This document shows positions 1-64,000 of a DNA stretch of 64,000 nucleotides, piece by piece. A model generated the notes under the pieces. That model did not search any database. It had not been told where the DNA came from and saw only the letters and a program-made list of their open reading frames with translations. Position 1 is the first letter of the stretch, and each line of letters starts with the position of its first letter. The translations under genes and the position numbers were made by a program. The stretch is from Oscillospiraceae bacterium (GTDB lineage Bacteria > Bacillota > Clostridia > Oscillospirales > Oscillospiraceae): the NCBI GenBank assembly GCA_017458335.1, contig JAFTFT010000029.1, positions 1-64,000 of the forward strand, given 5' to 3'.

Positions 1-122
1 ATTTTTTGATTTTTGTCAAGCACTTTTTTGCAGTTTTGCAAAAATATTCCGCTCTCCAGCATTTACCGGAGAACGGATGGAGGTTGTATTAACCCGGCAG
101 ATTGCCGGATAAACTGGAGTGA

Positions 123-932
123 GAACTTTTCACTCTCAAGTTTGTTACCAACATCGCCATCTATCCCATCGTGTATTTTCTCTTCAAAGAGGATCTGGCG
201 ACGCTGAATGTTGTTCTGGTGCTTACCGCCCAGCTGGTTGTATGGGTCCTGATGCTGGTCATCCTCTACTCCGTCATCTCCGACACGCTTGCAATGTCGA
301 AAATGAGGGAACAGAACCGGATCATGGAACTGAAGGAGAGTCAGTTCCGCTCCCAGCAGAAGTACATCCAGGCTTCCGAGCGGACACGGCATGATTTCCG
401 GCATAACGTTCTGACCCTGACGGAGCTTTATGAAGCAGGCGATCTGGAGGAACTGGGAAAGTATCTTCATCAGTTCGTCGAATCTGTCCCTGCAAACGAA
501 ACGGCCGCCTTCTGCGCCAACGCCGCGCTCAACGCCCTGCTCAATTATTACGTCCACGTTACCGCCCTGAACAAGATCCGTTTTACCCTGCAGATCAAGC
601 TTCCGGAAGAGCTGCCGGTCTCGGATGTCGATCTGTGCAGCATGGTGGGGAACATCCTTGAAAATGCCGTCATCGCCTGTCAGGAAGCCGAGGAAAAGAC
701 CATCCGGCTTGCGGTGATCGGCGAGCCGGGCGGACAGCTCTATCTTGTCGCGGTCAACAGTTTCAACGGCATTGTCCGGCAGAAGAACGGGACATACTAT
801 TCCACCAAACGGAAACAGGCCGGCGTCGGTCTCTCCTCCGTCGCCGCAACCGCCGAGAGCTACGGCGGCGTTGCACAGTTCTCCCACGAGGGGAAACAGT
901 TTTTCAGCAATGTCGCGATTCCTCTGGTGTAA
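123..932 (+). pseudogene. 5'-truncated GHKL sensor histidine kinase (AgrC-like)
   Basis: This is the C-terminal part of a receptor histidine kinase of the AgrC/CitA-like GHKL type. The frame is open from a TGA at 120; the first usable start is GTG at 171, but membrane-type sequence is already in frame before it, so the amino-terminal sensor appears lost. From the start there are one or two membrane segments, then a coiled linker, the phosphoacceptor box ERTRHDFRHN, the N box GNILENAVIA and a G box QAGVGLSSV. The ATPase half therefore looks intact. No response regulator is adjacent in the window. It could still be expressed as a short kinase; I favour a remnant because family members normally carry about 200 more N-terminal residues. 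Confidence 0.6.
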
Positions 933-946
933 CTGGAAAAGAAAAA

Positions 947-991
947 GACACGCTGCCATGATCCGTCCCGCAGGGATCCGGCAGCGTGTTT
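947..991. terminator. bidirectional terminator between convergent genes
   Basis: A 10-bp inverted repeat (ACACGCTGCC at 948-957 and its complement at 980-989) lies between the convergent kinase remnant and the BTAD regulator. T-rich sequence follows on the plus strand and A-rich sequence precedes it, so it can serve both genes. Confidence 0.6.
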
Positions 992-1005
992 GCAATCCGT
1001 CCGGC

Positions 1006-2180
1006 TCAGAGAGGCTGCCGGTCAAAGCGGATGTCGATCCGCGGATTCCGTTCCGCCAGGGCTGTACGGAGCTGCGTCTGCAGTTTCGTGCATTCTTTTT
1101 CGTCTTCGGTCAGCAGGGCAAGATACTGTCTGCTTCCATACCGGCAGAGGACGTCCGTCGCCCTCAGGCAGCTGCGCAGCATCATTTCGACTTCCTCTCG
1201 AAGCCATTGCTGCCCGGCATCGTTTTCCCGCGTCTGCTCCCCGGATTCCGTCAGCGTGCAGAGCATCAGGAAAGCGGGAAACCCCTCCGCTTTCGAGGCT
1301 CGCTGCACCATGCGGCAGATGCTTTCAAAGCCGTCATAGCTGCAGATCAGCGCTCCATACGCGAAAACCGGTTTTTCCGTCAGTTTCTTTCGAAAGGAAT
1401 CCAGATCGGTCGGGGCCGGCCGCAGCAGCTCAATTTGATTCCGCAGCTCGATCATATGCCTGCCGGGAAGCACACTGAGTTCTTCCCGATAGACGCGCTC
1501 TGTTTCTCGATAAAGCAGATCGGCTTCCGCACTGCGCTTCAGCCCGATCAGGGCTTCTATTTCGAGCGTCTCCCAGTGGCAGAACGGCTGTACCTGAGCC
1601 GCATGTTTTGCGAGGGCTTTCAGGGTGTCAAACTTTTTTTCCTTTTTCAGGAAAGTCGCTGCACCAATGACGCAGTCATGGAAGAGCTCCCGGTAATGCC
1701 TTGCTTCGTGAGAAGCCCAAAGGCTGTCTGTGCGCATCGGCAGAAACTCCCCGGGATACTGATAACAAGCCGTGAGACGTGCTCTGCACCCCTCCTCCGG
1801 ATCCTCGCACGCTTTCGCGGCTCGGCACAGCCGTTCGAAGGCTTCGGTATCACGTATGACCGGAATTTTTTCGGTCCAATAATACCGGCCATCCCTTTGT
1901 TCGATATAATCACCGTCCGGCAGATCAAAAGCCTTCAACCGCTGACGCAGGTTATAGAGCAGCACGTTCAGAGAATGCGTGACATTTCTCAGATTCCGGT
2001 CGTAGAACAGCTCCTCCACCAGTTGACCGCGCGCCACGCCCTGTTCCGGATCAAGCAGGAGCATCTGCAGAAAACAGAGCATCTGAGTTCCGCCGGTTTT
2101 GACATCGCTGAAGATCTCCGCGCCGTTCCACCTGACGGAAAAAGAGCCTAAAATTGTACATACAGTGTGTTGTTGTCCAT
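1006..2180 (-). CDS. BTAD-domain regulator with degenerate GGDEF-like C-terminus; frameshift near the start
   Basis: A bacterial transcriptional activator (BTAD/SARP-like) protein. The N-terminal winged-helix part contains ATHSL-like NVTHSLNVLLYNLRQRL, followed by TPR-like helices of the BTAD domain. The last ~100 residues resemble a diguanylate-cyclase fold (LRATDVLCRYGSRQYLALL) in which GGDEF is replaced, so no cyclase activity is expected. The continuous frame begins only with an internal ATG at 2082. An ATG at 2178-2180 with an upstream AGAGGG opens the natural start (MDNNTLYVQF), but hits a stop at an A/T run, 2150-2153; one extra T on the coding strand would join it to LGSFSVRWNG in the long frame. 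It is paralogous to the gene at 19736-20923. A sequencing slip or a real inactivating mutation would look the same. Confidence 0.75.
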
Positions 2181-2319
2181 GTCTGCGTTACCCTCTGGGC
2201 ATCGAAAACCGACGAACCCTCTTCCATGTTTGTACAGTTTTATACCGCTGTGCCCGGAAGAACACAAGCGTTCTGGGATTACCGGCGCGCAATCCGTGAA
2301 AATCGGCATACCCGTAACG

Positions 2320-2353
2320 CCGCGACACCCCGCCTTTCGGCGGGGTGTCGCGG
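2320..2353. repeat. perfect 15-bp hairpin, loop TTTC
   Basis: Arms 2320-2334 and 2339-2353 are perfectly complementary and very GC-rich. It lies between cysK and the BTAD gene. There is no clear T tract on either side, so it may be a second RNA hairpin after the cysK terminator rather than a terminator itself. Confidence 0.55.
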
Positions 2354-2369
2354 GTTATGAGTTGAGAAA

Positions 2370-2399
2370 TCCGGCATCCGGGATCTTCCGGATGCCGGA
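2370..2399 (-). terminator. cysK terminator
   Basis: A 12-bp inverted repeat (TCCGGCATCCGG and its complement) sits 8 bases after the cysK stop on the minus strand and is followed by ATTTCTC. Confidence 0.65.
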
Positions 2400-2406
2400 C
2401 TGAGTT

Positions 2407-3339
2407 TTACTCCGCAAAGAGCGGCGTGGAAAGGTATCTGTCGCCGGTATCCGGTAAAAGGGCGACGATCGTCTTACCCTTGTTCTCCGGCCGCTTTGCC
2501 AGCTGAACCGCGGCCCAGACCGCTGCGCCGGAGGAGATTCCGACCAGGACGCCTTCCGTACGGCCGACCTTTTTCCCCGCCGCAAAAGCATCTTCATTTT
2601 CCACGGCAATGATTTCATCATACACGGCCGTGTTCAGTACGTCCGGGACAAAGCCGGCGCCGATCCCCTGAATCTTGTGGGCGCCTGCCGTTCCCCTGGA
2701 GAGCACGGGCGAGCCGGCGGGTTCCACCGCCACAACCTTCACCGCCGGATTCTGTTCCTTGAGATACTCGCCAACTCCTGTGATCGTTCCGCCGGTTCCG
2801 ACGCCGGCAACAAAGATATCCACCTTCCCATCGGTATCCGTCCAGATCTCCGGACCGGTCGTCGCCCTGTGGACGGCGGGATTCGCCGGGTTGACAAACT
2901 GCCCGGGGATGAAGGCATCGGGGATCTCCCCGGCCAGTTCGTCAGCCCTGGCAATGGCGCCTTTCATGCCCTTGGAGCCCTCGGTAAGCACCAGCTCTGC
3001 GCCGTAGGCCTTCATCAGCTGTCGACGCTCCACGCTCATGGTTTCAGGCATGACGATGATAATCCGATAGCCTCTTGCCGCCGCAACGGAAGCAAGTCCG
3101 ATGCCGGTGTTGCCGGAGGTGGGCTCGATGATTACAGAACCCGGCTTCAGCAGTCCTTTCGCCTCCGCGTCGTCGATCATTGCCTTGGCGATGCGGTCTT
3201 TGACGGAGCCGGCGGGGTTAAAGTATTCCAGTTTCGCAAGAATCGTGGCTTCCAGGCCTTCTTCTTTTTCAAGCTTCGTGAGCTCCAGCAGCGGGGTCTT
3301 CCCGATCAGCTGATCTGCGGATGTATAGATGTTGGACAT
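2407..3339 (-). CDS. cysK: cysteine synthase A (O-acetylserine sulfhydrylase)
   Basis: A PLP enzyme that makes L-cysteine from O-acetylserine and sulfide in the cytoplasm. At 310 residues it has the usual CysK length. The PLP lysine is in NPAGSVKDR, the substrate-binding loop is TSGNTG, the phosphate-binding glycine loop is GVGTGGT, and SSGAA and LLPDTGDRY lie near the C-terminus as in true CysK. The ATG at 3339 has an AGGAGG site that overlaps the stop of a 28-codon upstream frame (3344-3430). The gene sits behind a Cys-rich leader and attenuator, so it is probably switched on by cysteine shortage. A second synthase-like gene (43120-44031) is more like MccA, which leaves this as the general cysteine synthase. 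Confidence 0.95.
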
Positions 3340-3343
3340 GGTG

Positions 3344-3430
3344 TTATCCTCCTGTTTTTATCGTATTGTTTTGGGGTATCTGTCTTTCGGGCAGGGGACA
3401 ACATCGTTCTTTCAGCAGTATCATGGTCAT
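3344..3430 (-). CDS. small upstream frame in the cysK leader, 28 codons
   Basis: An ATG with a strong GGAGGAAGG site opens a 28-residue frame ([17 protein letters not shown]...) ending in TAA 4 bases before the cysK ATG. The cysK ribosome site lies inside its last codons, so translation of cysK could be coupled to it. It contains a Cys-Cys pair at residues 10-11. It lies downstream of the attenuator terminator, so it would act as a second, translational layer. No homology is recognised and it may be regulatory only. Confidence 0.45.
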
Positions 3431-3479
3431 GATTCCTTCCTCCCTGTTTGAACGCGGTCATGTTGTTTTCAGGTCACTC

Positions 3480-3515
3480 AAAATAAAGAAACCGGGAACC
3501 CCATCGGGTCCCCGG
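3480..3515 (-). terminator. attenuator terminator of the cysK leader
   Basis: The transcript can form a 10-bp stem (arms 3506-3515 and 3492-3501, one G-U pair) with a GATG loop, followed by TTTCTTTATTTT. It lies between the Cys-rich leader and cysK. A copy of part of the 3' arm, CTCCGG (3531-3536), directly follows the leader stop and could pair with the 5' arm CCGGGG to form an antiterminator. The pairing is inferred by eye. Confidence 0.75.
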
Positions 3516-3537
3516 ATAAAAGCGGTTTCACCGGAGG

Positions 3538-3618
3538 TCAAATGGGTATGGCAAAGCACACGCGCCTCTCACAGCACATGTCACAACACATCATTCTGTT
3601 AACGATTGCCCTACGCAT
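3538..3618 (-). CDS. Cys-rich leader peptide 1 (26 aa), upstream of cysK
   Basis: A 26-codon frame with ATG at 3618 and a good site, CCGGAGG, 5 bases before it. Residues 9-17 read MMCCDMCCE and Cys occurs at 11, 12, 15, 16 and 21, so five of 26 codons are Cys. It is followed at once by an intrinsic terminator and then cysK. It matches leader 2 (46860-46940) in length, in the position of the Cys run and in the closing PI/PV. By analogy with amino-acid attenuators, ribosome stalling at the Cys codons when charged tRNA-Cys is scarce would prevent terminator formation. The peptide itself is probably not functional. Confidence 0.8.
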   Translation of the reverse strand: MRRAIVNRMMCCDMCCERRVCFAIPI

Positions 3619-3638
3619 AGCTGCCTCCGGGTAAATTA

Positions 3639-3684
3639 CCTATTAACATAGTATGTTTATAGCACATAAATTTTTTCCTGTCAA
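3639..3684 (-). promoter_or_regulatory. sigma-A promoter and 17-bp quasi-palindrome of the cysK leader
   Basis: On the minus strand TTGACA (3679-3684), a 17-bp spacer and TATAAA (3656-3661) form a near-perfect promoter. Immediately downstream is CATACTATGTTAATAGG (3639-3655). Closely related words occur at 46968-46984 and 52302-52318, which suggests a shared regulator site near the transcription start. Confidence 0.8.
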
Positions 3685-3692
3685 CCCTTTTT

Positions 3693-3724
3693 TTAAAAAA
3701 ACACCCCGCCGGATGGCGGGGTGT
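3693..3724 (-). terminator. enolase terminator
   Basis: Arms ACACCCCGCC (3701-3710) and its complement (3715-3724), with a run of eight T on the minus strand, follow the enolase stop. It insulates eno from the cysK leader promoter 9 bases further on. Confidence 0.85.
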
Positions 3725-3747
3725 CATTCTTTCTGTGGACTTGTGTC

Positions 3748-5040
<1,293 letters not shown>

Positions 5041-5191
5041 TCAGTAATACCTCCTGTAATATGGTGGATAGATTATAACCCAAACCGGTATAAAAAGAAA
5101 GACAAAAGCATGAACCGTCCGCGAATTTGTCAAAAATGACGAATCTTTGGCAAAAAATATGAAAACACGGCTTCTCTCTTGTGCAGGAAGA

Positions 5192-5220
5192 TTGCGAAGA
5201 GCGGAAAAGTGTGGTATGAT
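5192..5220 (+). promoter_or_regulatory. promoter of the barnase-like gene
   Basis: TTGCGA (5192-5197), a 17-bp spacer and TATGAT (5215-5220) precede the RNase gene by about 40 bases. The rest of the 225-base gap holds the enolase promoter and no gene. Confidence 0.55.
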
Positions 5221-5262
5221 GCGCCTTGAACTCTTCGTCTTGATAGGAAAGGCAGACAAAAC

Positions 5263-5850
5263 ATGAACAAACTTCGCCGCTTTTTACCGATTGTTCTTTT
5301 GATCCTTGTCCTGGCGTTTTATCTCTATCCGTCCGGAGACGGCGCCGTCACGCCCTCTGCTCCTTCGGTCGCCGCTTCCACGGATGCACAGAATCTCGCC
5401 GCTTCTTCTCCGAAGGCCTCCGCGAAGCCCGATCCCTCGCCGGCGAAGCCGAAGTCGGATGCACAGAAGACTTCCGCAGACTCCGCTTCCGACGGTGAAG
5501 AGGAGGAACTTCTCCCGGAGGACGGCAGTTATACCACCAAGGATGACGTGGCGCTGTATCTGCACCAGTACGGGCATCTTCCCTCCAACTTCATCACCAA
5601 GAAGGAGGCACGGGCAGCCGGCTGGCCCGGCGGAAGCCTGGAAGAGTACTTTCCCGGCATGTGTATCGGCGGTGATTATTTCGGCAACTACGAAGAGAAG
5701 CTCCCCAAAGCAAAAGGCCGCACCTGGACCGAATGCGACATCAACACCCTGGGCAAGCGGTCCCGCGGCGCGGAGCGCATCATTTTTTCCAATGACGGTC
5801 TGATCTATTATACCGACGACCATTACGAGAGCTATACCCAGCTGTATTGA
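5263..5850 (+). CDS. exported barnase-family ribonuclease
   Basis: A guanyl-specific microbial RNase (ribonuclease N1/T1, barnase branch) carried on a membrane or export leader. Residues 1-25 are a basic start plus hydrophobic segment; residues ~28-85 are a Pro/Ala/Ser/Lys-rich linker with an acidic end. The last ~105 residues align along barnase: LPSNFITK (Lys27 equivalent), RTWTECDIN (Glu73), the arginines in GKRSRGAERI (Arg83 and Arg87) and DDHYESY (His102). All catalytic residues seem present, so it should be active outside the cell or in the envelope. The start follows GGAAAGG. It precedes a permease by 12 bases. No barstar-like inhibitor is seen in the window, which fits either strict export or an inhibitor elsewhere. 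Confidence 0.85.
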   Translation: MNKLRRFLPIVLLILVLAFYLYPSGDGAVTPSAPSVAASTDAQNLAASSPKASAKPDPSPAKPKSDAQKTSADSASDGEEEELLPEDGSYTTKDDVALYLHQYGHLPSNFITKKEARAAGWPGGSLEEYFPGMCIGGDYFGNYEEKLPKAKGRTWTECDINTLGKRSRGAERIIFSNDGLIYYTDDHYESYTQLY

Positions 5851-5862
5851 TTGGAGAATATC

Positions 5863-6936
5863 ATGAACAAATTTCAGGAATTTCTGAAGCGGAAGAACAT
5901 TGTCTTTTCCGGAAAACGTTACGGCATTGACGCCCTCGGTGCCATGGCACAAGGCCTGTTCTGCTCGCTGCTGATCGGGACGATCATCCGCACGCTGGGC
6001 AGCCAGCTGAAGATTCCCTTCCTGGTGGATATCGGCACCTATGCGATGGCGGTCTCCGGGCCTGCCATGGCGGTTGCCATCGGCTATGCCCTGCAGGCGC
6101 CTCCGATGGTGCTCTTCTCTCTGGCGGCGGTGGGCTGGGCCTCCAACGCGGAAGGCGGCGCCGGCGGACCGCTGGCCGTCCTCATCATTGCCATCATCGC
6201 GGCGGAATTTGGAAAGGCCGTCAGCAAGGAGACCAAGATCGACCTGCTCGTAACGCCGGCCGTCACCATCATCGTCGGGGTTGCGCTGGCAAAGCTCATC
6301 GCGCCGCCCATCGGCAAGGCCGCCTCTGCCTTCGGCATCGTCATCGACAACGCCACCAGGCTCCAGCCCTTCTGGATGGGCATCGCGGTTTCGGTCCTGG
6401 TCGGTGTTGCGCTGACGCTTCCGATCTCGTCTGCGGCCATCTGCTCGGTTCTTCAGCTGACCGGCCTCGCGGGCGGCGCCGCGGTGGCGGGCTGCTGTGC
6501 CCAGATGGTTGGCTTTGCCGTGATGAGCTTCCGGGAAAACCGCTGGGGCGGGCTGGTATCCCAGGGACTCGGAACCTCCATGCTCCAGATGCCCAACATC
6601 ATTCGCAACCCCCGCATCTGGATTCCTCCCATCGTCGCTTCGGCCATCACCGGGCCCCTCGCCACCTGCCTCTTCCGACTGGAAATGAACGGCGCCCCCA
6701 TCAATTCCGGCATGGGGACCTGCGGTCTCTGCGGGCAGATCGGCATCTGGACCGGCTGGGTCGAGCCCAGTGCCGAAGCCGCCGCCAAGGGCGCCGTGGC
6801 CATCACGCCCTCCGGCTTTGACTGGCTGGGGCTTGTGCTGATCTGCTTTGTGCTGCCGGCGGTGCTCTGCCCGCTGCTGAATGCCGTATGCCGGAAACTC
6901 GGCTGGGTAAAAGACGGAGATCTCAAGCTGAGCTGA
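5863..6936 (+). CDS. PTS EIIC-like membrane permease (PTS_EIIC_2 type)
   Basis: A polytopic membrane protein of the PTS_EIIC_2 family, related to sugar-transporting PTS IIC domains but without A or B domains. About eight to ten hydrophobic segments cover the protein, with glycine-rich stretches such as SNAEGGAGGP and the conserved-looking GGLVSQGLGTSMLQMPN and NSGMGTCGLCGQIG. I start it at ATG 5863, which has GGAGAA upstream, rather than at the earlier TTG. It follows the RNase gene closely, probably in one transcript. Substrate unknown; cofactor PTS components are not nearby. Confidence 0.8.
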   Translation: MNKFQEFLKRKNIVFSGKRYGIDALGAMAQGLFCSLLIGTIIRTLGSQLKIPFLVDIGTYAMAVSGPAMAVAIGYALQAPPMVLFSLAAVGWASNAEGGAGGPLAVLIIAIIAAEFGKAVSKETKIDLLVTPAVTIIVGVALAKLIAPPIGKAASAFGIVIDNATRLQPFWMGIAVSVLVGVALTLPISSAAICSVLQLTGLAGGAAVAGCCAQMVGFAVMSFRENRWGGLVSQGLGTSMLQMPNIIRNPRIWIPPIVASAITGPLATCLFRLEMNGAPINSGMGTCGLCGQIGIWTGWVEPSAEAAAKGAVAITPSGFDWLGLVLICFVLPAVLCPLLNAVCRKLGWVKDGDLKLS

Positions 6937-6954
6937 ATGGACCATAACAAAAAC

Positions 6955-6997
6955 CGGCATCGCAGAAAACGCTTTCCTGCGATGCCGATTTTATTAT
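6955..6997. terminator. bidirectional terminator
   Basis: Arms CGGCATCGCAG (6955-6965) and complement (6977-6987), then ATTTTATTATTTTT on the plus strand and A/T-rich sequence on the minus side. It separates the permease from the convergent LRR operon. Confidence 0.8.
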
Positions 6998-6999
6998 TT

Positions 7000-8016
7000 T
7001 TATTTGATTTCCCAGGAAACATAGCGATAGAGCGGGTCTTTGGACTTGATGCTGTAGTTCAGGGTGTCATATTCCATCTGATCCCGCAGCAGGGCATAGC
7101 GCGGTGCGTATCCTTTCCGCGCCTCCGAGTAGTAAGGCTGCTTCTTGTACCATTCCAGTTTTTCCCCGGTGAGGTTCGCCCCGCGCCGCCAGGCACCCTC
7201 GGAGCTCTCCCAGTACTCATTCTCCACCTCGCAGTCCGGGTGCAGTTCGCGGTAGTGATCCACCTGCTCCTGCGGTACCGGGCACGAGATAAACGGGCCA
7301 AGGAAAAAACGTTCCAGTTCCAGATCATAGATCGGGCTGATATCCTTCAGCATGGGGCAGTGCCCAACATTCAGATGCTTCAGGTTTTTGAGTCCGGCCA
7401 GCGGCGTCAGGTCATTCGTCCGGGAGTAGAACAGCTCCAGATACTCGAGCTTCTCGCAGTCTGCCAGCGGCGTCAGGTCTCCAAGCGGGTTCATCGCGAT
7501 GATCAGGACCTCGAGATCCGGCAGATACCGCACAAAAGAGAGATCGGTGATGTCTTCGTTATGGCCGATATCCAAAAACCGGAGTTTCGTAAAATATTTG
7601 AATTTTTCCAGATCGTGATTCGTGACATTTCCGCCGATGGAAGGGCTGGAGGCCAGGATGCGGGTCGCGTCGGTCCGGGCGGTATACTGCAGGCCGAAAT
7701 TGATGCGCCAGACGACTTCGGTCTCCGGAAGCGCGTCCCGGATCACCGCCATATCTTCATTTCGCACGCCGCAGCTGTCCATCACCAGGCGCTTCAGGTT
7801 CGGCATGCGGCTGACGATTTTCAGCACATCCCGCCAGCCGTCTCCGATTTTGATATAGCTGAGGTCAAGTTCTTCATCCTCGAGGCTGAAGTCCACGCCG
7901 TAGAGGTTCAGCCGTTCCGTCTTCTCCGCGGACAGCGCCGGCTTCGCAGCTCCGCAGCCGATCAGAACCAGTCCCAGAACCAGAAACAGAAGAAGGATCT
8001 TTTCTCTGCTCTTCAT
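7000..8016 (-). CDS. leucine-rich-repeat lipoprotein (shorter paralogue)
   Basis: A predicted cell-surface lipoprotein of ~338 residues. The start at 8016 gives a basic start, a hydrophobic core and a lipobox LIGC near residue 20; GGGGGA lies 7 bases upstream. The mature part holds LRR units such as FTKLRFLDIGHNEDITDLSF, YLPDLEVLIIAMNPLGDL and LKNLKHLNVGHCPMLKDISP. The C-terminal ~80 residues (cysteine in FISCPVPQEQ, then WYKKQPYYSEA) are a conserved tail shared with the upstream paralogue. It is the last gene of an operon with a membrane glycosyltransferase; role unknown, possibly adhesion or cell-wall interaction. Confidence 0.8.
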   Translation of the reverse strand: MKSREKILLLFLVLGLVLIGCGAAKPALSAEKTERLNLYGVDFSLEDEELDLSYIKIGDGWRDVLKIVSRMPNLKRLVMDSCGVRNEDMAVIRDALPETEVVWRINFGLQYTARTDATRILASSPSIGGNVTNHDLEKFKYFTKLRFLDIGHNEDITDLSFVRYLPDLEVLIIAMNPLGDLTPLADCEKLEYLELFYSRTNDLTPLAGLKNLKHLNVGHCPMLKDISPIYDLELERFFLGPFISCPVPQEQVDHYRELHPDCEVENEYWESSEGAWRRGANLTGEKLEWYKKQPYYSEARKGYAPRYALLRDQMEYDTLNYSIKSKDPLYRYVSWEIK

Positions 8017-8034
8017 ACCTGTTTCCCCCATTTC

Positions 8035-9642
8035 TTACCAGCCGACATACTGCCAGGTCGGATCGTTCCATTTCGTGCTGTATCGAAGCCCGTCATACCC
8101 CAGCTGATCCCGCAGGAGGGCATAACGCGGTGCATAGTATTGCCGCTCCTCGGAGTAATAGGGCTGCTTCTTGTACCATTCCAGTTTCTCGCCCTCGAGA
8201 CAGGCCGCCCGGCGCCAGGCGCCCTCGGAGCTCTCCCAGCTCTCGTTGTCCACTTCGCAGTCGGGGTGCAGCTCACGATAGTGTTCCACCTGTTCCGGCG
8301 GCACCGGGCAGGAGGCAAAGGTTCCGAGATAAAAGCGCTCCAGCTCGAGATCATAGATTGGTGAGATATCTTTCAGATACGGGCAGTGCCCTACATTCAG
8401 GTGCTTCAGGTTTTTGAGTCCGGCGAGCGGAGACAGGTCGTCCGTCATGGAATAGAACAGTTCCAGATACTCAAGCTTCGGGCAGTCCGCCAGCGGACTC
8501 AGATCACCCAGCGGGTTCATGGCGATGATCAGCACCTCCAGGTCCGGCATATACCGGGCAAAAGACAGGTCCGTGATCAGCTCATTGTGGCCGATATCCA
8601 GGTATTTCATCTTCGTGAAGTATTTGAACACCGCCACATCGCTGTTGCCGAGCGCCCCGCCTACCGAGGGGCTGGAGGCCAGGATCCGGGTTTCGTTCGT
8701 CCGGGCGGTATACGCGCCGCCGAAGTTGATGCGCCAGATGACTTCCGTGTCCGGGAGCGCGTCGCGGATTTTCTCCATGTCCTCGTTTCCGACGGCGCAG
8801 GTGTCCATCAGCAGGGTTTTCAGATTCGGCATGCACTCCGCGATCTCCAGGACTTCCGGCCAGCCGTCGGCAATGTAGCGATAGCTGAGGTCGACCTCCT
8901 CATCCTCCAGGGTCAGCGGTACGTCGTAGAGGGTGAACCGGTACCGAATCTTCGCATCCGGAGCAGCCTCCCGCAGGGCGCGGATCAGCTTCCAGCCCGG
9001 CGCGTTTTTCTCTTCGTCGCTTCCGAGTTCAATGGTTTTCAGATTCTTCATGCACGCGATGGCATCCAGGTTCGCCCGGATTTTGCTCTCCGGAACATTG
9101 GTCAGATCCAGCCTTGTCTCGTCCAGGGTACTGTCTTTTCCCAGGAGCTGACAGTGATAGGCAAACTCCAGCTCCGGCCAGGTCTCCCGGAAACGCAGCA
9201 TGCCGGCAGGAGAGAGTCCGTCCCTGTCGCTGCCGAGATTGACCGTCTTCAGCTGCGGCAGGTACGCCAGGTTCTCCAGCGCTTCCTCCAGATCCGCATC
9301 CTTCAGCCCCGTCAGGTCCAGTTCATGGGCATTGTTTTCCGCGACCGCTCCGTTCGGAAAGGCAACGGTATAGCGAATCTCAACCAGCGGATGCCGTGCC
9401 GCCCAGTCAGCGAGCTCCGAATAGCAGCTGCTTCCCGTGAAGTCCGCGGAACCCAGCTGCTCGAAGCTGTCCAGTTTCTCCAGATCTTCCGGGGTAACCA
9501 CGGCGGTGATGCTCTGGAGGTTGTCCTTGACCGTCCCGCTCGAGAGCTCGACCTTCGCGGCGCAGCCGCAGAGGGTCAGCACGGTAAAAACCGTCAGAAT
9601 CAGCAGGCCGCGCTTTTGCACAGGGTTTGGGACGTTTTTCAT
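8035..9642 (-). CDS. leucine-rich-repeat lipoprotein (longer paralogue)
   Basis: A predicted surface lipoprotein of about 535 residues with signal ending LTLCGC. I choose ATG 9642 (site AAGG upstream) over an ATG 18 bases earlier that overlaps the preceding gene. It has extra N-terminal repeats (VELSSG, DLTGLKDADLEEALENL, IELGSDEEKNAPG) and then a C-terminal ~330 residues closely similar to the next gene, including FTKMKYLDIGHNELITDLSF and the WYKKQPYYSEE tail. The pair most likely arose by tandem duplication followed by gain or loss of N-terminal repeats. It lies 18 bases from the downstream paralogue. Confidence 0.8.
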   Translation of the reverse strand: MKNVPNPVQKRGLLILTVFTVLTLCGCAAKVELSSGTVKDNLQSITAVVTPEDLEKLDSFEQLGSADFTGSSCYSELADWAARHPLVEIRYTVAFPNGAVAENNAHELDLTGLKDADLEEALENLAYLPQLKTVNLGSDRDGLSPAGMLRFRETWPELEFAYHCQLLGKDSTLDETRLDLTNVPESKIRANLDAIACMKNLKTIELGSDEEKNAPGWKLIRALREAAPDAKIRYRFTLYDVPLTLEDEEVDLSYRYIADGWPEVLEIAECMPNLKTLLMDTCAVGNEDMEKIRDALPDTEVIWRINFGGAYTARTNETRILASSPSVGGALGNSDVAVFKYFTKMKYLDIGHNELITDLSFARYMPDLEVLIIAMNPLGDLSPLADCPKLEYLELFYSMTDDLSPLAGLKNLKHLNVGHCPYLKDISPIYDLELERFYLGTFASCPVPPEQVEHYRELHPDCEVDNESWESSEGAWRRAACLEGEKLEWYKKQPYYSEERQYYAPRYALLRDQLGYDGLRYSTKWNDPTWQYVGW

Positions 9643-9646
9643 TCTG

Positions 9647-11245
9647 TCAGGCCTTGTCATTTTTGTCCTCTCCCATCCGGACGACCATGACGCCGTCCAG
9701 AATCTGCATACATCCGTCAGACGGATAGGTTGGAAGCTCCGCCACGCGGGGATCCTCCTGCATCCGGTTCCACAGTTCCCAATCCGCCATGGCGGCGGGA
9801 TTGTTCAGCAGGTAGCGGAAATATGCCGCATAGATGTTATAGTTGTACGACGCGGTGGATTTGACGATCGGGGAGGCCGTCTCGCAGCCGGTGATGTCAT
9901 AATAGGCCTCAAAACCCGGGATCTTCTCCCGCAGCTGATCACTCACGCCCGCGAAGACCAGCGGCGTCTCTCCGGGCACATAGTCCTCCCGCTGCTCCAG
10001 CCGCATCAGCACCCTTGTCATCAGGGATTCTGCAGCCTCCTGTTCCAGCTGCTTTTTGGTGTAAACGATGTTTGCCGTCTGGATGTTCGCACAGAGCAGG
10101 AGCAGTACCAGGACCGCCCCGATGCCCCGGATCGTTCCGGACGGCTTCTCCCATGTTCCCGCGAAGCAGGGCAGAAGACAAAGCACGTAGAACAGCCAGA
10201 AGGAATACTTCATCAGGTCATGTACGTCCCCGGAGAAGCTCAGCTGCGCCGTGTTCATTCCCACAGGCAGCAGGAGGAGCAGAACACAGAGCAGAAGCTT
10301 TTCCTTTCCGCCGGTTTTTCCCTTTGCCAGCCACCTGATCAGCCCCCACAGGCCAAGGACAGCCAGCAGGATGTTGAGCACCAGCACCGGCGGCTCAACG
10401 TGTGCATGTGCCGGATTCCAGAACGCCCGGCTCCAGGTCTGATACACCTGGCCGATTCTGCCGAAGACCGTGCGGGAGACGTCCTGTTCCACACTGTTGT
10501 AGCCGTCCATGGCAAGGTTGATGCCTTTGAGGGCGCACATGAGTCGGACACCGAACCAGTAGAGCAGCGCGCCGCAGCCGAGCATCACGATCGCCCGGAG
10601 ACCCTTCCGAAACACCTCTGCGAAGGGTTCCCCCCGCAGCAGCGCGGCGATGCAAAGCAGCATCATCAGCGTGACCGGGACGGAGACCATGCTCTGATAA
10701 GTCCCCATGCAGCAGGCCGTAAGCAGCGCCCCCATCAGGGCGCCCGGCCGGCCGTAACGGTCCCAGAGCAGCACCGCGCACACGCCCAGCAGCGCCGCGA
10801 AGAGGTCCGCGTCCATCTCGTAGAGATAGGTCGCCGTCATGGCGATGGTGGTGATGTTGACCGTCAGGATCCCCGCCAGCAACACCGGGAAGCCCCACCC
10901 CTTCACGCGAAACAGCTTCGCCGTGAGAAAGCTGGAGAGACTCAGCCACAGAAGGCTCAGCAGGCCAAGCTGCCAGGGCGCCGCGATCACGCCCCGGAAG
11001 ATCCGCCGGTAGAGCACGATCCCGGGCCGGCCAAGCTGCATCTTCCAGTAGGTCTCCAGGGGCCCGGCTGTCAGGGCGTTGAGCATGTCATGGGAAAAGC
11101 TCGCGTGCAGGAAGCCGTAGGCATGCGCCGCCAGACCGAAGCCGAAGACCGCGGCAAAGCAGAGCAGCAGGAGCTTCCGCTCTTCCGCATCGCTCCGGCT
11201 GTCCCGCCAGCCCTCTGCTATTCTTTTTTTCCAGGATTCGGCCAT
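9647..11245 (-). CDS. GtrII-type membrane glucosyltransferase
   Basis: A 532-residue polytopic membrane protein of the glucosyltransferase II (GtrII/Glucos_trans_II) type, which transfers sugars from lipid-linked donors to surface glycans on the outer face of the membrane. The early HASFSHDMLNALTAG and the GRPGIVLYRRIFRG and YLYEMDADLF segments, with acidic residues next to membrane helices, fit GT-C folds. Eleven or more hydrophobic segments follow to about residue 400; the C-terminal ~120 residues are extracellular-like. It overlaps the next lipoprotein gene by a few bases and probably heads the operon. Acceptor unknown; it might decorate the two co-transcribed LRR proteins, which is inference. 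Confidence 0.75.
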   Translation of the reverse strand: MAESWKKRIAEGWRDSRSDAEERKLLLLCFAAVFGFGLAAHAYGFLHASFSHDMLNALTAGPLETYWKMQLGRPGIVLYRRIFRGVIAAPWQLGLLSLLWLSLSSFLTAKLFRVKGWGFPVLLAGILTVNITTIAMTATYLYEMDADLFAALLGVCAVLLWDRYGRPGALMGALLTACCMGTYQSMVSVPVTLMMLLCIAALLRGEPFAEVFRKGLRAIVMLGCGALLYWFGVRLMCALKGINLAMDGYNSVEQDVSRTVFGRIGQVYQTWSRAFWNPAHAHVEPPVLVLNILLAVLGLWGLIRWLAKGKTGGKEKLLLCVLLLLLPVGMNTAQLSFSGDVHDLMKYSFWLFYVLCLLPCFAGTWEKPSGTIRGIGAVLVLLLLCANIQTANIVYTKKQLEQEAAESLMTRVLMRLEQREDYVPGETPLVFAGVSDQLREKIPGFEAYYDITGCETASPIVKSTASYNYNIYAAYFRYLLNNPAAMADWELWNRMQEDPRVAELPTYPSDGCMQILDGVMVVRMGEDKNDKA

Positions 11246-11333
11246 CTTGTCGCCTCACAATACCGGGCAGATTTTGTTCTTTAATCTACGCTGTCCATAC
11301 TACCACAGCTGCCGAAAAAACACAAGTTGAGAA

Positions 11334-11389
11334 GAAAACCATCCTCCGCGTGAGGTTCCTGAAAAGGACCTGCTCAGAGGATGGTTTTC
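11334..11389 (-). terminator. terminator of the TRAP transporter operon
   Basis: Arms GAAAACCATCCTC (11334-11346) and complement (11377-11389) with a long internal loop; TTTTC follows on the minus strand. It lies 53 bases past the permease stop. Confidence 0.65.
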
Positions 11390-11441
11390 TATATTGTCCC
11401 GGTATTCCGCGAAAAACCGGCGCTGTTTTCTTTTGTCTGTA

Positions 11442-13421
11442 TTAAGCCGCCGCGGCGCCGGTGCCGCGTTTGAATCCGAGATACTGCCAGGCAAAGGCAA
11501 GGGCGAAGATCACGATGCCGATGACGTCGGTGAGGGTCCCCGGATACATCATCAGCAGGCCGCCTGCCGCGAAGAGGATTCGGACCAGCGGATTCATCGG
11601 CCGGAACAGGAAGCCGTTGAGGGCTCCCGCCACACCGAACATTCCCACAAAGGACGTAATGATGACCATGACGACCTGCACGGCGGTGGTGTCCACGAAG
11701 AGCATTGCCGGGTTCAGTGCGAAGATATAGGGCACGATGAAAGCGGCGATGGCAAGCTTCGAGGCGTTGAACGCGGTCTTCATGGGCGGCGCCTTCGCAA
11801 TGGCGGAGCCGGCGTAGGCGGCCAGCGCCACCGGCGGAGTGATGTCGGCGACGATGCCGAAGTAGAACACGAAGAAGTGTGCCGCGACCTGCGGGACGCC
11901 GATGGTAATGAGGATTGGGGCGCAGGTGGAGGCCATGATGCAGTAGTTGGCCGTGGTGGGGACGCCCATGCCCAGCACGATGCAGCAGAGCATCGTCAGC
12001 AGCAGGGCAATCATGATGTTGCCGCGGGAGATGGTGACCACCGCGGTGATGAGCTTGGAGGCAAGACCCGTGGAGGTGATGGATCCCGCCACAAGGCCTG
12101 CCATGGCGCAGGCAACAGCCACCGTGACGCAGCTCTTGGCGCCTGCTTCCAGCGCGTCGATAAACTTTGCGACGGTCAGGTTGTCGCTGGTGTCCCCGCT
12201 CCCCGTCATCTTGGTGACCAGATTGTTAAAGAGGCCGACCAGAATGGTGATCAGGATGGCGACCGCCGCGGAAAACTGCATGGTGCGCTTGTTCGTTGCG
12301 ACCAGCCAAACCAGCACGACCAGCGGCAGAAGCAGGTATACCCGGGGCAGCAGCTCACGCAGGCGGGGCAGTTCATTCCGCGGGATGCCCTTCAGGCCCA
12401 GTTTTTTTGCCTCCAGATGGACGGCGATGTAGATACCCGTGAAATACAGCACCGCCGGGAGAATTGCCTTCAGCGCAACCTGGCCGTAGGGGATACCCAT
12501 GTACTCGGCCATCAGGAAGGCTGCCGCGCCCATGATGGGCGGCATGATCTGGCCGCCGGTGGAGGCCGCGGCTTCCACCGCGCCGGCAAACTCCGGCCGG
12601 TAGCCCGTCTTCTTCATCATCGGAATCGTCACGGAACCGGTGGTCACGGTGTTGCCGACCGAGGAGCCGGACACCATGCCGCAGAGCGCAGAAGAGATGA
12701 CCGCGACCTTGGCCGGGCCCCCGGAGGATGCGCCGGCGACGGAATTGGCCAGGTTAATAAAGAAGTTTGAGATTCCCGTTCGTTCCAGGAAGGCCCCGAA
12801 GATGATGAACACCACGATGTACTTGGCACAGACGTTGATGGGCGTGCTCATGATTCCGGTGGTGGTGTAGAACAGATCATAGATGACCTTGCCGAAGCGG
12901 ACGTTGCTGAAGGCATAGATCAGCAGGATGCTGACCACACAGAGGATCGGGATGCCGACGCAGCGGCGGCAGAGCTCCATATAGGCCAGGATTGCCACCA
13001 CCGCCATCACGACCATCTTCGGATCCCGCGTCACGCGGGCCGCCAGCTTGATGATGGAATGGGCGTTCAGCGCACAGTAAAAGAAGGGGATTGCCCCGGC
13101 AAGCAGAATGACGATGTCGTACCAGGGGATGTAGTTGGGGCGGACATGCTTCTTGCTGATGGGATAGTTCAGATACCCCAGAACGAGAATCAGCCCAAGG
13201 AAAAGATTCAGCTTCTCCTCCGGCATCATGGTGCTGAATAGCGTGACCCAGATGCAATAGACCGAAAAAGCCGCACAGAGATAGCGCACCACCTTGCGGG
13301 GAACCCCTGTCCAGATGCGGACATTGGACTCCCGGTCGTACTTCTTCATCATTTCTTCGACATCTTTCGCGGTGCCGACTTCGAGCTCCTCCGGACGGGT
13401 GTTTTGTTTGTTCTCTGCCAC
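11442..13421 (-). CDS. TRAP transporter fused permease (DctQ-DctM)
   Basis: A 659-residue TRAP-T permease of the TAXI-associated fused type. The first ~200 residues carry the small DctQ-like subunit; the rest is the DctM-like large subunit with many membrane segments and signatures such as GMVSGSSVGNTVTTGSVTIPMMKKTGY and AAASTGGQIMPPIMGAAAF. GTG at 13421 is the only in-frame start near the GGAGGAG site. It acts with the binding protein encoded just upstream, driven by an ion gradient. The ligand is not evident; relatives are linked to dicarboxylates or glutamate. Confidence 0.93.
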   Translation of the reverse strand: MAENKQNTRPEELEVGTAKDVEEMMKKYDRESNVRIWTGVPRKVVRYLCAAFSVYCIWVTLFSTMMPEEKLNLFLGLILVLGYLNYPISKKHVRPNYIPWYDIVILLAGAIPFFYCALNAHSIIKLAARVTRDPKMVVMAVVAILAYMELCRRCVGIPILCVVSILLIYAFSNVRFGKVIYDLFYTTTGIMSTPINVCAKYIVVFIIFGAFLERTGISNFFINLANSVAGASSGGPAKVAVISSALCGMVSGSSVGNTVTTGSVTIPMMKKTGYRPEFAGAVEAAASTGGQIMPPIMGAAAFLMAEYMGIPYGQVALKAILPAVLYFTGIYIAVHLEAKKLGLKGIPRNELPRLRELLPRVYLLLPLVVLVWLVATNKRTMQFSAAVAILITILVGLFNNLVTKMTGSGDTSDNLTVAKFIDALEAGAKSCVTVAVACAMAGLVAGSITSTGLASKLITAVVTISRGNIMIALLLTMLCCIVLGMGVPTTANYCIMASTCAPILITIGVPQVAAHFFVFYFGIVADITPPVALAAYAGSAIAKAPPMKTAFNASKLAIAAFIVPYIFALNPAMLFVDTTAVQVVMVIITSFVGMFGVAGALNGFLFRPMNPLVRILFAAGGLLMMYPGTLTDVIGIVIFALAFAWQYLGFKRGTGAAAA

Positions 13422-13480
13422 TTGCTCATCTCCTCCGATGGATTGAAACTGCGGATCCGAAATCCGCGGGAATGAAAAGC

Positions 13481-13510
13481 AGGGCGCCGTATAAGCGGCG
13501 CCGCTGCATC
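13481..13510 (-). terminator. hairpin between TAXI and permease genes
   Basis: GCGGCGCCG-type arms around TATAAG (about 13483-13508) lie in the 132-base gap. There is no strong T tract, so it may only lower permease expression or stabilise the binding-protein mRNA, as usual in binding-protein operons. Confidence 0.4.
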
Positions 13511-13553
13511 AAAAAGGCTAAGAAAGCGCTAAAGATTCGGGAAAGCGAAGCGA

Positions 13554-14534
13554 TTACTCCGCGGGAACCTCAATGCCCTTGTCGGCAAAGTACTGGACAG
13601 CACCGGCATGGTAGGGAACACCGACGAAGGAGGAGGCGAACTCCAGGCTCAGCTCATTGGCCTTGTCATGGACCTTGGCCAGGTCGTCAAGATTCTCATA
13701 GACGCCGCAGAGGAAGTTGTAGACGTCGACATCGGCCACATCGTTGGAGGCGATGACCACGGCGCTGACCGCGACGGTGGTGGCATCCTCAGGCATGCCG
13801 TAGGTGTCGGCGGGAATCACGGCCTTGGAGTAGAACGGGGAGGCCTCGATCAGGGCGTCGATGTGCTCGTCATCCAGGCTGACCAGGTACACGCTCTTGC
13901 TGGCCGCGAGAGAGGTGATGGCGGTGGTGGGAGCGCCGGCGACGACGAAGGCCGCGTCGATCTGACCGTCCTGCAGCGCTTCGGCGCTGTCACCGAAGGA
14001 CTGGTAGGTGGGCTTGATGTCGTCTTCGGTCAGGCCATAGGCGCCGAGAACGTCGATGGCGTTGAAGTACACACCGGAACCGGCGGCGCCGATGGAGACG
14101 GCCTTGCCTTTCAGGTCGGCAACGGTCTTGATGTCCGGGTTCAGGGTGACGATCTGGACCTGCTCCATGTAGAGAGGAGCCACGATGGAGAAGCTGTCGA
14201 TGGCGCCGATCTCTTCAAAGGTGCGCTCACCGGCATAGGCATAGGCCAGAACGTCGGACTGGGAGAAGCCCAGCTGCGCATCGCCGATGTCAATGGCATC
14301 AATGTTGGCCGCGGAGCCGCCGGAGGTGATGGCCGTGACATTGGTGCTGGTCACATCGCTGACCTTCTGGGCCAGGACGCTGCCGAAGCCGTAATAGGTG
14401 CCTGCTTCGCCGCCGGTGGTGAAGGTAACCTTGCTGCCGCCGTCTTTCGGGGCAACCGCGTCATCCGCGAACGCCGTCACGCCGAGGGCGCAGATCATGG
14501 CAACCGCGAGCAAAACTGCGAGCAATTTTTTCAT
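13554..14534 (-). CDS. TAXI-family TRAP solute-binding protein
   Basis: The extracytoplasmic receptor of the TRAP system. ATG at 14534 with AGGAGG upstream starts a clear signal peptide (MKKLLAVLLAVAMICALG, cleavage after AFA); a longer frame to 14795 is not used. The mature protein has TAXI features: FTTGGEAGTYYGFGSVLAQ, GGSAANIDAIDIGDAQLGFSQSD and LKGKAVSIGAAGSGVYFNA. It has no lipobox cysteine, so it is secreted or held by the permease. It is the first gene of the transport operon and is expected to be made in excess. Confidence 0.93.
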   Translation of the reverse strand: MKKLLAVLLAVAMICALGVTAFADDAVAPKDGGSKVTFTTGGEAGTYYGFGSVLAQKVSDVTSTNVTAITSGGSAANIDAIDIGDAQLGFSQSDVLAYAYAGERTFEEIGAIDSFSIVAPLYMEQVQIVTLNPDIKTVADLKGKAVSIGAAGSGVYFNAIDVLGAYGLTEDDIKPTYQSFGDSAEALQDGQIDAAFVVAGAPTTAITSLAASKSVYLVSLDDEHIDALIEASPFYSKAVIPADTYGMPEDATTVAVSAVVIASNDVADVDVYNFLCGVYENLDDLAKVHDKANELSLEFASSFVGVPYHAGAVQYFADKGIEVPAE

Positions 14535-14580
14535 CTTTGTTTCCTCCTGTATCTTGCGAAATTTAGATTTGTACGATATG

Positions 14581-14648
14581 ATAATACAACAAATTTTATC
14601 AGAATGCAAGAGTAAATGTGTGACAATATTTAAATATACATGTATACA
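14581..14648. promoter_or_regulatory. divergent promoters of the TAXI and HAD genes
   Basis: Minus strand: TTGCAT (14604-14609), 17-bp spacer, TATTAT (14581-14586). Plus strand: GTGACA (14620-14625), 17-bp spacer, TATACA (14643-14648). The two promoters lie back to back in a 133-base AT-rich gap. Confidence 0.6.
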
Positions 14649-14667
14649 CAACGCGAGGTACGAAACC

Positions 14668-15528
14668 ATGCCTGTAAAACTGATCGCCTTTGACCTGGAC
14701 GGAACCCTTCTGGACGACGACAAGCACCTTCCGCCGGAGAATCTCTCCGCTCTGCAGGCGGCATATGAGCGGGGCATCTTCCTGGTCCCTGCCACGGGAC
14801 GGATCCTGAAGGCGCTGCCGGAAGAGCTGCTGGAGCCGGGTCTGTTTCGCTACTTTATCTTCGCAAACGGCGCGCTGGTCTACGACCTGCAGGAACAGCG
14901 GGCTCTCTATCAGGCCCGGATCGATCCGGAGCTTGCGGTCCGGCTCTGCGCGTATATGGACACGCTGCCGGTGCTCTACGACTGCTACCGGGGAGACTGC
15001 GGCTATATGACCGCGTGGATGTACGACAGGGCGCCGGAATTCTTTGAGACCGAACCGCATATCCTGAAGCTGGTCAAGAGTCTGCGACGTCCGGTTCCGG
15101 ACCTGAAACAGAAGATTCTGGAGGACCAGGTTCCCTTGGAAAAGCTCCAGATGTATTTCCGGCAGGAGCACATGGACGAACGTGCCCGGCAGCTGGAGCT
15201 GGTGCCGCAGCGGTTTCCGGAGCTGATCGCCTCTTCCTCCCTGCGCAACAACATTGAGATCAACAGCGTCCGCGCCGGAAAGGGGAATGCCCTGCGTGCG
15301 CTGTGTGAGCAGCTGGGTGTGGATGTTTCCGAGAGCGTCGCCTTCGGAGACGGGCTGAATGACGCGGATATGCTCCGGGCGGCCGGCCGGGGCTGCGCGA
15401 TGCAGAACGCAGTCCCCTCCGTCAGGGAGGCCGCCGATGTGATCGTTGAAAACAACAACGACGCCGGCGTCGGGAAGGAGATCTTCCGGCTGCTTCAGGG
15501 CGGAGAACAGGAAAAGAGTAAGAATTAA
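14668..15528 (+). CDS. Cof-type HAD hydrolase
   Basis: A 286-residue cytoplasmic phosphatase of the Cof/YidA subfamily, usually acting on sugar phosphates or flavin/PLP phosphates. Motif I is FDLDGTLLDDD at residues 7-17, motif II VPATGR, and motifs III/IV are KGNALRAL and FGDGLNDADML, all with the catalytic Asp and Lys residues. The cap is type C2B. Translation starts at ATG 14668 (GAGGT upstream); the longer open frame extends into the divergent gene and is not real. It appears monocistronic. Substrate unknown. Confidence 0.9.
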   Translation: MPVKLIAFDLDGTLLDDDKHLPPENLSALQAAYERGIFLVPATGRILKALPEELLEPGLFRYFIFANGALVYDLQEQRALYQARIDPELAVRLCAYMDTLPVLYDCYRGDCGYMTAWMYDRAPEFFETEPHILKLVKSLRRPVPDLKQKILEDQVPLEKLQMYFRQEHMDERARQLELVPQRFPELIASSSLRNNIEINSVRAGKGNALRALCEQLGVDVSESVAFGDGLNDADMLRAAGRGCAMQNAVPSVREAADVIVENNNDAGVGKEIFRLLQGGEQEKSKN

Positions 15529-15561
15529 GAATTATTCATGGAAGGGTGCGGCTTTTGGTGT

Positions 15562-15567
15562 TATAAT
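15562..15567 (+). promoter_or_regulatory. -10 element of the lipoprotein gene
   Basis: TATAAT at 15562-15567 is a consensus -10 with a G at the extended position absent and a weak -35. It lies 100 bases before the GTG start of the repeat lipoprotein. Confidence 0.45.
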
Positions 15568-15666
15568 GCGTATCATACAGATCATAAGCAGATCACCATA
15601 AAGAACGTTTCCGCTCCCCGCCGAAAAAGGACCGGCGGGGCACGGAAGAACAATCAGGAGGATAAT

Positions 15667-17067
15667 GTGAAAAAAACTGTACGGATTTTCAGTCTGTTTC
15701 TGACGCTCGCTCTGCTGGCCGCCGTGCTGAGCGGCTGCACCCTGTTCCGGCGAAACGCCCCCGGCGCGGCCGTCACAGTCACACAGACCGCCGCTCCGAC
15801 CCAGGCCGTGATTCCGACGCCTGTCCAGACCCAGGCGCCGGTTTCGACCCCGGTGCCCGCGGCAACCCCGGTTTCGACCCCGATGCCGACGGCGACGCCG
15901 GCCCCCACACCGGTGCCGACTCCGACCCCCACCCCGACGCCTGCTCCGACGCCGGTCGCAACCCCGGTTCCGACGCCGGCACAGACGGCGTCCAACCTGC
16001 CGCGCGTCACCAAGAGCCCCACCGGTGAGACAGTTCCGGTCGGAGGCAAGTGCCAGTTTGTCACGAGATATGAAAACGCCAACTGGGCGGAGTGGCACTT
16101 TGTGAGCCCGGACAACAGCCGCGACATCGACTACACCGTCGCGGAGAAAGAATTCCCGACGATGAAGATCGTCAACGGCTATGCCAAGGACATGACCCTC
16201 GAGAACATTCCCGAGGCGCTCAACGGCTGGAAGGTCTACTGCCGCTTCAGCAACAACTACGGCTCCGTCAATACCGATAAGGCCTCCATCACCGTGACCG
16301 GCGGCACCGGCAACGCCGCGGGCACCACGACGGCCGCCAATACCGCAGGCCTCCCGAAGGTCACCAAGAGCCCCACCGGTGAGACCGTGAACGCCGGCGG
16401 CAGCGCCTGGTTTGTGGCCAAGCATCAGAACGCCATCTGGGCCGTCTGGCACTTTGTGAGTCCCGACGGCACCCGCGACCTCTCCTACAGCGACGCCGCG
16501 GCCGTCTTCCAGGGCCTGAAGATCATCGGCGGAGATCAGAGCACCCTGCAGCTGCAGAACATCCCCAACGACTTAAACGGCTGGAAGGTCTACTGCGCGT
16601 TCCGGAACAACGCCGGCTCCGTCAACACCGACGCTGCGATGATCACGGTCTCCGGCGCCCCCGCCCCTCAGAACACGACCTCGGCCCAGTCCCAGCCCTC
16701 CGGCACCCTCATTGTGGCACAGAATACCTCTTCGGGCTACACCGGGAGCTACGTCGAGAGCGTCGCCGGGCGCGGGGTGATGGACATCACCGGCTCTCCC
16801 GCCCTCTACAAAGTCCATGTGAGATGGTCTGGCAGCGCCTATGCCTATGCGGAATGGGACTTCAGCGGAACCTTCAGCGATACCGGCATCCTCTCTTATA
16901 ATGACGCGGTCATGACCTATTACGACATGTCAAACAACACCTCCCAGGTCGTTTTCCGCAACGGATCCGGAACCCTGGCCTATATCGACAGCGGCCTTTA
17001 CGGCGTCTACTGGACGGAGTTCCGCTCCGACGCTTCCGCCGACAACACCTTCTTCCAGAAACAGTAA
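15667..17067 (+). CDS. surface lipoprotein with Pro-Thr linker and two Ig-like repeats
   Basis: A 466-residue predicted lipoprotein. GTG 15667 follows AGGAGGATAAT; the signal peptide ends in the lipobox LSGC at about residue 24. Residues ~40-110 are a low-complexity Pro/Thr/Ala linker with ATP-like PTPTPTP runs, suited to crossing the cell wall. Two tandem ~100-residue repeats follow, each beginning LP(R/K)VTKSPTGETV and ending NGWKVYC.F.NN.GSVNTD, with a WHFVSPD core; they resemble Ig-like domains. The last ~110 residues form a third, different beta-rich domain (WDFSGTFSDTGILSYNDAV). Function unknown; likely carbohydrate or surface binding. Confidence 0.75.
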   Translation: MKKTVRIFSLFLTLALLAAVLSGCTLFRRNAPGAAVTVTQTAAPTQAVIPTPVQTQAPVSTPVPAATPVSTPMPTATPAPTPVPTPTPTPTPAPTPVATPVPTPAQTASNLPRVTKSPTGETVPVGGKCQFVTRYENANWAEWHFVSPDNSRDIDYTVAEKEFPTMKIVNGYAKDMTLENIPEALNGWKVYCRFSNNYGSVNTDKASITVTGGTGNAAGTTTAANTAGLPKVTKSPTGETVNAGGSAWFVAKHQNAIWAVWHFVSPDGTRDLSYSDAAAVFQGLKIIGGDQSTLQLQNIPNDLNGWKVYCAFRNNAGSVNTDAAMITVSGAPAPQNTTSAQSQPSGTLIVAQNTSSGYTGSYVESVAGRGVMDITGSPALYKVHVRWSGSAYAYAEWDFSGTFSDTGILSYNDAVMTYYDMSNNTSQVVFRNGSGTLAYIDSGLYGVYWTEFRSDASADNTFFQKQ

Positions 17068-17097
17068 CCGACTGTAAGAAATATCGCTGTGTAAAGA

Positions 17098-17141
17098 AGC
17101 AGCATCGGGTTTTCAGATAAGAACCCGGTGCTGCTTTTTTG
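17098..17141 (+). terminator. terminator of the repeat lipoprotein gene
   Basis: Arms AGCAGCATCGGGTT (17098-17111) and a near-complement (17122-17135) followed by TTTTTTG. Confidence 0.85.
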
Positions 17142-17143
17142 AT

Positions 17144-17419
17144 TCACTCACAGTGCAGCTGAACGCAGAAGCGGTTGATCCCGTCCCGGCTCTCTGCCCA
17201 GATTTTTCCTCTGTGACTTTCGACAATCTGCTTTGCAATGGCGAGGCCGAGTCCGTAACTGTGGTTCATGCTCCGTGCTCTGTCCAGCCGGTAGAAGCGC
17301 CGGAAAACATTCTTCAGATCTTCTTTGCTCAGTTCTTCTCCGCTGTTTTCCACCGCCAGCAGCGTCAGGACGATCAGCATGTTGATGCAGACGAATTTCA
17401 GACGCAGCCGGCGGATCAC
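17144..17419 (-). pseudogene. sensor kinase with internal deletion
   Basis: A 91-residue frame that joins the first ~22 residues of a membrane histidine kinase (RRLRLKFVCINMLIVLTLL) directly to the end of its ATPase domain (VENSGEELSKEDLKNVFRRFYRLDRA, then SYGLGLAIAKQIVESH). The sensor loop, HAMP, the His box and most of the N box are gone, yet the frame is kept. It overlaps the response-regulator stop by ATGA, the normal arrangement for a two-component pair. It cannot phosphorylate its partner. An in-frame deletion of several hundred bases is the simplest reading. Confidence 0.8.
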
Positions 17420-18090
17420 GCTTCATCGACCTCCAGGTGATATCCCAGCCGGCGGATGGCTTCGATCCGCAGGTTGGAGCCGATGCTTTTCAGCTTTTTC
17501 CGCAGGAAGCCGACGTATACCTCCACATGATTGTCCACCGCGTTGGACTCCAGCCCCCAGACCCGGGAGAGGATCACTTCTTTCGGCAGAATCTGGTCCT
17601 TCGACTGGAGCAGAAAGCGCATGACGTCGAATTCCCTCGCCGAGAGCCGGATCCGTTTCTCTTCGCAGATCAGCAGGCAGGTAGAGAGATCCAGACGGGT
17701 ATTGCCATAGCAAAGCTCATCCACTTCGCTGCCCTGACGGCGCAGCAGCGCGTTGATACAGGCCAGCAGCTCTCTGGAGTCAAAGGGCTTCGTCAGATAG
17801 TAGTCCGCGCCGGCATTGAGTCCTTCAATTCTGTCCTCAGTCTCCGATTTTGCCGTGAGCATCAGGATCGGCGTACTGCAGCGTTTCGCCCGGATTCTTC
17901 TGGTCAGTGCATATCCGTCCAGCCCCGGCATCAGCACATCCAGAATCATCAGATCATAGATTCCGAGCTCCGCATATTGCGCGCCGCTCTCCCCGTCGTA
18001 GACAACTTCTGTCTCAAAGCCTTTTCTGCGCAGCAGGCAGGCCAGAGAATCGGCCAGCAGTTTTTCATCTTCGATAATCAGAATGCGCAT
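17416..18090 (-). CDS. OmpR-family response regulator, orphaned
   Basis: A 224-residue two-component regulator. Receiver: acidic pair in IIEDEK, phosphoacceptor Asp in LMILDVLMPG, switch Thr/Ser in LMLTAKS and Lys in YLTKPFDS. A winged-helix Trans_reg_C domain follows (LSAREFDVMRFLLQ, VDNHVEVYVGFLRKKL). I start at ATG 18090, 6 bases after AGGAGGGG. Its own kinase gene is deleted down to a fragment, so it either takes phosphate from another source or is inactive. Confidence 0.9.
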   Translation of the reverse strand: MRILIIEDEKLLADSLACLLRRKGFETEVVYDGESGAQYAELGIYDLMILDVLMPGLDGYALTRRIRAKRCSTPILMLTAKSETEDRIEGLNAGADYYLTKPFDSRELLACINALLRRQGSEVDELCYGNTRLDLSTCLLICEEKRIRLSAREFDVMRFLLQSKDQILPKEVILSRVWGLESNAVDNHVEVYVGFLRKKLKSIGSNLRIEAIRRLGYHLEVDEA

Positions 18091-18215
18091 ATCCATCCCC
18101 TCCTGCTCTTCGCTTATCATACTCGCTCATGCTGAATTGTTTCTGAAGAATTTTGTTCTCTTATCCCAGATGATTTCCCCGCAGATCCGGCTGTTCACCT
18201 GTTCTCAGATAAGCA

Positions 18216-18248
18216 CAAGGACTGCGCTCCCCATTGGCGCAGTCCTTG
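18216..18248 (-). terminator. terminator of the DUF1537 gene
   Basis: Perfect arms AAGGACTGCGC (18217-18227) and complement (18237-18247) lie 29 bases after the minus-strand stop at 18277. The T tract is weak. Confidence 0.65.
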
Positions 18249-18276
18249 CTTCTTTCATCCGGTTACTTCTGTTTTC

Positions 18277-19713
18277 TTATTCACCGATCAGGGTCTCGGC
18301 GATGCGGTACAGGTCGTCTTCCGCGCCGACGTTGCCGGGGAAAATCACGTAGGGGAGGCCGGGAAAGGTGCTCTCCTCCCCGGTCTGCCAGACGGGGATA
18401 CCCGGGCGGATCTGGCCTTTGACCAAAGCCTTCCGGACCCGAAGCGCTTTGACGCCCACATCGCTGGAGGTGATGCCGCCCTTGGCCACGATGAAGGAGG
18501 GGCGGACCGGGAGCCTCCTGATCACGCCGGTCAGCGCGTCGGAAATCTCCGTGGAGATCTTGAGCTGGCGGTCCTTGTCTGCCGTGGGGAGGTCCAGGCG
18601 CTCCCGGCGTGTGAAAACCGCGACCGACTTCCCTGCCGGCAATAGCTCTTCCACCCGCCGGAGCACGCGGGCGACCTCGTCTTTGAGGCCGTTTTCCTCC
18701 AGCACGCGATGCTGGTTAAATTCGATCATCTCAATCGGCAGCTTGCTGTCACGCAGCGCTTCCAGCTGGCGGGTCGTCTTATTCACATGAGAACCGACGA
18801 GAATAATGCCCCCGTTCCGGTTGTCACGGTCCACCAGCTCTTCCCGGGCAAGCAGGGGACGGTCTTTTACGCCGCCCAGCACTTTCGGCAGGGCCGCGGC
18901 ACTGCGAAAGAGGAATTCCTTCCCGTCTGCGACGGCTTCGCAGAGGGCCGCGGTAAATACCGCGACGTCCTCGTAGTCCGCGCTGTCCACCGTGATCTTT
19001 CGAAAGCCGGTGACCGCTTTCAGTTTTGCGGCGATCCCGTCTACGTCTCCGGCACGGAGTTCTTCCAGGGAGATACGGAAGCAGGAGGCGGCGGGAAAAC
19101 GGCCGCCGGATTTTTCCTCGCACCATTCGGACAGAGAGGAAGCCGTATAGCCGAAGCTTTTATCCTTCGCAAACTCGGTCTGTCCGGCCGGGACCAGCTG
19201 CTCGCCCTGCAGGACATAGTGGACGCCGTTGAGGGTATAGCGCCCGCCTTCCGGAAAGAACGGATAGATGACCTCGCCGTCAAAGCGCTTCGGGCTCTCC
19301 CGCTCCAGTGTCTCCCGAAGCACTTCCGTCTCCATGGGCCAGTGGCCGCGCAGCGTCGAGTCCCCCCGGCTCAGCAGGATGAAGTCGGTCCCCGTCTCCG
19401 CCGCGACCGCCGCCAGGTTTTCTGCGATCTCGCGGTGCTGGGCCCGGCTCTCCGGCGCGGTGAGTCCGCGGGAATTGGTGAGGAGGAAAAACATCTGCCC
19501 CGGCGCCCGGAAGGCATCCCGGATGGTCTCCCGGTCCCAGCAGGTATAGACATAGACATCGTGCACGGTCTGGACGCCGGTGGGATCGTCGTCCAGGACA
19601 ACGATCTTTCGCTTCAGGCGGGCAAGGGCTTTTTCCAGCCGCAGCTGCACCTTTTCCGCGTGAGGCGGAAGCTGCTGTAGGGCATCCGCCGGGAGCTCCG
19701 GATAAGAAGTCAT
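18277..19713 (-). CDS. four-carbon acid sugar kinase family protein (DUF1537)
   Basis: A 478-residue kinase of the DUF1537 family; characterised members (OtnK, DtnK) phosphorylate four-carbon acid sugars such as D-threonate or erythronate. The N-terminal part has VVLDDDPTGVQTVHDVYVYT and LLSRGDSTLRGHWPMETE; the C-terminal nucleotide-binding part has ILVGSHVNKTTRQL, PSFIVAKGGITSSDVGVKAL and FPGNVG. ATG 19713 with AAAGGAGG upstream is preferred to a longer frame. No dehydrogenase or aldolase partner is adjacent, so the pathway is unclear. The BTAD regulator upstream could control it, which is inference. Confidence 0.88.
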   Translation of the reverse strand: MTSYPELPADALQQLPPHAEKVQLRLEKALARLKRKIVVLDDDPTGVQTVHDVYVYTCWDRETIRDAFRAPGQMFFLLTNSRGLTAPESRAQHREIAENLAAVAAETGTDFILLSRGDSTLRGHWPMETEVLRETLERESPKRFDGEVIYPFFPEGGRYTLNGVHYVLQGEQLVPAGQTEFAKDKSFGYTASSLSEWCEEKSGGRFPAASCFRISLEELRAGDVDGIAAKLKAVTGFRKITVDSADYEDVAVFTAALCEAVADGKEFLFRSAAALPKVLGGVKDRPLLAREELVDRDNRNGGIILVGSHVNKTTRQLEALRDSKLPIEMIEFNQHRVLEENGLKDEVARVLRRVEELLPAGKSVAVFTRRERLDLPTADKDRQLKISTEISDALTGVIRRLPVRPSFIVAKGGITSSDVGVKALRVRKALVKGQIRPGIPVWQTGEESTFPGLPYVIFPGNVGAEDDLYRIAETLIGE

Positions 19714-19735
19714 GGCAATGCCTCCTTTTATAATG

Positions 19736-20923
19736 TTATATGAGGGCATATATTTTTTGTGTAAGCTCCGCCTGTCCTCCGTTTTCTCTGTACAGACAGG
19801 AGGCTTGCCGGAAAACCGACACACACTCTTCCTCGCCGGCATCCGCCAGGAGGACCAGAAACCGGCCCCTGCTGATTTCCGTCAGGGCATCGACCGGGCG
19901 GGCGGCCTGCACCAGGGCATCCCGCAGAAGAATTGAATCCTGCGGACCGTTCTCCGTCTCCGGGAGTTGGCCGGGCGAAGGATTCAGCGCTACATAGAGC
20001 AGGAAGGACGGATGCTCCCGGCGGTTTATGCGGCGTTTTTCCATGCGGCAGATTCCCTCAAAAACAGGGGTGCTGCAAAGATAAGCTCCGCCTTCTTTTT
20101 CTTCCTCGGTCATCTGCTTCCACAGGCGCCCGGGATCGGAAGCGGCGGCTGCATTCGGGATCGGAAGCTTCTGGTACAGCTCGGTCATCTGTCTTCCGAC
20201 GGGTAAGTCCATATCCGTGCGGTAGTGCTGCGCCGTAATCATATACAGCTTCTTTGCTTCCGCATACCGCCCCTGTTCGATCAGCGCCTCCATGGTCAGC
20301 CGTTCCCAGTCAAAGAACGGCTGTACGCGGGAAGCATGCTGTCCAAGCTGTTCCAGCTCTGTATAGTTTCGATTCTCCCGCAGGCGTCCGGCGGCGCGTT
20401 CGGTACAATCGATAAAAAGCTGCTCGTAGCGTCTGGCCTCCCGTGCGGCCCAGCCGTTATTCGTCCGAACGCCGAAGAAGTCGCCGCCGTAAACCTGGCA
20501 GGCCTGCAGGCAGAGACGAAGCTCCTCCTGTCCGGAGCCCGCTTTTCGAACATCGTCACAGATCCTCTCAAATGCTTCCGCATCTTCCCGAACGGGAATT
20601 TCCGTCGTCCAGAAATAGGTGTCATTTTCCCTTCGAAAATAATTCGTATCCGGAAGGCCGGCCTGCCGAAGCATTCTTCGCAGGTTATGCAGCTGAACAT
20701 GCAGGGAATGGGTGGCGTTCTGAACGTCTCTGTCCTCAAACAGATAGTCGATCAGCTGAGATTTTGATACGCCGCTTTGGCGGTAATGGAGGATCATCTG
20801 CAGCGCGGCAGCGGGCTGGGTCATGCCGGAGCGAAAGAGACCGATAATCGGCTTTCCGTCCCAGTACACACAGAAGGTCCCAAGCATACATACCGATAAG
20901 CCTTTCTGTTTTTCTGCCGGCAT
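19736..20923 (-). CDS. BTAD-domain transcriptional regulator
   Basis: A 395-residue SARP-like regulator and intact paralogue of the 1006-2180 gene. Residues ~10-100 form the winged helix (LGTFCVYWDGKPI, ATHSLHVQLHNLRRML), residues ~110-260 the BTAD helical domain (GDFFGVRTNNGWAAREARRYEQL, RYAEAKKLYMITAQHYRTD). The C-terminal ~110 residues are a degenerate GGDEF-like fold (RPVDALTEISRGRFLVLL) with no GGDEF signature. GAGAGGAGGAAGG precedes the ATG. It lies next to a LytS-like kinase and a DUF1537 kinase gene. Confidence 0.8.
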   Translation of the reverse strand: MPAEKQKGLSVCMLGTFCVYWDGKPIIGLFRSGMTQPAAALQMILHYRQSGVSKSQLIDYLFEDRDVQNATHSLHVQLHNLRRMLRQAGLPDTNYFRRENDTYFWTTEIPVREDAEAFERICDDVRKAGSGQEELRLCLQACQVYGGDFFGVRTNNGWAAREARRYEQLFIDCTERAAGRLRENRNYTELEQLGQHASRVQPFFDWERLTMEALIEQGRYAEAKKLYMITAQHYRTDMDLPVGRQMTELYQKLPIPNAAAASDPGRLWKQMTEEEKEGGAYLCSTPVFEGICRMEKRRINRREHPSFLLYVALNPSPGQLPETENGPQDSILLRDALVQAARPVDALTEISRGRFLVLLADAGEEECVSVFRQASCLYRENGGQAELTQKIYALI

Positions 20924-21000
20924 TCTGCGCCTTCCTCCTCTCTGTCTTTCCCGGATAATATCCTCTCAACTGTATGGGTCCTGCTTCCGAAAACCTCCGT

Positions 21001-22284
21001 TCATGTGCTTTTCTTCGGAAGTGTAATCGTTGCGCTCGTCCCTTTCCCGGGTACCGAGTCTATGTCCAGCTGCCCGTTTACCGTGAACCGCAGCCGCTCT
21101 TTCACATTCTCTAAGCCGATATGCGTCTTTCCGTCGCTGTGTTCCTGCTGCGGATCAAGCCCCGGGCCATCATCTGTGACCACGATTTTGTAACACCCCG
21201 GAAATTCCCTGGTAGAGATTGTCACCGTTCCCCGGCCGCTGAGCTTTCCCCGCACGCCGTGCCGTACCGCGTTTTCCGCCAGCGGCTGCAGCGTCAGGGT
21301 CGGAATCTGAAACTCCGTACAACCGAGGTCATAGCAGACCTGCAGCGCATCCTCATACCGCAGCTGCTCCAGCTCCAGATATAATCGGGTATGTGCCAGC
21401 TCCTGCGTGAAGGGAATCGGCTCTTCCTGATTGAGCGCGTTCATGTTTCCGCGCAGATAGCGGGAGAATTTGGCCACGGCTTTTTCCGCGACGGGCGGAT
21501 CCGTTTTGCAGAGGCTCTGGATCGCGCCCAAGGTGTTATACAGAAAGTGCGGATGAATCTGGCTGAGCAGGACCTCTGTCCGCATCCGGGAATTCTCCTG
21601 AAGCTGCCGATAATAGTGCTCCGTCTGGTCCATCGAGATCATAATGAACATGAAAAACACCGCGATTGAGGAACCGAGCAGGATGGTATAGATGCCGTAG
21701 AATCTCATCTGAATCAGCATGGAAACCGTCGGGACCACCGTATAGACCCAGAACGCAATCCTCTGTTTCCGTGACAGACTGCTCCTTCTTTTCCAGAGCA
21801 CGATGACATTGACCACCATAATGAAAATCGCAGGCACAAGGAGCAGCGGATAATAGGGGCCGCGCTGATAAATGTTGTTTTCATCGATGCTGTAGATCTG
21901 GGTTGAGAACTGGGTGTAGATCAGCAGCCCGCAGTATACGGCTCCTATCACCGCAGTCACGTGAAAGACTCTGCTCCGCCTCCAGTCCGGCTCTCCGCAG
22001 GAATACAGCAGAAACGCCGTAAGCAGGAGTATGATCACCGCAGGCAGCAGAGATTCCCAAAACAGGGTAATTCGGGCCAGCCGTGCATAGATCGGCCCCC
22101 GATACATGCTCAGATACTGATCGGTCACACTGAAAAAAGCACCCCCTACCATCATGCTGAAAAACAGAATAAAGAAAGCCTTTACCGTTTTTTCAAAGTG
22201 CCGGCTGATCAGCACCTGAAGCAGCCCGAGCGTGCTGATCGTCAGGGCTGCCGTACCAATACAGAAATTGATGTAATCGATCAT
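21001..22284 (-). CDS. LytS/YesM-type sensor histidine kinase
   Basis: A 427-residue membrane kinase. Seven hydrophobic segments fill residues ~1-210 (a 7TM-like sensor), followed by a short coil and the His_kinase domain with SQIHPHFLYNTLGAIQSL (phosphoacceptor His), N box LTLQPLAENAVRHG, G box DDGPGLDPQ and HIGLENVKERL. No long extracellular loop is visible, so the signal is likely membrane-embedded or hydrophobic. The response regulator 22467-23267 is the probable partner and is transcribed from the same strand upstream of it. TATAAT lies about 40 bases before the ATG. Confidence 0.9.
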   Translation of the reverse strand: MIDYINFCIGTAALTISTLGLLQVLISRHFEKTVKAFFILFFSMMVGGAFFSVTDQYLSMYRGPIYARLARITLFWESLLPAVIILLLTAFLLYSCGEPDWRRSRVFHVTAVIGAVYCGLLIYTQFSTQIYSIDENNIYQRGPYYPLLLVPAIFIMVVNVIVLWKRRSSLSRKQRIAFWVYTVVPTVSMLIQMRFYGIYTILLGSSIAVFFMFIMISMDQTEHYYRQLQENSRMRTEVLLSQIHPHFLYNTLGAIQSLCKTDPPVAEKAVAKFSRYLRGNMNALNQEEPIPFTQELAHTRLYLELEQLRYEDALQVCYDLGCTEFQIPTLTLQPLAENAVRHGVRGKLSGRGTVTISTREFPGCYKIVVTDDGPGLDPQQEHSDGKTHIGLENVKERLRFTVNGQLDIDSVPGKGTSATITLPKKST

Positions 22285-22402
22285 GCTTCTTTCTCTTTTC
22301 TTCTCTGTTTCGTTGATTCTTGATTATAGTCCCGTCGGCGCACAAGAATGTCACAGCATTCCTGTTGAACCCTGCGCAGCCCCATCTTTACCGGGTACAG
22401 AA

Positions 22403-22449
22403 ACACCGGGAGAGGTCGCATAGCCGAAGCCCGCATTCTCTCCCGGTGT
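22403..22449 (-). terminator. hairpin after the SARP-type response regulator
   Basis: Perfect arms ACACCGGGAGAG (22403-22414) and complement (22438-22449) with a 23-base loop, 18 bases after the stop, followed by TTTCTGT on the minus strand. Confidence 0.6.
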
Positions 22450-22466
22450 CCGTTCTTTGATTCATT

Positions 22467-23267
22467 TTATGCCTGCTCCTGAAACCACAGGTTCCCGGCG
22501 GTCAGTTCCGCCCAGCTGTACTGCGTCATATACTCGCCGCGGTAGGCGTTGATGGCCTTCGGATCGCCGCGGAGCATCTGATAAAAGTCACATTCCAGCT
22601 GTTCGGCATGAATGGCCAGGATTCCGCTCTTCCGGATCAGCAGATCCTCCATGCCGATTTTTTCCAGCGTCTGGCGCAGATCGCTGACCAGATTCCGCAG
22701 CTGATGCTTTGTTTTTCTGAGATCGGCCTCATCCTCCCAAAGAACCGCGCCGATCTCTTCGGCGCTGCAGGTCGCGCCCCGTCGGTCAATCAGAAACGCG
22801 AGCAGCTCCTTGGTCTTGCGCCGCTGAAACAGAAGCGGTCTGCCCTGTGAGAACACCTCGAAAGGTCCGAAACAGCGTGCATACAGCCTGGAGCTTCCAG
22901 GCATGGACTCCTCGGGCATCTGGTCCAGCTCTTCCCGAATTGCCGCCGTATCCACCGGCTTCAGAAGATATCCGTGCGCATGAATCCGATAGGCCTCCAG
23001 CGCATACTGATCAAAGCCTGTCACGAATACAAGCCTTGCCTGCGGTGCAGCCGCCTTGATTTTCACAACGAGCGTCAGTCCGCTTATTCCCGGCAGATCA
23101 ATATCCGAAAAAACGACATCCGGTTTTTTCCCCGGATCAGACAGTGCCTCCATGACTTCGGGCGCACGGGAAAAGTCCAGAATCTCCGCTGACGGCTCCG
23201 CCTCGGCAATCGCGTCGTGGAGCATCCTGAGCATCTTCGGTTCGTCATCAATGGCGTAGATCCGCAT
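22467..23267 (-). CDS. response regulator with SARP-like output domain
   Basis: A 266-residue two-component regulator. Receiver residues: DDEP, phosphoacceptor Asp in VVFSDIDLPG, and Lys in YLLKPVD. The C-terminal half is not LytTR but a SARP/BTAD-type winged helix (CFGPFEVFSQGRPLLFQRRKTKELLAFLIDRRG, KTKHQLRNLVSDLRQTL). AAAGGAG precedes the ATG. Its pairing with a LytS-like kinase is unusual, since those normally partner with LytTR or AraC-type regulators. Confidence 0.9.
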   Translation of the reverse strand: MRIYAIDDEPKMLRMLHDAIAEAEPSAEILDFSRAPEVMEALSDPGKKPDVVFSDIDLPGISGLTLVVKIKAAAPQARLVFVTGFDQYALEAYRIHAHGYLLKPVDTAAIREELDQMPEESMPGSSRLYARCFGPFEVFSQGRPLLFQRRKTKELLAFLIDRRGATCSAEEIGAVLWEDEADLRKTKHQLRNLVSDLRQTLEKIGMEDLLIRKSGILAIHAEQLECDFYQMLRGDPKAINAYRGEYMTQYSWAELTAGNLWFQEQA

Positions 23268-23298
23268 CGGAAACTCCTTTCTGTTTCTGAGGTGTTTT

Positions 23299-24015
23299 TC
23301 AGTCCTCTTGCGCTTCCTTCATCCGGTGATTGACCGGATGGAAGGGACAGCGCTTTGCGATGCACTGGTTGTTCTCGCCGCAGCGGCTGCAGATGACCTC
23401 GTGCGTTTCCATCTCCACACCGAAATGATCTCTGACAAAGTCCACGGCGCTGAGGATGGCGAGGTAGGAATCCCGCTTGCAGCAGCGCGGCCCTCCGATT
23501 TCGCCGATGGCGCCGAGGGCTTTGGAGGTCATGAGGTTGCTGAGGCCCCAGGCCTCCGTCGCAAGCGGGGAAGCCCCTGTGACCAGGGAGACAAAGATTC
23601 CCGTGCTGATCCCCGCGCCGCAGGCACCCCAGAAGCCGCACACTCCGCCCGGAATCTGCTTTCCGCGCTGCAGCATGGCCATCAGCCGCTTTTCCAGATC
23701 CACTTCGCCGCCGGCGTTCCGGTACGCGGTGAGCAGAGCCGCGCCGACCATGGTATGGTGTTCCGGCCCGTGCATGTGGCAGAACGTCTGCGACATGAGC
23801 TTTTCCATGATGTCAACGGGATCCTTCGATGTTTCCTTCAGGCAGACCGAGACCATCGCGTCCATTCCGGCCGAGTGGCACTCGTCACAGACATAGTGGC
23901 CCTTGACACAGCACGTCAGGGAACGGACCTTCTTGTGGCAGAAGAAGCATTCCATCAGGGTCTCTTCCTGCAGATACTCCAGCGGCGCTCCGCAGATCAG
24001 GCACTCTTCGTTCAT
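23299..24015 (-). CDS. DUF5714 cysteine-rich protein
   Basis: A ~238-residue cytoplasmic protein matching DUF5714. Zinc-ribbon-like cysteine pairs occur at the start (EECLICGAPL, ECFFCHKKV, YVCDECH) and end (ICSRCGENNQC). The centre holds GVCGFWGACGAGISTGIFVSL and GPRCCKRDSYLAI, with more conserved cysteines. Members are often found near SAM or methyl-transfer genes, but their function is unknown to me. A TTGACA-18-TATAAT promoter at 24051-24080 suggests a separate transcript. The start is either ATG 24015 or GTG 24027. Confidence 0.8.
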   Translation of the reverse strand: MNEECLICGAPLEYLQEETLMECFFCHKKVRSLTCCVKGHYVCDECHSAGMDAMVSVCLKETSKDPVDIMEKLMSQTFCHMHGPEHHTMVGAALLTAYRNAGGEVDLEKRLMAMLQRGKQIPGGVCGFWGACGAGISTGIFVSLVTGASPLATEAWGLSNLMTSKALGAIGEIGGPRCCKRDSYLAILSAVDFVRDHFGVEMETHEVICSRCGENNQCIAKRCPFHPVNHRMKEAQED

Positions 24016-24050
24016 ATTCTTCTTCACCCTTTCTCGAAAGTCACAATCTC

Positions 24051-24080
24051 ATTATAGAGTGGCATCTCACAGGATGTCAA
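24051..24080 (-). promoter_or_regulatory. promoter of the DUF5714 gene
   Basis: Minus strand TTGACA (24075-24080), an 18-bp spacer and TATAAT (24051-24056). Confidence 0.7.
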
Positions 24081-24102
24081 GACGCAGGAACGCAAAATGC
24101 GT

Positions 24103-24146
24103 AAGCCCCGGGCAAAACGGGACTTCCTGAATGCCCGGGGCTTTTT
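24103..24146. terminator. terminator after livF
   Basis: Perfect arms AAGCCCCGGGCA (24103-24114) and complement (24132-24143). TTTTTC follows on the plus strand; on the minus strand, where it would end the liv fragment transcript, the T tract is weaker. Confidence 0.65.
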
Positions 24147-24183
24147 CTGGTGTTTCTATGAGAGGCCGGTCTGCGCTTTCGGT

Positions 24184-24894
24184 TTATTCGCCGAGGTAGG
24201 CGGCGCTGAGGGTGTCGTCCGCCAGCAGCTCCTTGCCGGTGCCGTAGCGCACCACCAGGCCGGTTTGCAGGATGTAGGCGTGGTCGGAAATCTGCAGGGC
24301 CTTGTTGGCGTTCTGCTCAATCAGCAGGATGGAGATCCCCTCCTGGTTGAGTTCCTTGATAACCTCGAACATCTGCGACACGATCACGGGGGCAAGGCCC
24401 AGGGACGGCTCGTCAAACATCATGAGCTTGGGGCGGGCCATGATGCCGCGGGCGATGGCCAGCATCTGCAGTTCACCGCCGGAGAGCAGGCCGCCGTACT
24501 GACGCTCGCGCTCCTTCAGGCGGGGGAACATCGCGTACACGCGCTCAAAGTCCTTTTTGACGCCGTCGGGGTCCTTGCGGTTGCCCGCGCCGACACGCAG
24601 GTTCTCCTCCACGGTGAGCTTGGCGAAGATCTGCCGGGCCTCCGGAACCTGAACCAGGCCGGCTTCCACGATCTCATAGGGCTTGTTGGAGATGGGCTTG
24701 CCGTCAAACTCGATGGTGCCGTCGGTGCGCTTCATAACCGCCGAGATGCACTTGAGCAGGGTGGATTTTCCTGCGCCGTTGGCGCCCAGGACGGAGACAA
24801 TCTCGCCCTCTTCCACTTCCAGAGAGACGCCGCGGAGGGCGTGAATGCCGCCATATGCCGCCTTCAGATTTTCAATCTTTAACAGTGTGGCCAT
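24184..24894 (-). CDS. livF: branched-chain amino acid ABC transporter ATPase LivF
   Basis: A 236-residue ABC ATPase of the LivF type. Walker A GANGAGKST, Q loop region LVQVPEARQIF, signature LSGGELQML, Walker B LMMFDEPSLGLAP and H loop LLIEQN are all present, so the protein itself looks intact. It overlaps the livG remnant by TAATG. The permeases LivH/M, binding protein LivJ and most of LivG are missing from the window, so it has no visible partner and is probably non-functional for transport here. Confidence 0.93.
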   Translation of the reverse strand: MATLLKIENLKAAYGGIHALRGVSLEVEEGEIVSVLGANGAGKSTLLKCISAVMKRTDGTIEFDGKPISNKPYEIVEAGLVQVPEARQIFAKLTVEENLRVGAGNRKDPDGVKKDFERVYAMFPRLKERERQYGGLLSGGELQMLAIARGIMARPKLMMFDEPSLGLAPVIVSQMFEVIKELNQEGISILLIEQNANKALQISDHAYILQTGLVVRYGTGKELLADDTLSAAYLGE

Positions 24895-25115
24895 TATTCA
24901 TTCCCTCCCAGATAGGCGCGGATGACGTCCGGATTGCTCTTGACCTCGGCCGGGGTGCCGACGGCGAGGGTTTTTCCGAATTTCAGCACCGTGCAGTAGT
25001 CGCAGAGATTGGTGACGACGTCCATATGGTGCTCGATCATCAGGATGGTGATCTTGAAGTGATCGCGGATCTGCCGCACGAAATCCACCAGTTCCAGCGA
25101 CTCATCGGCGTTCAT
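24894..25115 (-). pseudogene. livG: livG C-terminal remnant
   Basis: A 73-codon frame that matches only the end of LivG: ESLELVDFVRQIRDHF, ITILMIEHHMDVV (H loop) and TVLKFGKTLAVGTPAEV. Walker A, signature and Walker B are gone. Homology stops just at the ATG (25113-25115), where normal LivG would read on through the Walker B region. A 7-bp hairpin and then the end of an unrelated DeoR gene follow. This is a deletion or rearrangement junction. Confidence 0.88.
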
Positions 25116-25125
25116 GTCCGTCGAT

Positions 25126-25145
25126 GCAAAGCTCTGTCGCTTTGC
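25126..25145. repeat. hairpin at the livG deletion junction
   Basis: GCAAAGC, 6-base loop, GCTTTGC, lying between the livG remnant and the DeoR stop. It may mark the breakpoint or act as a weak terminator. Confidence 0.45.
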
Positions 25146-25150
25146 GTGCT

Positions 25151-25924
25151 TCAGTCCGGCGTGATCTGGATCTGGATCTGGCGCCTTGCGGCAAAGGCCT
25201 CAAAGCTCTCCGGCACGCGTTGGTCGGTGATGACCAGGTCGACGTTCTCCAGTCCTTCGAACAGATGATTGGCTGTCCCTTCAAACTTGGTGTGATCCAC
25301 CACCAGGATCTTCATCTTTGCGCTTTTGAGCATCTGCCGGCGGACATTGGCTTCGCTGATGTGGTTGTCGGAGAGGCCCTGCTCCGCGCTGAGCTTCGGG
25401 CAGCTGATAAACACCTTGTCGGCATAAAAATGATGCAGCGCCTCCACGGTGTTCGGGTCAGCGAAGGAAGACGTCCTGCGGCGGAAGACGCCGCCGATTC
25501 CTACCAGATTGACATTGGAATTGCGGTCTGCAAAGAGATTGCAGATGGCGAGGGAATTGGTAATGAGCGTTACCGTCAGGTCCAGGGCCAGAATCGCCTC
25601 GGCAATGGTGAGGCAGGTGGTAGAGGAATCCAACATCACCATGTCGTTTTCCTGGATGACGGAGACGGCCGCCGCCGCCATGCGTTCCTTCGTATGCAGC
25701 AGGTAGGACTTGCGCAGCTCGATGGGGTAGCCCTTGTCATACTTTTCCACCAGATAGGCGCCGCCGTGGGTCCGGACCAGCTTCCCGGCCATCTCCATCT
25801 CCCGGAGATCACGCCGCACGGTTTCCTCGCTGCAGCAGAGCATCTCGCTCAGCCCCGGCACCAGAACATAGCCGGCTTTCCGAAGCTCCTGATCGATCAG
25901 GTTTTGCCTTTCAATTTTTAACAT
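25151..25924 (-). CDS. DeoR/GlpR-family transcriptional regulator
   Basis: A 257-residue sugar-metabolism repressor. The N-terminal helix-turn-helix (VPGLSEMLCCSEETVRRDLREME, GKLVRTHGGAYL) is typical, and the C-terminal DeoRC sensor has MLDSSTTCLTIAEAI, TLITNSLAIC and KVFISCPKLSAEQGLSD. GGGAG lies upstream of ATG 25924. It is transcribed divergently from the methylthioribose cluster and is a good candidate to sense a sugar phosphate of that pathway, which is inference. Confidence 0.92.
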   Translation of the reverse strand: MLKIERQNLIDQELRKAGYVLVPGLSEMLCCSEETVRRDLREMEMAGKLVRTHGGAYLVEKYDKGYPIELRKSYLLHTKERMAAAAVSVIQENDMVMLDSSTTCLTIAEAILALDLTVTLITNSLAICNLFADRNSNVNLVGIGGVFRRRTSSFADPNTVEALHHFYADKVFISCPKLSAEQGLSDNHISEANVRRQMLKSAKMKILVVDHTKFEGTANHLFEGLENVDLVITDQRVPESFEAFAARRQIQIQITPD

Positions 25925-26006
25925 AAGGTCTGCTCCCTTGTCGTCGTAACGGCTTTGCGCACGTTTGTTCTATTTGTCGATTTCCCTGCAGGTTTTTCTG
26001 AGTTCT

Positions 26007-26111
26007 ATTATATATATTGAACGGCAAAACGTCAAATCATTCTTTTTCCGGTCAGATTTTTGTCTGTTTCTTTGGCTTAGTGTTGACTTTTGACCGTTTG
26101 TGGTGTAAAGT
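26007..26111. promoter_or_regulatory. divergent promoters of deoR-type gene and mtnK
   Basis: Minus strand TTGACG (26030-26035), 17-bp spacer, TATAAT (26007-26012). Plus strand TTGACT (26083-26088), 17-bp spacer, TAAAGT (26106-26111). Short words TTTTGAC and GTCAAA around both -35 boxes could form the DeoR operator. Confidence 0.6.
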
Positions 26112-26173
26112 TTCAGATGGGTAGGATTGTTCTGCCTATGCTTCGGCTGCTTCCAGCCTGACAGGAGGATTTC

Positions 26174-27379
26174 ATGCGTACCTTCGATTCCTTCTTTCTC
26201 ATGAATACGGACGATGTCCGGCGCTATGCCGTGGAGGTGCTTCACCGCTTTGACGCGGACGAGGAGACCGAATGCCGCGAAATCGGCGACGGCAACATCA
26301 ACTATGTCTTTCAGGTCCGATCCCTGCGTGACGGCCGTTCCGTGATTGTCAAGCAGGCGGATCGTCTGCTCCGTTCCTCCGGCCGTCCGCTGGACCTCTA
26401 CCGCAATAAGATTGAAGCTGCCGTCCTGAAGCTGGAGGGGGAGCTTGCCCCCGGCCTGGTTCCCGAGGTTTATTTCTATGACGAGACCATGGCCGCCACC
26501 TCCATGGAGGATGTCTCGGCCTGCCGAAATCTCCGCCGGGAGCTGATGGCGGAGCGGTTTTATCCGCATCTGAGTGATAGGATCTCTTCTTTTCTGACGG
26601 ACACCCTTCTGCCCACCACGGATCTCGTCATGGACGCGGAAGAGAAAAAGCGCCGGGTTCGCTTCTATACAAATCCGGAACTCTGCAAAATCACCGAAGA
26701 TCTGGTTCTGACAGAGCCTTATTACGACTACAAGGGCCGTAATATCCTTACGAATGGGAATGAGACTTTTGTCAGGACCTTTCTCTATTCCGACGAGGTG
26801 CTGCACGCAGAGGTTGCCGGGCTCCGCCTGGGTTTCATGAACAATGCCCAGGCCCTGTTGCACGGAGACCTGCATTCCGGATCCATTTTTCTCAACGAGC
26901 ATGATCTCAAGGTTCTGGACCCCGAGTTTGCCTTTTACGGTCCGATGGGCTATGACATCGGAAACGTCATCGGAAATCTCTTCTTCGCCTGGGCCAACAA
27001 GGCCTTTACCGCGCCGGAAAAGCAGCCTTTCTGTGATCAGCTTGCCGCCTGCATCGAGGAGGTCTTCGACCTGACGCGGGAAAAAATCTCCCGGCGCTAT
27101 GACGAGCTGGTGACGCTCCCGCTCTATCGCGTCCCAGCCTTCCGTCAGAGCTGGCTTGACGGGGTCATGGCCGATTCCGCCGGCTACGCCGGGACGGAGA
27201 TCATCCGCCGTACCGTAGGCGACTCCAAGGTCATGGAGCTCGATTCCGTTACCGATCCCACTCTGAAGATTCCCATGGAGCGTGCCCTCATTAAGCTCGG
27301 CATCGCCCTCATCGAACAGCGGCGGCAACTCCGCACGGGCCGGGAGATCACGGCGTTGTTCCGTTTGATCCTGAGCTGA
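26174..27379 (+). CDS. mtnK: S-methyl-5-thioribose kinase
   Basis: Phosphorylates methylthioribose (from methylthioadenosine) to the 1-phosphate. The 401-residue protein has GDGNINYVFQV at the nucleotide loop, VIVKQA (catalytic-fold Lys), the signature LLHGDLHSGSIF and DPEFAFYGPMGYDIGN, all as in MtnK. AGGAGG lies 6 bases before ATG. It is the first gene of a cluster whose later genes are the isomerase, a class II aldolase and an alcohol dehydrogenase, which fits the DHAP shunt rather than the classical methionine salvage. Confidence 0.93.
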   Translation: MRTFDSFFLMNTDDVRRYAVEVLHRFDADEETECREIGDGNINYVFQVRSLRDGRSVIVKQADRLLRSSGRPLDLYRNKIEAAVLKLEGELAPGLVPEVYFYDETMAATSMEDVSACRNLRRELMAERFYPHLSDRISSFLTDTLLPTTDLVMDAEEKKRRVRFYTNPELCKITEDLVLTEPYYDYKGRNILTNGNETFVRTFLYSDEVLHAEVAGLRLGFMNNAQALLHGDLHSGSIFLNEHDLKVLDPEFAFYGPMGYDIGNVIGNLFFAWANKAFTAPEKQPFCDQLAACIEEVFDLTREKISRRYDELVTLPLYRVPAFRQSWLDGVMADSAGYAGTEIIRRTVGDSKVMELDSVTDPTLKIPMERALIKLGIALIEQRRQLRTGREITALFRLILS

Positions 27380-27395
27380 GAAAGGAACGAAGATC

Positions 27396-28448
27396 ATGGA
27401 ACGCAGAGATCAGAACATGCCCTTCCTGCTCCGCTATGAAAACGTCGCTTGGTACGAAGCCGGCAAGGTCCGGATTCTGGACCGGCGGGTCTATCCGACG
27501 GAGGTCCGCTTTGTCGAATGCGAGAGCTATCAGGAGGTGGCGCAGGCCATCGCCGACATGGTGACCCAGAGCGCCGGCCCCTACACCGCCGTCGGAATGG
27601 GTATGGCTCTGGCCGCCTGGCAGGTGCGCGGAGAGGGGAAGGAGAAACAGATTTCCTTCCTCCGGCAGGCCGCCTTTGATCTGGCCCACGCCCGTCCCAC
27701 GACCGCCAATCGCTACGGTCAGATCACCTACCGGGCGGCGGATCTGGCGGAGGCCGCGCTGGAAGCGGGGGAGAATCCCATCGACGCCATTGTGGCCTCG
27801 ACGGTCGAATCTCTGAACCGCCGCTACGGCACCATGCAGATTGTTGGAGACTATCTCGCCGGCCTGATCCCGCAGGGGGGCAGTATCCTGACCCAGTGCT
27901 TCGGCGAGACCATCATCGGCACGGTCATCCGCGCCGCCCGGGAGCAGGGAAAGGACTTTCGCGTCTACTGCGCCGAGACCCGCCCCTATCTGCAGGGCGC
28001 CCGGCTCACCTCCAGCTGCTTTGCGGAGATGGGTTTTGAAACCACGGTGCTGACCGACAACATGATCGCCTGGGCCATGCAGCACGAGGGCATCGACCTG
28101 TTCACCTCCGCGGCCGACACCATCGCCCGTGACGGCCACATCGCCAACAAGATCGGCACCTTCCAGATCGCGATTCTGGCCAAATACTTTGGCATCCCCT
28201 ACTACGTCACCGGCATCCCCGACCGCGACAAGCACACAAAGGACGACATCGTCATCGAGATGCGGGATCCCGAGCAGGTGCTGCGCTACCGGGGCATTCC
28301 GAACTGCCTGCCCCAGGTCAAAGCGATCTACCCCTCCTTTGACATTGTGCCTCCGCACCTGATCTCCGGCGCCGTGACGGACAAGGGAATTTTTGTTCCC
28401 TATCTGCTGGACCGCTATTTTGATACCGTGGTCCGGGCCTTTTACTGA
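27396..28448 (+). CDS. mtnA: S-methyl-5-thioribose-1-phosphate isomerase
   Basis: Converts methylthioribose-1-phosphate to the ribulose form; eIF2B-like fold. The 350 residues include the catalytic Cys in SILTQCFGETIIGTVI, the sugar-phosphate loop ETRPYLQGARLTS, and the catalytic Asp in VLTDNMIAW, plus DGHIANKIGTFQIAILAKY. It follows mtnK by 16 bases. The GC and codon use fit the neighbours. Confidence 0.93.
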   Translation: MERRDQNMPFLLRYENVAWYEAGKVRILDRRVYPTEVRFVECESYQEVAQAIADMVTQSAGPYTAVGMGMALAAWQVRGEGKEKQISFLRQAAFDLAHARPTTANRYGQITYRAADLAEAALEAGENPIDAIVASTVESLNRRYGTMQIVGDYLAGLIPQGGSILTQCFGETIIGTVIRAAREQGKDFRVYCAETRPYLQGARLTSSCFAEMGFETTVLTDNMIAWAMQHEGIDLFTSAADTIARDGHIANKIGTFQIAILAKYFGIPYYVTGIPDRDKHTKDDIVIEMRDPEQVLRYRGIPNCLPQVKAIYPSFDIVPPHLISGAVTDKGIFVPYLLDRYFDTVVRAFY

Positions 28449-28544
28449 TCCCCTGCATGAAGCCTGTTTTCTTTCCGTTTCATGATCCCTTCTATTCGGT
28501 CTGTTATTTAAAATTTTTAAAATAATTGATAAAGGAGTACTGCC

Positions 28545-28661
28545 ATGAAAGTCTATGTCCGCGCCCCGTGTCCCGAAAACCGTCTCGCCGAGCTCAAGGA
28601 GCTGTTTGACGAGGTTCTGTATGACCCCTGGAACGACAATGACACCATACTCGTATGCTGA
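28545..28661 (+). pseudogene. N-terminal remnant of a 2-hydroxyacid dehydrogenase
   Basis: A 38-codon frame with AAAGGAG upstream: MKVYVRAPCPENRLAELKEL, then FDEVLYDPWNDND and a stop. The beginning looks like the first strand and helix of phosphoglycerate-dehydrogenase-like proteins, and nothing of the catalytic or NAD domain follows. The stop lies 3 bases before the FGGY kinase ATG, so the remnant may now serve as a translated leader for that gene. The assignment to the dehydrogenase family rests on a short stretch only. Confidence 0.5.
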
Positions 28662-28664
28662 ACC

Positions 28665-30113
28665 ATGGACTACGTTCTCCTCATCGACCTCGGAATCAGT
28701 AGTACTCATGCCGCTCTTGTAGACATCAGTGGTAGCATTCTCTCCATGCGCAGTTTTCTGAACCGCTATTACCGGGACGAGGCCTATCCGGATGCCCAGT
28801 TTTTCCTGCCCCAGGAGTGGCAGTCCGAGATTCTCCGTCTCTGTCTGGATCTTCATGCAGAGCATCCGGACATCCAGATTCGCTGCGTCTCCGCCGCTGG
28901 GGCAAGACAGAGCATTGTCCTCCTGGACGCCGCGGGAAAGCCCTTCTACGGTCTGCCGAATATCGACAACCGCGGCCGGGAATTCATGGGGGACATCGGT
29001 CAGCAGGATCTGATCTATCGGCGCTCCGGAAAGTGGGTCACGGAGGATTTCCCCGCGGCGAAGCTCCTTGGCCTGCGCAAACGGCGTCCGGAACTCTACG
29101 GAAAGATTCACACCGTTTTGAGCCTCAGCGGCTTCATCGCCTGGATCTTTACGGGCATCGCCTGTTTTGAGCCTTCCCAGGCCTGTGAAACCCAGCTCTA
29201 TGACCTGGAAAAGGGCTCCTGGTCCGATTTCCTCTGTGAGACCTACGGCATCGACCGTGCCTTCCTCCCGCCCCTCAAAATGGCAGGGGAGTCTGTCGGG
29301 CCCATCCTTCCGGATCTGGCGGAAGATCTCGGCATGAGAGCGGATGCCTGCTTTGTCGCCGGCGGGGCCGACACCCAGTGCGGCCTGCTGCAGACCGGAA
29401 TCATGCCCGGGGACATCGCCATTGTCTCCGGCACCACCACCCCGGTTACCGCGCTGACGGATCACAAATTCTATGACGAGCAGCAGCGCGTCTGGGTGGA
29501 TGCAAACCTCGGCGCACAGGGCTATCTGATTGAGATGAACCCCGGTGTTACGGGACTGAATTATCAGCGCATCAAGGACGTTCTGGCTCCGGACCTCAGC
29601 TATGACCAGCTGGAGCAGGAGTACCGCCGCAAGCAGACCTTTCTTGCCACGGCCTCCTTCAGCTCCCTGCTCTTTTACGAGCGCCGCTCTCTGCGCCACG
29701 GCGGATTCTTTCTCCCCTCGCCCTGGCCGGACAGCATGACAAGGGTCGACCTGCTCTGGGCGGCGCTTGCCGACATCGCCTGCTCCACCTATGAGCAGCT
29801 GCGGCGGCTCATTGAACTCAGCGGCCATCAGAGAGACTATGTCTTCGGCTGCGGCGGGGGACTCCGGTCCGGGACCCTCTGCCAGATGATCGCCGATCTC
29901 TCCGGTCTGGAACTGCGGCTCCTTCCCGGCTTTGAGCAGGCCACCCTCTACGGTCTGACGGTGCTGTGCAACCACGCCTGTCATACGGACACCCCCGCCG
30001 CGGAGGATTATGTCCTGCGCTATACCCCGGGCGGCGGCGATCTCATCCGCCGCTACCACGAGCGCTGGCGCGAAGAGCGCCTGCTGCTCAACCCACCTGT
30101 CAGCAACAACTGA
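28665..30113 (+). CDS. FGGY-family carbohydrate kinase
   Basis: A 482-residue sugar kinase. The N-terminal phosphate loop is LLIDLGISSTHAALVD, followed by GLPNIDNRG (catalytic/substrate region), VAGGADTQCGLLQTG, VSGTTTPVTAL and the C-terminal GCGGGLRSGTLCQMIADL. Its start has no clear ribosome site and is 3 bases from the stop of the preceding remnant, suggesting coupling. Its role in methylthioribose breakdown is unclear, as mtnK already provides the kinase step; it could serve 5-deoxyribose or another pentose. Confidence 0.9.
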   Translation: MDYVLLIDLGISSTHAALVDISGSILSMRSFLNRYYRDEAYPDAQFFLPQEWQSEILRLCLDLHAEHPDIQIRCVSAAGARQSIVLLDAAGKPFYGLPNIDNRGREFMGDIGQQDLIYRRSGKWVTEDFPAAKLLGLRKRRPELYGKIHTVLSLSGFIAWIFTGIACFEPSQACETQLYDLEKGSWSDFLCETYGIDRAFLPPLKMAGESVGPILPDLAEDLGMRADACFVAGGADTQCGLLQTGIMPGDIAIVSGTTTPVTALTDHKFYDEQQRVWVDANLGAQGYLIEMNPGVTGLNYQRIKDVLAPDLSYDQLEQEYRRKQTFLATASFSSLLFYERRSLRHGGFFLPSPWPDSMTRVDLLWAALADIACSTYEQLRRLIELSGHQRDYVFGCGGGLRSGTLCQMIADLSGLELRLLPGFEQATLYGLTVLCNHACHTDTPAAEDYVLRYTPGGGDLIRRYHERWREERLLLNPPVSNN

Positions 30114-30142
30114 ACAATATATTGTATTGGTGGAAACAGAAC

Positions 30143-30808
30143 ATGTTAATGCAAGAAGAACGCGAACTGATCGTTGAAATCGGCAAGCAGATGAGCACAT
30201 CCGGCCTCTGCCCCGGCACCAGCGGCAACCAGAGCATCTACAACCCCGAGCTCGGCCTGATGGCCATCAAGCCCTCCGGAATCGGCTACATGGAGACCAC
30301 ACCGGAAGACATCGTCGTCATGGACCTGGAGTCTCACGTGGTGGACGGCAAGCGCAAGCCCTCGAGCGAGTGGGATATGCACACGGAGTTCTATAAGAAC
30401 AAGCCGAACTGCCGCGCCATCGTCCACACCCATCAGCGCTTCTGCACCACCTTCGCCGTACTCGGCATGCCGATCCAGGCGGTGCACTATGTGCTGGCCG
30501 ACGCCAACTGCTACGAGATTCCCTGCGCCCCCTACCACACCTTCGGTACGCCGGAGCTGGCCCAGGATGCGGTCAAGACCTGCGGCACCGGCGACGCGGT
30601 GCTGCTGGCAAACCACGGCATCGTGGTCTGCGGCAAGAACCTGAAGAGCGCCTTCGGCCTTGCGAAGAACCTCGAGTACATCGCCGAGCTTCAGTACCGC
30701 GCCCTGTGCATCGGCAAGCCCAACGTTCTCGGCAAGGCGGAGATGGACGAGGTCTTCGAGGGCTTCAAATCCTACGGACAGCCCGCCAGCGGCAAGACCG
30801 GGTACTGA
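30143..30808 (+). CDS. class II aldolase (fuculose-phosphate aldolase type)
   Basis: A 221-residue zinc aldolase of the FucA/AraD family. Zinc ligands are in VHTHQRF and LLANHGIVV, the catalytic Glu in PSSEWDMHTEFY, and the phosphate loop in GTSGNQSIY and KPSGIGY. In the DHAP shunt this enzyme splits methylthioribulose-1-phosphate to DHAP and 2-methylthioacetaldehyde. The ATG at 30143 is chosen by alignment to the fold; the frame continues upstream into the kinase gene but is not used there. Confidence 0.9.
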   Translation: MLMQEERELIVEIGKQMSTSGLCPGTSGNQSIYNPELGLMAIKPSGIGYMETTPEDIVVMDLESHVVDGKRKPSSEWDMHTEFYKNKPNCRAIVHTHQRFCTTFAVLGMPIQAVHYVLADANCYEIPCAPYHTFGTPELAQDAVKTCGTGDAVLLANHGIVVCGKNLKSAFGLAKNLEYIAELQYRALCIGKPNVLGKAEMDEVFEGFKSYGQPASGKTGY

Positions 30809-30838
30809 TCCCCCCGGTCCTGAACAGAGGAGCCGCGT

Positions 30839-32017
30839 ATGAATAATTTTGATTTTTACAGCCCCACGTAATTTGTCTTCGGCCGTGACCGCGAAAACGA
30901 GGCCGGCCGTTATGTCAAAAAGTTTGGCGGCAGCCGTGTCATGGTCGTCTACGGCGGCCAGTCGGCCAAGAAGTCCGGTCTGCTCGACCGGGTGAAGGAC
31001 TCCATCACCGCCGAGGGCCTGAGCGCCATCGAACTCGGCGGCGTCAAGCCGAATCCGCGCAGCGGCCTTGTCTATGAGGGCATCGAGCTTGCCCGGAAGG
31101 AGAAGGTCGACTTCCTCCTGGCCATCGGCGGCGGCAACGTCATCGACACCGCCAAGACCATCGCCATGGGCGTTCCCTATGACGGGGACTTCTGGGACTT
31201 CTTCTCCGGCAAGACTCCGGAGACCGCCCTGCCCGTCGGCGTGGTGCTGACCATCGCCGCCTCCGGCAGCGAAGGCTCTCCCAACGCCATCGTCACCAAC
31301 GAGAAAACTCTTGAGAAGACCGCCGCGGAGGCCGACTGCATCCGACCGAAGTTCTCCATCATGGATCCGGTTCTCACCGAGAGCCTGCCGCCCTTCCAGA
31401 CCGCCTGCGGCATCACCGACATCATCTCCCACGCCTTTGAGCGCTACTTTACCCCCACGAAGGACGTGGAAACCACCGACAGAATGCTGGAAGGCATTGT
31501 GCTGGCCATGATGCACGAGGGCCGCCGCGTGATGAAGGATCCCCACGACTATGAAGCCCGCGCCAACATCATGTGGGCCGGCATGGTCGTGCACAACGAC
31601 GTGATGGGCGTCGGGAGGAAGCAGGACTGGAACAGCCACCATCTCGAGCATGTTCTTTCCGCGGTCTTTGACTGTGCTCACGGTGCAGGCCTCTCCGTCA
31701 TCATGCCCGCATGGATGAGCTACTGCGTGGAGCACAGCGACGCCCTGCGCTTTGCCCAGATGGCCACCCGCATCTTCGGCTGCCAGATGGATTATGACGA
31801 TCCCAAGCGCACCGCCCGCGAAGGCGTCGAGGCCTTCAAGAACTTCCTGCGCGAGCTCAATATGCCCCTGACCTTTGCGGAGGTCGGCGCGGATCCCGCT
31901 TCCATCCCGCGTCTCGTGGAGATGAACAACATCGGGGACGGCGTCACCGGCGGCTATGTCGGTCTCGACCGCGCCGCGCACTTTGAAATCTATGAAACTG
32001 CCGCCGGTCTGCGCTGA
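30839..32017 (+). pseudogene. iron-containing alcohol dehydrogenase with nonsense codon 11
   Basis: A group III Fe-ADH whose frame reads MNNFDFYSPT, then TAA (30869-30871), then FVFGRDRENEAGRYVKKFGG without shift. One base change from GAA or CAA would explain it. The rest is intact: GGGNVIDTAKTIA (nucleotide), AASGSEGSPNAI, iron ligands in DIISHAFE, and later HHLEHVLSAVFDCAHG. The next in-frame ATG is 30941, which would lose 34 residues including the first strand. In the DHAP shunt this enzyme would reduce 2-methylthioacetaldehyde. It follows an AGAGGAG site 8 bases before the true ATG. Confidence 0.85.
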
Positions 32018-32074
32018 GCAGAGGCGGAAGCGTTTTCCAATCCATTTACACAACCGGAAAGGAGTCTCTGTGTC

Positions 32075-33271
32075 ATGATTGATCTTGAAAAATGCGGATT
32101 TGCCACCAAACAGATTCACGCCGGAAAGCATGAGAACGCGGCAGGTGCTCTGACCCCGCCGATCTACCAGACCTCCACCTTTGAGTTTGCTTCCGTCGAG
32201 GAGGGCGGCAGACGCTTTGCCGGCCAGGAAGCGGGCTTCATCTACTCCCGTCTCTCGAACCCCACCGTGAACGTGGCCGAGGAAAAGGTCGCCGCCCTGG
32301 AAGGCGGGGAAGCCGCTCTGGGCACGGCCGCGGGCATGGGCGCGATTTCGGCCGCCCTCTGGACCTCGGTTGTCAGCGGGGACGAGATCGTCGCCTCCGA
32401 CACGCTCTACGGCTGCACCTTCTCTCTGATGAACCACGGCATGGCCAAATTCGGCGTGAAGGCGACCTTCGTCGACTTTGCGGATCTGGACGCGGTGAAG
32501 GCCGCTCTGACGGAGAAGACAAAAGTCGTCTATCTCGAATCCCCCTGCAACCCCACCCTGAAGGTGGTGGACATCGCCGCCGTCGCGGCCATCGCCCACG
32601 GCTATAACCCCGCGATCCGGGTCATCGTGGACAACACCTTCGCCTCCCCTTATCTCCAGCAGCCGCTGAAGCTGGGCGCCGATGTGGTGGTTCACTCCGC
32701 CACCAAGTACCTCAACGGTCACGGCGACGTGATCGCGGGCTTCGTGGTCGGCAAGGCAGACTTTATTGGTGAAGTCCGCTCCTTCGGCCTGAAGGACATG
32801 ACCGGCGCCGTGCTGAGCCCCTTTGACGCGTTCCTGATCGCCCGCGGCCTCAAGACCCTGGACATCCGCATGGAAAAGCACTGCGCCAACGCCATGAAGG
32901 TCGCGCAGTTCCTCCACGATCACCCGGCGGTGGACAAGGTCTATTACCCCGGCCTGGAGGACTTCGAAGGCTATGAGATCGCGAAGAAGCAGATGAAAAA
33001 GCCCGGCGGCATGATGAGCATCGAGCTCAAGGCCGACCGCGACACCGCGGCCGCCGCCCTCAACAAGCTCAAGCTCTGCACCATCGCCGTCTCTCTCGGC
33101 GACGCCGAGACCCTGGTGGAGCACCCCGCCACCATGACCCACTCCACCTACACCTCCGAGGAGCTCAAAGCCTCCGGCATCTCCGAAGGCCTGGTCCGCA
33201 TCTCCATCGGTCTGGAGGATCCCGAGGACATCATCGCCGACTTTGAGCAGGCCTTCGCCGGTCTCGTGTGA
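32075..33271 (+). CDS. methionine gamma-lyase-like PLP enzyme
   Basis: A 398-residue Cys/Met-metabolism PLP enzyme. The PLP lysine is in HSATKYLNGHGDV, and DNTFASPYLQ and YSRLSNPT are typical. The segment DTLYGCTFSLMNHG carries the Tyr-Gly-Cys arrangement known from methionine gamma-lyase, which favours cleavage of Met to methanethiol, 2-oxobutyrate and ammonia over cystathionine lyases. AAAGGAG precedes ATG. It is the last gene of the methylthioribose cluster, linking the two sources of organic sulfur. Confidence 0.88.
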   Translation: MIDLEKCGFATKQIHAGKHENAAGALTPPIYQTSTFEFASVEEGGRRFAGQEAGFIYSRLSNPTVNVAEEKVAALEGGEAALGTAAGMGAISAALWTSVVSGDEIVASDTLYGCTFSLMNHGMAKFGVKATFVDFADLDAVKAALTEKTKVVYLESPCNPTLKVVDIAAVAAIAHGYNPAIRVIVDNTFASPYLQQPLKLGADVVVHSATKYLNGHGDVIAGFVVGKADFIGEVRSFGLKDMTGAVLSPFDAFLIARGLKTLDIRMEKHCANAMKVAQFLHDHPAVDKVYYPGLEDFEGYEIAKKQMKKPGGMMSIELKADRDTAAAALNKLKLCTIAVSLGDAETLVEHPATMTHSTYTSEELKASGISEGLVRISIGLEDPEDIIADFEQAFAGLV

Positions 33272-33312
33272 TTGAAAATCTGAATCACCGCTTCCCTGAC
33301 GGGGGCGGAAGG

Positions 33313-33351
33313 GGCAAGAGGATCTTTGACCCTCTTGCCTTTTCTGCTTTT
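33313..33351 (+). terminator. terminator of the methylthioribose cluster
   Basis: Arms GGCAAGAGG (33313-33321) and complement (33331-33339) followed by TTTTCTGCTTTTT. Confidence 0.85.
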
Positions 33352-33358
33352 TCATGAA

Positions 33359-33430
33359 TTCACGTTCAATCTGTGCCATATAGCTTAACAATTCGAGCAC
33401 AATATCCCCCTTGAGAGGCAAATTGATACA
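33359..33430 (-). pseudogene. resolvase-type serine recombinase fragment
   Basis: The minus-strand frame reads LPLKGDIVLELLSYMAQIER, which matches the helix E region of serine resolvases (usually followed by arginine-rich residues). Only about 20 residues remain, ending next to the terminator. Start and catalytic serine are missing. Confidence 0.5.
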
Positions 33431-33525
33431 AGCACACGATGAACCCAGACTGAACCCAAAAACAGCCTGGATTCACTATCGTTGGGTTCAAACGGGCACA
33501 CGATTGCGCATACAGGCAGAAAAAG
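33414..33525. repeat. repeat copy A with a small insertion
   Basis: GAGGCAAATTGATACAA and, later, GCATACAGGCA are shared with copy B (38732-38781). Between them copy A has an extra ~64 bases: the word GCACACGAT occurs at 33432-33440 and again at 33496-33504, flanking a 55-base stretch that starts GAACCCA and carries TGGGTTC near its end. This looks like a tiny insertion with target duplication. Confidence 0.5.
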
Positions 33526-33559
33526 AGCGTCCCTTCATGGAGAAGAGGCGCCCATAAAT

Positions 33560-35287
33560 TTATATTCCTTTTTCGTTTGCCATTTCTTCTAATGCTCGGT
33601 AATTGACCTTGCCCGCACGTGTAATGGGGAATTCCTCTAAAAAGACATATTCATCAGGCCAGTGGCTATCCGGCAGATTCTTACGACAATATGCTTCAAG
33701 CTGTTTTCGTATACTCTCTTTATCGGTCACTTTTTCTGACAGAATAATATAGGCAACAGAACGATATGCCAGGAGAGCATCCTTCACTCCGATAACTGCA
33801 CATGCATGAACCAGTTCACATTTTATAAGTGTCTCTTCAATTCGCATCGGATAGACTCTTATCTGTATCTTATCTAATGTGAGGCGCGAATAGATCCGCT
33901 TTATTCTACCCGTTATTGTAATGATCCCATCCGGGGATATCGTAGCCAAGTCATGAGTCTTGAGCCACCTGATGCCGTTCTCTATAAAGATGACAGCGTT
34001 TGTTTCATCTTCATTCTTATAATACCCATTCATTATTGTGTCAGCAGATAAGCATAGTTCACCCTCAGTGTTATATCCGTATTCCTTCGAGCTGTCCTCT
34101 GGATCAACTACTTTCACGTTGACATTTGCAAAAGGAATGAGCCCGTTTGTCTCATTATCAGGCGCGACTAAGATTGCTGCTGAAGTCTCTGTCATACCAT
34201 ATCCGTTTAATACAGGAACATGGAGATTATGTTTTCTTAGTCGTTCTGTAACGGTGTTCTCCCAGACTTTATTTGTTTCTTCACCGCCGTACATGATCGA
34301 CTGAACAAAAGATAAGTCAGCATGAGTTTTGTGTGCTTTTTCCACCAAGTCTTCAATCATCAGTCTTCCCGAAACAACGTGATTGACCTTTGACTTTAGT
34401 ATGATCTTTGTTCCTGCTTTAGGAGTTGGATCAGGAGAAAGAACCAATTCAAGAGAATGACAAAGAGGCCCATGGCAGCAAGTGGTCAGACCAAATGCCA
34501 GAAAAAGAGGGACTCCGCTCAAGTATTTTTCTCCTTTCTGATAGTTTGTGATCCTATTGTAGTTAATCCCAGTAAAATTGGTATAATATGAATTTACAGA
34601 TTTGTTGCTAAGCATGACTCCTTTCGGAATTCCGGTTGACCCTCCTGTATACTCTATCACTGCCATGTCTTCCGGGTTCGTGTCGGCTGTAGAAACTTTG
34701 GTCCCAGTATTTTTGATGAATTTCTGCCATTGAACCACATCACTTTTAGGGCGTTCGGTCTTTAACCTTACTGCAATTTGTAATAGGGCAGGCATTGAAT
34801 ATTCTATGGGGACATAAATAATCTTCTCAACTTTGGTACCATTTGCGGCTTTGGAAATCTGCTCATATGCAATGCTTATTGTAAAGATAATCTTGGTATT
34901 GGTAGACTTCAATTGCATATTTAGATCCTCTACAGGAGAAGTTAAACCTATCCAATTACATATAGCCCCGATTTTATTAAGTGCGTAAAGTAGATAAACA
35001 AATTCGGGGGTGTTCAATGCGCAGAGACTTACTATATCCCCCTTTCGAACACCATATTCATTTAATGACGAAGCTACATTATCAATATTTTTGAACAGCA
35101 TGCGGTAAGAAATCTTATTCCCATAATAATTAATAGCTGTATAATCAAGATTATCCTTATTGTTTTCATACAGGAAATCATACATATTCATATTGGCTGA
35201 TGGCGTGCGAGGAGCACCTTTCTTATAAAACCGGAGCCAAGGTTTGTCAATGGACGGGTATCCGGTCATGGGCTTGTTCTCAGACAT
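33560..35287 (-). CDS. AMP-forming acyl-CoA synthetase/ligase-like protein
   Basis: A 575-residue ANL-superfamily enzyme. The phosphate loop is YTGGSTGIPKGV, followed by the A5 motif GYGMTET, A7 WLKTHDLATISPDG and RIKRI, and a final lysine in RAGKVNY, so adenylation looks possible. Substrate cannot be read off. The gene is clearly more AT-rich than its neighbours upstream, and codon use differs, so it was probably acquired. I start at ATG 35287. It is divergent from an XRE regulator with paired palindromes between them. Confidence 0.85.
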   Translation of the reverse strand: MSENKPMTGYPSIDKPWLRFYKKGAPRTPSANMNMYDFLYENNKDNLDYTAINYYGNKISYRMLFKNIDNVASSLNEYGVRKGDIVSLCALNTPEFVYLLYALNKIGAICNWIGLTSPVEDLNMQLKSTNTKIIFTISIAYEQISKAANGTKVEKIIYVPIEYSMPALLQIAVRLKTERPKSDVVQWQKFIKNTGTKVSTADTNPEDMAVIEYTGGSTGIPKGVMLSNKSVNSYYTNFTGINYNRITNYQKGEKYLSGVPLFLAFGLTTCCHGPLCHSLELVLSPDPTPKAGTKIILKSKVNHVVSGRLMIEDLVEKAHKTHADLSFVQSIMYGGEETNKVWENTVTERLRKHNLHVPVLNGYGMTETSAAILVAPDNETNGLIPFANVNVKVVDPEDSSKEYGYNTEGELCLSADTIMNGYYKNEDETNAVIFIENGIRWLKTHDLATISPDGIITITGRIKRIYSRLTLDKIQIRVYPMRIEETLIKCELVHACAVIGVKDALLAYRSVAYIILSEKVTDKESIRKQLEAYCRKNLPDSHWPDEYVFLEEFPITRAGKVNYRALEEMANEKGI

Positions 35288-35365
35288 GATTTGTTTTCTC
35301 TCCAATCTTTATTTTTACTGATGTCCCAGAAGGCAGGCTTGCCGAAACGAACTGGAAACCATTAT

Positions 35366-35397
35366 ACGATATATCGTCCAAAAAGTCGATATATCGA
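35366..35397. promoter_or_regulatory. paired palindromic operator between ligase and XRE genes
   Basis: ACGATATATCGT (35366-35377) and TCGATATATCGA (35386-35397) share the core CGATATATCG and are 20 bp apart, about two helical turns. On the minus strand TCGACT, 17 bp, TATAAT overlaps them, so a bound regulator would cover the ligase promoter. Confidence 0.7.
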
Positions 35398-35462
35398 CCG
35401 CGGAAAAAATGAAAAAATGCTACGCTTTGTTCTGTTAAATTCACAGGAAGAGAGACATTTCT

Positions 35463-35705
35463 ATGAATACCAGGCAAAGTGTAGCAAATCGTTTGATGAA
35501 ATTATGTGATGAACGCCGTCTCGCTCTAAATGCACTTGCAAACCTTTCCGCGGTTCCACCATCCACATTGAAGAGCATCATCAATGGTGACAGCAAGAAT
35601 CCTGGAATAGTCACTATCAAACTTCTGTGTGAAGGACTTGGAATTACGCTGCACGAATTCTTCGATGATGATTCTTTTAAGACTGACGAGCAAGAAGATA
35701 TATAA
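35463..35705 (+). CDS. XRE-family helix-turn-helix regulator
   Basis: An 80-residue DNA-binding protein with a Cro/CI-type HTH: SVANRLMKLCDERRLALNAL, SAVPPSTLKSIING and TIKLLCEGLGITLHEFF. AGGAAGAGAG lies upstream. The short acidic tail (DDDSFKTDEQEDI) carries no sensor domain. The two palindromes in its upstream region are the obvious binding sites, and the divergent ligase gene the obvious target. Confidence 0.88.
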   Translation: MNTRQSVANRLMKLCDERRLALNALANLSAVPPSTLKSIINGDSKNPGIVTIKLLCEGLGITLHEFFDDDSFKTDEQEDI

Positions 35706-35751
35706 TGCGCCCTGCCAGATTAACGCAATCCTGCAGGGCGTTCTTTTCTGT

Positions 35752-37233
35752 TCAGCTTTCAATCTCCATCCCGCACGTCAGCCTGAACACGATCCGGTCC
35801 TTGTTGTGCACCGTCATGCTGTCCACCAGCCCGGCCCACAGGCTCTCATCGAACTCGGTCTCAGGGTTCCCATCAAAATACGTTTTGATGGGAGAAGGAC
35901 GAGCAGCGGAGCGACTGAGCTTTCCGAACGTGTGAGGGAAGCGAATGGATGTGCAGCTTGTGAGGACGCCCGGCAGGTCCTTCACACTCTCGATGAAGCG
36001 CTCGATCTTCCTGCGCCGGATCATAATCTGGTCGATCTGCTCCATGACGGCATCGCGCTTGTGCTCGGTTTCTTCATACCGGTTGACCAGCGCATCATAG
36101 CGCGCGTTGTACTCCTTCTGGTCCTGCGCCACCCGGGCGTTGCGGGCAATCAGGTCGTTCACCGCCTTGGCGTCGATGCCAAGCTGCTCGTCCAGAATCC
36201 TGCGTTCCTTCTCCAGCGCCGAGGTATCACCGAGCCGGTTTTTTATGGCGGTGAGCTCCGTGATGTAAAACTCCCTGTCCGCGTAGAGCTTGTTCACCAT
36301 CCTGATGAACGCGGCCTTGATCTCATCCTCAGTCAGGTGCGGTGTTTTGCAGCGGGTTTTGTCTTTGAACTTATGATTGCACTGCCAAATCACCCGGCGG
36401 TACTTATCGTTGCTGTGCCAGACCTTCGAGCCGTACCACCCGCCACAGCACCCGCAGCGGATCTTCCCGGAGAATATGGTGACCCCGCTGTGTTTTGGAT
36501 CACGGGCTCGCTCGGCGAAAATATCCTGCACCAGAGCAAACTGCTCCGGCGCGATGATGGCCGGGTGGCTGTCTTCCACATAGTACTGCGGTACGGTGCC
36601 GTCATTGGCCACAGCCTTTTTTGTCAGGAAGTCCGGTGTGAAGGTCTTCTGCAGCAGAGCACAGCCTTTGTACTTTTCGTTTTTCAGGATGCTGCGCACC
36701 GTGCCCTCATACCATTTCTCCCGGCCGGTCGGTGATGGAATCCCGGCATCGGTGAGCTTCTTGGCAATTGCCAAGGGAGAAAGCCCCGCGATGAACAGCC
36801 CATAGATCTGCTCGACCACCTTCGCCTGATCCTCATTGATGACCATCCGGCCATCCTCGCCCTTCTCGTAACCGAGGAACTTGCTGTACGGCATGGAGAA
36901 CTTGCCGTCCGCCATCCGCTTCCGCTGGCCCCATTTCACGTTTTCCGAAATGCTCCGGCTTTCCTCCTGCGAAAGGCTGCTGAGGATGGTCAGGAGCATT
37001 TCGCCCTTTGAGTCAAAGGTCCAGATCGACTCCTTCTCGAAATAAACCTCGGTGCCATGCTCCTTCAGCTTCCGGATGGTGGTCAGGCTGTCAACCGTAT
37101 TCCGCGCAAAACGGCTGACGCTCTTGGTGAGGATCAGGTCGATGCGCCCGGCCAGCGCGGCCTCGACCATCGCGTTGAAGCCTTCCCGCTTGGCCATGCA
37201 GGTGCCGGTGACCCCTTCGTCACTGAATATAAC
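35752..37233 (-). pseudogene. large serine recombinase, N-terminally truncated and interrupted by an insertion
   Basis: The frame runs to 37314 but similarity to recombinases starts only at IFSDEGVTGTCMAKREGF. The first ~60 residues, including the nucleophilic serine, are replaced by unrelated sequence, so it cannot cut DNA. The rest has TKSVSRFARNTVDSL, a Recombinase domain (FLGYEKGEDG), a zinc-ribbon (CGCCGGW and CNHKFKDKTRC) and a coiled-coil. Near the C-terminus a 34-residue in-frame insertion (35857-35958) splits what should read GVLTEFDESLW. The end, KDRIVFRLTCGMEIES, is typical. Immediately upstream lies the C-terminus of a second recombinase. Confidence 0.85.
35857..35958. repeat. 102-bp in-frame palindromic insertion in the recombinase
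   Basis: Relative to the expected protein, about 34 residues (CTSIRFPHTFGKLSRSAARP, then SPIKTYFDGNP) are extra and the frame is kept. The segment includes an 11-bp inverted repeat, TCCCATCAAAA with loop TACG, at 35868-35893. It resembles small protein-coding palindromic elements known in other bacteria. Confidence 0.55.
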
Positions 37234-37340
37234 ATACCATAATTCCTCTGTTAATGAAAAATACTTTTGTTTTGCAGCAGACGAGAAAAGTGCCCCACTA
37301 TAAGGGTGAGGCACAGTCCCAACATTGCTTTTTCAGCCTT

Positions 37341-37403
37341 TTATCTCCCCCAGGCCAAGGCCGTCGCGCACGTCAGCCGGAATACGATCCGTTCCTTGCT
37401 GTA
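37341..37403 (-). pseudogene. C-terminal fragment of a second serine recombinase
   Basis: The minus strand reads YSKERIVFRLTCATALAWGR and stop, a close relative of NKDRIVFRLTCGMEIES at the end of the neighbouring recombinase. Nothing else of the gene remains. Confidence 0.7.
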
Positions 37404-37441
37404 CTGGACAATTTTTCACTTAATGATAAAATTGTCCAGTA
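37402..37441. repeat. 14-bp inverted repeat upstream of the AAA gene
   Basis: TACTGGACAATTTT (37402-37415) and its exact complement (37428-37441) flank a 12-base spacer. GTCCAGTAG recurs at about 37471. A repressor site, or the end of a lost mobile element, about 75 bases before the ATP-binding gene. Confidence 0.6.
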
Positions 37442-37514
37442 GAAGTGGACAAAACAATAGAATCATGTTAGACTGTCCAGTAGCATTAGGAATTTCTGCC
37501 AGGAGGAACATAAA

Positions 37515-38696
37515 ATGATTAAACGCGAAAAATATATGAATCCTATCCGGGAATTCTATAACGGGGATTTGATCAAAGTCATTACAGGTATTCGCCGGTG
37601 CGGAAAATCCGTTATTCTGAGACAGATATTGGAAGAGATCAGGGAGCGCTCAGACAATATCATTTTCCTTGATTTTGAAGATACTGCTGTTCTGAATGCC
37701 ATTCCGGATGAAATGGCATTGTTGAATTATATTGATAGTCATCGCAAAGACTCTCTGTGCTATGTGTTTCTTGATGAGGTTCAGCGCGTAGAAGGATGGG
37801 CAGGAGCATGCAGGACACTGCGAATCAGGAACTGTTCTGTCTTTATCAGTGGTTCAAACTCAAAGCTTTTGTCCAGAGAGTTTACAAAAGAGCTGTCCGG
37901 CAGATATGTGCCCTTCCGGGTGCGGCCTTTCGTGTACAGAGAACTTGCTGAATACGGGAAAGAGCTTGGTAAGGAAATCACCATCACCGACTACATTATC
38001 TGGGGCGGCTTCCCGAAGCGGATCGAATACAGCGGTGAAAGCGGCCAGAGAATCTATCTGAATGAACTGAACGAAACGATTATTCTTAACGATATCATCA
38101 ACCGATATAAGATCAGGAAAACCGAGGTCTTCAAACGCCTGGCCAACTTTATCTTCCTGTCGAACGGCAGAATCCTTTCTGCCAGATCCGTAGAGAAGTA
38201 CATGAGAGGGTCAGGCCTGCCATGTTCCATCACAACGATTACCAAGTATATCGGGTACCTGGAAGAAGCATATGCAATAGGAACCGTAAAGAAGTATTCT
38301 GCCAAGGTCAAACGCGAGCTGGAATACTATCTGAAGGTCTACGATGAAGATGTGGCTTTGAATTCTATACGGGTTATCAACAATCGATATGATCTTACCC
38401 ATAATTTTGAAAATGTCGTCTATAATGAGCTCCTTTATATGGGCTACAATCTTCAGGTGTATCATGACGGCTCTCAGGAGATCGACTTCGTGGCCAATAA
38501 AGGAAATAAGCAATATTTTATCCAGGTTGCCTATTCGGTTGCGGAAGAGAAGGCGTATGAGCGGGAGTTCGGGGCTTTTGCAAAACTGGACAACTCCTGT
38601 CAGAAGATCGTAATTACAAATGACGATATTGATTATAGCACCAGTACGGTGCGCCATATCCGGTTTAGAGACTTCGTGCAGATGGAAGAACTGTGA
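37515..38696 (+). CDS. AAA ATPase with DUF4143 domain
   Basis: A 393-residue ATP-binding protein. Walker A TGIRRCGKSVIL, Walker B YVFLDEVQRVEGW and sensor FISGSNSKLL are seen in the first 130 residues; the C-terminal DUF4143 part has a nuclease-like patch (VYNELLYMGYNLQVYHDGSQEIDFVANK), where the Asp and Lys positions resemble a PD-(D/E)XK fold. AGGAGGAA precedes ATG. Such genes are common singletons in mobile and defence-rich islands of Clostridia; the role is unknown. AT-richer than the core genome. Confidence 0.85.
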   Translation: MIKREKYMNPIREFYNGDLIKVITGIRRCGKSVILRQILEEIRERSDNIIFLDFEDTAVLNAIPDEMALLNYIDSHRKDSLCYVFLDEVQRVEGWAGACRTLRIRNCSVFISGSNSKLLSREFTKELSGRYVPFRVRPFVYRELAEYGKELGKEITITDYIIWGGFPKRIEYSGESGQRIYLNELNETIILNDIINRYKIRKTEVFKRLANFIFLSNGRILSARSVEKYMRGSGLPCSITTITKYIGYLEEAYAIGTVKKYSAKVKRELEYYLKVYDEDVALNSIRVINNRYDLTHNFENVVYNELLYMGYNLQVYHDGSQEIDFVANKGNKQYFIQVAYSVAEEKAYEREFGAFAKLDNSCQKIVITNDDIDYSTSTVRHIRFRDFVQMEEL

Positions 38697-38731
38697 TGGT
38701 ATCAAATCTCTGCACAAGATTTCCCCATTCC

Positions 38732-38781
38732 GAGGCAAATTGATACAATCACACGATAGTGCATACAGGCAAAAACAAGCG
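38732..38781. repeat. repeat copy B
   Basis: GAGGCAAATTGATACAATCA, then CACGAT and GCATACAGGCAAAAACAAGCG, matching copy A at 33414-33525 without the small insertion. The two copies are 5.3 kb apart in the same orientation and bracket the ligase-XRE-recombinase-AAA block. Confidence 0.6.
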
Positions 38782-38807
38782 CCTCTTCCGAAAAAGGAAG
38801 AGGCGCT
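38778..38807 (+). terminator. terminator of the AAA gene
   Basis: Perfect arms AGCGCCTCTTCC and complement around GAAAAA, 80 bases after the stop. The T tract is lacking on the plus strand. Confidence 0.5.
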
Positions 38808-38889
38808 GATATGTCTAATTGTGTCTGTAAAAAACAAGTTCTGTCCCGTTTGGAAGGTATTCTTCATAATTCCAATTGGTAATCGTTAC

Positions 38890-39111
38890 AACCAAATGGT
38901 CGCCTTCTGTTCTCACCTCTCCGAGCTGCCGGCAAGATATAAGCCTGTAGACGATGAACCCTGGCATTCCAGAGGCATCCGGCGAATCATAGTGAACAAC
39001 TTTTTTGTCTACTACCGCATTGATGAAGAGGGCAGGCGGGTCTATATTCTGAACGTTATCTATGCTCGGCGTGACCAACTTCGTGTGCTTGAACAAATGA
39101 ACATTGACTGA
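38890..39111 (+). pseudogene. RelE/ParE-family toxin remnant
   Basis: The C-terminal ~70 residues of a RelE/ParE-type toxin: MVAFCSHLSELPARYK, DEPWHSRGIRRIIVNNFFVY and VYILNVIYARRDQLRVL. There is no start codon with a ribosome site, the first third is missing, and no antitoxin gene is beside it. Confidence 0.7.
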
Positions 39112-39140
39112 TGAAAGCTCCTGTCCGTATTGCGGTCGGG

Positions 39141-39183
39141 AGCTTTCATAGCGGTGAGCTCCGAGATGTAGAGTTCTTTGTCA
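39141..39183 (-). pseudogene. serine recombinase fragment
   Basis: The minus strand encodes DKELYISELTAM, like DREFYITELTAI of the recombinase at 35752-37233; base identity over this stretch is also high. A short relic. Confidence 0.5.
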
Positions 39184-39214
39184 AGAGGAGAGCCGTCTCC
39201 ATAGATTGGCTTAT

Positions 39215-40600
39215 TTATATGTTCTCTCTGTATAAATCCTCTCCTGTGTAGTAGCGATACCCGGCTTCCTGCTCCTCAAATCCGGCGACGGCGATAAATC
39301 CCATCCGGACGACTTTCAGCGCTTTGATCTCTCTGACCTGGCCCGCCTCATGGTGGATTTCAGCAAGTGTCATCGGCTTTTTATAGTACTTCGCCTCGCA
39401 GATTTCGTATTCATCCCCAAATGCGAGCGCCACATCGAACTCCCCGTTTTTATGATTTGCCGGATCGTCATAATAGTATGTGCCGATATTTGTGATTCCG
39501 GGAAGCTTTCCCGCCCGCGCAAGAACAGAGAAAAAGCTGCGGCACTGCTCTTCGAATCGGCGTGGAACAAAATCCTTCAGCAGCGTCTGCGAAACAAGCT
39601 GCTCAAAGAACGTCCGTTCGCCGATCATCTGCAGCGTACTCTTGTTGGGATATACATAAGTATAGTAGAACCGCATCAAGTTGTCGTTGATCTCGTAATA
39701 TTTCTTCTTTGGATCCTTCGCCTTATTGATCGGCGCGTTCTGACATACCAGCTCCATGGCCACAAGAGATTTCAGCTGCTTGGCAAGGTTTCCCGTACTG
39801 TTCATGTCCAGCTTGTTTTCCAGCTCAGAATACTTTTTCTTTCCGTTGCCGAGAGCGGACAAAATACGCTCGGCATTTACCGCATTGCTGTAATCGGACA
39901 AAAGAAGGTTCGAGGCATACAGATGGACGGGATTGCTCGGCGACAGTATCGTGCGAACGATGTTCTGCTCCAGTGTTTCCTCCTCGCGCAGCTGTTGAAG
40001 CACAAAAGGAGATCCCCCAAATACGCTGTAGAACGCAATTTTCTCATAGGCTGTCTTGGACGTGTAAAAGGCTGCCGCTTCCCGATAGTTCAGCTCCTGC
40101 AAATGGATGATCAGTCCAAAGCGGCCGTACAGCGCGTCTTTTTCCTCCAGCAGATTCTTCATCACACTGATCTGTGAACCGGAGAGAATCAGACTGATGT
40201 TTCCAAGTCTGTTGTCAATGATGTTCTGGAAGATCGAATCGATCTTCTTCGATTCCGCAAAAGTACTGAGATACGGGTATTCATCAATGACCACAACAAA
40301 CTCCCTGGGAAAAGAGTTGAGAAGGGCAAACACGTCCTGTATTGTCTCAAAAGAAGGGGAGAAAGACAGAATATGTTCTTCGATCAGCACCTTCACAAAC
40401 GCGTCCACGTTTTCCCTGATCGTTCCCCTGATGCACTCATAGTAAATGGCCGTCCTGTTCTGCGCTTTCAATGCTTCTTTGATCAGGCGCGTTTTGCCGA
40501 CGCGACGTTTTCCGTACACCAGAGCAGCATGATTGCTCTGCTTCATGGCCGCGGCAAGCTGGGCGAGTTCTTCAGATCGTGCTACGAACAAGGGAATCAC
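39215..40600 (-). CDS. archaeal-ATPase-like protein with DUF234
   Basis: A 461-residue ATP-binding protein. Walker A YGKRRVGKTRLIKEA, Walker B EFVVVIDEYPYL and sensor LILSGSQISVMKNLL lie in the first 150 residues; a winged-helix region follows (KKKYSELENKLDMNSTGNLAKQL) and a C-terminal DUF234 part with ENGEFDVALAFGDEYEICEAKYYK, which resembles a PD-(D/E)XK nuclease (Asp...Glu-Lys). Function unknown; frequent in islands. Confidence 0.88.
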   Translation of the reverse strand: MIPLFVARSEELAQLAAAMKQSNHAALVYGKRRVGKTRLIKEALKAQNRTAIYYECIRGTIRENVDAFVKVLIEEHILSFSPSFETIQDVFALLNSFPREFVVVIDEYPYLSTFAESKKIDSIFQNIIDNRLGNISLILSGSQISVMKNLLEEKDALYGRFGLIIHLQELNYREAAAFYTSKTAYEKIAFYSVFGGSPFVLQQLREEETLEQNIVRTILSPSNPVHLYASNLLLSDYSNAVNAERILSALGNGKKKYSELENKLDMNSTGNLAKQLKSLVAMELVCQNAPINKAKDPKKKYYEINDNLMRFYYTYVYPNKSTLQMIGERTFFEQLVSQTLLKDFVPRRFEEQCRSFFSVLARAGKLPGITNIGTYYYDDPANHKNGEFDVALAFGDEYEICEAKYYKKPMTLAEIHHEAGQVREIKALKVVRMGFIAVAGFEEQEAGYRYYTGEDLYRENI

Positions 40601-40669
40601 CTCTTTACTGAATTAAAATTCAGTGAAAATAATTTCAGTTAAATAGTACACTCGGGAACCGGCTTTGTC

Positions 40670-40800
40670 AAGAGGGAAAAAAGCGGCCGTTTTCGGCTGC
40701 ACCGCCCTTGATGTCAAAGGTAAAGATAGACGCGCCGCTGTGTTTCGGATTGCGGGCTCGCTCGGCGAAAATATTCTGCACCAACGCGACCTGCTCTGAC
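40670..40800 (-). pseudogene. chimeric relic: recombinase piece joined to metY-like piece
   Basis: One open minus-strand frame reads EQVALVQNIFAERARNPKHS, matching the recombinase at 35752-37233, and continues without break as [12 protein letters not shown], which matches the metY product ([13 protein letters not shown]). DNA similarity on both sides is strong. The join is at the shared GGCGC word. Nothing functional remains. Confidence 0.65.
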
Positions 40801-42051
40801 TCAATCTGCCGTATATTTTGTGCCTCTGCCATTCCCCAGAACACGAATATATCCTGCCTTGGCAAGGCCATTAAGGATTGAAACTGTTTTTGATTTTCCG
40901 AATCCTGTTGCTTCTGCAACCATGGAACTTGACAGCAGTTTACCTTTCAGCAGAGAGAAAACTTTGTTTTCGTCAGCCGTCAATTCGCTGTTTTCCTGAA
41001 TCACAGGCAGAGATATTTTGATTGAATTTTCGGTAATCTCAAACAAGGGCTTGATACTGCTTTCTTTATATGATTCGTGTATCCTTCTTATACCGGTTCC
41101 AAATTTTTCAATCATTTGCAGCCTTAAGAAGACACCCCCAATAATACGATTTCTCAGAATGGAAATACCGCCGCGAAGATATTCTTCCTTGCTGATTCCT
41201 TTGGGTAATCCACCGGGGGATATAATGTCGATGCGATCAGCAAACATTGAAACATTGATGCTCGCATCTACATCCCAGGTCCGGTGAACCAGCGCATTTG
41301 CAATTGCTTCACGAAAAGCTTCTTCCGGAATCAGAGAAACCGTTTCTCTGAAAGCGCCTTTTATTTGCTCATATTGATAATATTTCCGGTACATTTCCAG
41401 AGATAAATCATATTGTTTCAGGATTGACTGATGTTCAAAAGTAACCCGGTCAAGAATAATGCTGATACTGTCTCCAAAACGAACAATGTCAGTTCCACAG
41501 AGATCGTTGGTATCTGCAAGCAATTCTCCCGCCTTGTTATATCCCGTTTCATCGTTATATAGTTCCAGTGTCTTTAAGGTATCTACCGAGAAGTTTTCAA
41601 TATGCAAAGCAGTAGTAAGCTTGTCTCTGAGAATTTCGAAAGAAAGCTTCTGATTGGAAGAAGGCATCTCCTCGAAAGAAAGATTTTGCCCCTCGAGAAT
41701 CAGACGGGATAACTCTAAGCGATCCGCCGCGACTGTTGCAGAATCGTTCCGCCGGTATGCTTTGGCCTTGTAAAGATAAGGTTTGTGAAGCCCTTCCAGG
41801 ACTCTTAGCGTGATGACAGATGTTTTCCTGTTGATGCTGAGCTGATATTCAGGAACAGGGTCAATACTGTCATTAATTCGGTTTTCGATATCCAGGCAGG
41901 CTTTTTCCGGTTCATCAATTCCCTTAATTGATCCATCATCCGCAACACCAAACAGAATTACACCGGTTCCATAGTTGGCAAAAGCGCTTACGGTCTTCAG
42001 GAACGTGTTCGTAACAGATTCTTTGTATTCAAGATCTTTTGTTTCTCGCAT
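40801..42051 (-). CDS. AlbA_2 (Schlafen-like) ATP-binding regulator
   Basis: A 416-residue protein of the divergent-AAA/AlbA_2 type. The N-terminal AlbA_2 domain has KDLEYKESVTNTFLKTVSAFANYGTGVILFGVADDG and the central helicase-like part has EEAFREAIANALVHRTWD and ISPGGLPKGIS, followed by a winged helix (LLSSSMVAEATGFGKSKTVSILNGL). The start with GGAGGAAGG at 42051 is chosen. Members are thought to act as transcription regulators. An inverted repeat ATTTTGCGCA at 42194-42230 lies upstream and may be its operator. Confidence 0.85.
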   Translation of the reverse strand: MRETKDLEYKESVTNTFLKTVSAFANYGTGVILFGVADDGSIKGIDEPEKACLDIENRINDSIDPVPEYQLSINRKTSVITLRVLEGLHKPYLYKAKAYRRNDSATVAADRLELSRLILEGQNLSFEEMPSSNQKLSFEILRDKLTTALHIENFSVDTLKTLELYNDETGYNKAGELLADTNDLCGTDIVRFGDSISIILDRVTFEHQSILKQYDLSLEMYRKYYQYEQIKGAFRETVSLIPEEAFREAIANALVHRTWDVDASINVSMFADRIDIISPGGLPKGISKEEYLRGGISILRNRIIGGVFLRLQMIEKFGTGIRRIHESYKESSIKPLFEITENSIKISLPVIQENSELTADENKVFSLLKGKLLSSSMVAEATGFGKSKTVSILNGLAKAGYIRVLGNGRGTKYTAD

Positions 42052-42193
42052 TATTACCTTCCTCCGCCATGTCGCCATGTTTTATGAGTGTATTATATGT
42101 GATATCGCCCGTAAAATCAACCGTAAAATTTTTCGTCCGTTTTTGCGACCGATTCTGACCTTTCATAATCAAACAGCACGAACGCAGAAATAC

Positions 42194-42230
42194 ATTTTGC
42201 GCAATAGAGCAAGCGCGTTTTGCGCAAAAT
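42194..42230. repeat. 10-bp inverted repeat upstream of the AlbA_2 gene
   Basis: ATTTTGCGCA (42194-42203) and its exact complement (42221-42230) flank a 17-base spacer. Fits an operator in the promoter region of the gene starting at 42051. Confidence 0.5.
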
Positions 42231-42235
42231 AATAA

Positions 42236-42260
42236 CCGCTGCCCGTTTTTCAGGCAGCGG
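42236..42260 (-). terminator. probable terminator of the metY-mccB-mccA operon
   Basis: Arms CCGCTGCC and GGCAGCGG with a CGTTTTTCA-type loop, followed on the minus strand by TTATTATTTT. It is 170 bases after the last gene. The 42261-42428 interval carries an open frame (SFRIRWDEILQGKGQL...) on the minus strand with no start; I cannot assign it. Confidence 0.65.
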
Positions 42261-42428
42261 AGAATTGTTTGGCGAAAGCCTATTTCAGGAGATGCGGCAG
42301 TTTTCGGCTGCCTGGGCGCAGTCTCCCTGTAGGCGCCTATGCTTTCGTGCAACGACAGATCCCGGCCTGTCTGCTTCTGAAGCTGCCCTTTGCCTTGCAG
42401 GATCTCATCCCAACGGATCCGGAAAGAT

Positions 42429-43106
42429 TCATATGACGGAGGGAACGATGATCTCGCCCCGTCCCCCGCAATAGCGGGTGGTCAAGTCTATGATTCGCTG
42501 TGCCGTTTCCCTCAGCAGTTCATCGGGCGTGGCGTCGTTGCCCTGCACAATATAAAAGACATTCTGTGCTTCCTCGTCCACCTTGGTCTTCTCCACCTGG
42601 CGAATCTCTAAGCGGCAAAGCACTTCGTTGGCATCATCGCAGTAGCTGTACTCATGCGCCGCCACGGGGATCGGCTCGCTCTGGCCGATTGGGACGAAGC
42701 GCTCGCTGCCGTCGGTAAAGCGCAGCGTGATGTTTCCTTCTGCCCGGTCGATATTGTGGGCGCCCAACGCCAGCTTGCTCTCCAGCGAGATGAGATTATA
42801 GATATCCACGGCCTGGTTGATATAGAACATACCGCGGTTCTTTTTGAGAAGCTTGATGAGGTTCTCACTGGCGGGGATATTTTTTCGGCGCTTGACACCG
42901 GTGCGGTCGTGGAGGATGTTGAAGCCCTCCAGGATCGGATCGTCGTGTACCTCCAGCATCTCATATGCCGTGTACAGCTCCTCCAGTCGCTTTTCCCGAT
43001 AGGACGCCCATTCCGGGTCTTCGCCGTGGTTGTCGATCCCGTATGCCGCGGCAAACAGAATTTTCACACCCGCATCCAAAACGGCCTGTTCCACATAAAA
43101 GTCCAT
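42429..43106 (-). CDS. B3/B4 tRNA-binding domain protein
   Basis: A 225-residue stand-alone B3/B4 domain, the editing-type domain of the phenylalanyl-tRNA synthetase beta chain. Visible are RKNIPASENLIKLLKKNR, FYINQAVDIYNLISLESKL and GAHNIDRAEGNITLRFT. Free B3/B4 proteins may hydrolyse misacylated tRNA. It starts at ATG 43106 (GGGAGAG upstream), 13 bases after mccA, so it is part of the sulfur operon. A link to tRNA-Cys or homocysteine handling is attractive but not shown. Confidence 0.85.
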   Translation of the reverse strand: MDFYVEQAVLDAGVKILFAAAYGIDNHGEDPEWASYREKRLEELYTAYEMLEVHDDPILEGFNILHDRTGVKRRKNIPASENLIKLLKKNRGMFYINQAVDIYNLISLESKLALGAHNIDRAEGNITLRFTDGSERFVPIGQSEPIPVAAHEYSYCDDANEVLCRLEIRQVEKTKVDEEAQNVFYIVQGNDATPDELLRETAQRIIDLTTRYCGGRGEIIVPSVI

Positions 43107-43119
43107 GGTCTGCTCTCCC

Positions 43120-44031
43120 TCAATCATACAGGTGCTTGCTGAAATAGCGCTCGCCCCGGTCCGGCAGCAGTGTGACGATGTTTCCCCGCACGCCGTTTTC
43201 AATCAGCTTTTTGGCCGCAGCCACAGCTGCGCCGGATGAGGTGCCTACAATCAGGCCCTCCTTCGCAGCAAGCTCCTTCACTTCCGCAAATGCCGCTGTG
43301 TCACTGACCTTGATTACCTGATCCACCAGAGAAATGTCCATGGTCTCGGGGATAAAATCGTTTCCGATGCCCTCAATGTCATAATCCGCGTGCTCCCCGC
43401 CGCCGATGGTGGATCCCAGCGGGTCGGCCAGCACGCCCCGTATCGCGGGGTTTTGCTCCTTCAGATATTTTACCACGCCGGTATAAGTACCGCCGCTGCC
43501 CGCGCCCGCCACAAAGCAGTCGATCTTCCCTTCCAAGTCCCGGTAGATCTCCGGGCCGGTGGTCTCATAGTGAGAAAGCGGATTCGCGGGATTCCTGAAC
43601 TGCCCCAGCATGACTGCACCGGGGATAGAGGCGCGCAGCTCCTCGGCCTTGGCCGCGGCGCCGAGCATCCCGTCCTCACGCGGCGTATTGAGGATCTCCG
43701 CGCCCAGGGCACGCATCAGCGTCTGCTTTTCCTGTGAGAATTTGGTGGGCACAACGAAAATCACCCGGTAACCCCGGCCCAGCGCGGCAAAGGCGATCCC
43801 GAGCCCGGTGTTGCCTGCCGTGGCCTCGATGATGGTCCCGCCCGGCCTGAGCAGCCCGTCTCGCTCCGCTGCGTCGATCATATATTTGCCCACGCGATCT
43901 TTGACGCTGCCCGCCGGGTTATAGGTCTCCAGCTTGGCGTAGAGCCGCGCGTCCGCGGGCAGTCCCAACTTAGTCAGGCGCACAAGGGGCGTGTTGCCGA
44001 TAAGCTCCTGCATGGATTCATATACCGCCAT
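43120..44031 (-). CDS. mccA: cystathionine beta-synthase/cysteine synthase, MccA-like
   Basis: A 303-residue PLP enzyme. [14 protein letters not shown] carries the PLP lysine, EATAGNTGLGIAF the substrate loop, GAGSGGTYTGV the phosphate loop and LLPDRGERYFS the end. The EATAGNTG loop and the pairing with a mccB-like gene match the reverse transsulfuration pair known in Bacillus subtilis, where MccA makes cystathionine from homocysteine and O-acetylserine. ATG 44031 directly follows the mccB stop. The other synthase in the window, cysK, lacks this context. Confidence 0.88.
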   Translation of the reverse strand: MAVYESMQELIGNTPLVRLTKLGLPADARLYAKLETYNPAGSVKDRVGKYMIDAAERDGLLRPGGTIIEATAGNTGLGIAFAALGRGYRVIFVVPTKFSQEKQTLMRALGAEILNTPREDGMLGAAAKAEELRASIPGAVMLGQFRNPANPLSHYETTGPEIYRDLEGKIDCFVAGAGSGGTYTGVVKYLKEQNPAIRGVLADPLGSTIGGGEHADYDIEGIGNDFIPETMDISLVDQVIKVSDTAAFAEVKELAAKEGLIVGTSSGAAVAAAKKLIENGVRGNIVTLLPDRGERYFSKHLYD

Positions 44032-44032
44032 G

Positions 44033-45193
44033 TTATCTGACCTCACTTTCCGTTATGGCCTGCTCCAGATCCGCAAGCAGATCTTCGGCATTCTCGATCC
44101 CGATGGAGAGACGGATCAAACCGTCCGTGATTCCCACCGCCTCCCGGATCTTCCTGGGAATAGAGGCGTGGGTCATAGTGGCCGGATGACACACCAGGCT
44201 TTCCACGCCGCCAAGACTCTCCGCCAGAGCGATCAGCTTCAGGGAGGAGAAAAACTGCCGGATCTCGTGCTTTTCGTCCAGCTCGAAGGAAATCATGGCG
44301 CCGCCGTTTTTTGCCTGCCTGCGGTTGATCTCATAGCCCTGCGCGTCAGGCAGGCCGGGATAATAGACGTTCTTCACCGCCGAATGCTTCTTCAGGAAAG
44401 CGGCGGCCTTCTCCGCGTTTTCCACATGTCTGTCCATTCGCACGCCCAGCGTCTTGATCCCGCGGATCAGCAAAAAGGAATCAAACGGTCCCAGCACGGC
44501 GCCCGCCGCGTTTTGAAGGAAAGCAAGCCTTGCTGCCAGAGCGCTGTCCCTGACCACGGCCAGTCCCGCGATCAGATCGCTGTGTCCGCCGAGATACTTG
44601 GTCGCGCTGTGCACCACAATGTCGGCGCCCAGCTCCAGCGGCCGCTGCAGATAGGGCGTCATGAAGGTATTGTCCACGATGGAGAGAAGCCCGTGTCTGT
44701 GAGCGATTTCCGAGACTGCGGCCAGATCCGTGACCGTCAGCAGCGGGTTTGCCGGGCTTTCCACCAGAACAGCCCGGACCTCCGGCGTAATGGCCGCCTC
44801 GAACACGGCCAGATTCGTGGTATCCGCAATGGCGTAACCGATTCCGAACTGTTGGAACACCTGATCGAGCAGGCGGAAAGTACCTCCGTAGACATTGCTG
44901 GAGATCAGGATCTTATCCCCCGAACGAAACAGACTCAGCACCGTCGTGATCGCCGCAAGGCCGGAGGCAAAGGCAAAGCCCGCTGTTCCTCCCTCCAGCT
45001 CCGCGATCAGCGCTTCCAGCGCGGCGCGTGTCGGATTGCCGGTGCGGGAATATTCCCAGCCCGTATTCTGGCCGAGCCCCTGCTGCTCATAGGTAGAAGT
45101 CTGATAGATCGGCACGTTGACCGCGCCGGTGGTCTTATCTCCGTAAATGCCGCCGTGGATCAGGGCGGATTCGATATGCTGATATTGCGCCAT
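44033..45193 (-). CDS. mccB: cystathionine gamma-lyase/homocysteine lyase, MccB-like
   Basis: A 386-residue gamma-family PLP enzyme. GAVNVPIYQTSTYEQQ, EYSRTGNPTRAALE, SSNVYGGTFRLL, DNTFMTPYLQRPLELG and the PLP lysine in HSATKYLGGHSDL are close to B. subtilis MccB. It splits cystathionine to cysteine, and may release sulfide from homocysteine. It is second in the operon, 102 bases after metY and contiguous with mccA. Confidence 0.9.
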   Translation of the reverse strand: MAQYQHIESALIHGGIYGDKTTGAVNVPIYQTSTYEQQGLGQNTGWEYSRTGNPTRAALEALIAELEGGTAGFAFASGLAAITTVLSLFRSGDKILISSNVYGGTFRLLDQVFQQFGIGYAIADTTNLAVFEAAITPEVRAVLVESPANPLLTVTDLAAVSEIAHRHGLLSIVDNTFMTPYLQRPLELGADIVVHSATKYLGGHSDLIAGLAVVRDSALAARLAFLQNAAGAVLGPFDSFLLIRGIKTLGVRMDRHVENAEKAAAFLKKHSAVKNVYYPGLPDAQGYEINRRQAKNGGAMISFELDEKHEIRQFFSSLKLIALAESLGGVESLVCHPATMTHASIPRKIREAVGITDGLIRLSIGIENAEDLLADLEQAITESEVR

Positions 45194-45295
45194 GTTGATT
45201 TCTCCTTGCTCTTGATTGAACCGCCCCGATGCCGGAAGACGGGCGCCGGGGCGATCACAGAAGAAAAAGAGGGATTCCTTGTAAATTATTCCTTT

Positions 45296-46585
45296 TTATA
45301 CTTTAGATGCTGCGGCGAAGCCCTTCTCCAGGTCGGCGAGGATATCGTCGATGTGTTCCGTGCCGATGGAGAGGCGGATGGTGTTCGGGTGGATGTCCTG
45401 ATCTTCCAGTTCCTCTGCGGTGAGCTGGGAATGGGTGGTGGTGGCGGGGTGAATGACGAGGCTCTTTACGTCCGCCACATTGGCAAGCAGCGAGAAGATT
45501 TCCAGCGCGTCAATGAAGGCGTGGGCCTCCTTCACGCCGCCCTTGATGTCAAAGGTGAAAATGGAAGCGCCGCCGTTGGGGAAGTATTTCTCGAACAGCG
45601 CATGGTCGGGATGCTCCGGCAGAGAGGGGTGGTTGACCTTTTCCACCTGCGGGTGATTCGCAAGATATTCCACGACCTTCTTCGTGTTTTCCGCATGGCG
45701 ATCGAGGCGCAGGGACAGGGTCTCCACACCCTGCAGCAGCAGGAAGGCGTTGAAGGGGGAGATGGCGGCGCCCGTATCGCGCAGGAGGATGGCGCGCAGG
45801 TAGGTAATAAAGGCGGCAGGCCCGGCCGCGTCCACAAAGGAGATCCCGTGATAGCTGGGGTTCGCTTCCGCGATGGGCGCGTATTTTCCGCTTGCCTTCC
45901 AGTCAAAGTTGCCGGAGTCCACCACGATGCCGCCGAGCGTCGTGCCGTGGCCGCCCAGGAACTTGGTGGCGGAGTGCAGCACGATGTCCGCGCCGTGCTC
46001 AATGGGCCGGATCAGGTAAGGGGTACCAAAGGTGTTGTCGATGGCCAGTGGGATGCCGTGTTTGTGAGCGATGGCCGCGATGGCGTCGATATCCGGAATG
46101 TCGGAATTGGGGTTGCCCAGGGTCTCGAGGTAGATGGCCTTGGTGTTGGGCTGGATGGCGGCCTCCACCTCCGCCGGATTGTGGGCGTCCACAAAGGTGG
46201 TCTGGATGCCGTAGAGGGGCAGCGTGTGGGCAAGCAAGTTGTAACTGCCGCCATAAATGGTCTTCTGCGCGACAATGTGATCGCCCGCCTGCGCCAGGGC
46301 CTCGATGGTATAGGTCACGGCTGCGGCGCCGGAGGCCAGGGCCAACGCGCCCACACCGCCTTCCAGCGCGGCGATGCGTTTTTCCAGCACATCCTGGGTG
46401 GAGTTGGTCAGGCGGCCGTAGATGTTGCCCGCATCCTGCAGGCCGAAACGGGCCGCCGCATGGGCGGAGTTGTGAAACACGTAGGACGTGGTCTGATAAA
46501 TGGGGACGGCCCGTGCGTCGGTGGCGGGATCGGCCTGCTCCTGGCCGACATGAAGCTGCAGCGTTTCAAATTTATAGTTAGACAT
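45296..46585 (-). CDS. metY: O-acetylhomoserine sulfhydrylase
   Basis: A 429-residue PLP enzyme that makes homocysteine from O-acetylhomoserine and sulfide or a thiocarboxylated carrier. [32 protein letters not shown], the PLP lysine in [16 protein letters not shown] and [13 protein letters not shown] with the insertion near residue 240 (NPSYHGISF) separate it from cystathionine lyases. It is the first structural gene behind a Cys-rich leader and attenuator. The neighbouring ThiS-like carrier operon suggests it may take sulfur from a protein thiocarboxylate, as described for Wolinella. Confidence 0.92.
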
Positions 46586-46625
46586 GATATGTACCTCTTT
46601 TTCATGATATTTCCGCTTTTATGAT

Positions 46626-46654
46626 CCGATCAAACCCCAGCGGAGCAGGTTTGA
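46626..46654. repeat. inverted repeat in the metY 5' region
   Basis: GATCAAACC, an 11-base loop and GGTTTGATC, 40 bases before the metY ATG. It may be a second RNA hairpin between the small frame and metY. Confidence 0.5.
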
Positions 46655-46674
46655 TCGGGAGAGCAGGAACAAAG

Positions 46675-46788
46675 TCACCGGTCAATGGAGCAGCACTCAT
46701 GCGGTCCCATGACCTTATGGCCTTGTTCCGACGTCATTCGTCCGTTCCTGAAATTGTGCCGGTTCAACAGCTCAAACAGATCTTTCAT
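46675..46788 (-). CDS. small upstream frame in the metY leader, 37 codons
   Basis: ATG 46788 with GAGGTG upstream opens MKDLFELLNRHNFRNGRMTS, later HECCSIDR and a stop 89 bases before metY. It has a Cys-Cys pair (residues 32-33), as has the equivalent frame before cysK. It lies after the attenuator. It may be a small protein or a second regulatory leader. Confidence 0.4.
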   Translation of the reverse strand: MKDLFELLNRHNFRNGRMTSEQGHKVMGPHECCSIDR

Positions 46789-46802
46789 GTTTCACCTCAA
46801 AA

Positions 46803-46835
46803 ACAAAAATCCGGAGAACCCATCGGGCTCCCCGG
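46803..46835 (-). terminator. attenuator terminator of the metY leader
   Basis: An 11-bp stem with G-U pairs (arms 46825-46835 and 46811-46821), loop GAT, then ATTTTTGTTTTT on the minus strand. GTTCTCC (46853-46859), just after the leader stop, copies part of the 3' arm and could pair with GGGGAGC to form an antiterminator. Confidence 0.75.
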
Positions 46836-46859
46836 TCGTCCACAAAGCAATAGGAGAAC

Positions 46860-46940
46860 TCAAACGGGCACACCAAAGCGCATGCGCATCTCACAGCGCA
46901 TGTCACAACACATCATGCAGTTGAAGCTCGCCTGACGCAT
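46860..46940 (-). CDS. Cys/Met-rich leader peptide 2 (26 aa), upstream of metY
   Basis: A 26-codon frame with ATG 46940 and GGAGG 8 bases before it. Residues 9-17 are MMCCDMRCE, in register with leader 1; Cys at 8, 11, 12 and 16, and Met also at 9, 10, 14, 18 and 20. It ends FGVPV and is followed by an attenuator terminator. The same length and same positions of the Cys run as leader 1, with differing flanks, indicate selection on codon content and spacing. Confidence 0.8.
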   Translation of the reverse strand: MRQASFNCMMCCDMRCEMRMRFGVPV

Positions 46941-46967
46941 TTCAAGTCCTCCGTTAATTCTACTTTT

Positions 46968-47013
46968 CCTATCGAATTGATATGTTTATATCACAAACCT
47001 CTCGCTTTGTCAA
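46968..47013 (-). promoter_or_regulatory. sigma-A promoter and 17-bp quasi-palindrome of the metY leader
   Basis: Minus strand TTGACA (47008-47013), 17-bp spacer, TATAAA (46985-46990), then CATATCAATTCGATAGG (46968-46984). The layout is base for base that of the cysK leader promoter. Confidence 0.8.
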
Positions 47014-47038
47014 CGGAAAAAAGAAAAAAGATTTTCCC

Positions 47039-48184
47039 CTAATACTCCTCCAGGAAATGGTGCCGGACGCCGTCTTTCTTATACGCGATCACCGTGTTGA
47101 GATTCACATTGGAAACGCTCTTGAAAATATTGGCCTCGATCTGTGGATTTGTCTCTTTCAGAGCTGCGATCAGCTTTTTCGTCTCAAGGCGTTTTGAGGC
47201 GGTGGTGCCGTCCTCGTGGCAGGTGGTGCAGGTGTCGGTAAAATGACAGGCACACTGCAGAAAGTGCAGTTCGCTCCAGTCCCGCCAGCGGCAGATGTCC
47301 GCTTCTCGAATAAGATACATCGGACGGATCAGCTCCATGCCTTCAAAATTGGTGCTGTGCAGTTTCGGCATCATGGTTTGAACCTGTCCCCCGTGCAGCA
47401 TTCCCATCAGAATCGTCTCAATGACATCGTCATAGTGATGACCGAGCGCAATTTTGTTGCACCCGAGTTCCTTCGCCTTGCTGTAAAGATACCCCCTGCG
47501 CATTCTCGCGCATAGATAGCAGGGGTTTTTCTCCACCGTATCCACCACGTCAAAAATTGTGCTTTCAAAAACAGTGATCGGAACCCCGAGCGTCTTTGCG
47601 TTGTACTCCAGCAGGCGCCGGTTGTCGCCGTTATAGCCCGGATCCATCACCAGAAACAGCAGGTCAAAGGAGATCTTCCGGTGCCTTTGAAGCTCCTGAA
47701 ACAACTTCGCCATGAGCATGGAGTCTTTTCCGCCCGAGATACAGACCGCGATGCGGTCTCCGTCTTCCACGAGCCGGTATTCTTTGCAGGCTTTTGCAAA
47801 CGGAGAAAAGAGCTGCTTATGGAATTTTCCGCGAATGCTGTCTTCGGCCTTTTCCTGACGTTCCTGCCTGTCTTCCATTTTATTTGTCGTTGCTCTCAGC
47901 CAGGCGAGATATCCTCCTGCCAGGCTGAAGCATTCTCTGCCGCAATCGGCAAGCGCTTCAGACACCGCGATCGAACGAACGCCCCGCTGACAGTAAACGA
48001 TCAGCTTTCTGCCGTCAGGCAGCTCCCGGGCAAATCGCGCCGCGTTCTCCATCAGTTCCGTCTCCGAAATATGGATTGCCCCGGGGATCCTGCCATACCG
48101 CACATTGTCCGCACTTCTGGTATCGATCAAAAGGAAACTGCCTTCTTCCATACGCTCCAGCTCGGATATGGAAACTTCTCTCAT
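47039..48184 (-). CDS. rhodanese-TtcA-like ATP pyrophosphatase fusion
   Basis: A 381-residue two-domain protein. Residues 1-105 are a rhodanese with active-site Cys in IVYCQRGVRS. Residues ~135-381 are a PP-loop ATPase of the TtcA/TilS type with ICISGGKDSM-like AVCISGGKDSM, a CYLCARMRRG pair and CHFTDTC/TCHED cysteines that could hold an iron-sulfur cluster. It would move sulfane sulfur to an adenylated substrate, in tRNA or in another target. It is the last gene of the thiocarboxylate operon. Confidence 0.85.
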   Translation of the reverse strand: MREVSISELERMEEGSFLLIDTRSADNVRYGRIPGAIHISETELMENAARFARELPDGRKLIVYCQRGVRSIAVSEALADCGRECFSLAGGYLAWLRATTNKMEDRQERQEKAEDSIRGKFHKQLFSPFAKACKEYRLVEDGDRIAVCISGGKDSMLMAKLFQELQRHRKISFDLLFLVMDPGYNGDNRRLLEYNAKTLGVPITVFESTIFDVVDTVEKNPCYLCARMRRGYLYSKAKELGCNKIALGHHYDDVIETILMGMLHGGQVQTMMPKLHSTNFEGMELIRPMYLIREADICRWRDWSELHFLQCACHFTDTCTTCHEDGTTASKRLETKKLIAALKETNPQIEANIFKSVSNVNLNTVIAYKKDGVRHHFLEEY

Positions 48185-48191
48185 GGCCTGA

Positions 48192-48956
48192 CTACCTCTT
48201 TTTCACGTTACAAAGATCCTTTACCACTTCTCCCGCAAGGATCAGTCCAACGACCGCTGGCACGAAGGCCACAGAACCGGGAATATCCCGCCTGTCGGTG
48301 CAGTGGCGCTTTGTCCCGGGCGGGCAGATGCAGTGGGCACGGCAGCTGATGCTCAGATCCTCCAGCGGCCGGATGGGCTTTTCTCCGGAGTAGACGACCT
48401 TCAAATGCCTGACGCCGCGCTTTTTGAGTTCCCGCCGCATGACACGCGCCAGCGGACAGACCGAGGTCTGCGTGATATCCGCCACGCGAAAGGCGGTGGC
48501 GTCCAGCTTGTTGCCCGCGCCCATGGAGCTGATGATCGGTGTTCCGGCCGCCCGGGCCGCCAGCACCAGCTGTATTTTGCCGCTCACCGTGTCGATGGCG
48601 TCCACTACATAATCATATTGGGAAAAATCGAATTCCTCTGCCTTATCCGGCAGATAAAAGGTCTTGTAGGTCCGTACCGCGCAGCGCGGATTGATTTCAC
48701 CGATCCGCTCGGCGGCCACATCCACCTTGTATTTTCCCACGGTCTTTCGCGTGGCGAGGATCTGCCGGTTGATGTTGGTCAGGCAGACCTTGTCGTCATC
48801 GATCAGATCCAGCGCGCCGATCCCCGTTCTTGCCAAAGCCTCGACCGTATAGCCGCCCACGCCGCCGATCCCGAAAACTGCCACCCGACTGTGCGCAAGC
48901 CTGTCCATGGCTTCCGGCCCCAGCAAAAGCTGGGTCCGCGAAAATTCATTCAGCAT
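48192..48956 (-). CDS. tcdA: TcdA-like E1 activating enzyme
   Basis: A 254-residue ThiF/E1-fold protein of the tRNA threonylcarbamoyladenosine dehydratase type. The nucleotide loop is VFGIGGVGGYTVEALARTGIG, with DDDKVCLTNINRQI and VVDAIDTVSGK. In Escherichia coli TcdA cyclises t6A with help of a CsdA-CsdE sulfur relay. Its place inside a sulfur-carrier operon may instead indicate a role in carrier activation. Confidence 0.9.
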   Translation of the reverse strand: MLNEFSRTQLLLGPEAMDRLAHSRVAVFGIGGVGGYTVEALARTGIGALDLIDDDKVCLTNINRQILATRKTVGKYKVDVAAERIGEINPRCAVRTYKTFYLPDKAEEFDFSQYDYVVDAIDTVSGKIQLVLAARAAGTPIISSMGAGNKLDATAFRVADITQTSVCPLARVMRRELKKRGVRHLKVVYSGEKPIRPLEDLSISCRAHCICPPGTKRHCTDRRDIPGSVAFVPAVVGLILAGEVVKDLCNVKKR

Positions 48957-48984
48957 ATCTCCGATTTATATCCTTTACCTTCCT

Positions 48985-49794
48985 TTATTCCGTCTTCTCG
49001 AGCGTCTCATTCATGCTTCCCGTGCGATAGCCGGTCAGATCCATGGTCACATAGGCAAAACCGTACTCCCGGAAGGCCGCGGTGACCGTCTCTCTCACAG
49101 ACAGAAGCTTTTCAAAGTCCTCCGGGTCAGTCTCGATTCTAGCCAGCTGGCCGTGGATCCGGACACGCACCTGGCGAAAACCCAGATCCAGAAGCAGCTG
49201 TTCCGCGCGATCCACCATGGAAAGCCGCTCTTCATTGATCGTCTCCCCGTACACAAAACGGGAGGAGAGGCAGGCGAAGCTCTGCTTGTTCCAGGTGAGC
49301 AGGCCCAGCTCCCTGGACAGCTCCCGGATCTCCGCCTTGTTTAGGCCGACGTGACGCAGCGGGCTGAGCACGCCCAGCTCTCTGACCGCGACAAGGCCGG
49401 GGCGATAATCCCCGCTGTCATCCATGTTGGAGCCCTCCGCCACGGCATTCAGGCCAAGCTCACGGGCAATGTCCCAGATCTTTTCAAATAACTCGTGCTT
49501 GCAGAGATAACAACGGTTTTTCGGATTGTGCCGAAAGCCCTCGATCTCCAGTTCCTCCGAGCGCACCACGACATGATGGATTCCGTTTGTCTCGCAGAAA
49601 GCTTTTGCCTCTTTCAGCTCCCGCTCCGGGAAAGAACAGGAGGAGGCCGTCACGGCGACGCACTTGTCGCCCAGCGTGTCGTGGGCCACCTTCAAAAGGA
49701 AAGTGGAATCCACTCCGCCGGAAAAGGCCACGGCCATGCTGCCCTGAGACAGCAGATATTCTTTTAGTTGATTCAGTTTTTCGCTCATTGTCAT
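48985..49794 (-). CDS. larE: LarE-like ATP-dependent sacrificial sulfurtransferase
   Basis: A 269-residue PP-loop enzyme. AVAFSGGVDSTFLLKVA is the ATP loop, NRCYLCKHELF a Cys pair, and QSFACLSSRF holds the cysteine used in LarE as sulfur donor. In Lactobacillus it makes the nickel-pincer cofactor with LarB and LarC, but neither those nor LarA are seen here. Its place between TcdA and the rhodanese-TusA fusion suggests a sulfur-mobilising role in this operon. Confidence 0.9.
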   Translation of the reverse strand: MTMSEKLNQLKEYLLSQGSMAVAFSGGVDSTFLLKVAHDTLGDKCVAVTASSCSFPERELKEAKAFCETNGIHHVVVRSEELEIEGFRHNPKNRCYLCKHELFEKIWDIARELGLNAVAEGSNMDDSGDYRPGLVAVRELGVLSPLRHVGLNKAEIRELSRELGLLTWNKQSFACLSSRFVYGETINEERLSMVDRAEQLLLDLGFRQVRVRIHGQLARIETDPEDFEKLLSVRETVTAAFREYGFAYVTMDLTGYRTGSMNETLEKTE

Positions 49795-50817
49795 TCAGAT
49801 AAACAAACTCATATCCGACTGCTCGCCGGATCCCAGGAAAGTGGAAACACCGCCCAGCTCCACGCCGTCGATCAGTTCTTCCTTCCTGATCCCCATGATG
49901 TCCATGGACATCTGGCAAGCCACCAGCCGCACACCGTGAACGCGGGCGCTGTCGATCAGTTCTTCAAGAGAACTGACGCCTTTCTCTTTCATAATGCCCC
50001 GGATCATTTTGGCGCCGAGGCCGCCCATGTTCATACGGCTCAGCCCCAGCTTTTTCGTTCCTCTGGGCATCATAAAGCCGAACATACCCTCAATGAAGCT
50101 CTTGGCGACGGAAACCTTTTCCGGCCGCCGCAGGATGTTCAGCCCCCAGAAGGTGAAAAACATGGTCACCCTGCGCCCCATGGCCGCTGCACCGTTTGCC
50201 ATAATGAAGGCGGCGATGGTTTTATCAAGATCGCCGGAGAAAACCACAAAGGTCTTGTCGTTCTGTGCGGCAGCGGGATTTTGAACAGGCGCCTCGGCTT
50301 TCTCGACCAGCGCCTCGATGCCCTCGGGCCTGACCTCCAGCCGGAGCAGCTTGTTGCCGGTCCGCTCGCACCATACCGAAATATCCGGGGCAAACGCGTC
50401 CTCCGTCGCCTCGATCTTCAGCTTTTGACCGCCCACCATCTCTCTCAGCGTGTCCGCGGTTTTTACGATCGGGCCGGGGCATTTGAGTCCCCTGGCATCC
50501 AGCGTGATCGGCTCCGCCTCTTCCAGCCACTTTTTCCACGCTCGCCAGCCGCCGTCCAGATTGGTCGCGTCATAGCCCCAATCCTGCAGCTGCTCCGTGA
50601 TCTCCGTGCTCAAAGAGCCCTCCTGGCAAAACACATAGACAGGCTTATCCTTTGGCAGCTTCTCCAGCTCCTTGCCGACGCGGGAAAAGGGGATGTTGAC
50701 AGCGCCCTCCACGGCCCCCAGCAGAACCTGGTCCGGCTCACGCAGATCCAGCAGTGTCAGGCTGTTCCGCTCCAGCTTCAAAAACTCCTCAACGGAGATA
50801 TGTTTGATTTCATCCAT
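49795..50817 (-). CDS. rhodanese-TusA-DsrE2 fusion protein
   Basis: A 340-residue sulfur-relay fusion. Residues 1-100: rhodanese with active Cys in YVFCQEGSLS. Residues ~104-175: TusA-like with ARGLKCPGPIVK. Residues ~185-340: DsrE/F-like (DsrE2) domain with VVFSGDLDKTIAAFIMANGA and a cysteine in VACQMSMDIMG. The three sulfur-binding steps are thus on one chain, giving a pipeline from a persulfide donor to the carrier proteins encoded next to it. Confidence 0.88.
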   Translation of the reverse strand: MDEIKHISVEEFLKLERNSLTLLDLREPDQVLLGAVEGAVNIPFSRVGKELEKLPKDKPVYVFCQEGSLSTEITEQLQDWGYDATNLDGGWRAWKKWLEEAEPITLDARGLKCPGPIVKTADTLREMVGGQKLKIEATEDAFAPDISVWCERTGNKLLRLEVRPEGIEALVEKAEAPVQNPAAAQNDKTFVVFSGDLDKTIAAFIMANGAAAMGRRVTMFFTFWGLNILRRPEKVSVAKSFIEGMFGFMMPRGTKKLGLSRMNMGGLGAKMIRGIMKEKGVSSLEELIDSARVHGVRLVACQMSMDIMGIRKEELIDGVELGGVSTFLGSGEQSDMSLFI

Positions 50818-50823
50818 GGAATT

Positions 50824-51234
50824 CTACTCCTCAATATCTAATTCTTCCCGATTCGCCTGCCCATCCCGAATCTGAAAGGACCGCAGTACAGGTTCGTTTT
50901 TCTCCAGCGACAGGATCAGATAACTGGCTGTCGGATCCAGCGCCAGACGGATGTCCTCCGCAGAGGGTCGGCAGGGCGTTTCCGGATGGCTGTGCCAGTT
51001 GCCCAGCAGCTCCAGTCTCCGCTCTCTCATATCCAGGATCGCCTTCAGTTGTTCTTCCGGCGCGATGGTGAAATGGGAGGCTGAATGATCTGCATTTTCC
51101 AGACAATAGACCTTTTCCACCCAGGCTTCTTCACCCCGGCTTTGCCCGGCGAGGAGACCGCAGGCCTCCTCCGGGAGACAGGCTCGGGCATGTGAGAGCA
51201 TCAGAAGATAGTCCGCTTTTTTCAGATGGATCAT
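50824..51234 (-). CDS. JAMM/Mov34 metalloprotease for sulfur-carrier processing
   Basis: A 136-residue MPN+ zinc protease. Glu in PEEACGLL and the JAMM signature NWHSHPETPCRPSAEDIR (His, His, Ser, Asp) are intact. Homologues Mec and HcyD release amino acids from, or trim, CysO/HcyS-type carriers. It overlaps the ThiF-like gene by 4 bases. The carrier here has six residues after GGG, which this protease would have to remove. Confidence 0.9.
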   Translation of the reverse strand: MIHLKKADYLLMLSHARACLPEEACGLLAGQSRGEEAWVEKVYCLENADHSASHFTIAPEEQLKAILDMRERRLELLGNWHSHPETPCRPSAEDIRLALDPTASYLILSLEKNEPVLRSFQIRDGQANREELDIEE

Positions 51235-52034
51235 TTGAGATCACACTCCACCACGCCCTCGTCGAAAGGCTGCAAAATGGTCGGATGCGCACCGCATACC
51301 GGACAGTCAGGATTGTCCGGCAACTGAATGACATGCGCCTCCATATCCAGCGCATCAAAGGTCAGCAGCCGTCCGATAAGCAGATCCCCCACGCCGACGA
51401 TATATTTGACGGCCTCCAGCGCCTGCATACAACCGATGACGCCGGCCATAGCGCCGATTACGCCCGCCTCGCGGCAGGTGGGCACTGCATTCTTCGGAGG
51501 CGGCTGTCGGAACACACAGCGATAGCAGGGGCCTTTTCCTGGCACATAGGTCATCAGTTGGCCGTGAAAGCGGATGATCCCTGCGTGACAGAAGGGCTTG
51601 CCCGCCAGCACGCAGGCGTCGTTGATGAGAAATTTGGCCGCAAAATTGTCCGTCCCGTCAAGGATGAAATCATAGGGTTCAATCAGATCCATGATATTCT
51701 CTGCGTTGACAAACAAGTGATGCGTGATCACCTGCACGTCAGGATTCAGCGCCGCCATGGTCTCCTTTGCGGAGTCTACCTTCGGCTTGCCTACATCTGC
51801 GTTGCCGTGCAGGATCTGCCGCTGGAGATTGGAGAGATCCACCTCATCCGCGTCCGCGATGCCGATGGTTCCCACACCGGCCGCGGCCAGATACATGGCG
51901 GCGGGCGATCCGAGCCCGCCGGCCCCAATGATGAGGACCTTCGCGTTCAGCAGCTTCTTCTGCCCTCTGAGCCCGACTTCTTTCAGAATGATATGCCGGG
52001 AGTAGCGTTCCAGCTGTTCACTGCTCAGCGCCAT
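51231..52034 (-). CDS. ThiF/MoeB-like adenylyltransferase
   Basis: A 267-residue E1-like enzyme which adenylates the C-terminus of the ThiS-like carrier. LIIGAGGLGSPAAMYLAAAGVG is the ATP loop, with DEVDLSNLQRQI, NDACVLAGKPF, CYRCVFRQPP and CREAGVIGAM. A CPVCG pair near the end could bind zinc, with CYRC. It overlaps the carrier gene by 17 bases. Confidence 0.93.
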   Translation of the reverse strand: MALSSEQLERYSRHIILKEVGLRGQKKLLNAKVLIIGAGGLGSPAAMYLAAAGVGTIGIADADEVDLSNLQRQILHGNADVGKPKVDSAKETMAALNPDVQVITHHLFVNAENIMDLIEPYDFILDGTDNFAAKFLINDACVLAGKPFCHAGIIRFHGQLMTYVPGKGPCYRCVFRQPPPKNAVPTCREAGVIGAMAGVIGCMQALEAVKYIVGVGDLLIGRLLTFDALDMEAHVIQLPDNPDCPVCGAHPTILQPFDEGVVECDLK

Positions 52035-52239
52035 CGCAACCGCCTCCCATAAAGTACAAAAACTCCACCGCGTCGCCTTCCTTCAGAGAAAAGCACTCGT
52101 AGCAATCCATCGGAAGGAATGCGTTGTTGACCGCAACGGTCACATATTGGGGCGTCTCCACCTTCTGCTGTTCCATCAACTGCATGACGGTTATTCCGTT
52201 TTCAACTTCTGTTTTCTTTCCGGAAACTTGAATCATCAT
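52018..52239 (-). CDS. ThiS/MoaD-like sulfur carrier with C-terminal extension
   Basis: A 73-residue ubiquitin-fold carrier. TVMQLMEQQKV and VTVAVNNAFLP are typical of ThiS. The end reads FLYFMGGGCDGAEQ: six residues follow the glycine run, so it is a pro-form needing proteolysis by the JAMM enzyme. First gene of the operon; AAAGGA upstream. The absence of other thiamine genes and the nearby metY/mccA make a Cys or homocysteine role likely, like HcyS or CysO. Confidence 0.9.
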   Translation of the reverse strand: MMIQVSGKKTEVENGITVMQLMEQQKVETPQYVTVAVNNAFLPMDCYECFSLKEGDAVEFLYFMGGGCDGAEQ

Positions 52240-52264
52240 CGTCTAAAATCCTTTCTTTTCCCCC

Positions 52265-52318
52265 TTGACAAAGGAAAACAAATGCAGTATAAACAAAATA
52301 ACATATCAAGTCAATAGG
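52265..52318. promoter_or_regulatory. face-to-face divergent promoters sharing the sulfur quasi-palindrome
   Basis: Plus strand TTGACA (52265-52270), 17 bp, TATAAA (52288-52293) drives leader 3. Minus strand TTGACT (52309-52314), 17 bp, TATACT (52286-52291) drives the ThiS operon. CATATCAAGTCAATAGG (52302-52318) covers the minus -35 box and lies just downstream of the plus -10. The two -10 boxes overlap, so the promoters must compete. Confidence 0.8.
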
Positions 52319-52322
52319 TTAA

Positions 52323-52445
52323 ATGGGTGAAATGAACGTGAAATTCTGCGAAAAAATGAGCTGCGGGATGCTGTGCATGTCTGAGCGCATGTGCATGTGT
52401 TTTCGCGCCCATTTTTTCGAGTTCACGTGTTGCTCTGTTTCATAA
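52323..52445 (+). CDS. Cys/Met-rich leader peptide 3 (40 aa), upstream of the AGCS symporter
   Basis: A 40-codon frame from ATG 52323 (AGG upstream; a weak site). Cys at 9, 14, 18, 24, 26, 36 and 37, Met at 1, 4, 12, 16, 19, 23 and 25; the core MLCMSERMCMCF recalls leaders 1 and 2. It is followed by an intrinsic terminator and the symporter gene. GAGTTC at 52419-52424 within its last third copies part of the terminator 3' arm and could act as antiterminator. Another internal ATG might be the true start. Confidence 0.7.
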   Translation: MGEMNVKFCEKMSCGMLCMSERMCMCFRAHFFEFTCCSVS

Positions 52446-52468
52446 CATCACAGGAACAGAAGCGCAAA

Positions 52469-52502
52469 ACCGGGGACTCAAGATCGAGTCCCCGGTACTT
52501 TT
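52469..52502 (+). terminator. attenuator terminator of the symporter leader
   Basis: Perfect 11-bp arms ACCGGGGACTC (52469-52479) and complement (52486-52496), followed by ACTTTTTTC, 23 bases before the symporter ATG. Confidence 0.85.
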
Positions 52503-52524
52503 TTCAGGGAAAGGGGAAAAGAAA

Positions 52525-53922
52525 ATGGAAGCAGTCATCGGGAAAATTTTGGGGGATCTGGGCACGTTCCTGTTCGGCCCGATCATGCTGGCGGTGTTTT
52601 TTGGAGTTGGTTTGTACTTCACAATCCGCCTGCGCGGTGTACAGTTCACGCGCTTTGGAACGGCCTTCCGGGAAGTTGTCGGCAATGTCGGGAAGAAGAC
52701 GGACGACGGCATCGGTCAGATCCGCTCCTACAAGGCGCTGGCCACGGCGCTGTCCTCCTGCGTAGGCAACGGCAACATCGTGGGTGTTGCCTACGCCATT
52801 GCCGTTGGAGGGCCTGGGGCGATCTTCTGGATGTGGGTCGCGGCTCTGGGCGGCATGGCGACGAAGTTTGCCGAGATTGCCCTGGCCATGCATTTTCGCA
52901 TCCAGGACGAGGACGGCAATTTCCGTGGCGGTGTCATGTATATTCTGACCCGGGGAATGAAACACAAGACCATTGCCAGGATCCTGGGCGGCGCTTTCGC
53001 GGTGTTTACGGTCTTTGTCTCCGTTGTTTCCTGCGGGGCATTGCAGGTCAACACCATCAACAGCGCTGTCAGCGGTTTTGTAGGCAACACCACCGTGATT
53101 CCGTGGATTGTTGCGATTCTGATTCTGGTGGTCGACGGGCTGGTCATCTTCGGCGGCGTCAGAAAGATCTCTGACGTGACCACCTTTCTGACCCCCATCA
53201 TGGCGCTGATCTATCTGGGCTTCGGTCTCGTGATCCTCATCATGAACATCACGCTTATTCCGCAGGCTCTGCGGTTTATCGTGAAGTCTGCCTTTACCGG
53301 CGATGCGGTGATCGGCGGTGTGGCGGGCGCCACCATGGGCATCGCTATCCGGAGGGGAGTCCAGCGCGGTGTGTTCTCCAACGAAGCCGGCACCGGCTCC
53401 TCGGCCATGGTACATGCCACGGCCAAGGTGGATGTTCCCGTCAAGCAGGCGCTCTACGGCATTATTGAGGTCTTTTTTGACACCTTCGTCATCTGCACCT
53501 TTACTGCTCTGATTGTCATGGTCAGCGGCGTGTGGAACAGCGGTGTCACAGACGGCACGGTGCTGGCCTCCACGGCTTTTCGTCAGAATCTGGGCGGGCT
53601 TGGGCAAGTCGTGATCGTTATTTCTCTGATTCTGTTTTGCCTCTCTACAGTACTGGGCTGGTATACCTACGGTGAATCCGCCTTTGCCTTTCTGTTCGGC
53701 ACTCACAGGGTAAAGATTTACCGGGTGCTGCACATGGTGATCTGCGCCCTCGGCGCGCTCATCAGCGTGCAGCTCCTCTGGGACGCGGCGGACGTCTGCA
53801 ACGGCCTCATGGCCATTCCCAACCTGTTCTCTTTGATTCTCTTCGGCGGGATCGTCGTAAAGGATACGAAGGACTTCTTTGCCGATTACGATCACACGCA
53901 ATCCGGCGGAAGAGCGAAATAA
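52525..53922 (+). CDS. AGCS-family sodium:amino acid symporter
   Basis: A 465-residue membrane transporter of the alanine or glycine:cation symporter family, with ten or so hydrophobic segments. Family signatures GNGNIVGVAYAIAVGGPGAIFWMW and SNEAGTGSSAMVHA are seen. Classical members carry alanine or glycine with sodium. Here the gene stands behind a Cys/Met-rich leader and attenuator, with a promoter like those of cysK and metY, so cysteine, methionine or a related sulfur compound is a more likely substrate; this is inference. AAAGGGG precedes ATG. Confidence 0.92.
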   Translation: MEAVIGKILGDLGTFLFGPIMLAVFFGVGLYFTIRLRGVQFTRFGTAFREVVGNVGKKTDDGIGQIRSYKALATALSSCVGNGNIVGVAYAIAVGGPGAIFWMWVAALGGMATKFAEIALAMHFRIQDEDGNFRGGVMYILTRGMKHKTIARILGGAFAVFTVFVSVVSCGALQVNTINSAVSGFVGNTTVIPWIVAILILVVDGLVIFGGVRKISDVTTFLTPIMALIYLGFGLVILIMNITLIPQALRFIVKSAFTGDAVIGGVAGATMGIAIRRGVQRGVFSNEAGTGSSAMVHATAKVDVPVKQALYGIIEVFFDTFVICTFTALIVMVSGVWNSGVTDGTVLASTAFRQNLGGLGQVVIVISLILFCLSTVLGWYTYGESAFAFLFGTHRVKIYRVLHMVICALGALISVQLLWDAADVCNGLMAIPNLFSLILFGGIVVKDTKDFFADYDHTQSGGRAK

Positions 53923-53932
53923 AGCGTGCCAT

Positions 53933-53964
53933 GTGCGGCGGCGAGGACAGCTCGGCCGCCGCAC
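53933..53964 (+). terminator. terminator of the symporter gene
   Basis: Arms GTGCGGCGGC (53933-53942) and complement (53955-53964), followed by TTTGAA. The T tract is short. Confidence 0.55.
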
Positions 53965-54011
53965 TTTGAACCCCCCGCTTTGCCGGGGAAAAGAATCGTC
54001 CTCCTCCGGGC

Positions 54012-54040
54012 TTGTCCCCGGGCGCGAAGTATGATATGCT
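54012..54040 (+). promoter_or_regulatory. promoter of the ABC exporter operon
   Basis: TTGTCC (54012-54017), 17-bp spacer, TATGCT (54035-54040), 41 bases before the first ABC gene. Confidence 0.5.
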
Positions 54041-54081
54041 GACGGCAGATTATTCCATCCCTGAGTAAAGGATCTGCCGGT

Positions 54082-55908
54082 ATGAATCGAAGCACAGCGG
54101 ATACGCTTTTTAACCGACGGATGCTCCGGGACTTTCTCCGGGGCAGTCGTCTTTTCTTTCTTTTGAGCATGCTGGCCTCGGTGCTGAGCGCCCTGGCCGA
54201 CCTTGTCGCGCCCCAGATCGTCCGGATCGCGGTGGACCATGTGATCGGCGGCGCGCCGGCGGAGCAGCTCCCTGCCTGGGCCGCCCGGCTGCTGGCCGCG
54301 GCGCAGGGGCAGGGGACGATGCAGCGTCAGATCGCCCTGCTGACGGCCGCGCTCCTGCTGGTGGCGCTGGGGAAGGTCCTGGCCCAGTACGGCTATGAAG
54401 TCAGCAAAACCCGCGCCGCCGAGACCCTCGTGAAGACCATGCGGGACCGGCTCTTCTCGCATCTCGAGCGCCTGCCCTACGCCTGGCACATGCACAACAG
54501 CACCGGCGACATCATCCAGCGCTGCACCTCGGACATCGAGACGCTGAAAAACTTCCTGGCCGAACAGATGACCAATCTGATCCGGATTGTGATTCTGCTG
54601 CTGCTTTCCCTGAGTTTCATGCTGGGGATGGACCCCCGTCTGACGCTGATCGCGATGCTTCCGGTTCCGGTCATCATTCTCTATTCCTTTTTCTTTCACC
54701 GCCGCATCGGCGAAGCCTTCCTGGACTGCGACGAAAACGAAGGCCTTCTCTCCGCCATTGCCCAGGAGAACCTCACGGGCGTGCGCATCGTGCGGGCCTT
54801 CGGCCGCGAACGCTATGAGCAGGACCGCTTTGAAGCGCAGAACAGCCTCTACACAGACAAGTGGATGAAGCTGGCCCGGCCCCTCGCCGCGTTCTGGAGC
54901 ATCGGGGACGTTCTCTCCGGGCTGCAGATTCTGCTCACCGTGGTCTTCGGCGCGCTGTTCTGCCTCCGCGGCCGAATGCGCCCCGGCACCTACCTCGCCT
55001 TTCTCTCTTACTGCGCCATGATGACCTGGCCGGTGCGCATGCTCGGCCGCATGATCGCCGACATGAGCAAGGCCGGCATCTCCCTCGACCGCATCCGCGC
55101 TATCATGCAGGCCCCGGAGGAAGAGGACGCGGGGCAGCGCCTGACGCCGCAGATCCGGGGAGAAATCGTGTTTGACCACGTCTCCTTTGCCTATGAGGAC
55201 AACGCCGAAGTGCTGCACGACGTGAGCTTCCGCATTCCCGCCGGAACCACGCTGGGCATTCTGGGCGGCACCGGCAGCGGCAAGAGCACCTTGGTGATGC
55301 TTCTGGACAAGCTCTATGAACTCTCCGAAGGGCAGGGACAGATCCGGATCGACGGAGTGAACATCCGAGATATCCGCACCGACCACCTGCGCCGGAGCAT
55401 CGGCATGGTCCTGCAGGAGCCTTTTCTGTTCTCCCGCACCATTGCCGAGAATATCGCCATCCACGACGGTGAGGTCTCCCGCGGGCAGATTCGGGAAGCG
55501 GCGAGGGCGGCCTGTCTGGATGAAACCGTCATGGGCTTTGCCAAAGGCTACGACACCCTGGTGGGGGAGCGCGGACTGACCCTCTCCGGCGGCCAGAAAC
55601 AGCGCACCGCCATTGCCCGCACCCTGGTGCAGCGGACGCCCATTCTCATCTTTGACGACTCGCTCTCCGCCGTGGACACCGAGACCGACGCAAAAATCCG
55701 CTCCTCCCTCGAAGCCCGCTTCGGCAGCGCCACCGTGATCCTCATCTCCCACCGCATTACGACGCTCTCCAAAGCAGACCGGATTCTGGTCCTGGACCAT
55801 GGACAGATCGCAGAGCAGGGGAGCCATGAAGAACTGAAGACCGCCGGAGGCCTCTATCAGCGGATCTGTGCCATCCAGTCCGGCCTCGGAGAGGAGGCTG
55901 CCGAATGA
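54082..55908 (+). CDS. ABC exporter half-transporter, non-canonical NBD
   Basis: A 608-residue exporter with a six-helix membrane domain (residues ~20-320) and one NBD. Walker A GGTGSGKSTLVML, Q loop VLQEPFLFSRT, signature LTLSGGQKQRTAIAR, and Walker B ILIFDDSLSAVD, where the catalytic Glu is Asp. This degenerate site, paired with a canonical site on the next protein, is typical of heterodimeric exporters such as BmrCD and TM287/288. Overlaps the next gene by ATGA. Substrate unknown (drugs, lipids or peptides). Confidence 0.93.
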   Translation: MNRSTADTLFNRRMLRDFLRGSRLFFLLSMLASVLSALADLVAPQIVRIAVDHVIGGAPAEQLPAWAARLLAAAQGQGTMQRQIALLTAALLLVALGKVLAQYGYEVSKTRAAETLVKTMRDRLFSHLERLPYAWHMHNSTGDIIQRCTSDIETLKNFLAEQMTNLIRIVILLLLSLSFMLGMDPRLTLIAMLPVPVIILYSFFFHRRIGEAFLDCDENEGLLSAIAQENLTGVRIVRAFGRERYEQDRFEAQNSLYTDKWMKLARPLAAFWSIGDVLSGLQILLTVVFGALFCLRGRMRPGTYLAFLSYCAMMTWPVRMLGRMIADMSKAGISLDRIRAIMQAPEEEDAGQRLTPQIRGEIVFDHVSFAYEDNAEVLHDVSFRIPAGTTLGILGGTGSGKSTLVMLLDKLYELSEGQGQIRIDGVNIRDIRTDHLRRSIGMVLQEPFLFSRTIAENIAIHDGEVSRGQIREAARAACLDETVMGFAKGYDTLVGERGLTLSGGQKQRTAIARTLVQRTPILIFDDSLSAVDTETDAKIRSSLEARFGSATVILISHRITTLSKADRILVLDHGQIAEQGSHEELKTAGGLYQRICAIQSGLGEEAAE

Positions 55909-57701
55909 AAAAGAATCCCTACGGGCTTTTCGGCCTCCGCCGTCTGCTTCCGCAGCTCAGGAGCTATCGCACGCCTCTTGTTCTGATGCTGCTCACCAGC
56001 GCCCTCGGCAGCATCGTGGACATCGGTGTTCCGCTTTTTCAGCGCTACGCTCTGAACCACTTTGTCGCGCTCGGCACGCTGGACAGCTTTCCGCTCTTTC
56101 TGATCCTCTACCTGGCCGTGATTCTCGGCAGCGCCGGGCTCAATTACATCAGCTGCATTTACGGCATGAAAATTGAGGTCGGCGTCGATATGGACCTGCG
56201 CAACGCCGCCTTTTCTCACCTTCAGACCCTGTCCTTCTCCTACTACAACCAGAACAGCGTCGGCTATATCCACGCCCGGGTCATGAGCGACACCTCCCGC
56301 ATCGGCGAGCTCTGCTCCTGGACCCTTCTGAACGCCGTCTGGCAGGGCTGTTATCTCATCGGCGCGATCCTGGTCATGCTGCTTACCAATGCGCGCCTGG
56401 CGCTTCCGGTGATCGCGATCCTTCCGGTCACCGCGCTGATCTTCAGTCTGTTTCAGCGCAGGCTCACCCAGGTCAACCGTGAGATCCGCGAAGTCAACTC
56501 CCGCATCACCGGCAACTTCAACGAGGGCATCACCGGCGCCCGCACCATCAAAAGTCTCGTGATCGAAGACCGCATGGAGAAGGATTTCACGGCGGACACC
56601 GAGGACATGCGCCGAAAGAGCATCCGGGCCGCCAGGCTGCGCGGTCTGTTCAGCAGCACCATGCACTTCGCCTCTTCCATGGCCCTCGCGCTGGTGCTGT
56701 GGAAAGGCGGCTACATCGCCGCCAGCCAGATCGGCACCTTCTCGATGTTCATGTCCTATGCCCAGGGGATGATGGAACCGGTACGCTGGATCGTCGACGC
56801 CGTCGGCGGGCTCATCACCACCCAGGTCAACATTGAGCGCCTCTGTACGCTTCTGGATACGAAGCCGGAGGTGCTGGACCGTCCGGAGGTGCTCGAGCGC
56901 TACGGCGACACCTTTCACCCGAAGCGCGAAAACTGGGAAACGCTCATCGGCGACATTGAGTTTCAGGACGTCAGCTTCCGCTATCCCGACGGGGAGGAGA
57001 CCGTGCTGGAGCACTTCAGTCTGAAAATCCCCTTCGGGACCTGTCTGGCCATCGTCGGAGAGACCGGGGCAGGGAAGTCCACCCTCGCGAATCTGATCTG
57101 CCGCTTCTATGAACCCACTGACGGACGTGTTCTGATCGACGGGCGGGATGCCCGTGAGCGCTCCCAGCTCTGGCTTCACTCATCGATCGGCTATGTTCTC
57201 CAGGCGCCGCAGCTCTTCTCCGGCACCATCCGGGAGAACCTGCTGTACGGGAACCCGGAAGCCACACCGGAACAGATTGACCGGGCGCTGGAACTGGTTT
57301 CGGCCAGGGACTTTGTGGACCGCCTGGAACAGGGCCTCGACACCGATGTCGGGGAAGGCGGGGACCTTCTCTCCACCGGGGAAAAGCAGCTTCTGTGCTT
57401 TGCCCGCGCTATTCTCTGTGATCCCCGGATTCTGATTCTCGACGAGGCCACGGCCTCGGTCGACACCATCACCGAGCAGAAGATCCAGAGCGCCATCGAC
57501 ACCGTGATTCGCGGCATAACCTCGGTGGTGATCGCCCACCGGCTCTCTACGGTCCGAAACGCCGACTGGATCCTGCACATGGAGGACGGCCGCATCGTTG
57601 AGCAGGGCACCCACGAGCAGCTCATGGCGGCCCGCGGGGGCTACTGGAGACTCTATACCCGGCAGTATGAGGATGAAATCACCCTGGATGCCCTCGGGTA
57701 A
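55905..57701 (+). CDS. ABC exporter half-transporter, canonical NBD
   Basis: A 598-residue partner half-transporter. Walker A GETGAGKSTLANL, Q loop VLQAPQLFSGT, Walker B ILILDEATASVD with the catalytic Glu and a His switch VVIAHRLSTV; but the signature reads LLSTGEKQLLCFAR, slightly divergent from LSGGQ, as expected when the other composite site is the weak one. It follows the first gene by a translational overlap, so the two proteins are made together. Confidence 0.93.
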   Translation: MKKNPYGLFGLRRLLPQLRSYRTPLVLMLLTSALGSIVDIGVPLFQRYALNHFVALGTLDSFPLFLILYLAVILGSAGLNYISCIYGMKIEVGVDMDLRNAAFSHLQTLSFSYYNQNSVGYIHARVMSDTSRIGELCSWTLLNAVWQGCYLIGAILVMLLTNARLALPVIAILPVTALIFSLFQRRLTQVNREIREVNSRITGNFNEGITGARTIKSLVIEDRMEKDFTADTEDMRRKSIRAARLRGLFSSTMHFASSMALALVLWKGGYIAASQIGTFSMFMSYAQGMMEPVRWIVDAVGGLITTQVNIERLCTLLDTKPEVLDRPEVLERYGDTFHPKRENWETLIGDIEFQDVSFRYPDGEETVLEHFSLKIPFGTCLAIVGETGAGKSTLANLICRFYEPTDGRVLIDGRDARERSQLWLHSSIGYVLQAPQLFSGTIRENLLYGNPEATPEQIDRALELVSARDFVDRLEQGLDTDVGEGGDLLSTGEKQLLCFARAILCDPRILILDEATASVDTITEQKIQSAIDTVIRGITSVVIAHRLSTVRNADWILHMEDGRIVEQGTHEQLMAARGGYWRLYTRQYEDEITLDALG

Positions 57702-57710
57702 GAACAATCA

Positions 57711-57762
57711 CAGCGGGAACCCGGAGAAGCACATTCTCCGGGTTCCCGCTGTCTGTTTTCTT
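57711..57762. terminator. strong bidirectional terminator
   Basis: A perfect 18-bp stem (57711-57728 and 57734-57751) followed by TCTGTTTTCTTCTGTT. It ends the exporter operon and may also stop the convergent LRR operon. Confidence 0.9.
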
Positions 57763-57812
57763 CTGTTATGCGCAGAGCTTCCTGTTCTTAGTCAGGGGCA
57801 ATCTTTTCTCTT

Positions 57813-59060
57813 CTATTTTTTCTTCGGGATCACGGCGTGAACCCTGGCGTCACAGTTCTTGCATTTTGCGGTCTTCAGCCCTGTCGCGTCTTCGGTGGCT
57901 TCCTTCTCCACCACCCAGTCACCCCACTCGTGGTCCAGAAGGGGAAGCTCAACCACCGTTTTTGCGCCGCAGACCGTGCAGTGATAGACAACACCGCCGT
58001 GCTCGGAACAGGTGGACTTCCACGCGCCGTCCTGATGCTCATAGTCATAGACATGATACCGCGGGGATGCAAGCACCTCCTCGGTCCTCTCATCTCCGCA
58101 GCGGGTGCAGACATACCGCGCCAGGCCGTCATCCTGGCAGGTCGGCCGTTCGGCGTAGTCGCTGAAGGCATAGTTGTGGCCGAGGGGCTTTCCGACCGCG
58201 GGCGCGCCGATCTTCCAGGTGGCCGCGGCATTGCCGAAGAGGCTGCCGCAGAGGTCACACTCCCAGTACTCCTGCACCGCGCCGTTTTCACAGCCGGCTG
58301 CGGCTGCGGCATGATGGATCAGCCTGTGGCTCGCCGGCACCGTCACTTCCTGGGTCCGAATACCAAAGCCGGGATTCAAAAACACGGCGGCGGCCTCCAC
58401 GCACCCTTTCTCCTCACAGGTCGGTTCCTCTATGACCAGAACATCTGTCCGGACCCTCTCATAGATCGGGCCGTGATTGTGGTGAACGCAGGGCGCCGAG
58501 GCGGCGCAGAATGTACCGTCCGCGCCCCAGGCGTAACTGGCAAAGGCCATGTTCGGGCGGTGCATGATCTTCAGATTCAGCCCTTCCGGAAGCATGGACG
58601 CTTTGATGCCGGAATCACACCAGCGGCACACCGCTTTCAGCGCACCGCAGCCTTCAAAGGCATCCGCCTCCAGCTCCCGCAGATTGGCCGGAAGGGTCAG
58701 GCTGCTCAGGCTTTCACAGTTTTGAAAGGCCTTCGCCCCGATGCGCCCGACGCTGTCGGGCAGGACGATCCCCTGCAGATTCCGAAAGTTCGAGAGGGCC
58801 CCGTCTCCGATCTCCGTCACGCCTTCCGGAACGGAAACCGCCAGCACGGAGAGCCTTGCATCCTCATTCAGTTCGGCGAAGGCCTCGGCATCCAGCGGGC
58901 CGCTTCCCTCCAGGGTCATGATTCCATGGTCATCGACCTGAAACGTAAAGCTTGTGCTTTCGCTGTTTCCCTCGGCAAAGGCAAGGCTCGCCGGCAGCAG
59001 AAAAAGCAGCAGGACGCAGAATGTGATGCTCAGCAGGCTGCGATGGGTTTCTGTCTTCAT
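57813..59060 (-). CDS. secreted BspA-like LRR protein
   Basis: A 415-residue exported protein. A clear signal peptide (LLFLLPASLAFA, cleavage after AFA) is followed by LRR_5 units at residues ~85-150 (EIGDGALSNFRNLQGIVLP, RIGAKAFQNCESLSSLTLP, LEADAFEGC). After that come repeated Cys-x-x-Cys modules (CDLCGSLF, CTRCGDE, CTVCGAK, CKNCDAR) of a form common in clostridial surface proteins. It overlaps the upstream gene by ATGA. Function unknown, probably surface binding. Confidence 0.85.
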   Translation of the reverse strand: MKTETHRSLLSITFCVLLLFLLPASLAFAEGNSESTSFTFQVDDHGIMTLEGSGPLDAEAFAELNEDARLSVLAVSVPEGVTEIGDGALSNFRNLQGIVLPDSVGRIGAKAFQNCESLSSLTLPANLRELEADAFEGCGALKAVCRWCDSGIKASMLPEGLNLKIMHRPNMAFASYAWGADGTFCAASAPCVHHNHGPIYERVRTDVLVIEEPTCEEKGCVEAAAVFLNPGFGIRTQEVTVPASHRLIHHAAAAAGCENGAVQEYWECDLCGSLFGNAAATWKIGAPAVGKPLGHNYAFSDYAERPTCQDDGLARYVCTRCGDERTEEVLASPRYHVYDYEHQDGAWKSTCSEHGGVVYHCTVCGAKTVVELPLLDHEWGDWVVEKEATEDATGLKTAKCKNCDARVHAVIPKKK

Positions 59061-59662
59061 GATACATTCCTCCTGTATGACACTTTATCGGCTGTTTCTT
59101 TCTTCAACACCGGGTTTGTTTTTTCCGTCTCTTCAATGATGACAACATCAGCATGGTATTCGTCCTCTCCGGTCGATCCTTCTGCTCTTGCAATCTCGAG
59201 GTAGATCATCCGGACCGCCGTGCCAAAATAGGAGCGGACGGTGGCCACGTCCTTCGGGCGGATCTCTCCCACACAGCCCTGTTCGGTCATGACCCGGATA
59301 TTCAGCTTTCCGCCGAAGAGGTAGTCGTCAAACCAGACTTCCACCACCATCATGTCCTCGCCTTCGCAAAGATTGCGGAGGGCCTCCTGGCGGGAGGAGC
59401 CATCGTCGTTGTTTTTCGTCACGCCGTCCACCGGAAAGGCCAGTCTGCGGTGATCGCTGCTGATACTGCGCACCTTTGTCAGCGGCGCTTCTACACGGAC
59501 CCGCTCGCTGTCTGTCTCCTCATCCGGCTCTTCCGGTTTCGGTGTTCGCGGTTTTCCCATGAAGATTGCACCGATAACGATGCAGATCAGGGCGGGCAGG
59601 TATTGATACTGTGCAAAGAGAAGCAGCCCTGCCGCAATGATCACCGCGCCGAGAATTCTCAT
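59057..59662 (-). CDS. membrane-anchored protein with HIRAN-like domain
   Basis: A 201-residue protein with two short membrane segments at residues 1-35, a basic/acidic linker (KPRTPKPEEPDEETDSE) and a domain beginning LAFPVDGVTKNNDDGSSRQEAL, then GEDMMVVEVWFDDYLFGGKLNIRVM, which resembles HIRAN domains otherwise found in DNA-repair helicases. The resemblance is by pattern only. Translationally coupled to the secreted LRR protein. Unknown role. Confidence 0.65.
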   Translation of the reverse strand: MRILGAVIIAAGLLLFAQYQYLPALICIVIGAIFMGKPRTPKPEEPDEETDSERVRVEAPLTKVRSISSDHRRLAFPVDGVTKNNDDGSSRQEALRNLCEGEDMMVVEVWFDDYLFGGKLNIRVMTEQGCVGEIRPKDVATVRSYFGTAVRMIYLEIARAEGSTGEDEYHADVVIIEETEKTNPVLKKETADKVSYRRNVS

Positions 59663-59855
59663 CCCATCACCACCGTTTTCCGTTTATTCCGCTCCCAGAC
59701 AGTTTACAGGAGCCAGACGAAAAAAACAAGCCATTTTCTGGTTTTCTGTGGATTATTCTCGTGTATATCTGTAATATTTCTGATTATATTCTGAAATATT
59801 GCTTAATTATTTCGTTTTAAGGCTCTTTTTATATTAAAAAGTTCGAATCATTTCA

Positions 59856-59884
59856 TTGACATCACGATTTCTCTGTGATATAGT
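59856..59884 (+). promoter_or_regulatory. leu operon promoter
   Basis: TTGACA (59856-59861), 17-bp spacer, TATAGT (59879-59884), 48 bases before the leucine leader. The rest of 59663-59855 is AT-rich with nothing else seen. Confidence 0.8.
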
Positions 59885-59931
59885 GACCGCAACTTGAGGA
59901 ACGATTTTGTTCCGGGAGGATTTTGCTTCGT

Positions 59932-60048
59932 ATGACAGCTGCAGTTCTCAGCCTGAATCTGTTGCTTAGCGCTGCACTCGCTCTGCTTCTTGCGGACGAG
60001 GGCAGTGTGAAAAGTCATGCGCTGAGACTGCAGAGCATCCTGGCATAG
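59932..60048 (+). CDS. leucine operon leader peptide (38 aa)
   Basis: A 38-codon frame with GGGAGG upstream. Residues 6-21 (LSLNLLLSAALALLLA) hold nine Leu codons, eleven-plus across the peptide. It ends 29 bases before an intrinsic terminator in front of leuA. Bases 60008-60018 (TGAAAAGTCAT), in the later part of the frame, are perfectly complementary to 60087-60097 in the terminator, so they can form an antiterminator when the ribosome stalls at the Leu run. This is classical attenuation. Confidence 0.85.
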   Translation: MTAAVLSLNLLLSAALALLLADEGSVKSHALRLQSILA

Positions 60049-60077
60049 CCGCTTCTGCAGAACAATACGGTTGATTA

Positions 60078-60116
60078 CCGCACAGTATGACTTTTCATGC
60101 TGTGCGGTTTTATTTT
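60078..60116 (+). terminator. leu attenuator terminator
   Basis: A 13-bp stem with one G-U pair (arms 60078-60090 and 60095-60107), loop CTTT, then TTTTATTTT. See the leader for the competing antiterminator pairing. Confidence 0.88.
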
Positions 60117-60138
60117 ACCCGAAAGGAAGACAAACACC

Positions 60139-61686
60139 ATGGACAACCGCATCCGCATCTTTGACACGACCCTGCGCGACGGAGAACAGTCCCCGGGCTG
60201 CTCGATGAACCTGAAAGAAAAGATCCAGGTGGCAAAATGCCTCGAAAGTCTGAAGGTCGATATCATTGAGGCCGGCTTCGCCATCTCCTCTCCCGGCGAC
60301 TTTGAGAGCGTGCAGACCATTGCCTCTGTGGTCAAGGACTGTTCCGTCGCCTCTCTCGCCAGAGCCTCCGTCAAGGACATCGACACCGCCTGGGAAGCCG
60401 TGAAACATGCCGCCGACCCCCGCATTCATCTGTTTCTGGCCACCAGTCCGCTGCACATGCAGTACAAACTGAAAAAAACACCGGATGAGATTCTGGAGAT
60501 GACGGCCGCCATGACAGCCCATGCGGCGAAATACACCTCCAATGTGGAGTTCTCGGCAGAAGATGCCACCCGCAGCGACTGGGACTTTCTGGTACGGATT
60601 GTTGACGCCGCCATCCGGGCAGGCGCCACCACCGTGAACATTCCCGACACCGTGGGCTATACAACGCCCTCAGAGATGCAGGCGCTGATCGAGTATCTCC
60701 GGAAACAGGTTCCCGACAGTGACAAAGCCATCTTCTCTGTCCACTGTCACAATGATCTTGGCCTCGCCACCGCTAACTCCCTCGCGGGTGTGGCCGGCGG
60801 CGCCCGCCAGATTGAATGCACCATCAACGGCCTCGGTGAGCGCAGCGGCAACTCCGCCCTGGAAGAAGTCATCATGGCCATCAAAACCCGCCCCGGCATA
60901 TGGCCTTATGAGACACGCATCGACACGACGCAGATCGCCCGCGCCAGCCGTACGGTCTATACCATCATCGGCCAGGCCGCTCCGCTCAACAAGCCCATTG
61001 TGGGGCGCAATGCCTTTGCCCATGAAAGCGGCATTCATCAGCACGGTGTTCTGGCCAACAAGCAGACCTATGAGATTCTCACGCCGGAGTCCGTCGGCAT
61101 CCATACCAACAACCTGGTGCTCGGCAAGCACTCGGGCAAACACGCGGTCACCGACCGGCTGGAGACCCTCGGATACCGTCTGACCCCGGAAGAGGTACAG
61201 AGCATTTTTGAAGAATTCAAGGCGCTCTGCGATAAGAAGAAAGATGTGACCGACGCGGACCTGGAGGCTCTGGTGGAACACCGCAGCATCAAGCCGGTCT
61301 TTTCCTCCGTGGAAGGCTACGAACTGGACTGGTTCAGCGTGCACACCAGCAACTTTACCACGGCCACCTGCACCATCTGTCTGAAGAAGGACGGGGAGAA
61401 GTTCATGGATGTCTGTCTCGGCGACGGCCCCATCGACGCCGCCTACGGCGCCATCGACAAGATTGTCCAGCCGCCTGAGCACACCTTCGGCATCTGGAAC
61501 ATTCATTCGATCTCCGAGGGCAAGGATACCCTGGGCGACGTCACCGTCCGTCTCTATGCAGGGGGAAGGACCTATACGGGCAAGGGCCTGTCCACAGACG
61601 TCATTGAAGCCAGCATCAACGCTTATATCGATGCAATCAACAATTTCTGCGCCGCGGTGCGCATTCCGGAGGAGGCAAGTGCATGA
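60139..61686 (+). CDS. leuA: 2-isopropylmalate synthase
   Basis: First step of leucine synthesis from 2-oxoisovalerate and acetyl-CoA. The 515 residues have [12 protein letters not shown], the metal-site [30 protein letters not shown] and a C-terminal LeuA regulatory domain (allosteric leucine site; [20 protein letters not shown]). ATG 60139 follows AAAGGAAG. Regulated by the leader upstream and probably by feedback inhibition. Confidence 0.96.
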
Positions 61687-62963
61687 GCATGACCATGACA
61701 CAGAAGATTCTGGCGGCTCACGCGGATCTGCCGCAGGTTCAGGCCGGGGATCTGATCGAAGCAAAGCTGGACCTGGTCCTGGGAAACGACATCACGGCTC
61801 CGGTCGCCATCCGCGTGTTTGAGCAGACCGGATTCAAAAGCGTGTTTGATCCGGAGCGGATCGCCATTGTGCTGGACCACTATACGCCGTGCAAGGATAT
61901 CAAATCCGCCGAACTCTGTCAGATCTCCCGGAACTTCGCCCGGAAACACGGGATCCGTCATTTCTATGATGTGGGCCAGGCCGGCATTGAGCACGCGCTG
62001 CTGCCGGAAAAGGGTCTGGTCGCGCCGGGAGAATGTATCATCGGCGCTGACAGCCATACCTGCACCTACGGCGCTCTGGGGGCATTTTCCACCGGGGTCG
62101 GCTCCACGGACATGGCCGCGGGCATCGCCGCCGGGGAAAACTGGTTCAAAGTGCCTGCCGCGATCAAAGTCACACTGACCGGGACTCTTCCGAAGCACGT
62201 GTGCGGCAAGGACGTGATTCTGCACCTGATCGGAGAGATCGGCGTGGACGGAGCACTCTACCGTTCGCTTGAATTTATGGGAGATGGCGTCGCCTCGCTC
62301 TCCATGGACGACCGCTTCACCATCTCCAACATGGCCATCGAAGCCGGCGCAAAGAACGGCATCTTCCCGGTGGATGAAAAGACCGTCGCTTATGTATCCG
62401 GCCGGGTCACCCGTCCGTATAAGGTCTACGAAGCCGACCCGGATGCGGTCTATGAGAGGGAAGTCGTCATCGACCTTTCCGCGCTGAGGCCGACCGTGTC
62501 CATGCCGCACCTGCCCAGCAACACCAAAACCATCGACCAGGTCAAAGGCCTCCCCATCGATCAGGTGGTGATCGGCTCCTGCACAAACGGACGCATCTCC
62601 GATCTGCGCGCCGCCGCGGCGATTCTGAAGGGGCGCAAGGTTTCTGCCGGTGTCCGCTGCATTGTCATTCCCGCCACCCAGGCCGTCAGCCTGCAGTGCC
62701 TGCGGGAAGGCCTCACCGAGATATTTCTGGAAGCCGGCTGTGCCTTTTCGACGCCGACCTGCGGGCCGTGTCTTGGCGGGCATATGGGCTGCATGGCCGC
62801 GGGGGAGCGCGCCGTCTCCACCACCAACCGCAATTTTGTCGGCCGGATGGGGCATACCGGAAGCGAAGTGATTCTGGCTTCGCCGGAGGTCGCCGCGGCC
62901 AGCGCCGTGGCTGGCTGCCTTGCCGACCCGGCAGACTATGACAGAGGAGGAGAAGAAGCATGA
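61683..62963 (+). CDS. leuC: 3-isopropylmalate dehydratase large subunit
   Basis: A 426-residue aconitase-family protein. [34 protein letters not shown] and [10 protein letters not shown] carry the three cysteines of the 4Fe-4S cluster. It overlaps leuA by ATGA and leuD by ATGA. Works with LeuD. Its length and the fused start match the short bacterial-archaeal LeuC type (HacA-like). Confidence 0.95.
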
Positions 62964-63457
62964 TTACCGGAACGGTTCATCGCTATGGTGACAACATTGA
63001 CACGGACGTCATCATTCCTGCGCGCTATCTGAACGCACCCTCTCCGGAGGAGCTGGCAAAACACTGCATGGAGGACATCGACGCCGCGTTTGTCTCTTCC
63101 GTCAGGCCGGGAGACATCATGGTCGGCGGTTGGAACTTCGGCTGCGGCTCCTCCCGGGAACACGCCCCCATCGCGATCGAAGCCAGCGGCATCGCCTGCG
63201 TGATTGCGGCGAGCTTTGCGAGAATTTTCTACCGGAATTCCATCAACATCGGTTTTCCCATTCTGGAATGCCCCGAAGCCGCTTTTGCTATCCAGAGCGG
63301 GGATACCGTCAGCGTTGACTTTTCCACCGGCGAGATCTTCGACGAGACCACCGGTCAGCGCTTCCAGGCCGCCGCTTTTCCTCCGTTCATCGGCCGCATC
63401 ATCGAACACGGCGGTTTGCTTGCCTACCTGAAAGCAAAAGAGGAGGTCCGGTCATGA
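62960..63457 (+). CDS. leuD: 3-isopropylmalate dehydratase small subunit
   Basis: A 165-residue swivelling-domain subunit. [15 protein letters not shown] and [13 protein letters not shown] are the substrate-binding motifs. AGAGGAGGAG lies before ATG. Overlaps leuB by ATGA. Confidence 0.95.
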
Positions 63458-64000
63458 AATGCTACGACATCGCCTGCATTCCCGGAGACGGCATCGGTCC
63501 GGAAATTGTCCGGGAAGGCATCAAAGTTCTGAACGCCGCTGCAGATGTGGAAGGTTTCGCCCTGAACTATACCCATTACCCCTACGGAGGGTCCCATTAT
63601 CTGGAAACCGGAATCGTCATGCCGCAGGACGGTTTTCAGCAGCTGCGGCAACATGACGCGATTTTCTTCGGTGCGGTAGGGGATCCCCGGGTCAAGCCCG
63701 GCATCATCGAACAGGAGCTTCTGCTCGCCATGCGCACGGAGCTGGATCAGTATATCAATCTCCGTCCCGCCCGTCTCTGGCCCGGTGTGGAATCCCCGGT
63801 CAAGGGCGCGGAGCACTTTGATGTTCAGATCGTGCGGGAGAATACCGAGGGCTTCTACATCCGTACCGGCGCGGCCTTCCCGTCCGAAACCGGAGAGCGG
63901 CAGCTCTGTGCCACGGTTTCCCGTGGTCTCTATGACTGCAGCTTCGACATTCGCTCGTCCCTTTCCAGCGGCGACGCCTATGGCTATAACCTGGGTCTGA
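63454..64000 (+). CDS. leuB: 3-isopropylmalate dehydrogenase family, partial
   Basis: The first 182 residues of an isocitrate/isopropylmalate dehydrogenase; the gene runs off the window. [34 protein letters not shown] and [11 protein letters not shown] are seen. GGSHYLETG and the REN(T)EG context resemble the branch that includes tartrate/D-malate dehydrogenases, but the operon makes leucine synthesis the likely role. Confidence 0.9.

Follow-up and report, generated by a model that had tools for sequence, protein, structure and literature searches.

Cysteine-codon leaders before cysK and metY in a ruminant-gut clostridial genus as probable trp-like transcription attenuators

RESULTS

Three Cys-rich leaders in one window

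The window, that is, the whole analysed stretch of 64,000 nucleotides, contains three leader regions, at 3684-3480 (-), 47013-46799 (-) and 52265-52504 (+). They lie in front of cysK (leader 1), metY followed by mccB- and mccA-like genes (leader 2) and agcS (leader 3). In all three, a TTGACA-17-TATAAA promoter is followed by an operator-like quasi-palindrome, then by a short frame rich in Cys and finally by an intrinsic terminator. The individual features are listed below (L, G and C numbers in the text are our handles for loci, genomes and contigs).

3656-3684 (-): promoter-like TTGACA-17-TATAAA of leader 1, a sequence match
3639-3655 (-): operator-like quasi-palindrome of leader 1, CATACTATGTTAATAGG, consensus CATATCAAnnnnATAGG
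3619-3631 (-): Shine-Dalgarno (SD) site of leader 1, which is strand A and covaries with post-stop strand B
3538-3618 (-): leader peptide 1, MRRAIVNRMMCCDMCCERRVCFAIPI and stop, 26 codons, Cys at 11, 12, 15, 16 and 21; supported by frame and relatives
3559-3580 (-): coding hairpin P of leader 1 (codons 13-20), a predicted RNA polymerase pause hairpin
3524-3537 (-): post-stop strand B of leader 1, with strand A or the terminator 5' arm (C) as partner
3480-3515 (-): intrinsic terminator of leader 1 (C:D plus T run)
3344-3424 (-): second short frame before cysK, its end overlapping the cysK SD
2407-3339 (-): cysK (TIGR01139)
46985-47013 (-): promoter-like TTGACA-17-TATAAA of leader 2
46968-46984 (-): operator-like CATATCAATTCGATAGG of leader 2
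46941-46953 (-): SD of leader 2, strand A (the covariation set held the similar L035 in place of leader 2)
46860-46940 (-): leader peptide 2, MRQASFNCMMCCDMRCEMRMRFGVPV and stop, 26 codons
46881-46902 (-): coding hairpin P of leader 2, CATGCGC-8 nt-GCGCATG
46847-46859 (-): post-stop strand B of leader 2, GTTCTCC
46799-46835 (-): intrinsic terminator of leader 2
46735-46788 (-): second short frame before metY, codons 1-18 MKDLFELLNRHNFRNGRM, followed by 19 more codons
45296-46585 (-): metY, O-acetylhomoserine sulfhydrylase (TIGR01326)
43120-45193 (-): two genes, mccB-like and mccA-like, with cystathionine gamma-lyase/synthase-type and cysta_beta/cysKM-type matches that are below curated cut-offs and among the 25 best matches listed
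52265-52293 (+): promoter-like TTGACA-17-TATAAA of leader 3
52302-52318 (+): operator-like CATATCAAGTCAATAGG of leader 3
52332-52445 (+): leader peptide 3, 37 codons, 7 Cys, of another family
52470-52504 (+): intrinsic terminator of leader 3
52525-53922 (+): agcS symporter (TIGR00835)

A preliminary description of this DNA had proposed that the three loci share one module. The promoter and the quasi-palindrome are indeed present at all three, and the terminators could be located. Leaders 1 and 2 also agree, as it had stated, in their length of 26 codons and in MMCCDM(C/R)CE at residues 9-17. Judged by their sequences, these two leaders are homologous, each having an SD site and an intrinsic terminator. 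The window has 99 ATG frames of 15-45 codons with an SD in front. A strict terminator follows within about 60 nt in only two of them, leaders 1 and 2, which also belong to the five frames with at least four Cys; leader 3 falls outside this set because its SD is weak. Upstream of leader 2, at 47039-50817 (-), lies a sulfur-transfer cluster consisting of a rhodanese fused to a TtcA-like domain, a ThiF/TcdA-like gene and a rhodanese-TusA-DsrE2 fusion.

The claim that all three loci carry a single peptide family did not hold. Leader 3 lacks MMCCDM and has its own peptide family, with the core MS(A/E)xM(C/Y)MC and its own relatives; we rejected its homology to the other two leaders. Its best start, according to relatives in which the SD is clear, is at 52332 (37 codons) and not at 52323. 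Relatives of this peptide precede agcS-like genes, as judged from N-termini compared by eye, in four genomes (G131, G059, G031 and G114); in each, the fold of lowest energy contains a coding hairpin, and a terminator is present, that of G131 with a mismatch. A related peptide is also encoded at L244 in G015. Leader 3 probably works like leaders 1 and 2 with a different peptide, and it may be regarded as a parallel case, less well supported than they are.

Distribution and downstream genes

Searched with a profile of 15 leaders, 29 of the 102 genomes of the genus, the genome of the window included, gave matches at E<=1.7e-4, 37 in all. The next weaker match has E 0.0028, and a still weaker one in G118 (E 0.0051) is real by context. 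When the leader 1 peptide was the sole query, 25 of 99 related genomes gave matches at E<=1, many of which are due to chance. Our compilation comprises 40 leaders. The genus contributes 38, found in 30 genomes; of the other two, L068 comes from a different family of the order and L086 from a named MAG. The question raised in the preliminary description, whether the frames are conserved beyond a single genome, is thus answered by the 38 leaders in 30 genomes.

Six of 295 genomes of the order matched at E<=0.01; the window's own genome and L068 are real, and the other four matches are not leader-like by eye. For the class it was 3 of 331 genomes at the same threshold, with only the own genome convincing. 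Since the two remaining matches (E 0.0037, with an internal stop, and E 0.0067) lack the leader layout by eye, we rejected a class-wide spread of the attenuator. An exact DNA pattern scan of a genome collection matched 24 stretches, among which records of the own genome may be absent. They are titled uncultured Oscillospiraceae, Ruminococcaceae, Eubacteriaceae, Eubacteriales, Clostridiales or Clostridia, and several of these titles mention the gut of goat, sheep, water buffalo or roe deer. As far as sampled, these sequences suggest a switch that is essentially confined to one ruminant-gut genus.

Sulfur or amino-acid genes lie downstream of 38 of the 40 leaders. The next gene is cysK in 19 cases, metY in 10, an amino-acid ABC permease in four, a B3/4-domain gene followed by cysK in two, and a solute-binding protein and an SDF-type symporter in one each. 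In L086, a 73-codon 5' remnant of metY is followed by a B3/4 gene and then cysK. The contig of L049 ends before the gene, inside a metY-type second frame, and L061 has neither a terminator (by the same finder as for the other leaders) nor a sulfur gene nearby. The B3/4-domain gene between leader and cysK is seen at L004 (PF03483), L036 and L086. The metY start in L086 and a C-terminal metY remnant in L020 are traces of lost metY genes. Two further leaders are found in the window's own genome (G000): a Cys leader before an SDF-type symporter on contig C42 (L057) and, in front of a second cysK on contig C16 near 111 kb (L142), the variant FCCVCCNVRCG.

Cysteine codons and a hairpin within the frame

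The comparisons below are based on 31 representative leaders; eight near-duplicates and L061 are left out. In the alignment, all 31 frames stay open for 26 codons, and they offer what a ribosome-mediated attenuator needs: a short frame that can be translated and contains regulatory codons for the amino acid of the pathway. Drift of the Cys codons in relatives, which the preliminary description had named as counter-evidence, did not occur: Cys is kept at codon 11 in 28, at codon 12 in 29 and at codon 16 in 27 of the 31. Both TGT and TGC are used at codons 11 and 12, and TGT only at codon 16. At least one of the three positions is W, G, R, M or S in six leaders (L011, L027, L029, L049, L052 and L068). 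The replacement is Trp (TGG) in L027, L029, L049 and L052, and L027, L029 and L052 precede metY.

The Met codons, which had been thought to provide a second signal, behave differently. M9 is present in 29 of 31 leaders, but Met at codons 10, 14, 18 and 20 only in 22, 22, 25 and 13, respectively, and codons 14 and 20 vary together with the pairing of a hairpin inside the frame. We therefore rejected Met as a signal read by leaders 1 and 2.

This hairpin (P) is formed by leader nucleotides 39-45 and 54-60 (codons 13-20), which pair in 213 of 217 cells over the 31 distinct leaders. Shuffling codons within columns gave at most 210 pairs in 1000 trials, whereas synonymous-only shuffling reached 213 in 22 of 1000, so that the signal is carried by amino-acid-changing swaps. 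Compensatory swaps include R15C together with H19 (C-G to U-A) and M14T or M14A together with V20, besides a change of G-C to A-U at 42-57. For 27 representatives, 97.9% of 189 cells are paired and both sides have changed in three of the seven pairs, a result reached by 11 of 500 shuffles; the covariation score exceeds all 500, although these shuffles take no account of relatedness. Sliding the 3' arm by +2 still leaves 84.1% of the cells paired in these 27 leaders, which we put down to GCGC repeats. It seems, then, that the conserved peptide motif is largely RNA structure, and that its 'Met-rich' character is mostly a by-product of the coding hairpin.

Hairpin-stabilised pauses have the consensus G-10/Y-1. 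A pause-like site lies 11 nt after P, with U at leader nucleotide 71 in 31 of 31 and G at nucleotide 62 in 29 of 31 leaders; both fit this consensus, and a pause is predicted here. Codon 24 is I, V, L or M in all 31 leaders, by which U71 is kept, and its conservation may thus have a peptide-level reason.

Promoter, switch strands and terminator

At least 10 of 12 promoter bases match at spacing 17 in all 31 representatives. The operator consensus is kept in most, not all, of them, and the quasi-palindrome is probably the operator of an Rrf2/CymR-type repressor. At the other end, every representative has a terminator-like GC-rich hairpin with at least five T in the next 9 nt; in other words, an intrinsic terminator precedes the gene in 31 of 31, as in attenuators, and the left-out L061 has none.

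Between these ends, four strands can be recognised besides P. Strand A is the SD of the leader. Strand B consists of the bases right behind the stop codon and starts there whether this codon is TGA, TAG or TAA (the frame of L013 runs on, and its B was taken from the frame end). Strands C and D are the arms of the terminator. B can pair with A or C, and C with B or D. A and B covary strongly: for the 31 representatives, the mean duplex energy is -12.25 kcal/mol for A with its own B and -10.2 crosswise, and none of 5000 permutations was as good. The A:C control gave no signal (-6.95 own, -7.06 crosswise).

For B and C the pairing is seen as complementarity only. On average B is the best partner of C, with -10.6 at the stop codon against -3.5 to -6.7 for windows starting at least 8 nt upstream; in 13 of 31 leaders, however, C has a stronger partner than B somewhere further upstream. 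Covariation of terminator and antiterminator, a check put forward in the preliminary description, was not found for B:C: over the 31 representatives the energies were -10.73 (own) and -10.86 (crosswise), and 3185 of 5000 permutations did as well. Folded whole, 29 of 31 leaders keep C:D at lowest energy, and 30 of 31 do so after removal of the region that a ribosome stalled at codon 12 would cover. Since free energy favours the terminator, an antiterminator would have to win kinetically, by forming first.

A second short frame between terminator and gene

An additional short frame is usual between terminator and gene in the compiled leaders; there is none at L059 (cysK) or at L004 and L036 (B3/4 gene). 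In front of metY, of MetQ-type (NlpA) genes and of some ABC genes, this frame is 18 codons long and has the form M-x3-F-x2-L-L-R-x-N-(F/Y/W)-R-x-G-R-M (hereafter the GRM frame). We aligned 73 examples by their RM, 17 picked by the string CGAATG and 56 by a peptide model, with the window's own frame counted in both sets. Codon 17 is R in 67 of the 73 rows, and the codon for the Arg of the aligned RM is CGA in all 73, including all 56 found by the peptide model. Elsewhere in the frame codons vary: R10 is CGA in 5 of 72 rows and R14 in 17 of 73, and N12 is AAT in 38 and AAC in 35. This difference implies that the peptide is selected as a peptide and codon 17 as a codon. After M18 comes a stop in 24 and Cys in 28 of the 73 rows. 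As regards a possible arrest peptide, sequence comparison finds the second frame conserved at the peptide level.

The GRM frame is more widely spread than the attenuator. At E<=0.001 it occurs in 32 of 150 genomes of the family and, own genome included, in 25 of 341 of the class, where it is found in 14 families besides the own, 15 in all; among 299 genomes of the phylum only the own matched. By BLAST, the next gene is metY in 24 of 30 family examples, the own included, and the other six include one ABC permease and three binding-protein genes. In the class, 24 of 26 examples are followed by a metY-like N-terminus by eye and two by a binding protein. A strong hairpin without a T run (CCGATCAAACC/GGTTTGATCGG, 46626-46658 (-)) lies between second frame and metY in the window, and similar ones are seen by eye in L035, L032 and L027.

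Before cysK the second frame is shorter, M(x)nRC, with RC coded CGA-TGT; its first eight codons in the window are 3424-3401 (-). Of 68 regions upstream of cysK, 43 contain CGATGT within their last 200 nt, whether an attenuator is present or not. Elsewhere in the class, CGA TGT in an SD-led frame occurs in 3 of the 33 cysK regions read (L221, L222 and L226); four of these 33 belong to loci that had been retrieved because of their GRM frame. L020 has a fusion of a metY-type second frame with a C-terminal metY remnant, behind which stand an RCRP frame and cysK, an arrangement indicating that the second-frame element goes with the gene.

Apart from the metY remnant of L020, the second-frame peptides compared with NCBIfam matched nothing there, and the region of leader 2 has no Rfam match up to E 5. 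A pattern open to other amino acids after the GR-CGA scaffold had one match in the own genome, that of metY, against six for a reversed control pattern. FRFGRM and NFRNGRM were not found in the open-licence literature searched. The end of the GRM frame may resemble actinobacterial 'RRHVDLGRM' peptides; the string RRHVDL was not found in the open-licence papers searched.

DISCUSSION

Proposed mechanism and alternatives

We consider it likely that leaders 1 and 2 are ribosome-mediated, trp-like transcription attenuators reading charged tRNA-Cys. The features behind this reading, namely the frames, hairpin P with its compensatory changes, the A:B covariation, the terminators and the gene context, can be seen directly in the sequences, and from them we infer the pause, the stalling of the ribosome and the read-through. 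RNA polymerase would make hairpin P and probably pause 11 nt later, giving a ribosome time to load on the leader SD (A). When Cys is plentiful, the ribosome would reach the stop codon and cover B, so that the terminator C:D forms and transcription stops. When Cys-tRNA is short, the ribosome would stall at Cys11/12 (or 16), leaving B free to pair with C before D is made, and transcription would read into cysK or metY-mccBA. In a leader that is not translated, A would pair with B and the terminator would form. Because A lies about 30 nt upstream of the Cys codons, the stalled ribosome alone need not cover it, and a second, initiating ribosome may be needed. The Cys pair mostly begins at codon 11; measured from the start codon this is roughly the length of one ribosome, so that A could be occupied by a second ribosome during the stall.

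Of the interpretation given in the preliminary description, a clostridial Cys-codon attenuator present in many species and associated with sulfur genes remains, and Met sensing and the single peptide family do not. The hairpin P, the pairing of the SD with the post-stop strand, the pause-like site, the second frame and the narrow distribution were absent from it.

The same observations could be read in other ways. Since hairpin P imposes much of the peptide motif, and since A:B covaries strongly and appears in the minimum-energy structure of the five leaders that were folded whole, the RNA itself might be the sensor. In that case P, A:B and the terminator would together bind a protein or ligand, and the open frame would be incidental. 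Against this, the frame is open throughout its 26 codons in 31 of 31 aligned leaders, TGT and TGC replace each other at Cys codons 11 and 12, and B begins right at the stop codon, whichever of TGA, TAG and TAA it is. Nor does the window match any Rfam model at gathering score, and leader 2 has no match up to E 5. Over 3300-3760 there are 15 sub-threshold matches (E 0.0079 to 4.1), all unconvincing; most coincide with the neighbouring gene's terminator near 3690-3730, STnc100 (E 0.49) lies over leader 1 and SorX (E 0.08) behind it. We therefore regard an RNA sensor as very improbable. Even less probable is a Cys-rich peptide that acts in trans as a small protein, for instance binding metal or responding to redox state, next to an ordinary terminator. 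A conserved peptide with Cys-Cys and acidic residues would suit such a role, but the changes at R15/H19 and M14/M20 track RNA pairing and not chemistry, 38 of the 40 leaders lie in cis to a sulfur or amino-acid gene, and leaders 1, 2 and 3 have no NCBIfam match up to E 10.

Control might also be exerted at initiation. The operator-like motif follows the -10 box in most of the 31 leaders. By eye it also stands before some cysK genes that have no leader (L105, L118 and L119), and an Rrf2 gene (PF02082) adjoins cysK in L124. An Rrf2/CymR-type repressor acting at the quasi-palindrome, with the terminator as a constant brake, would nevertheless leave the covarying A:B and P helices and the Cys codons unexplained, and as the whole explanation we hold it to be very improbable. 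The repressor and the attenuator may instead be two layers acting together.

Besides trp-like attenuation by the leader, the second frame (R-C before cysK, GR-M before metY) would add a further step. It is tempting to imagine a two-stage sulfur switch, in which the nascent L-x-R-x-N-(F/Y/W)-R-x-G-R holds the ribosome at CGA and the next codon, ATG or TGT, tests the supply of that aminoacyl-tRNA or a related metabolite. On present sequences we consider this speculative and rather unlikely. If true, the two-stage switch would be a new clostridial class of amino-acid-specific leaders, the sensed amino acid being set by the codon after CGA; with its invariant CGA, the second frame makes nascent-chain reading of Met/Cys supply in Clostridia testable.

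Comparison with known systems

Cys and Met T-box and S-box (SAM-I) riboswitches of Firmicutes control terminators before the same genes in related bacteria. Here control would instead run via translation of a frame, and no T-box or SAM riboswitch model matched the window at the Rfam gathering score.

Cys leader peptides are known from Actinobacteria. They were predicted there in 2005 by Seliverstov, without obvious terminators (PMC1262725), were seen in mycobacteria by Shell in 2015 (PMC4633059), and are cited as translation attenuation with Canestrari 2020 as reference (PMC13236596); an example of a leader-peptide transcription attenuator is ilvB of Mycobacterium tuberculosis (PMC13236596). 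The actinobacterial Cys leaders share with ours the Cys-codon uORFs before cysteine genes, but have their Cys run near the stop and no obvious terminator, whereas the present leaders have an intrinsic terminator and competing helices. By the criteria for actinobacterial polycysteine uORFs ours would not be counted among them, as their conserved Cys are at 11, 12 and 16 of 26 and a terminator is present. Within Firmicutes, hisS/hisZ leader peptides are described in bacilli (PMC2965389) and a leucine-rich attenuator is reported in Staphylococcus aureus (PMC5794164). Compared by description, these likewise represent leader-peptide attenuation, with other amino acids. The preliminary description had suggested that a clostridial Cys attenuator may be undescribed, and we found no cysteine leader of this kind from Clostridia or other Firmicutes in the open-licence literature searched, which is weak evidence of absence.

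Leader-peptide transcription attenuators of the trp/his type are an established kind. With these the present leaders share the SD-led frame with regulatory codons and the intrinsic terminator, and they may also share a pause-type hairpin and a switch strand. They differ in the amino acid, which is cysteine, in the putative anti-antiterminator strand, which is the leader's own SD, and in the putative switch strand, which begins at the stop codon. The proposed attenuator would add cysteine to the amino acids under full trp-like attenuator control, would show a clostridial switch of this type found in essentially one genus, and would provide an example of an apparent peptide motif that is in reality RNA structure.
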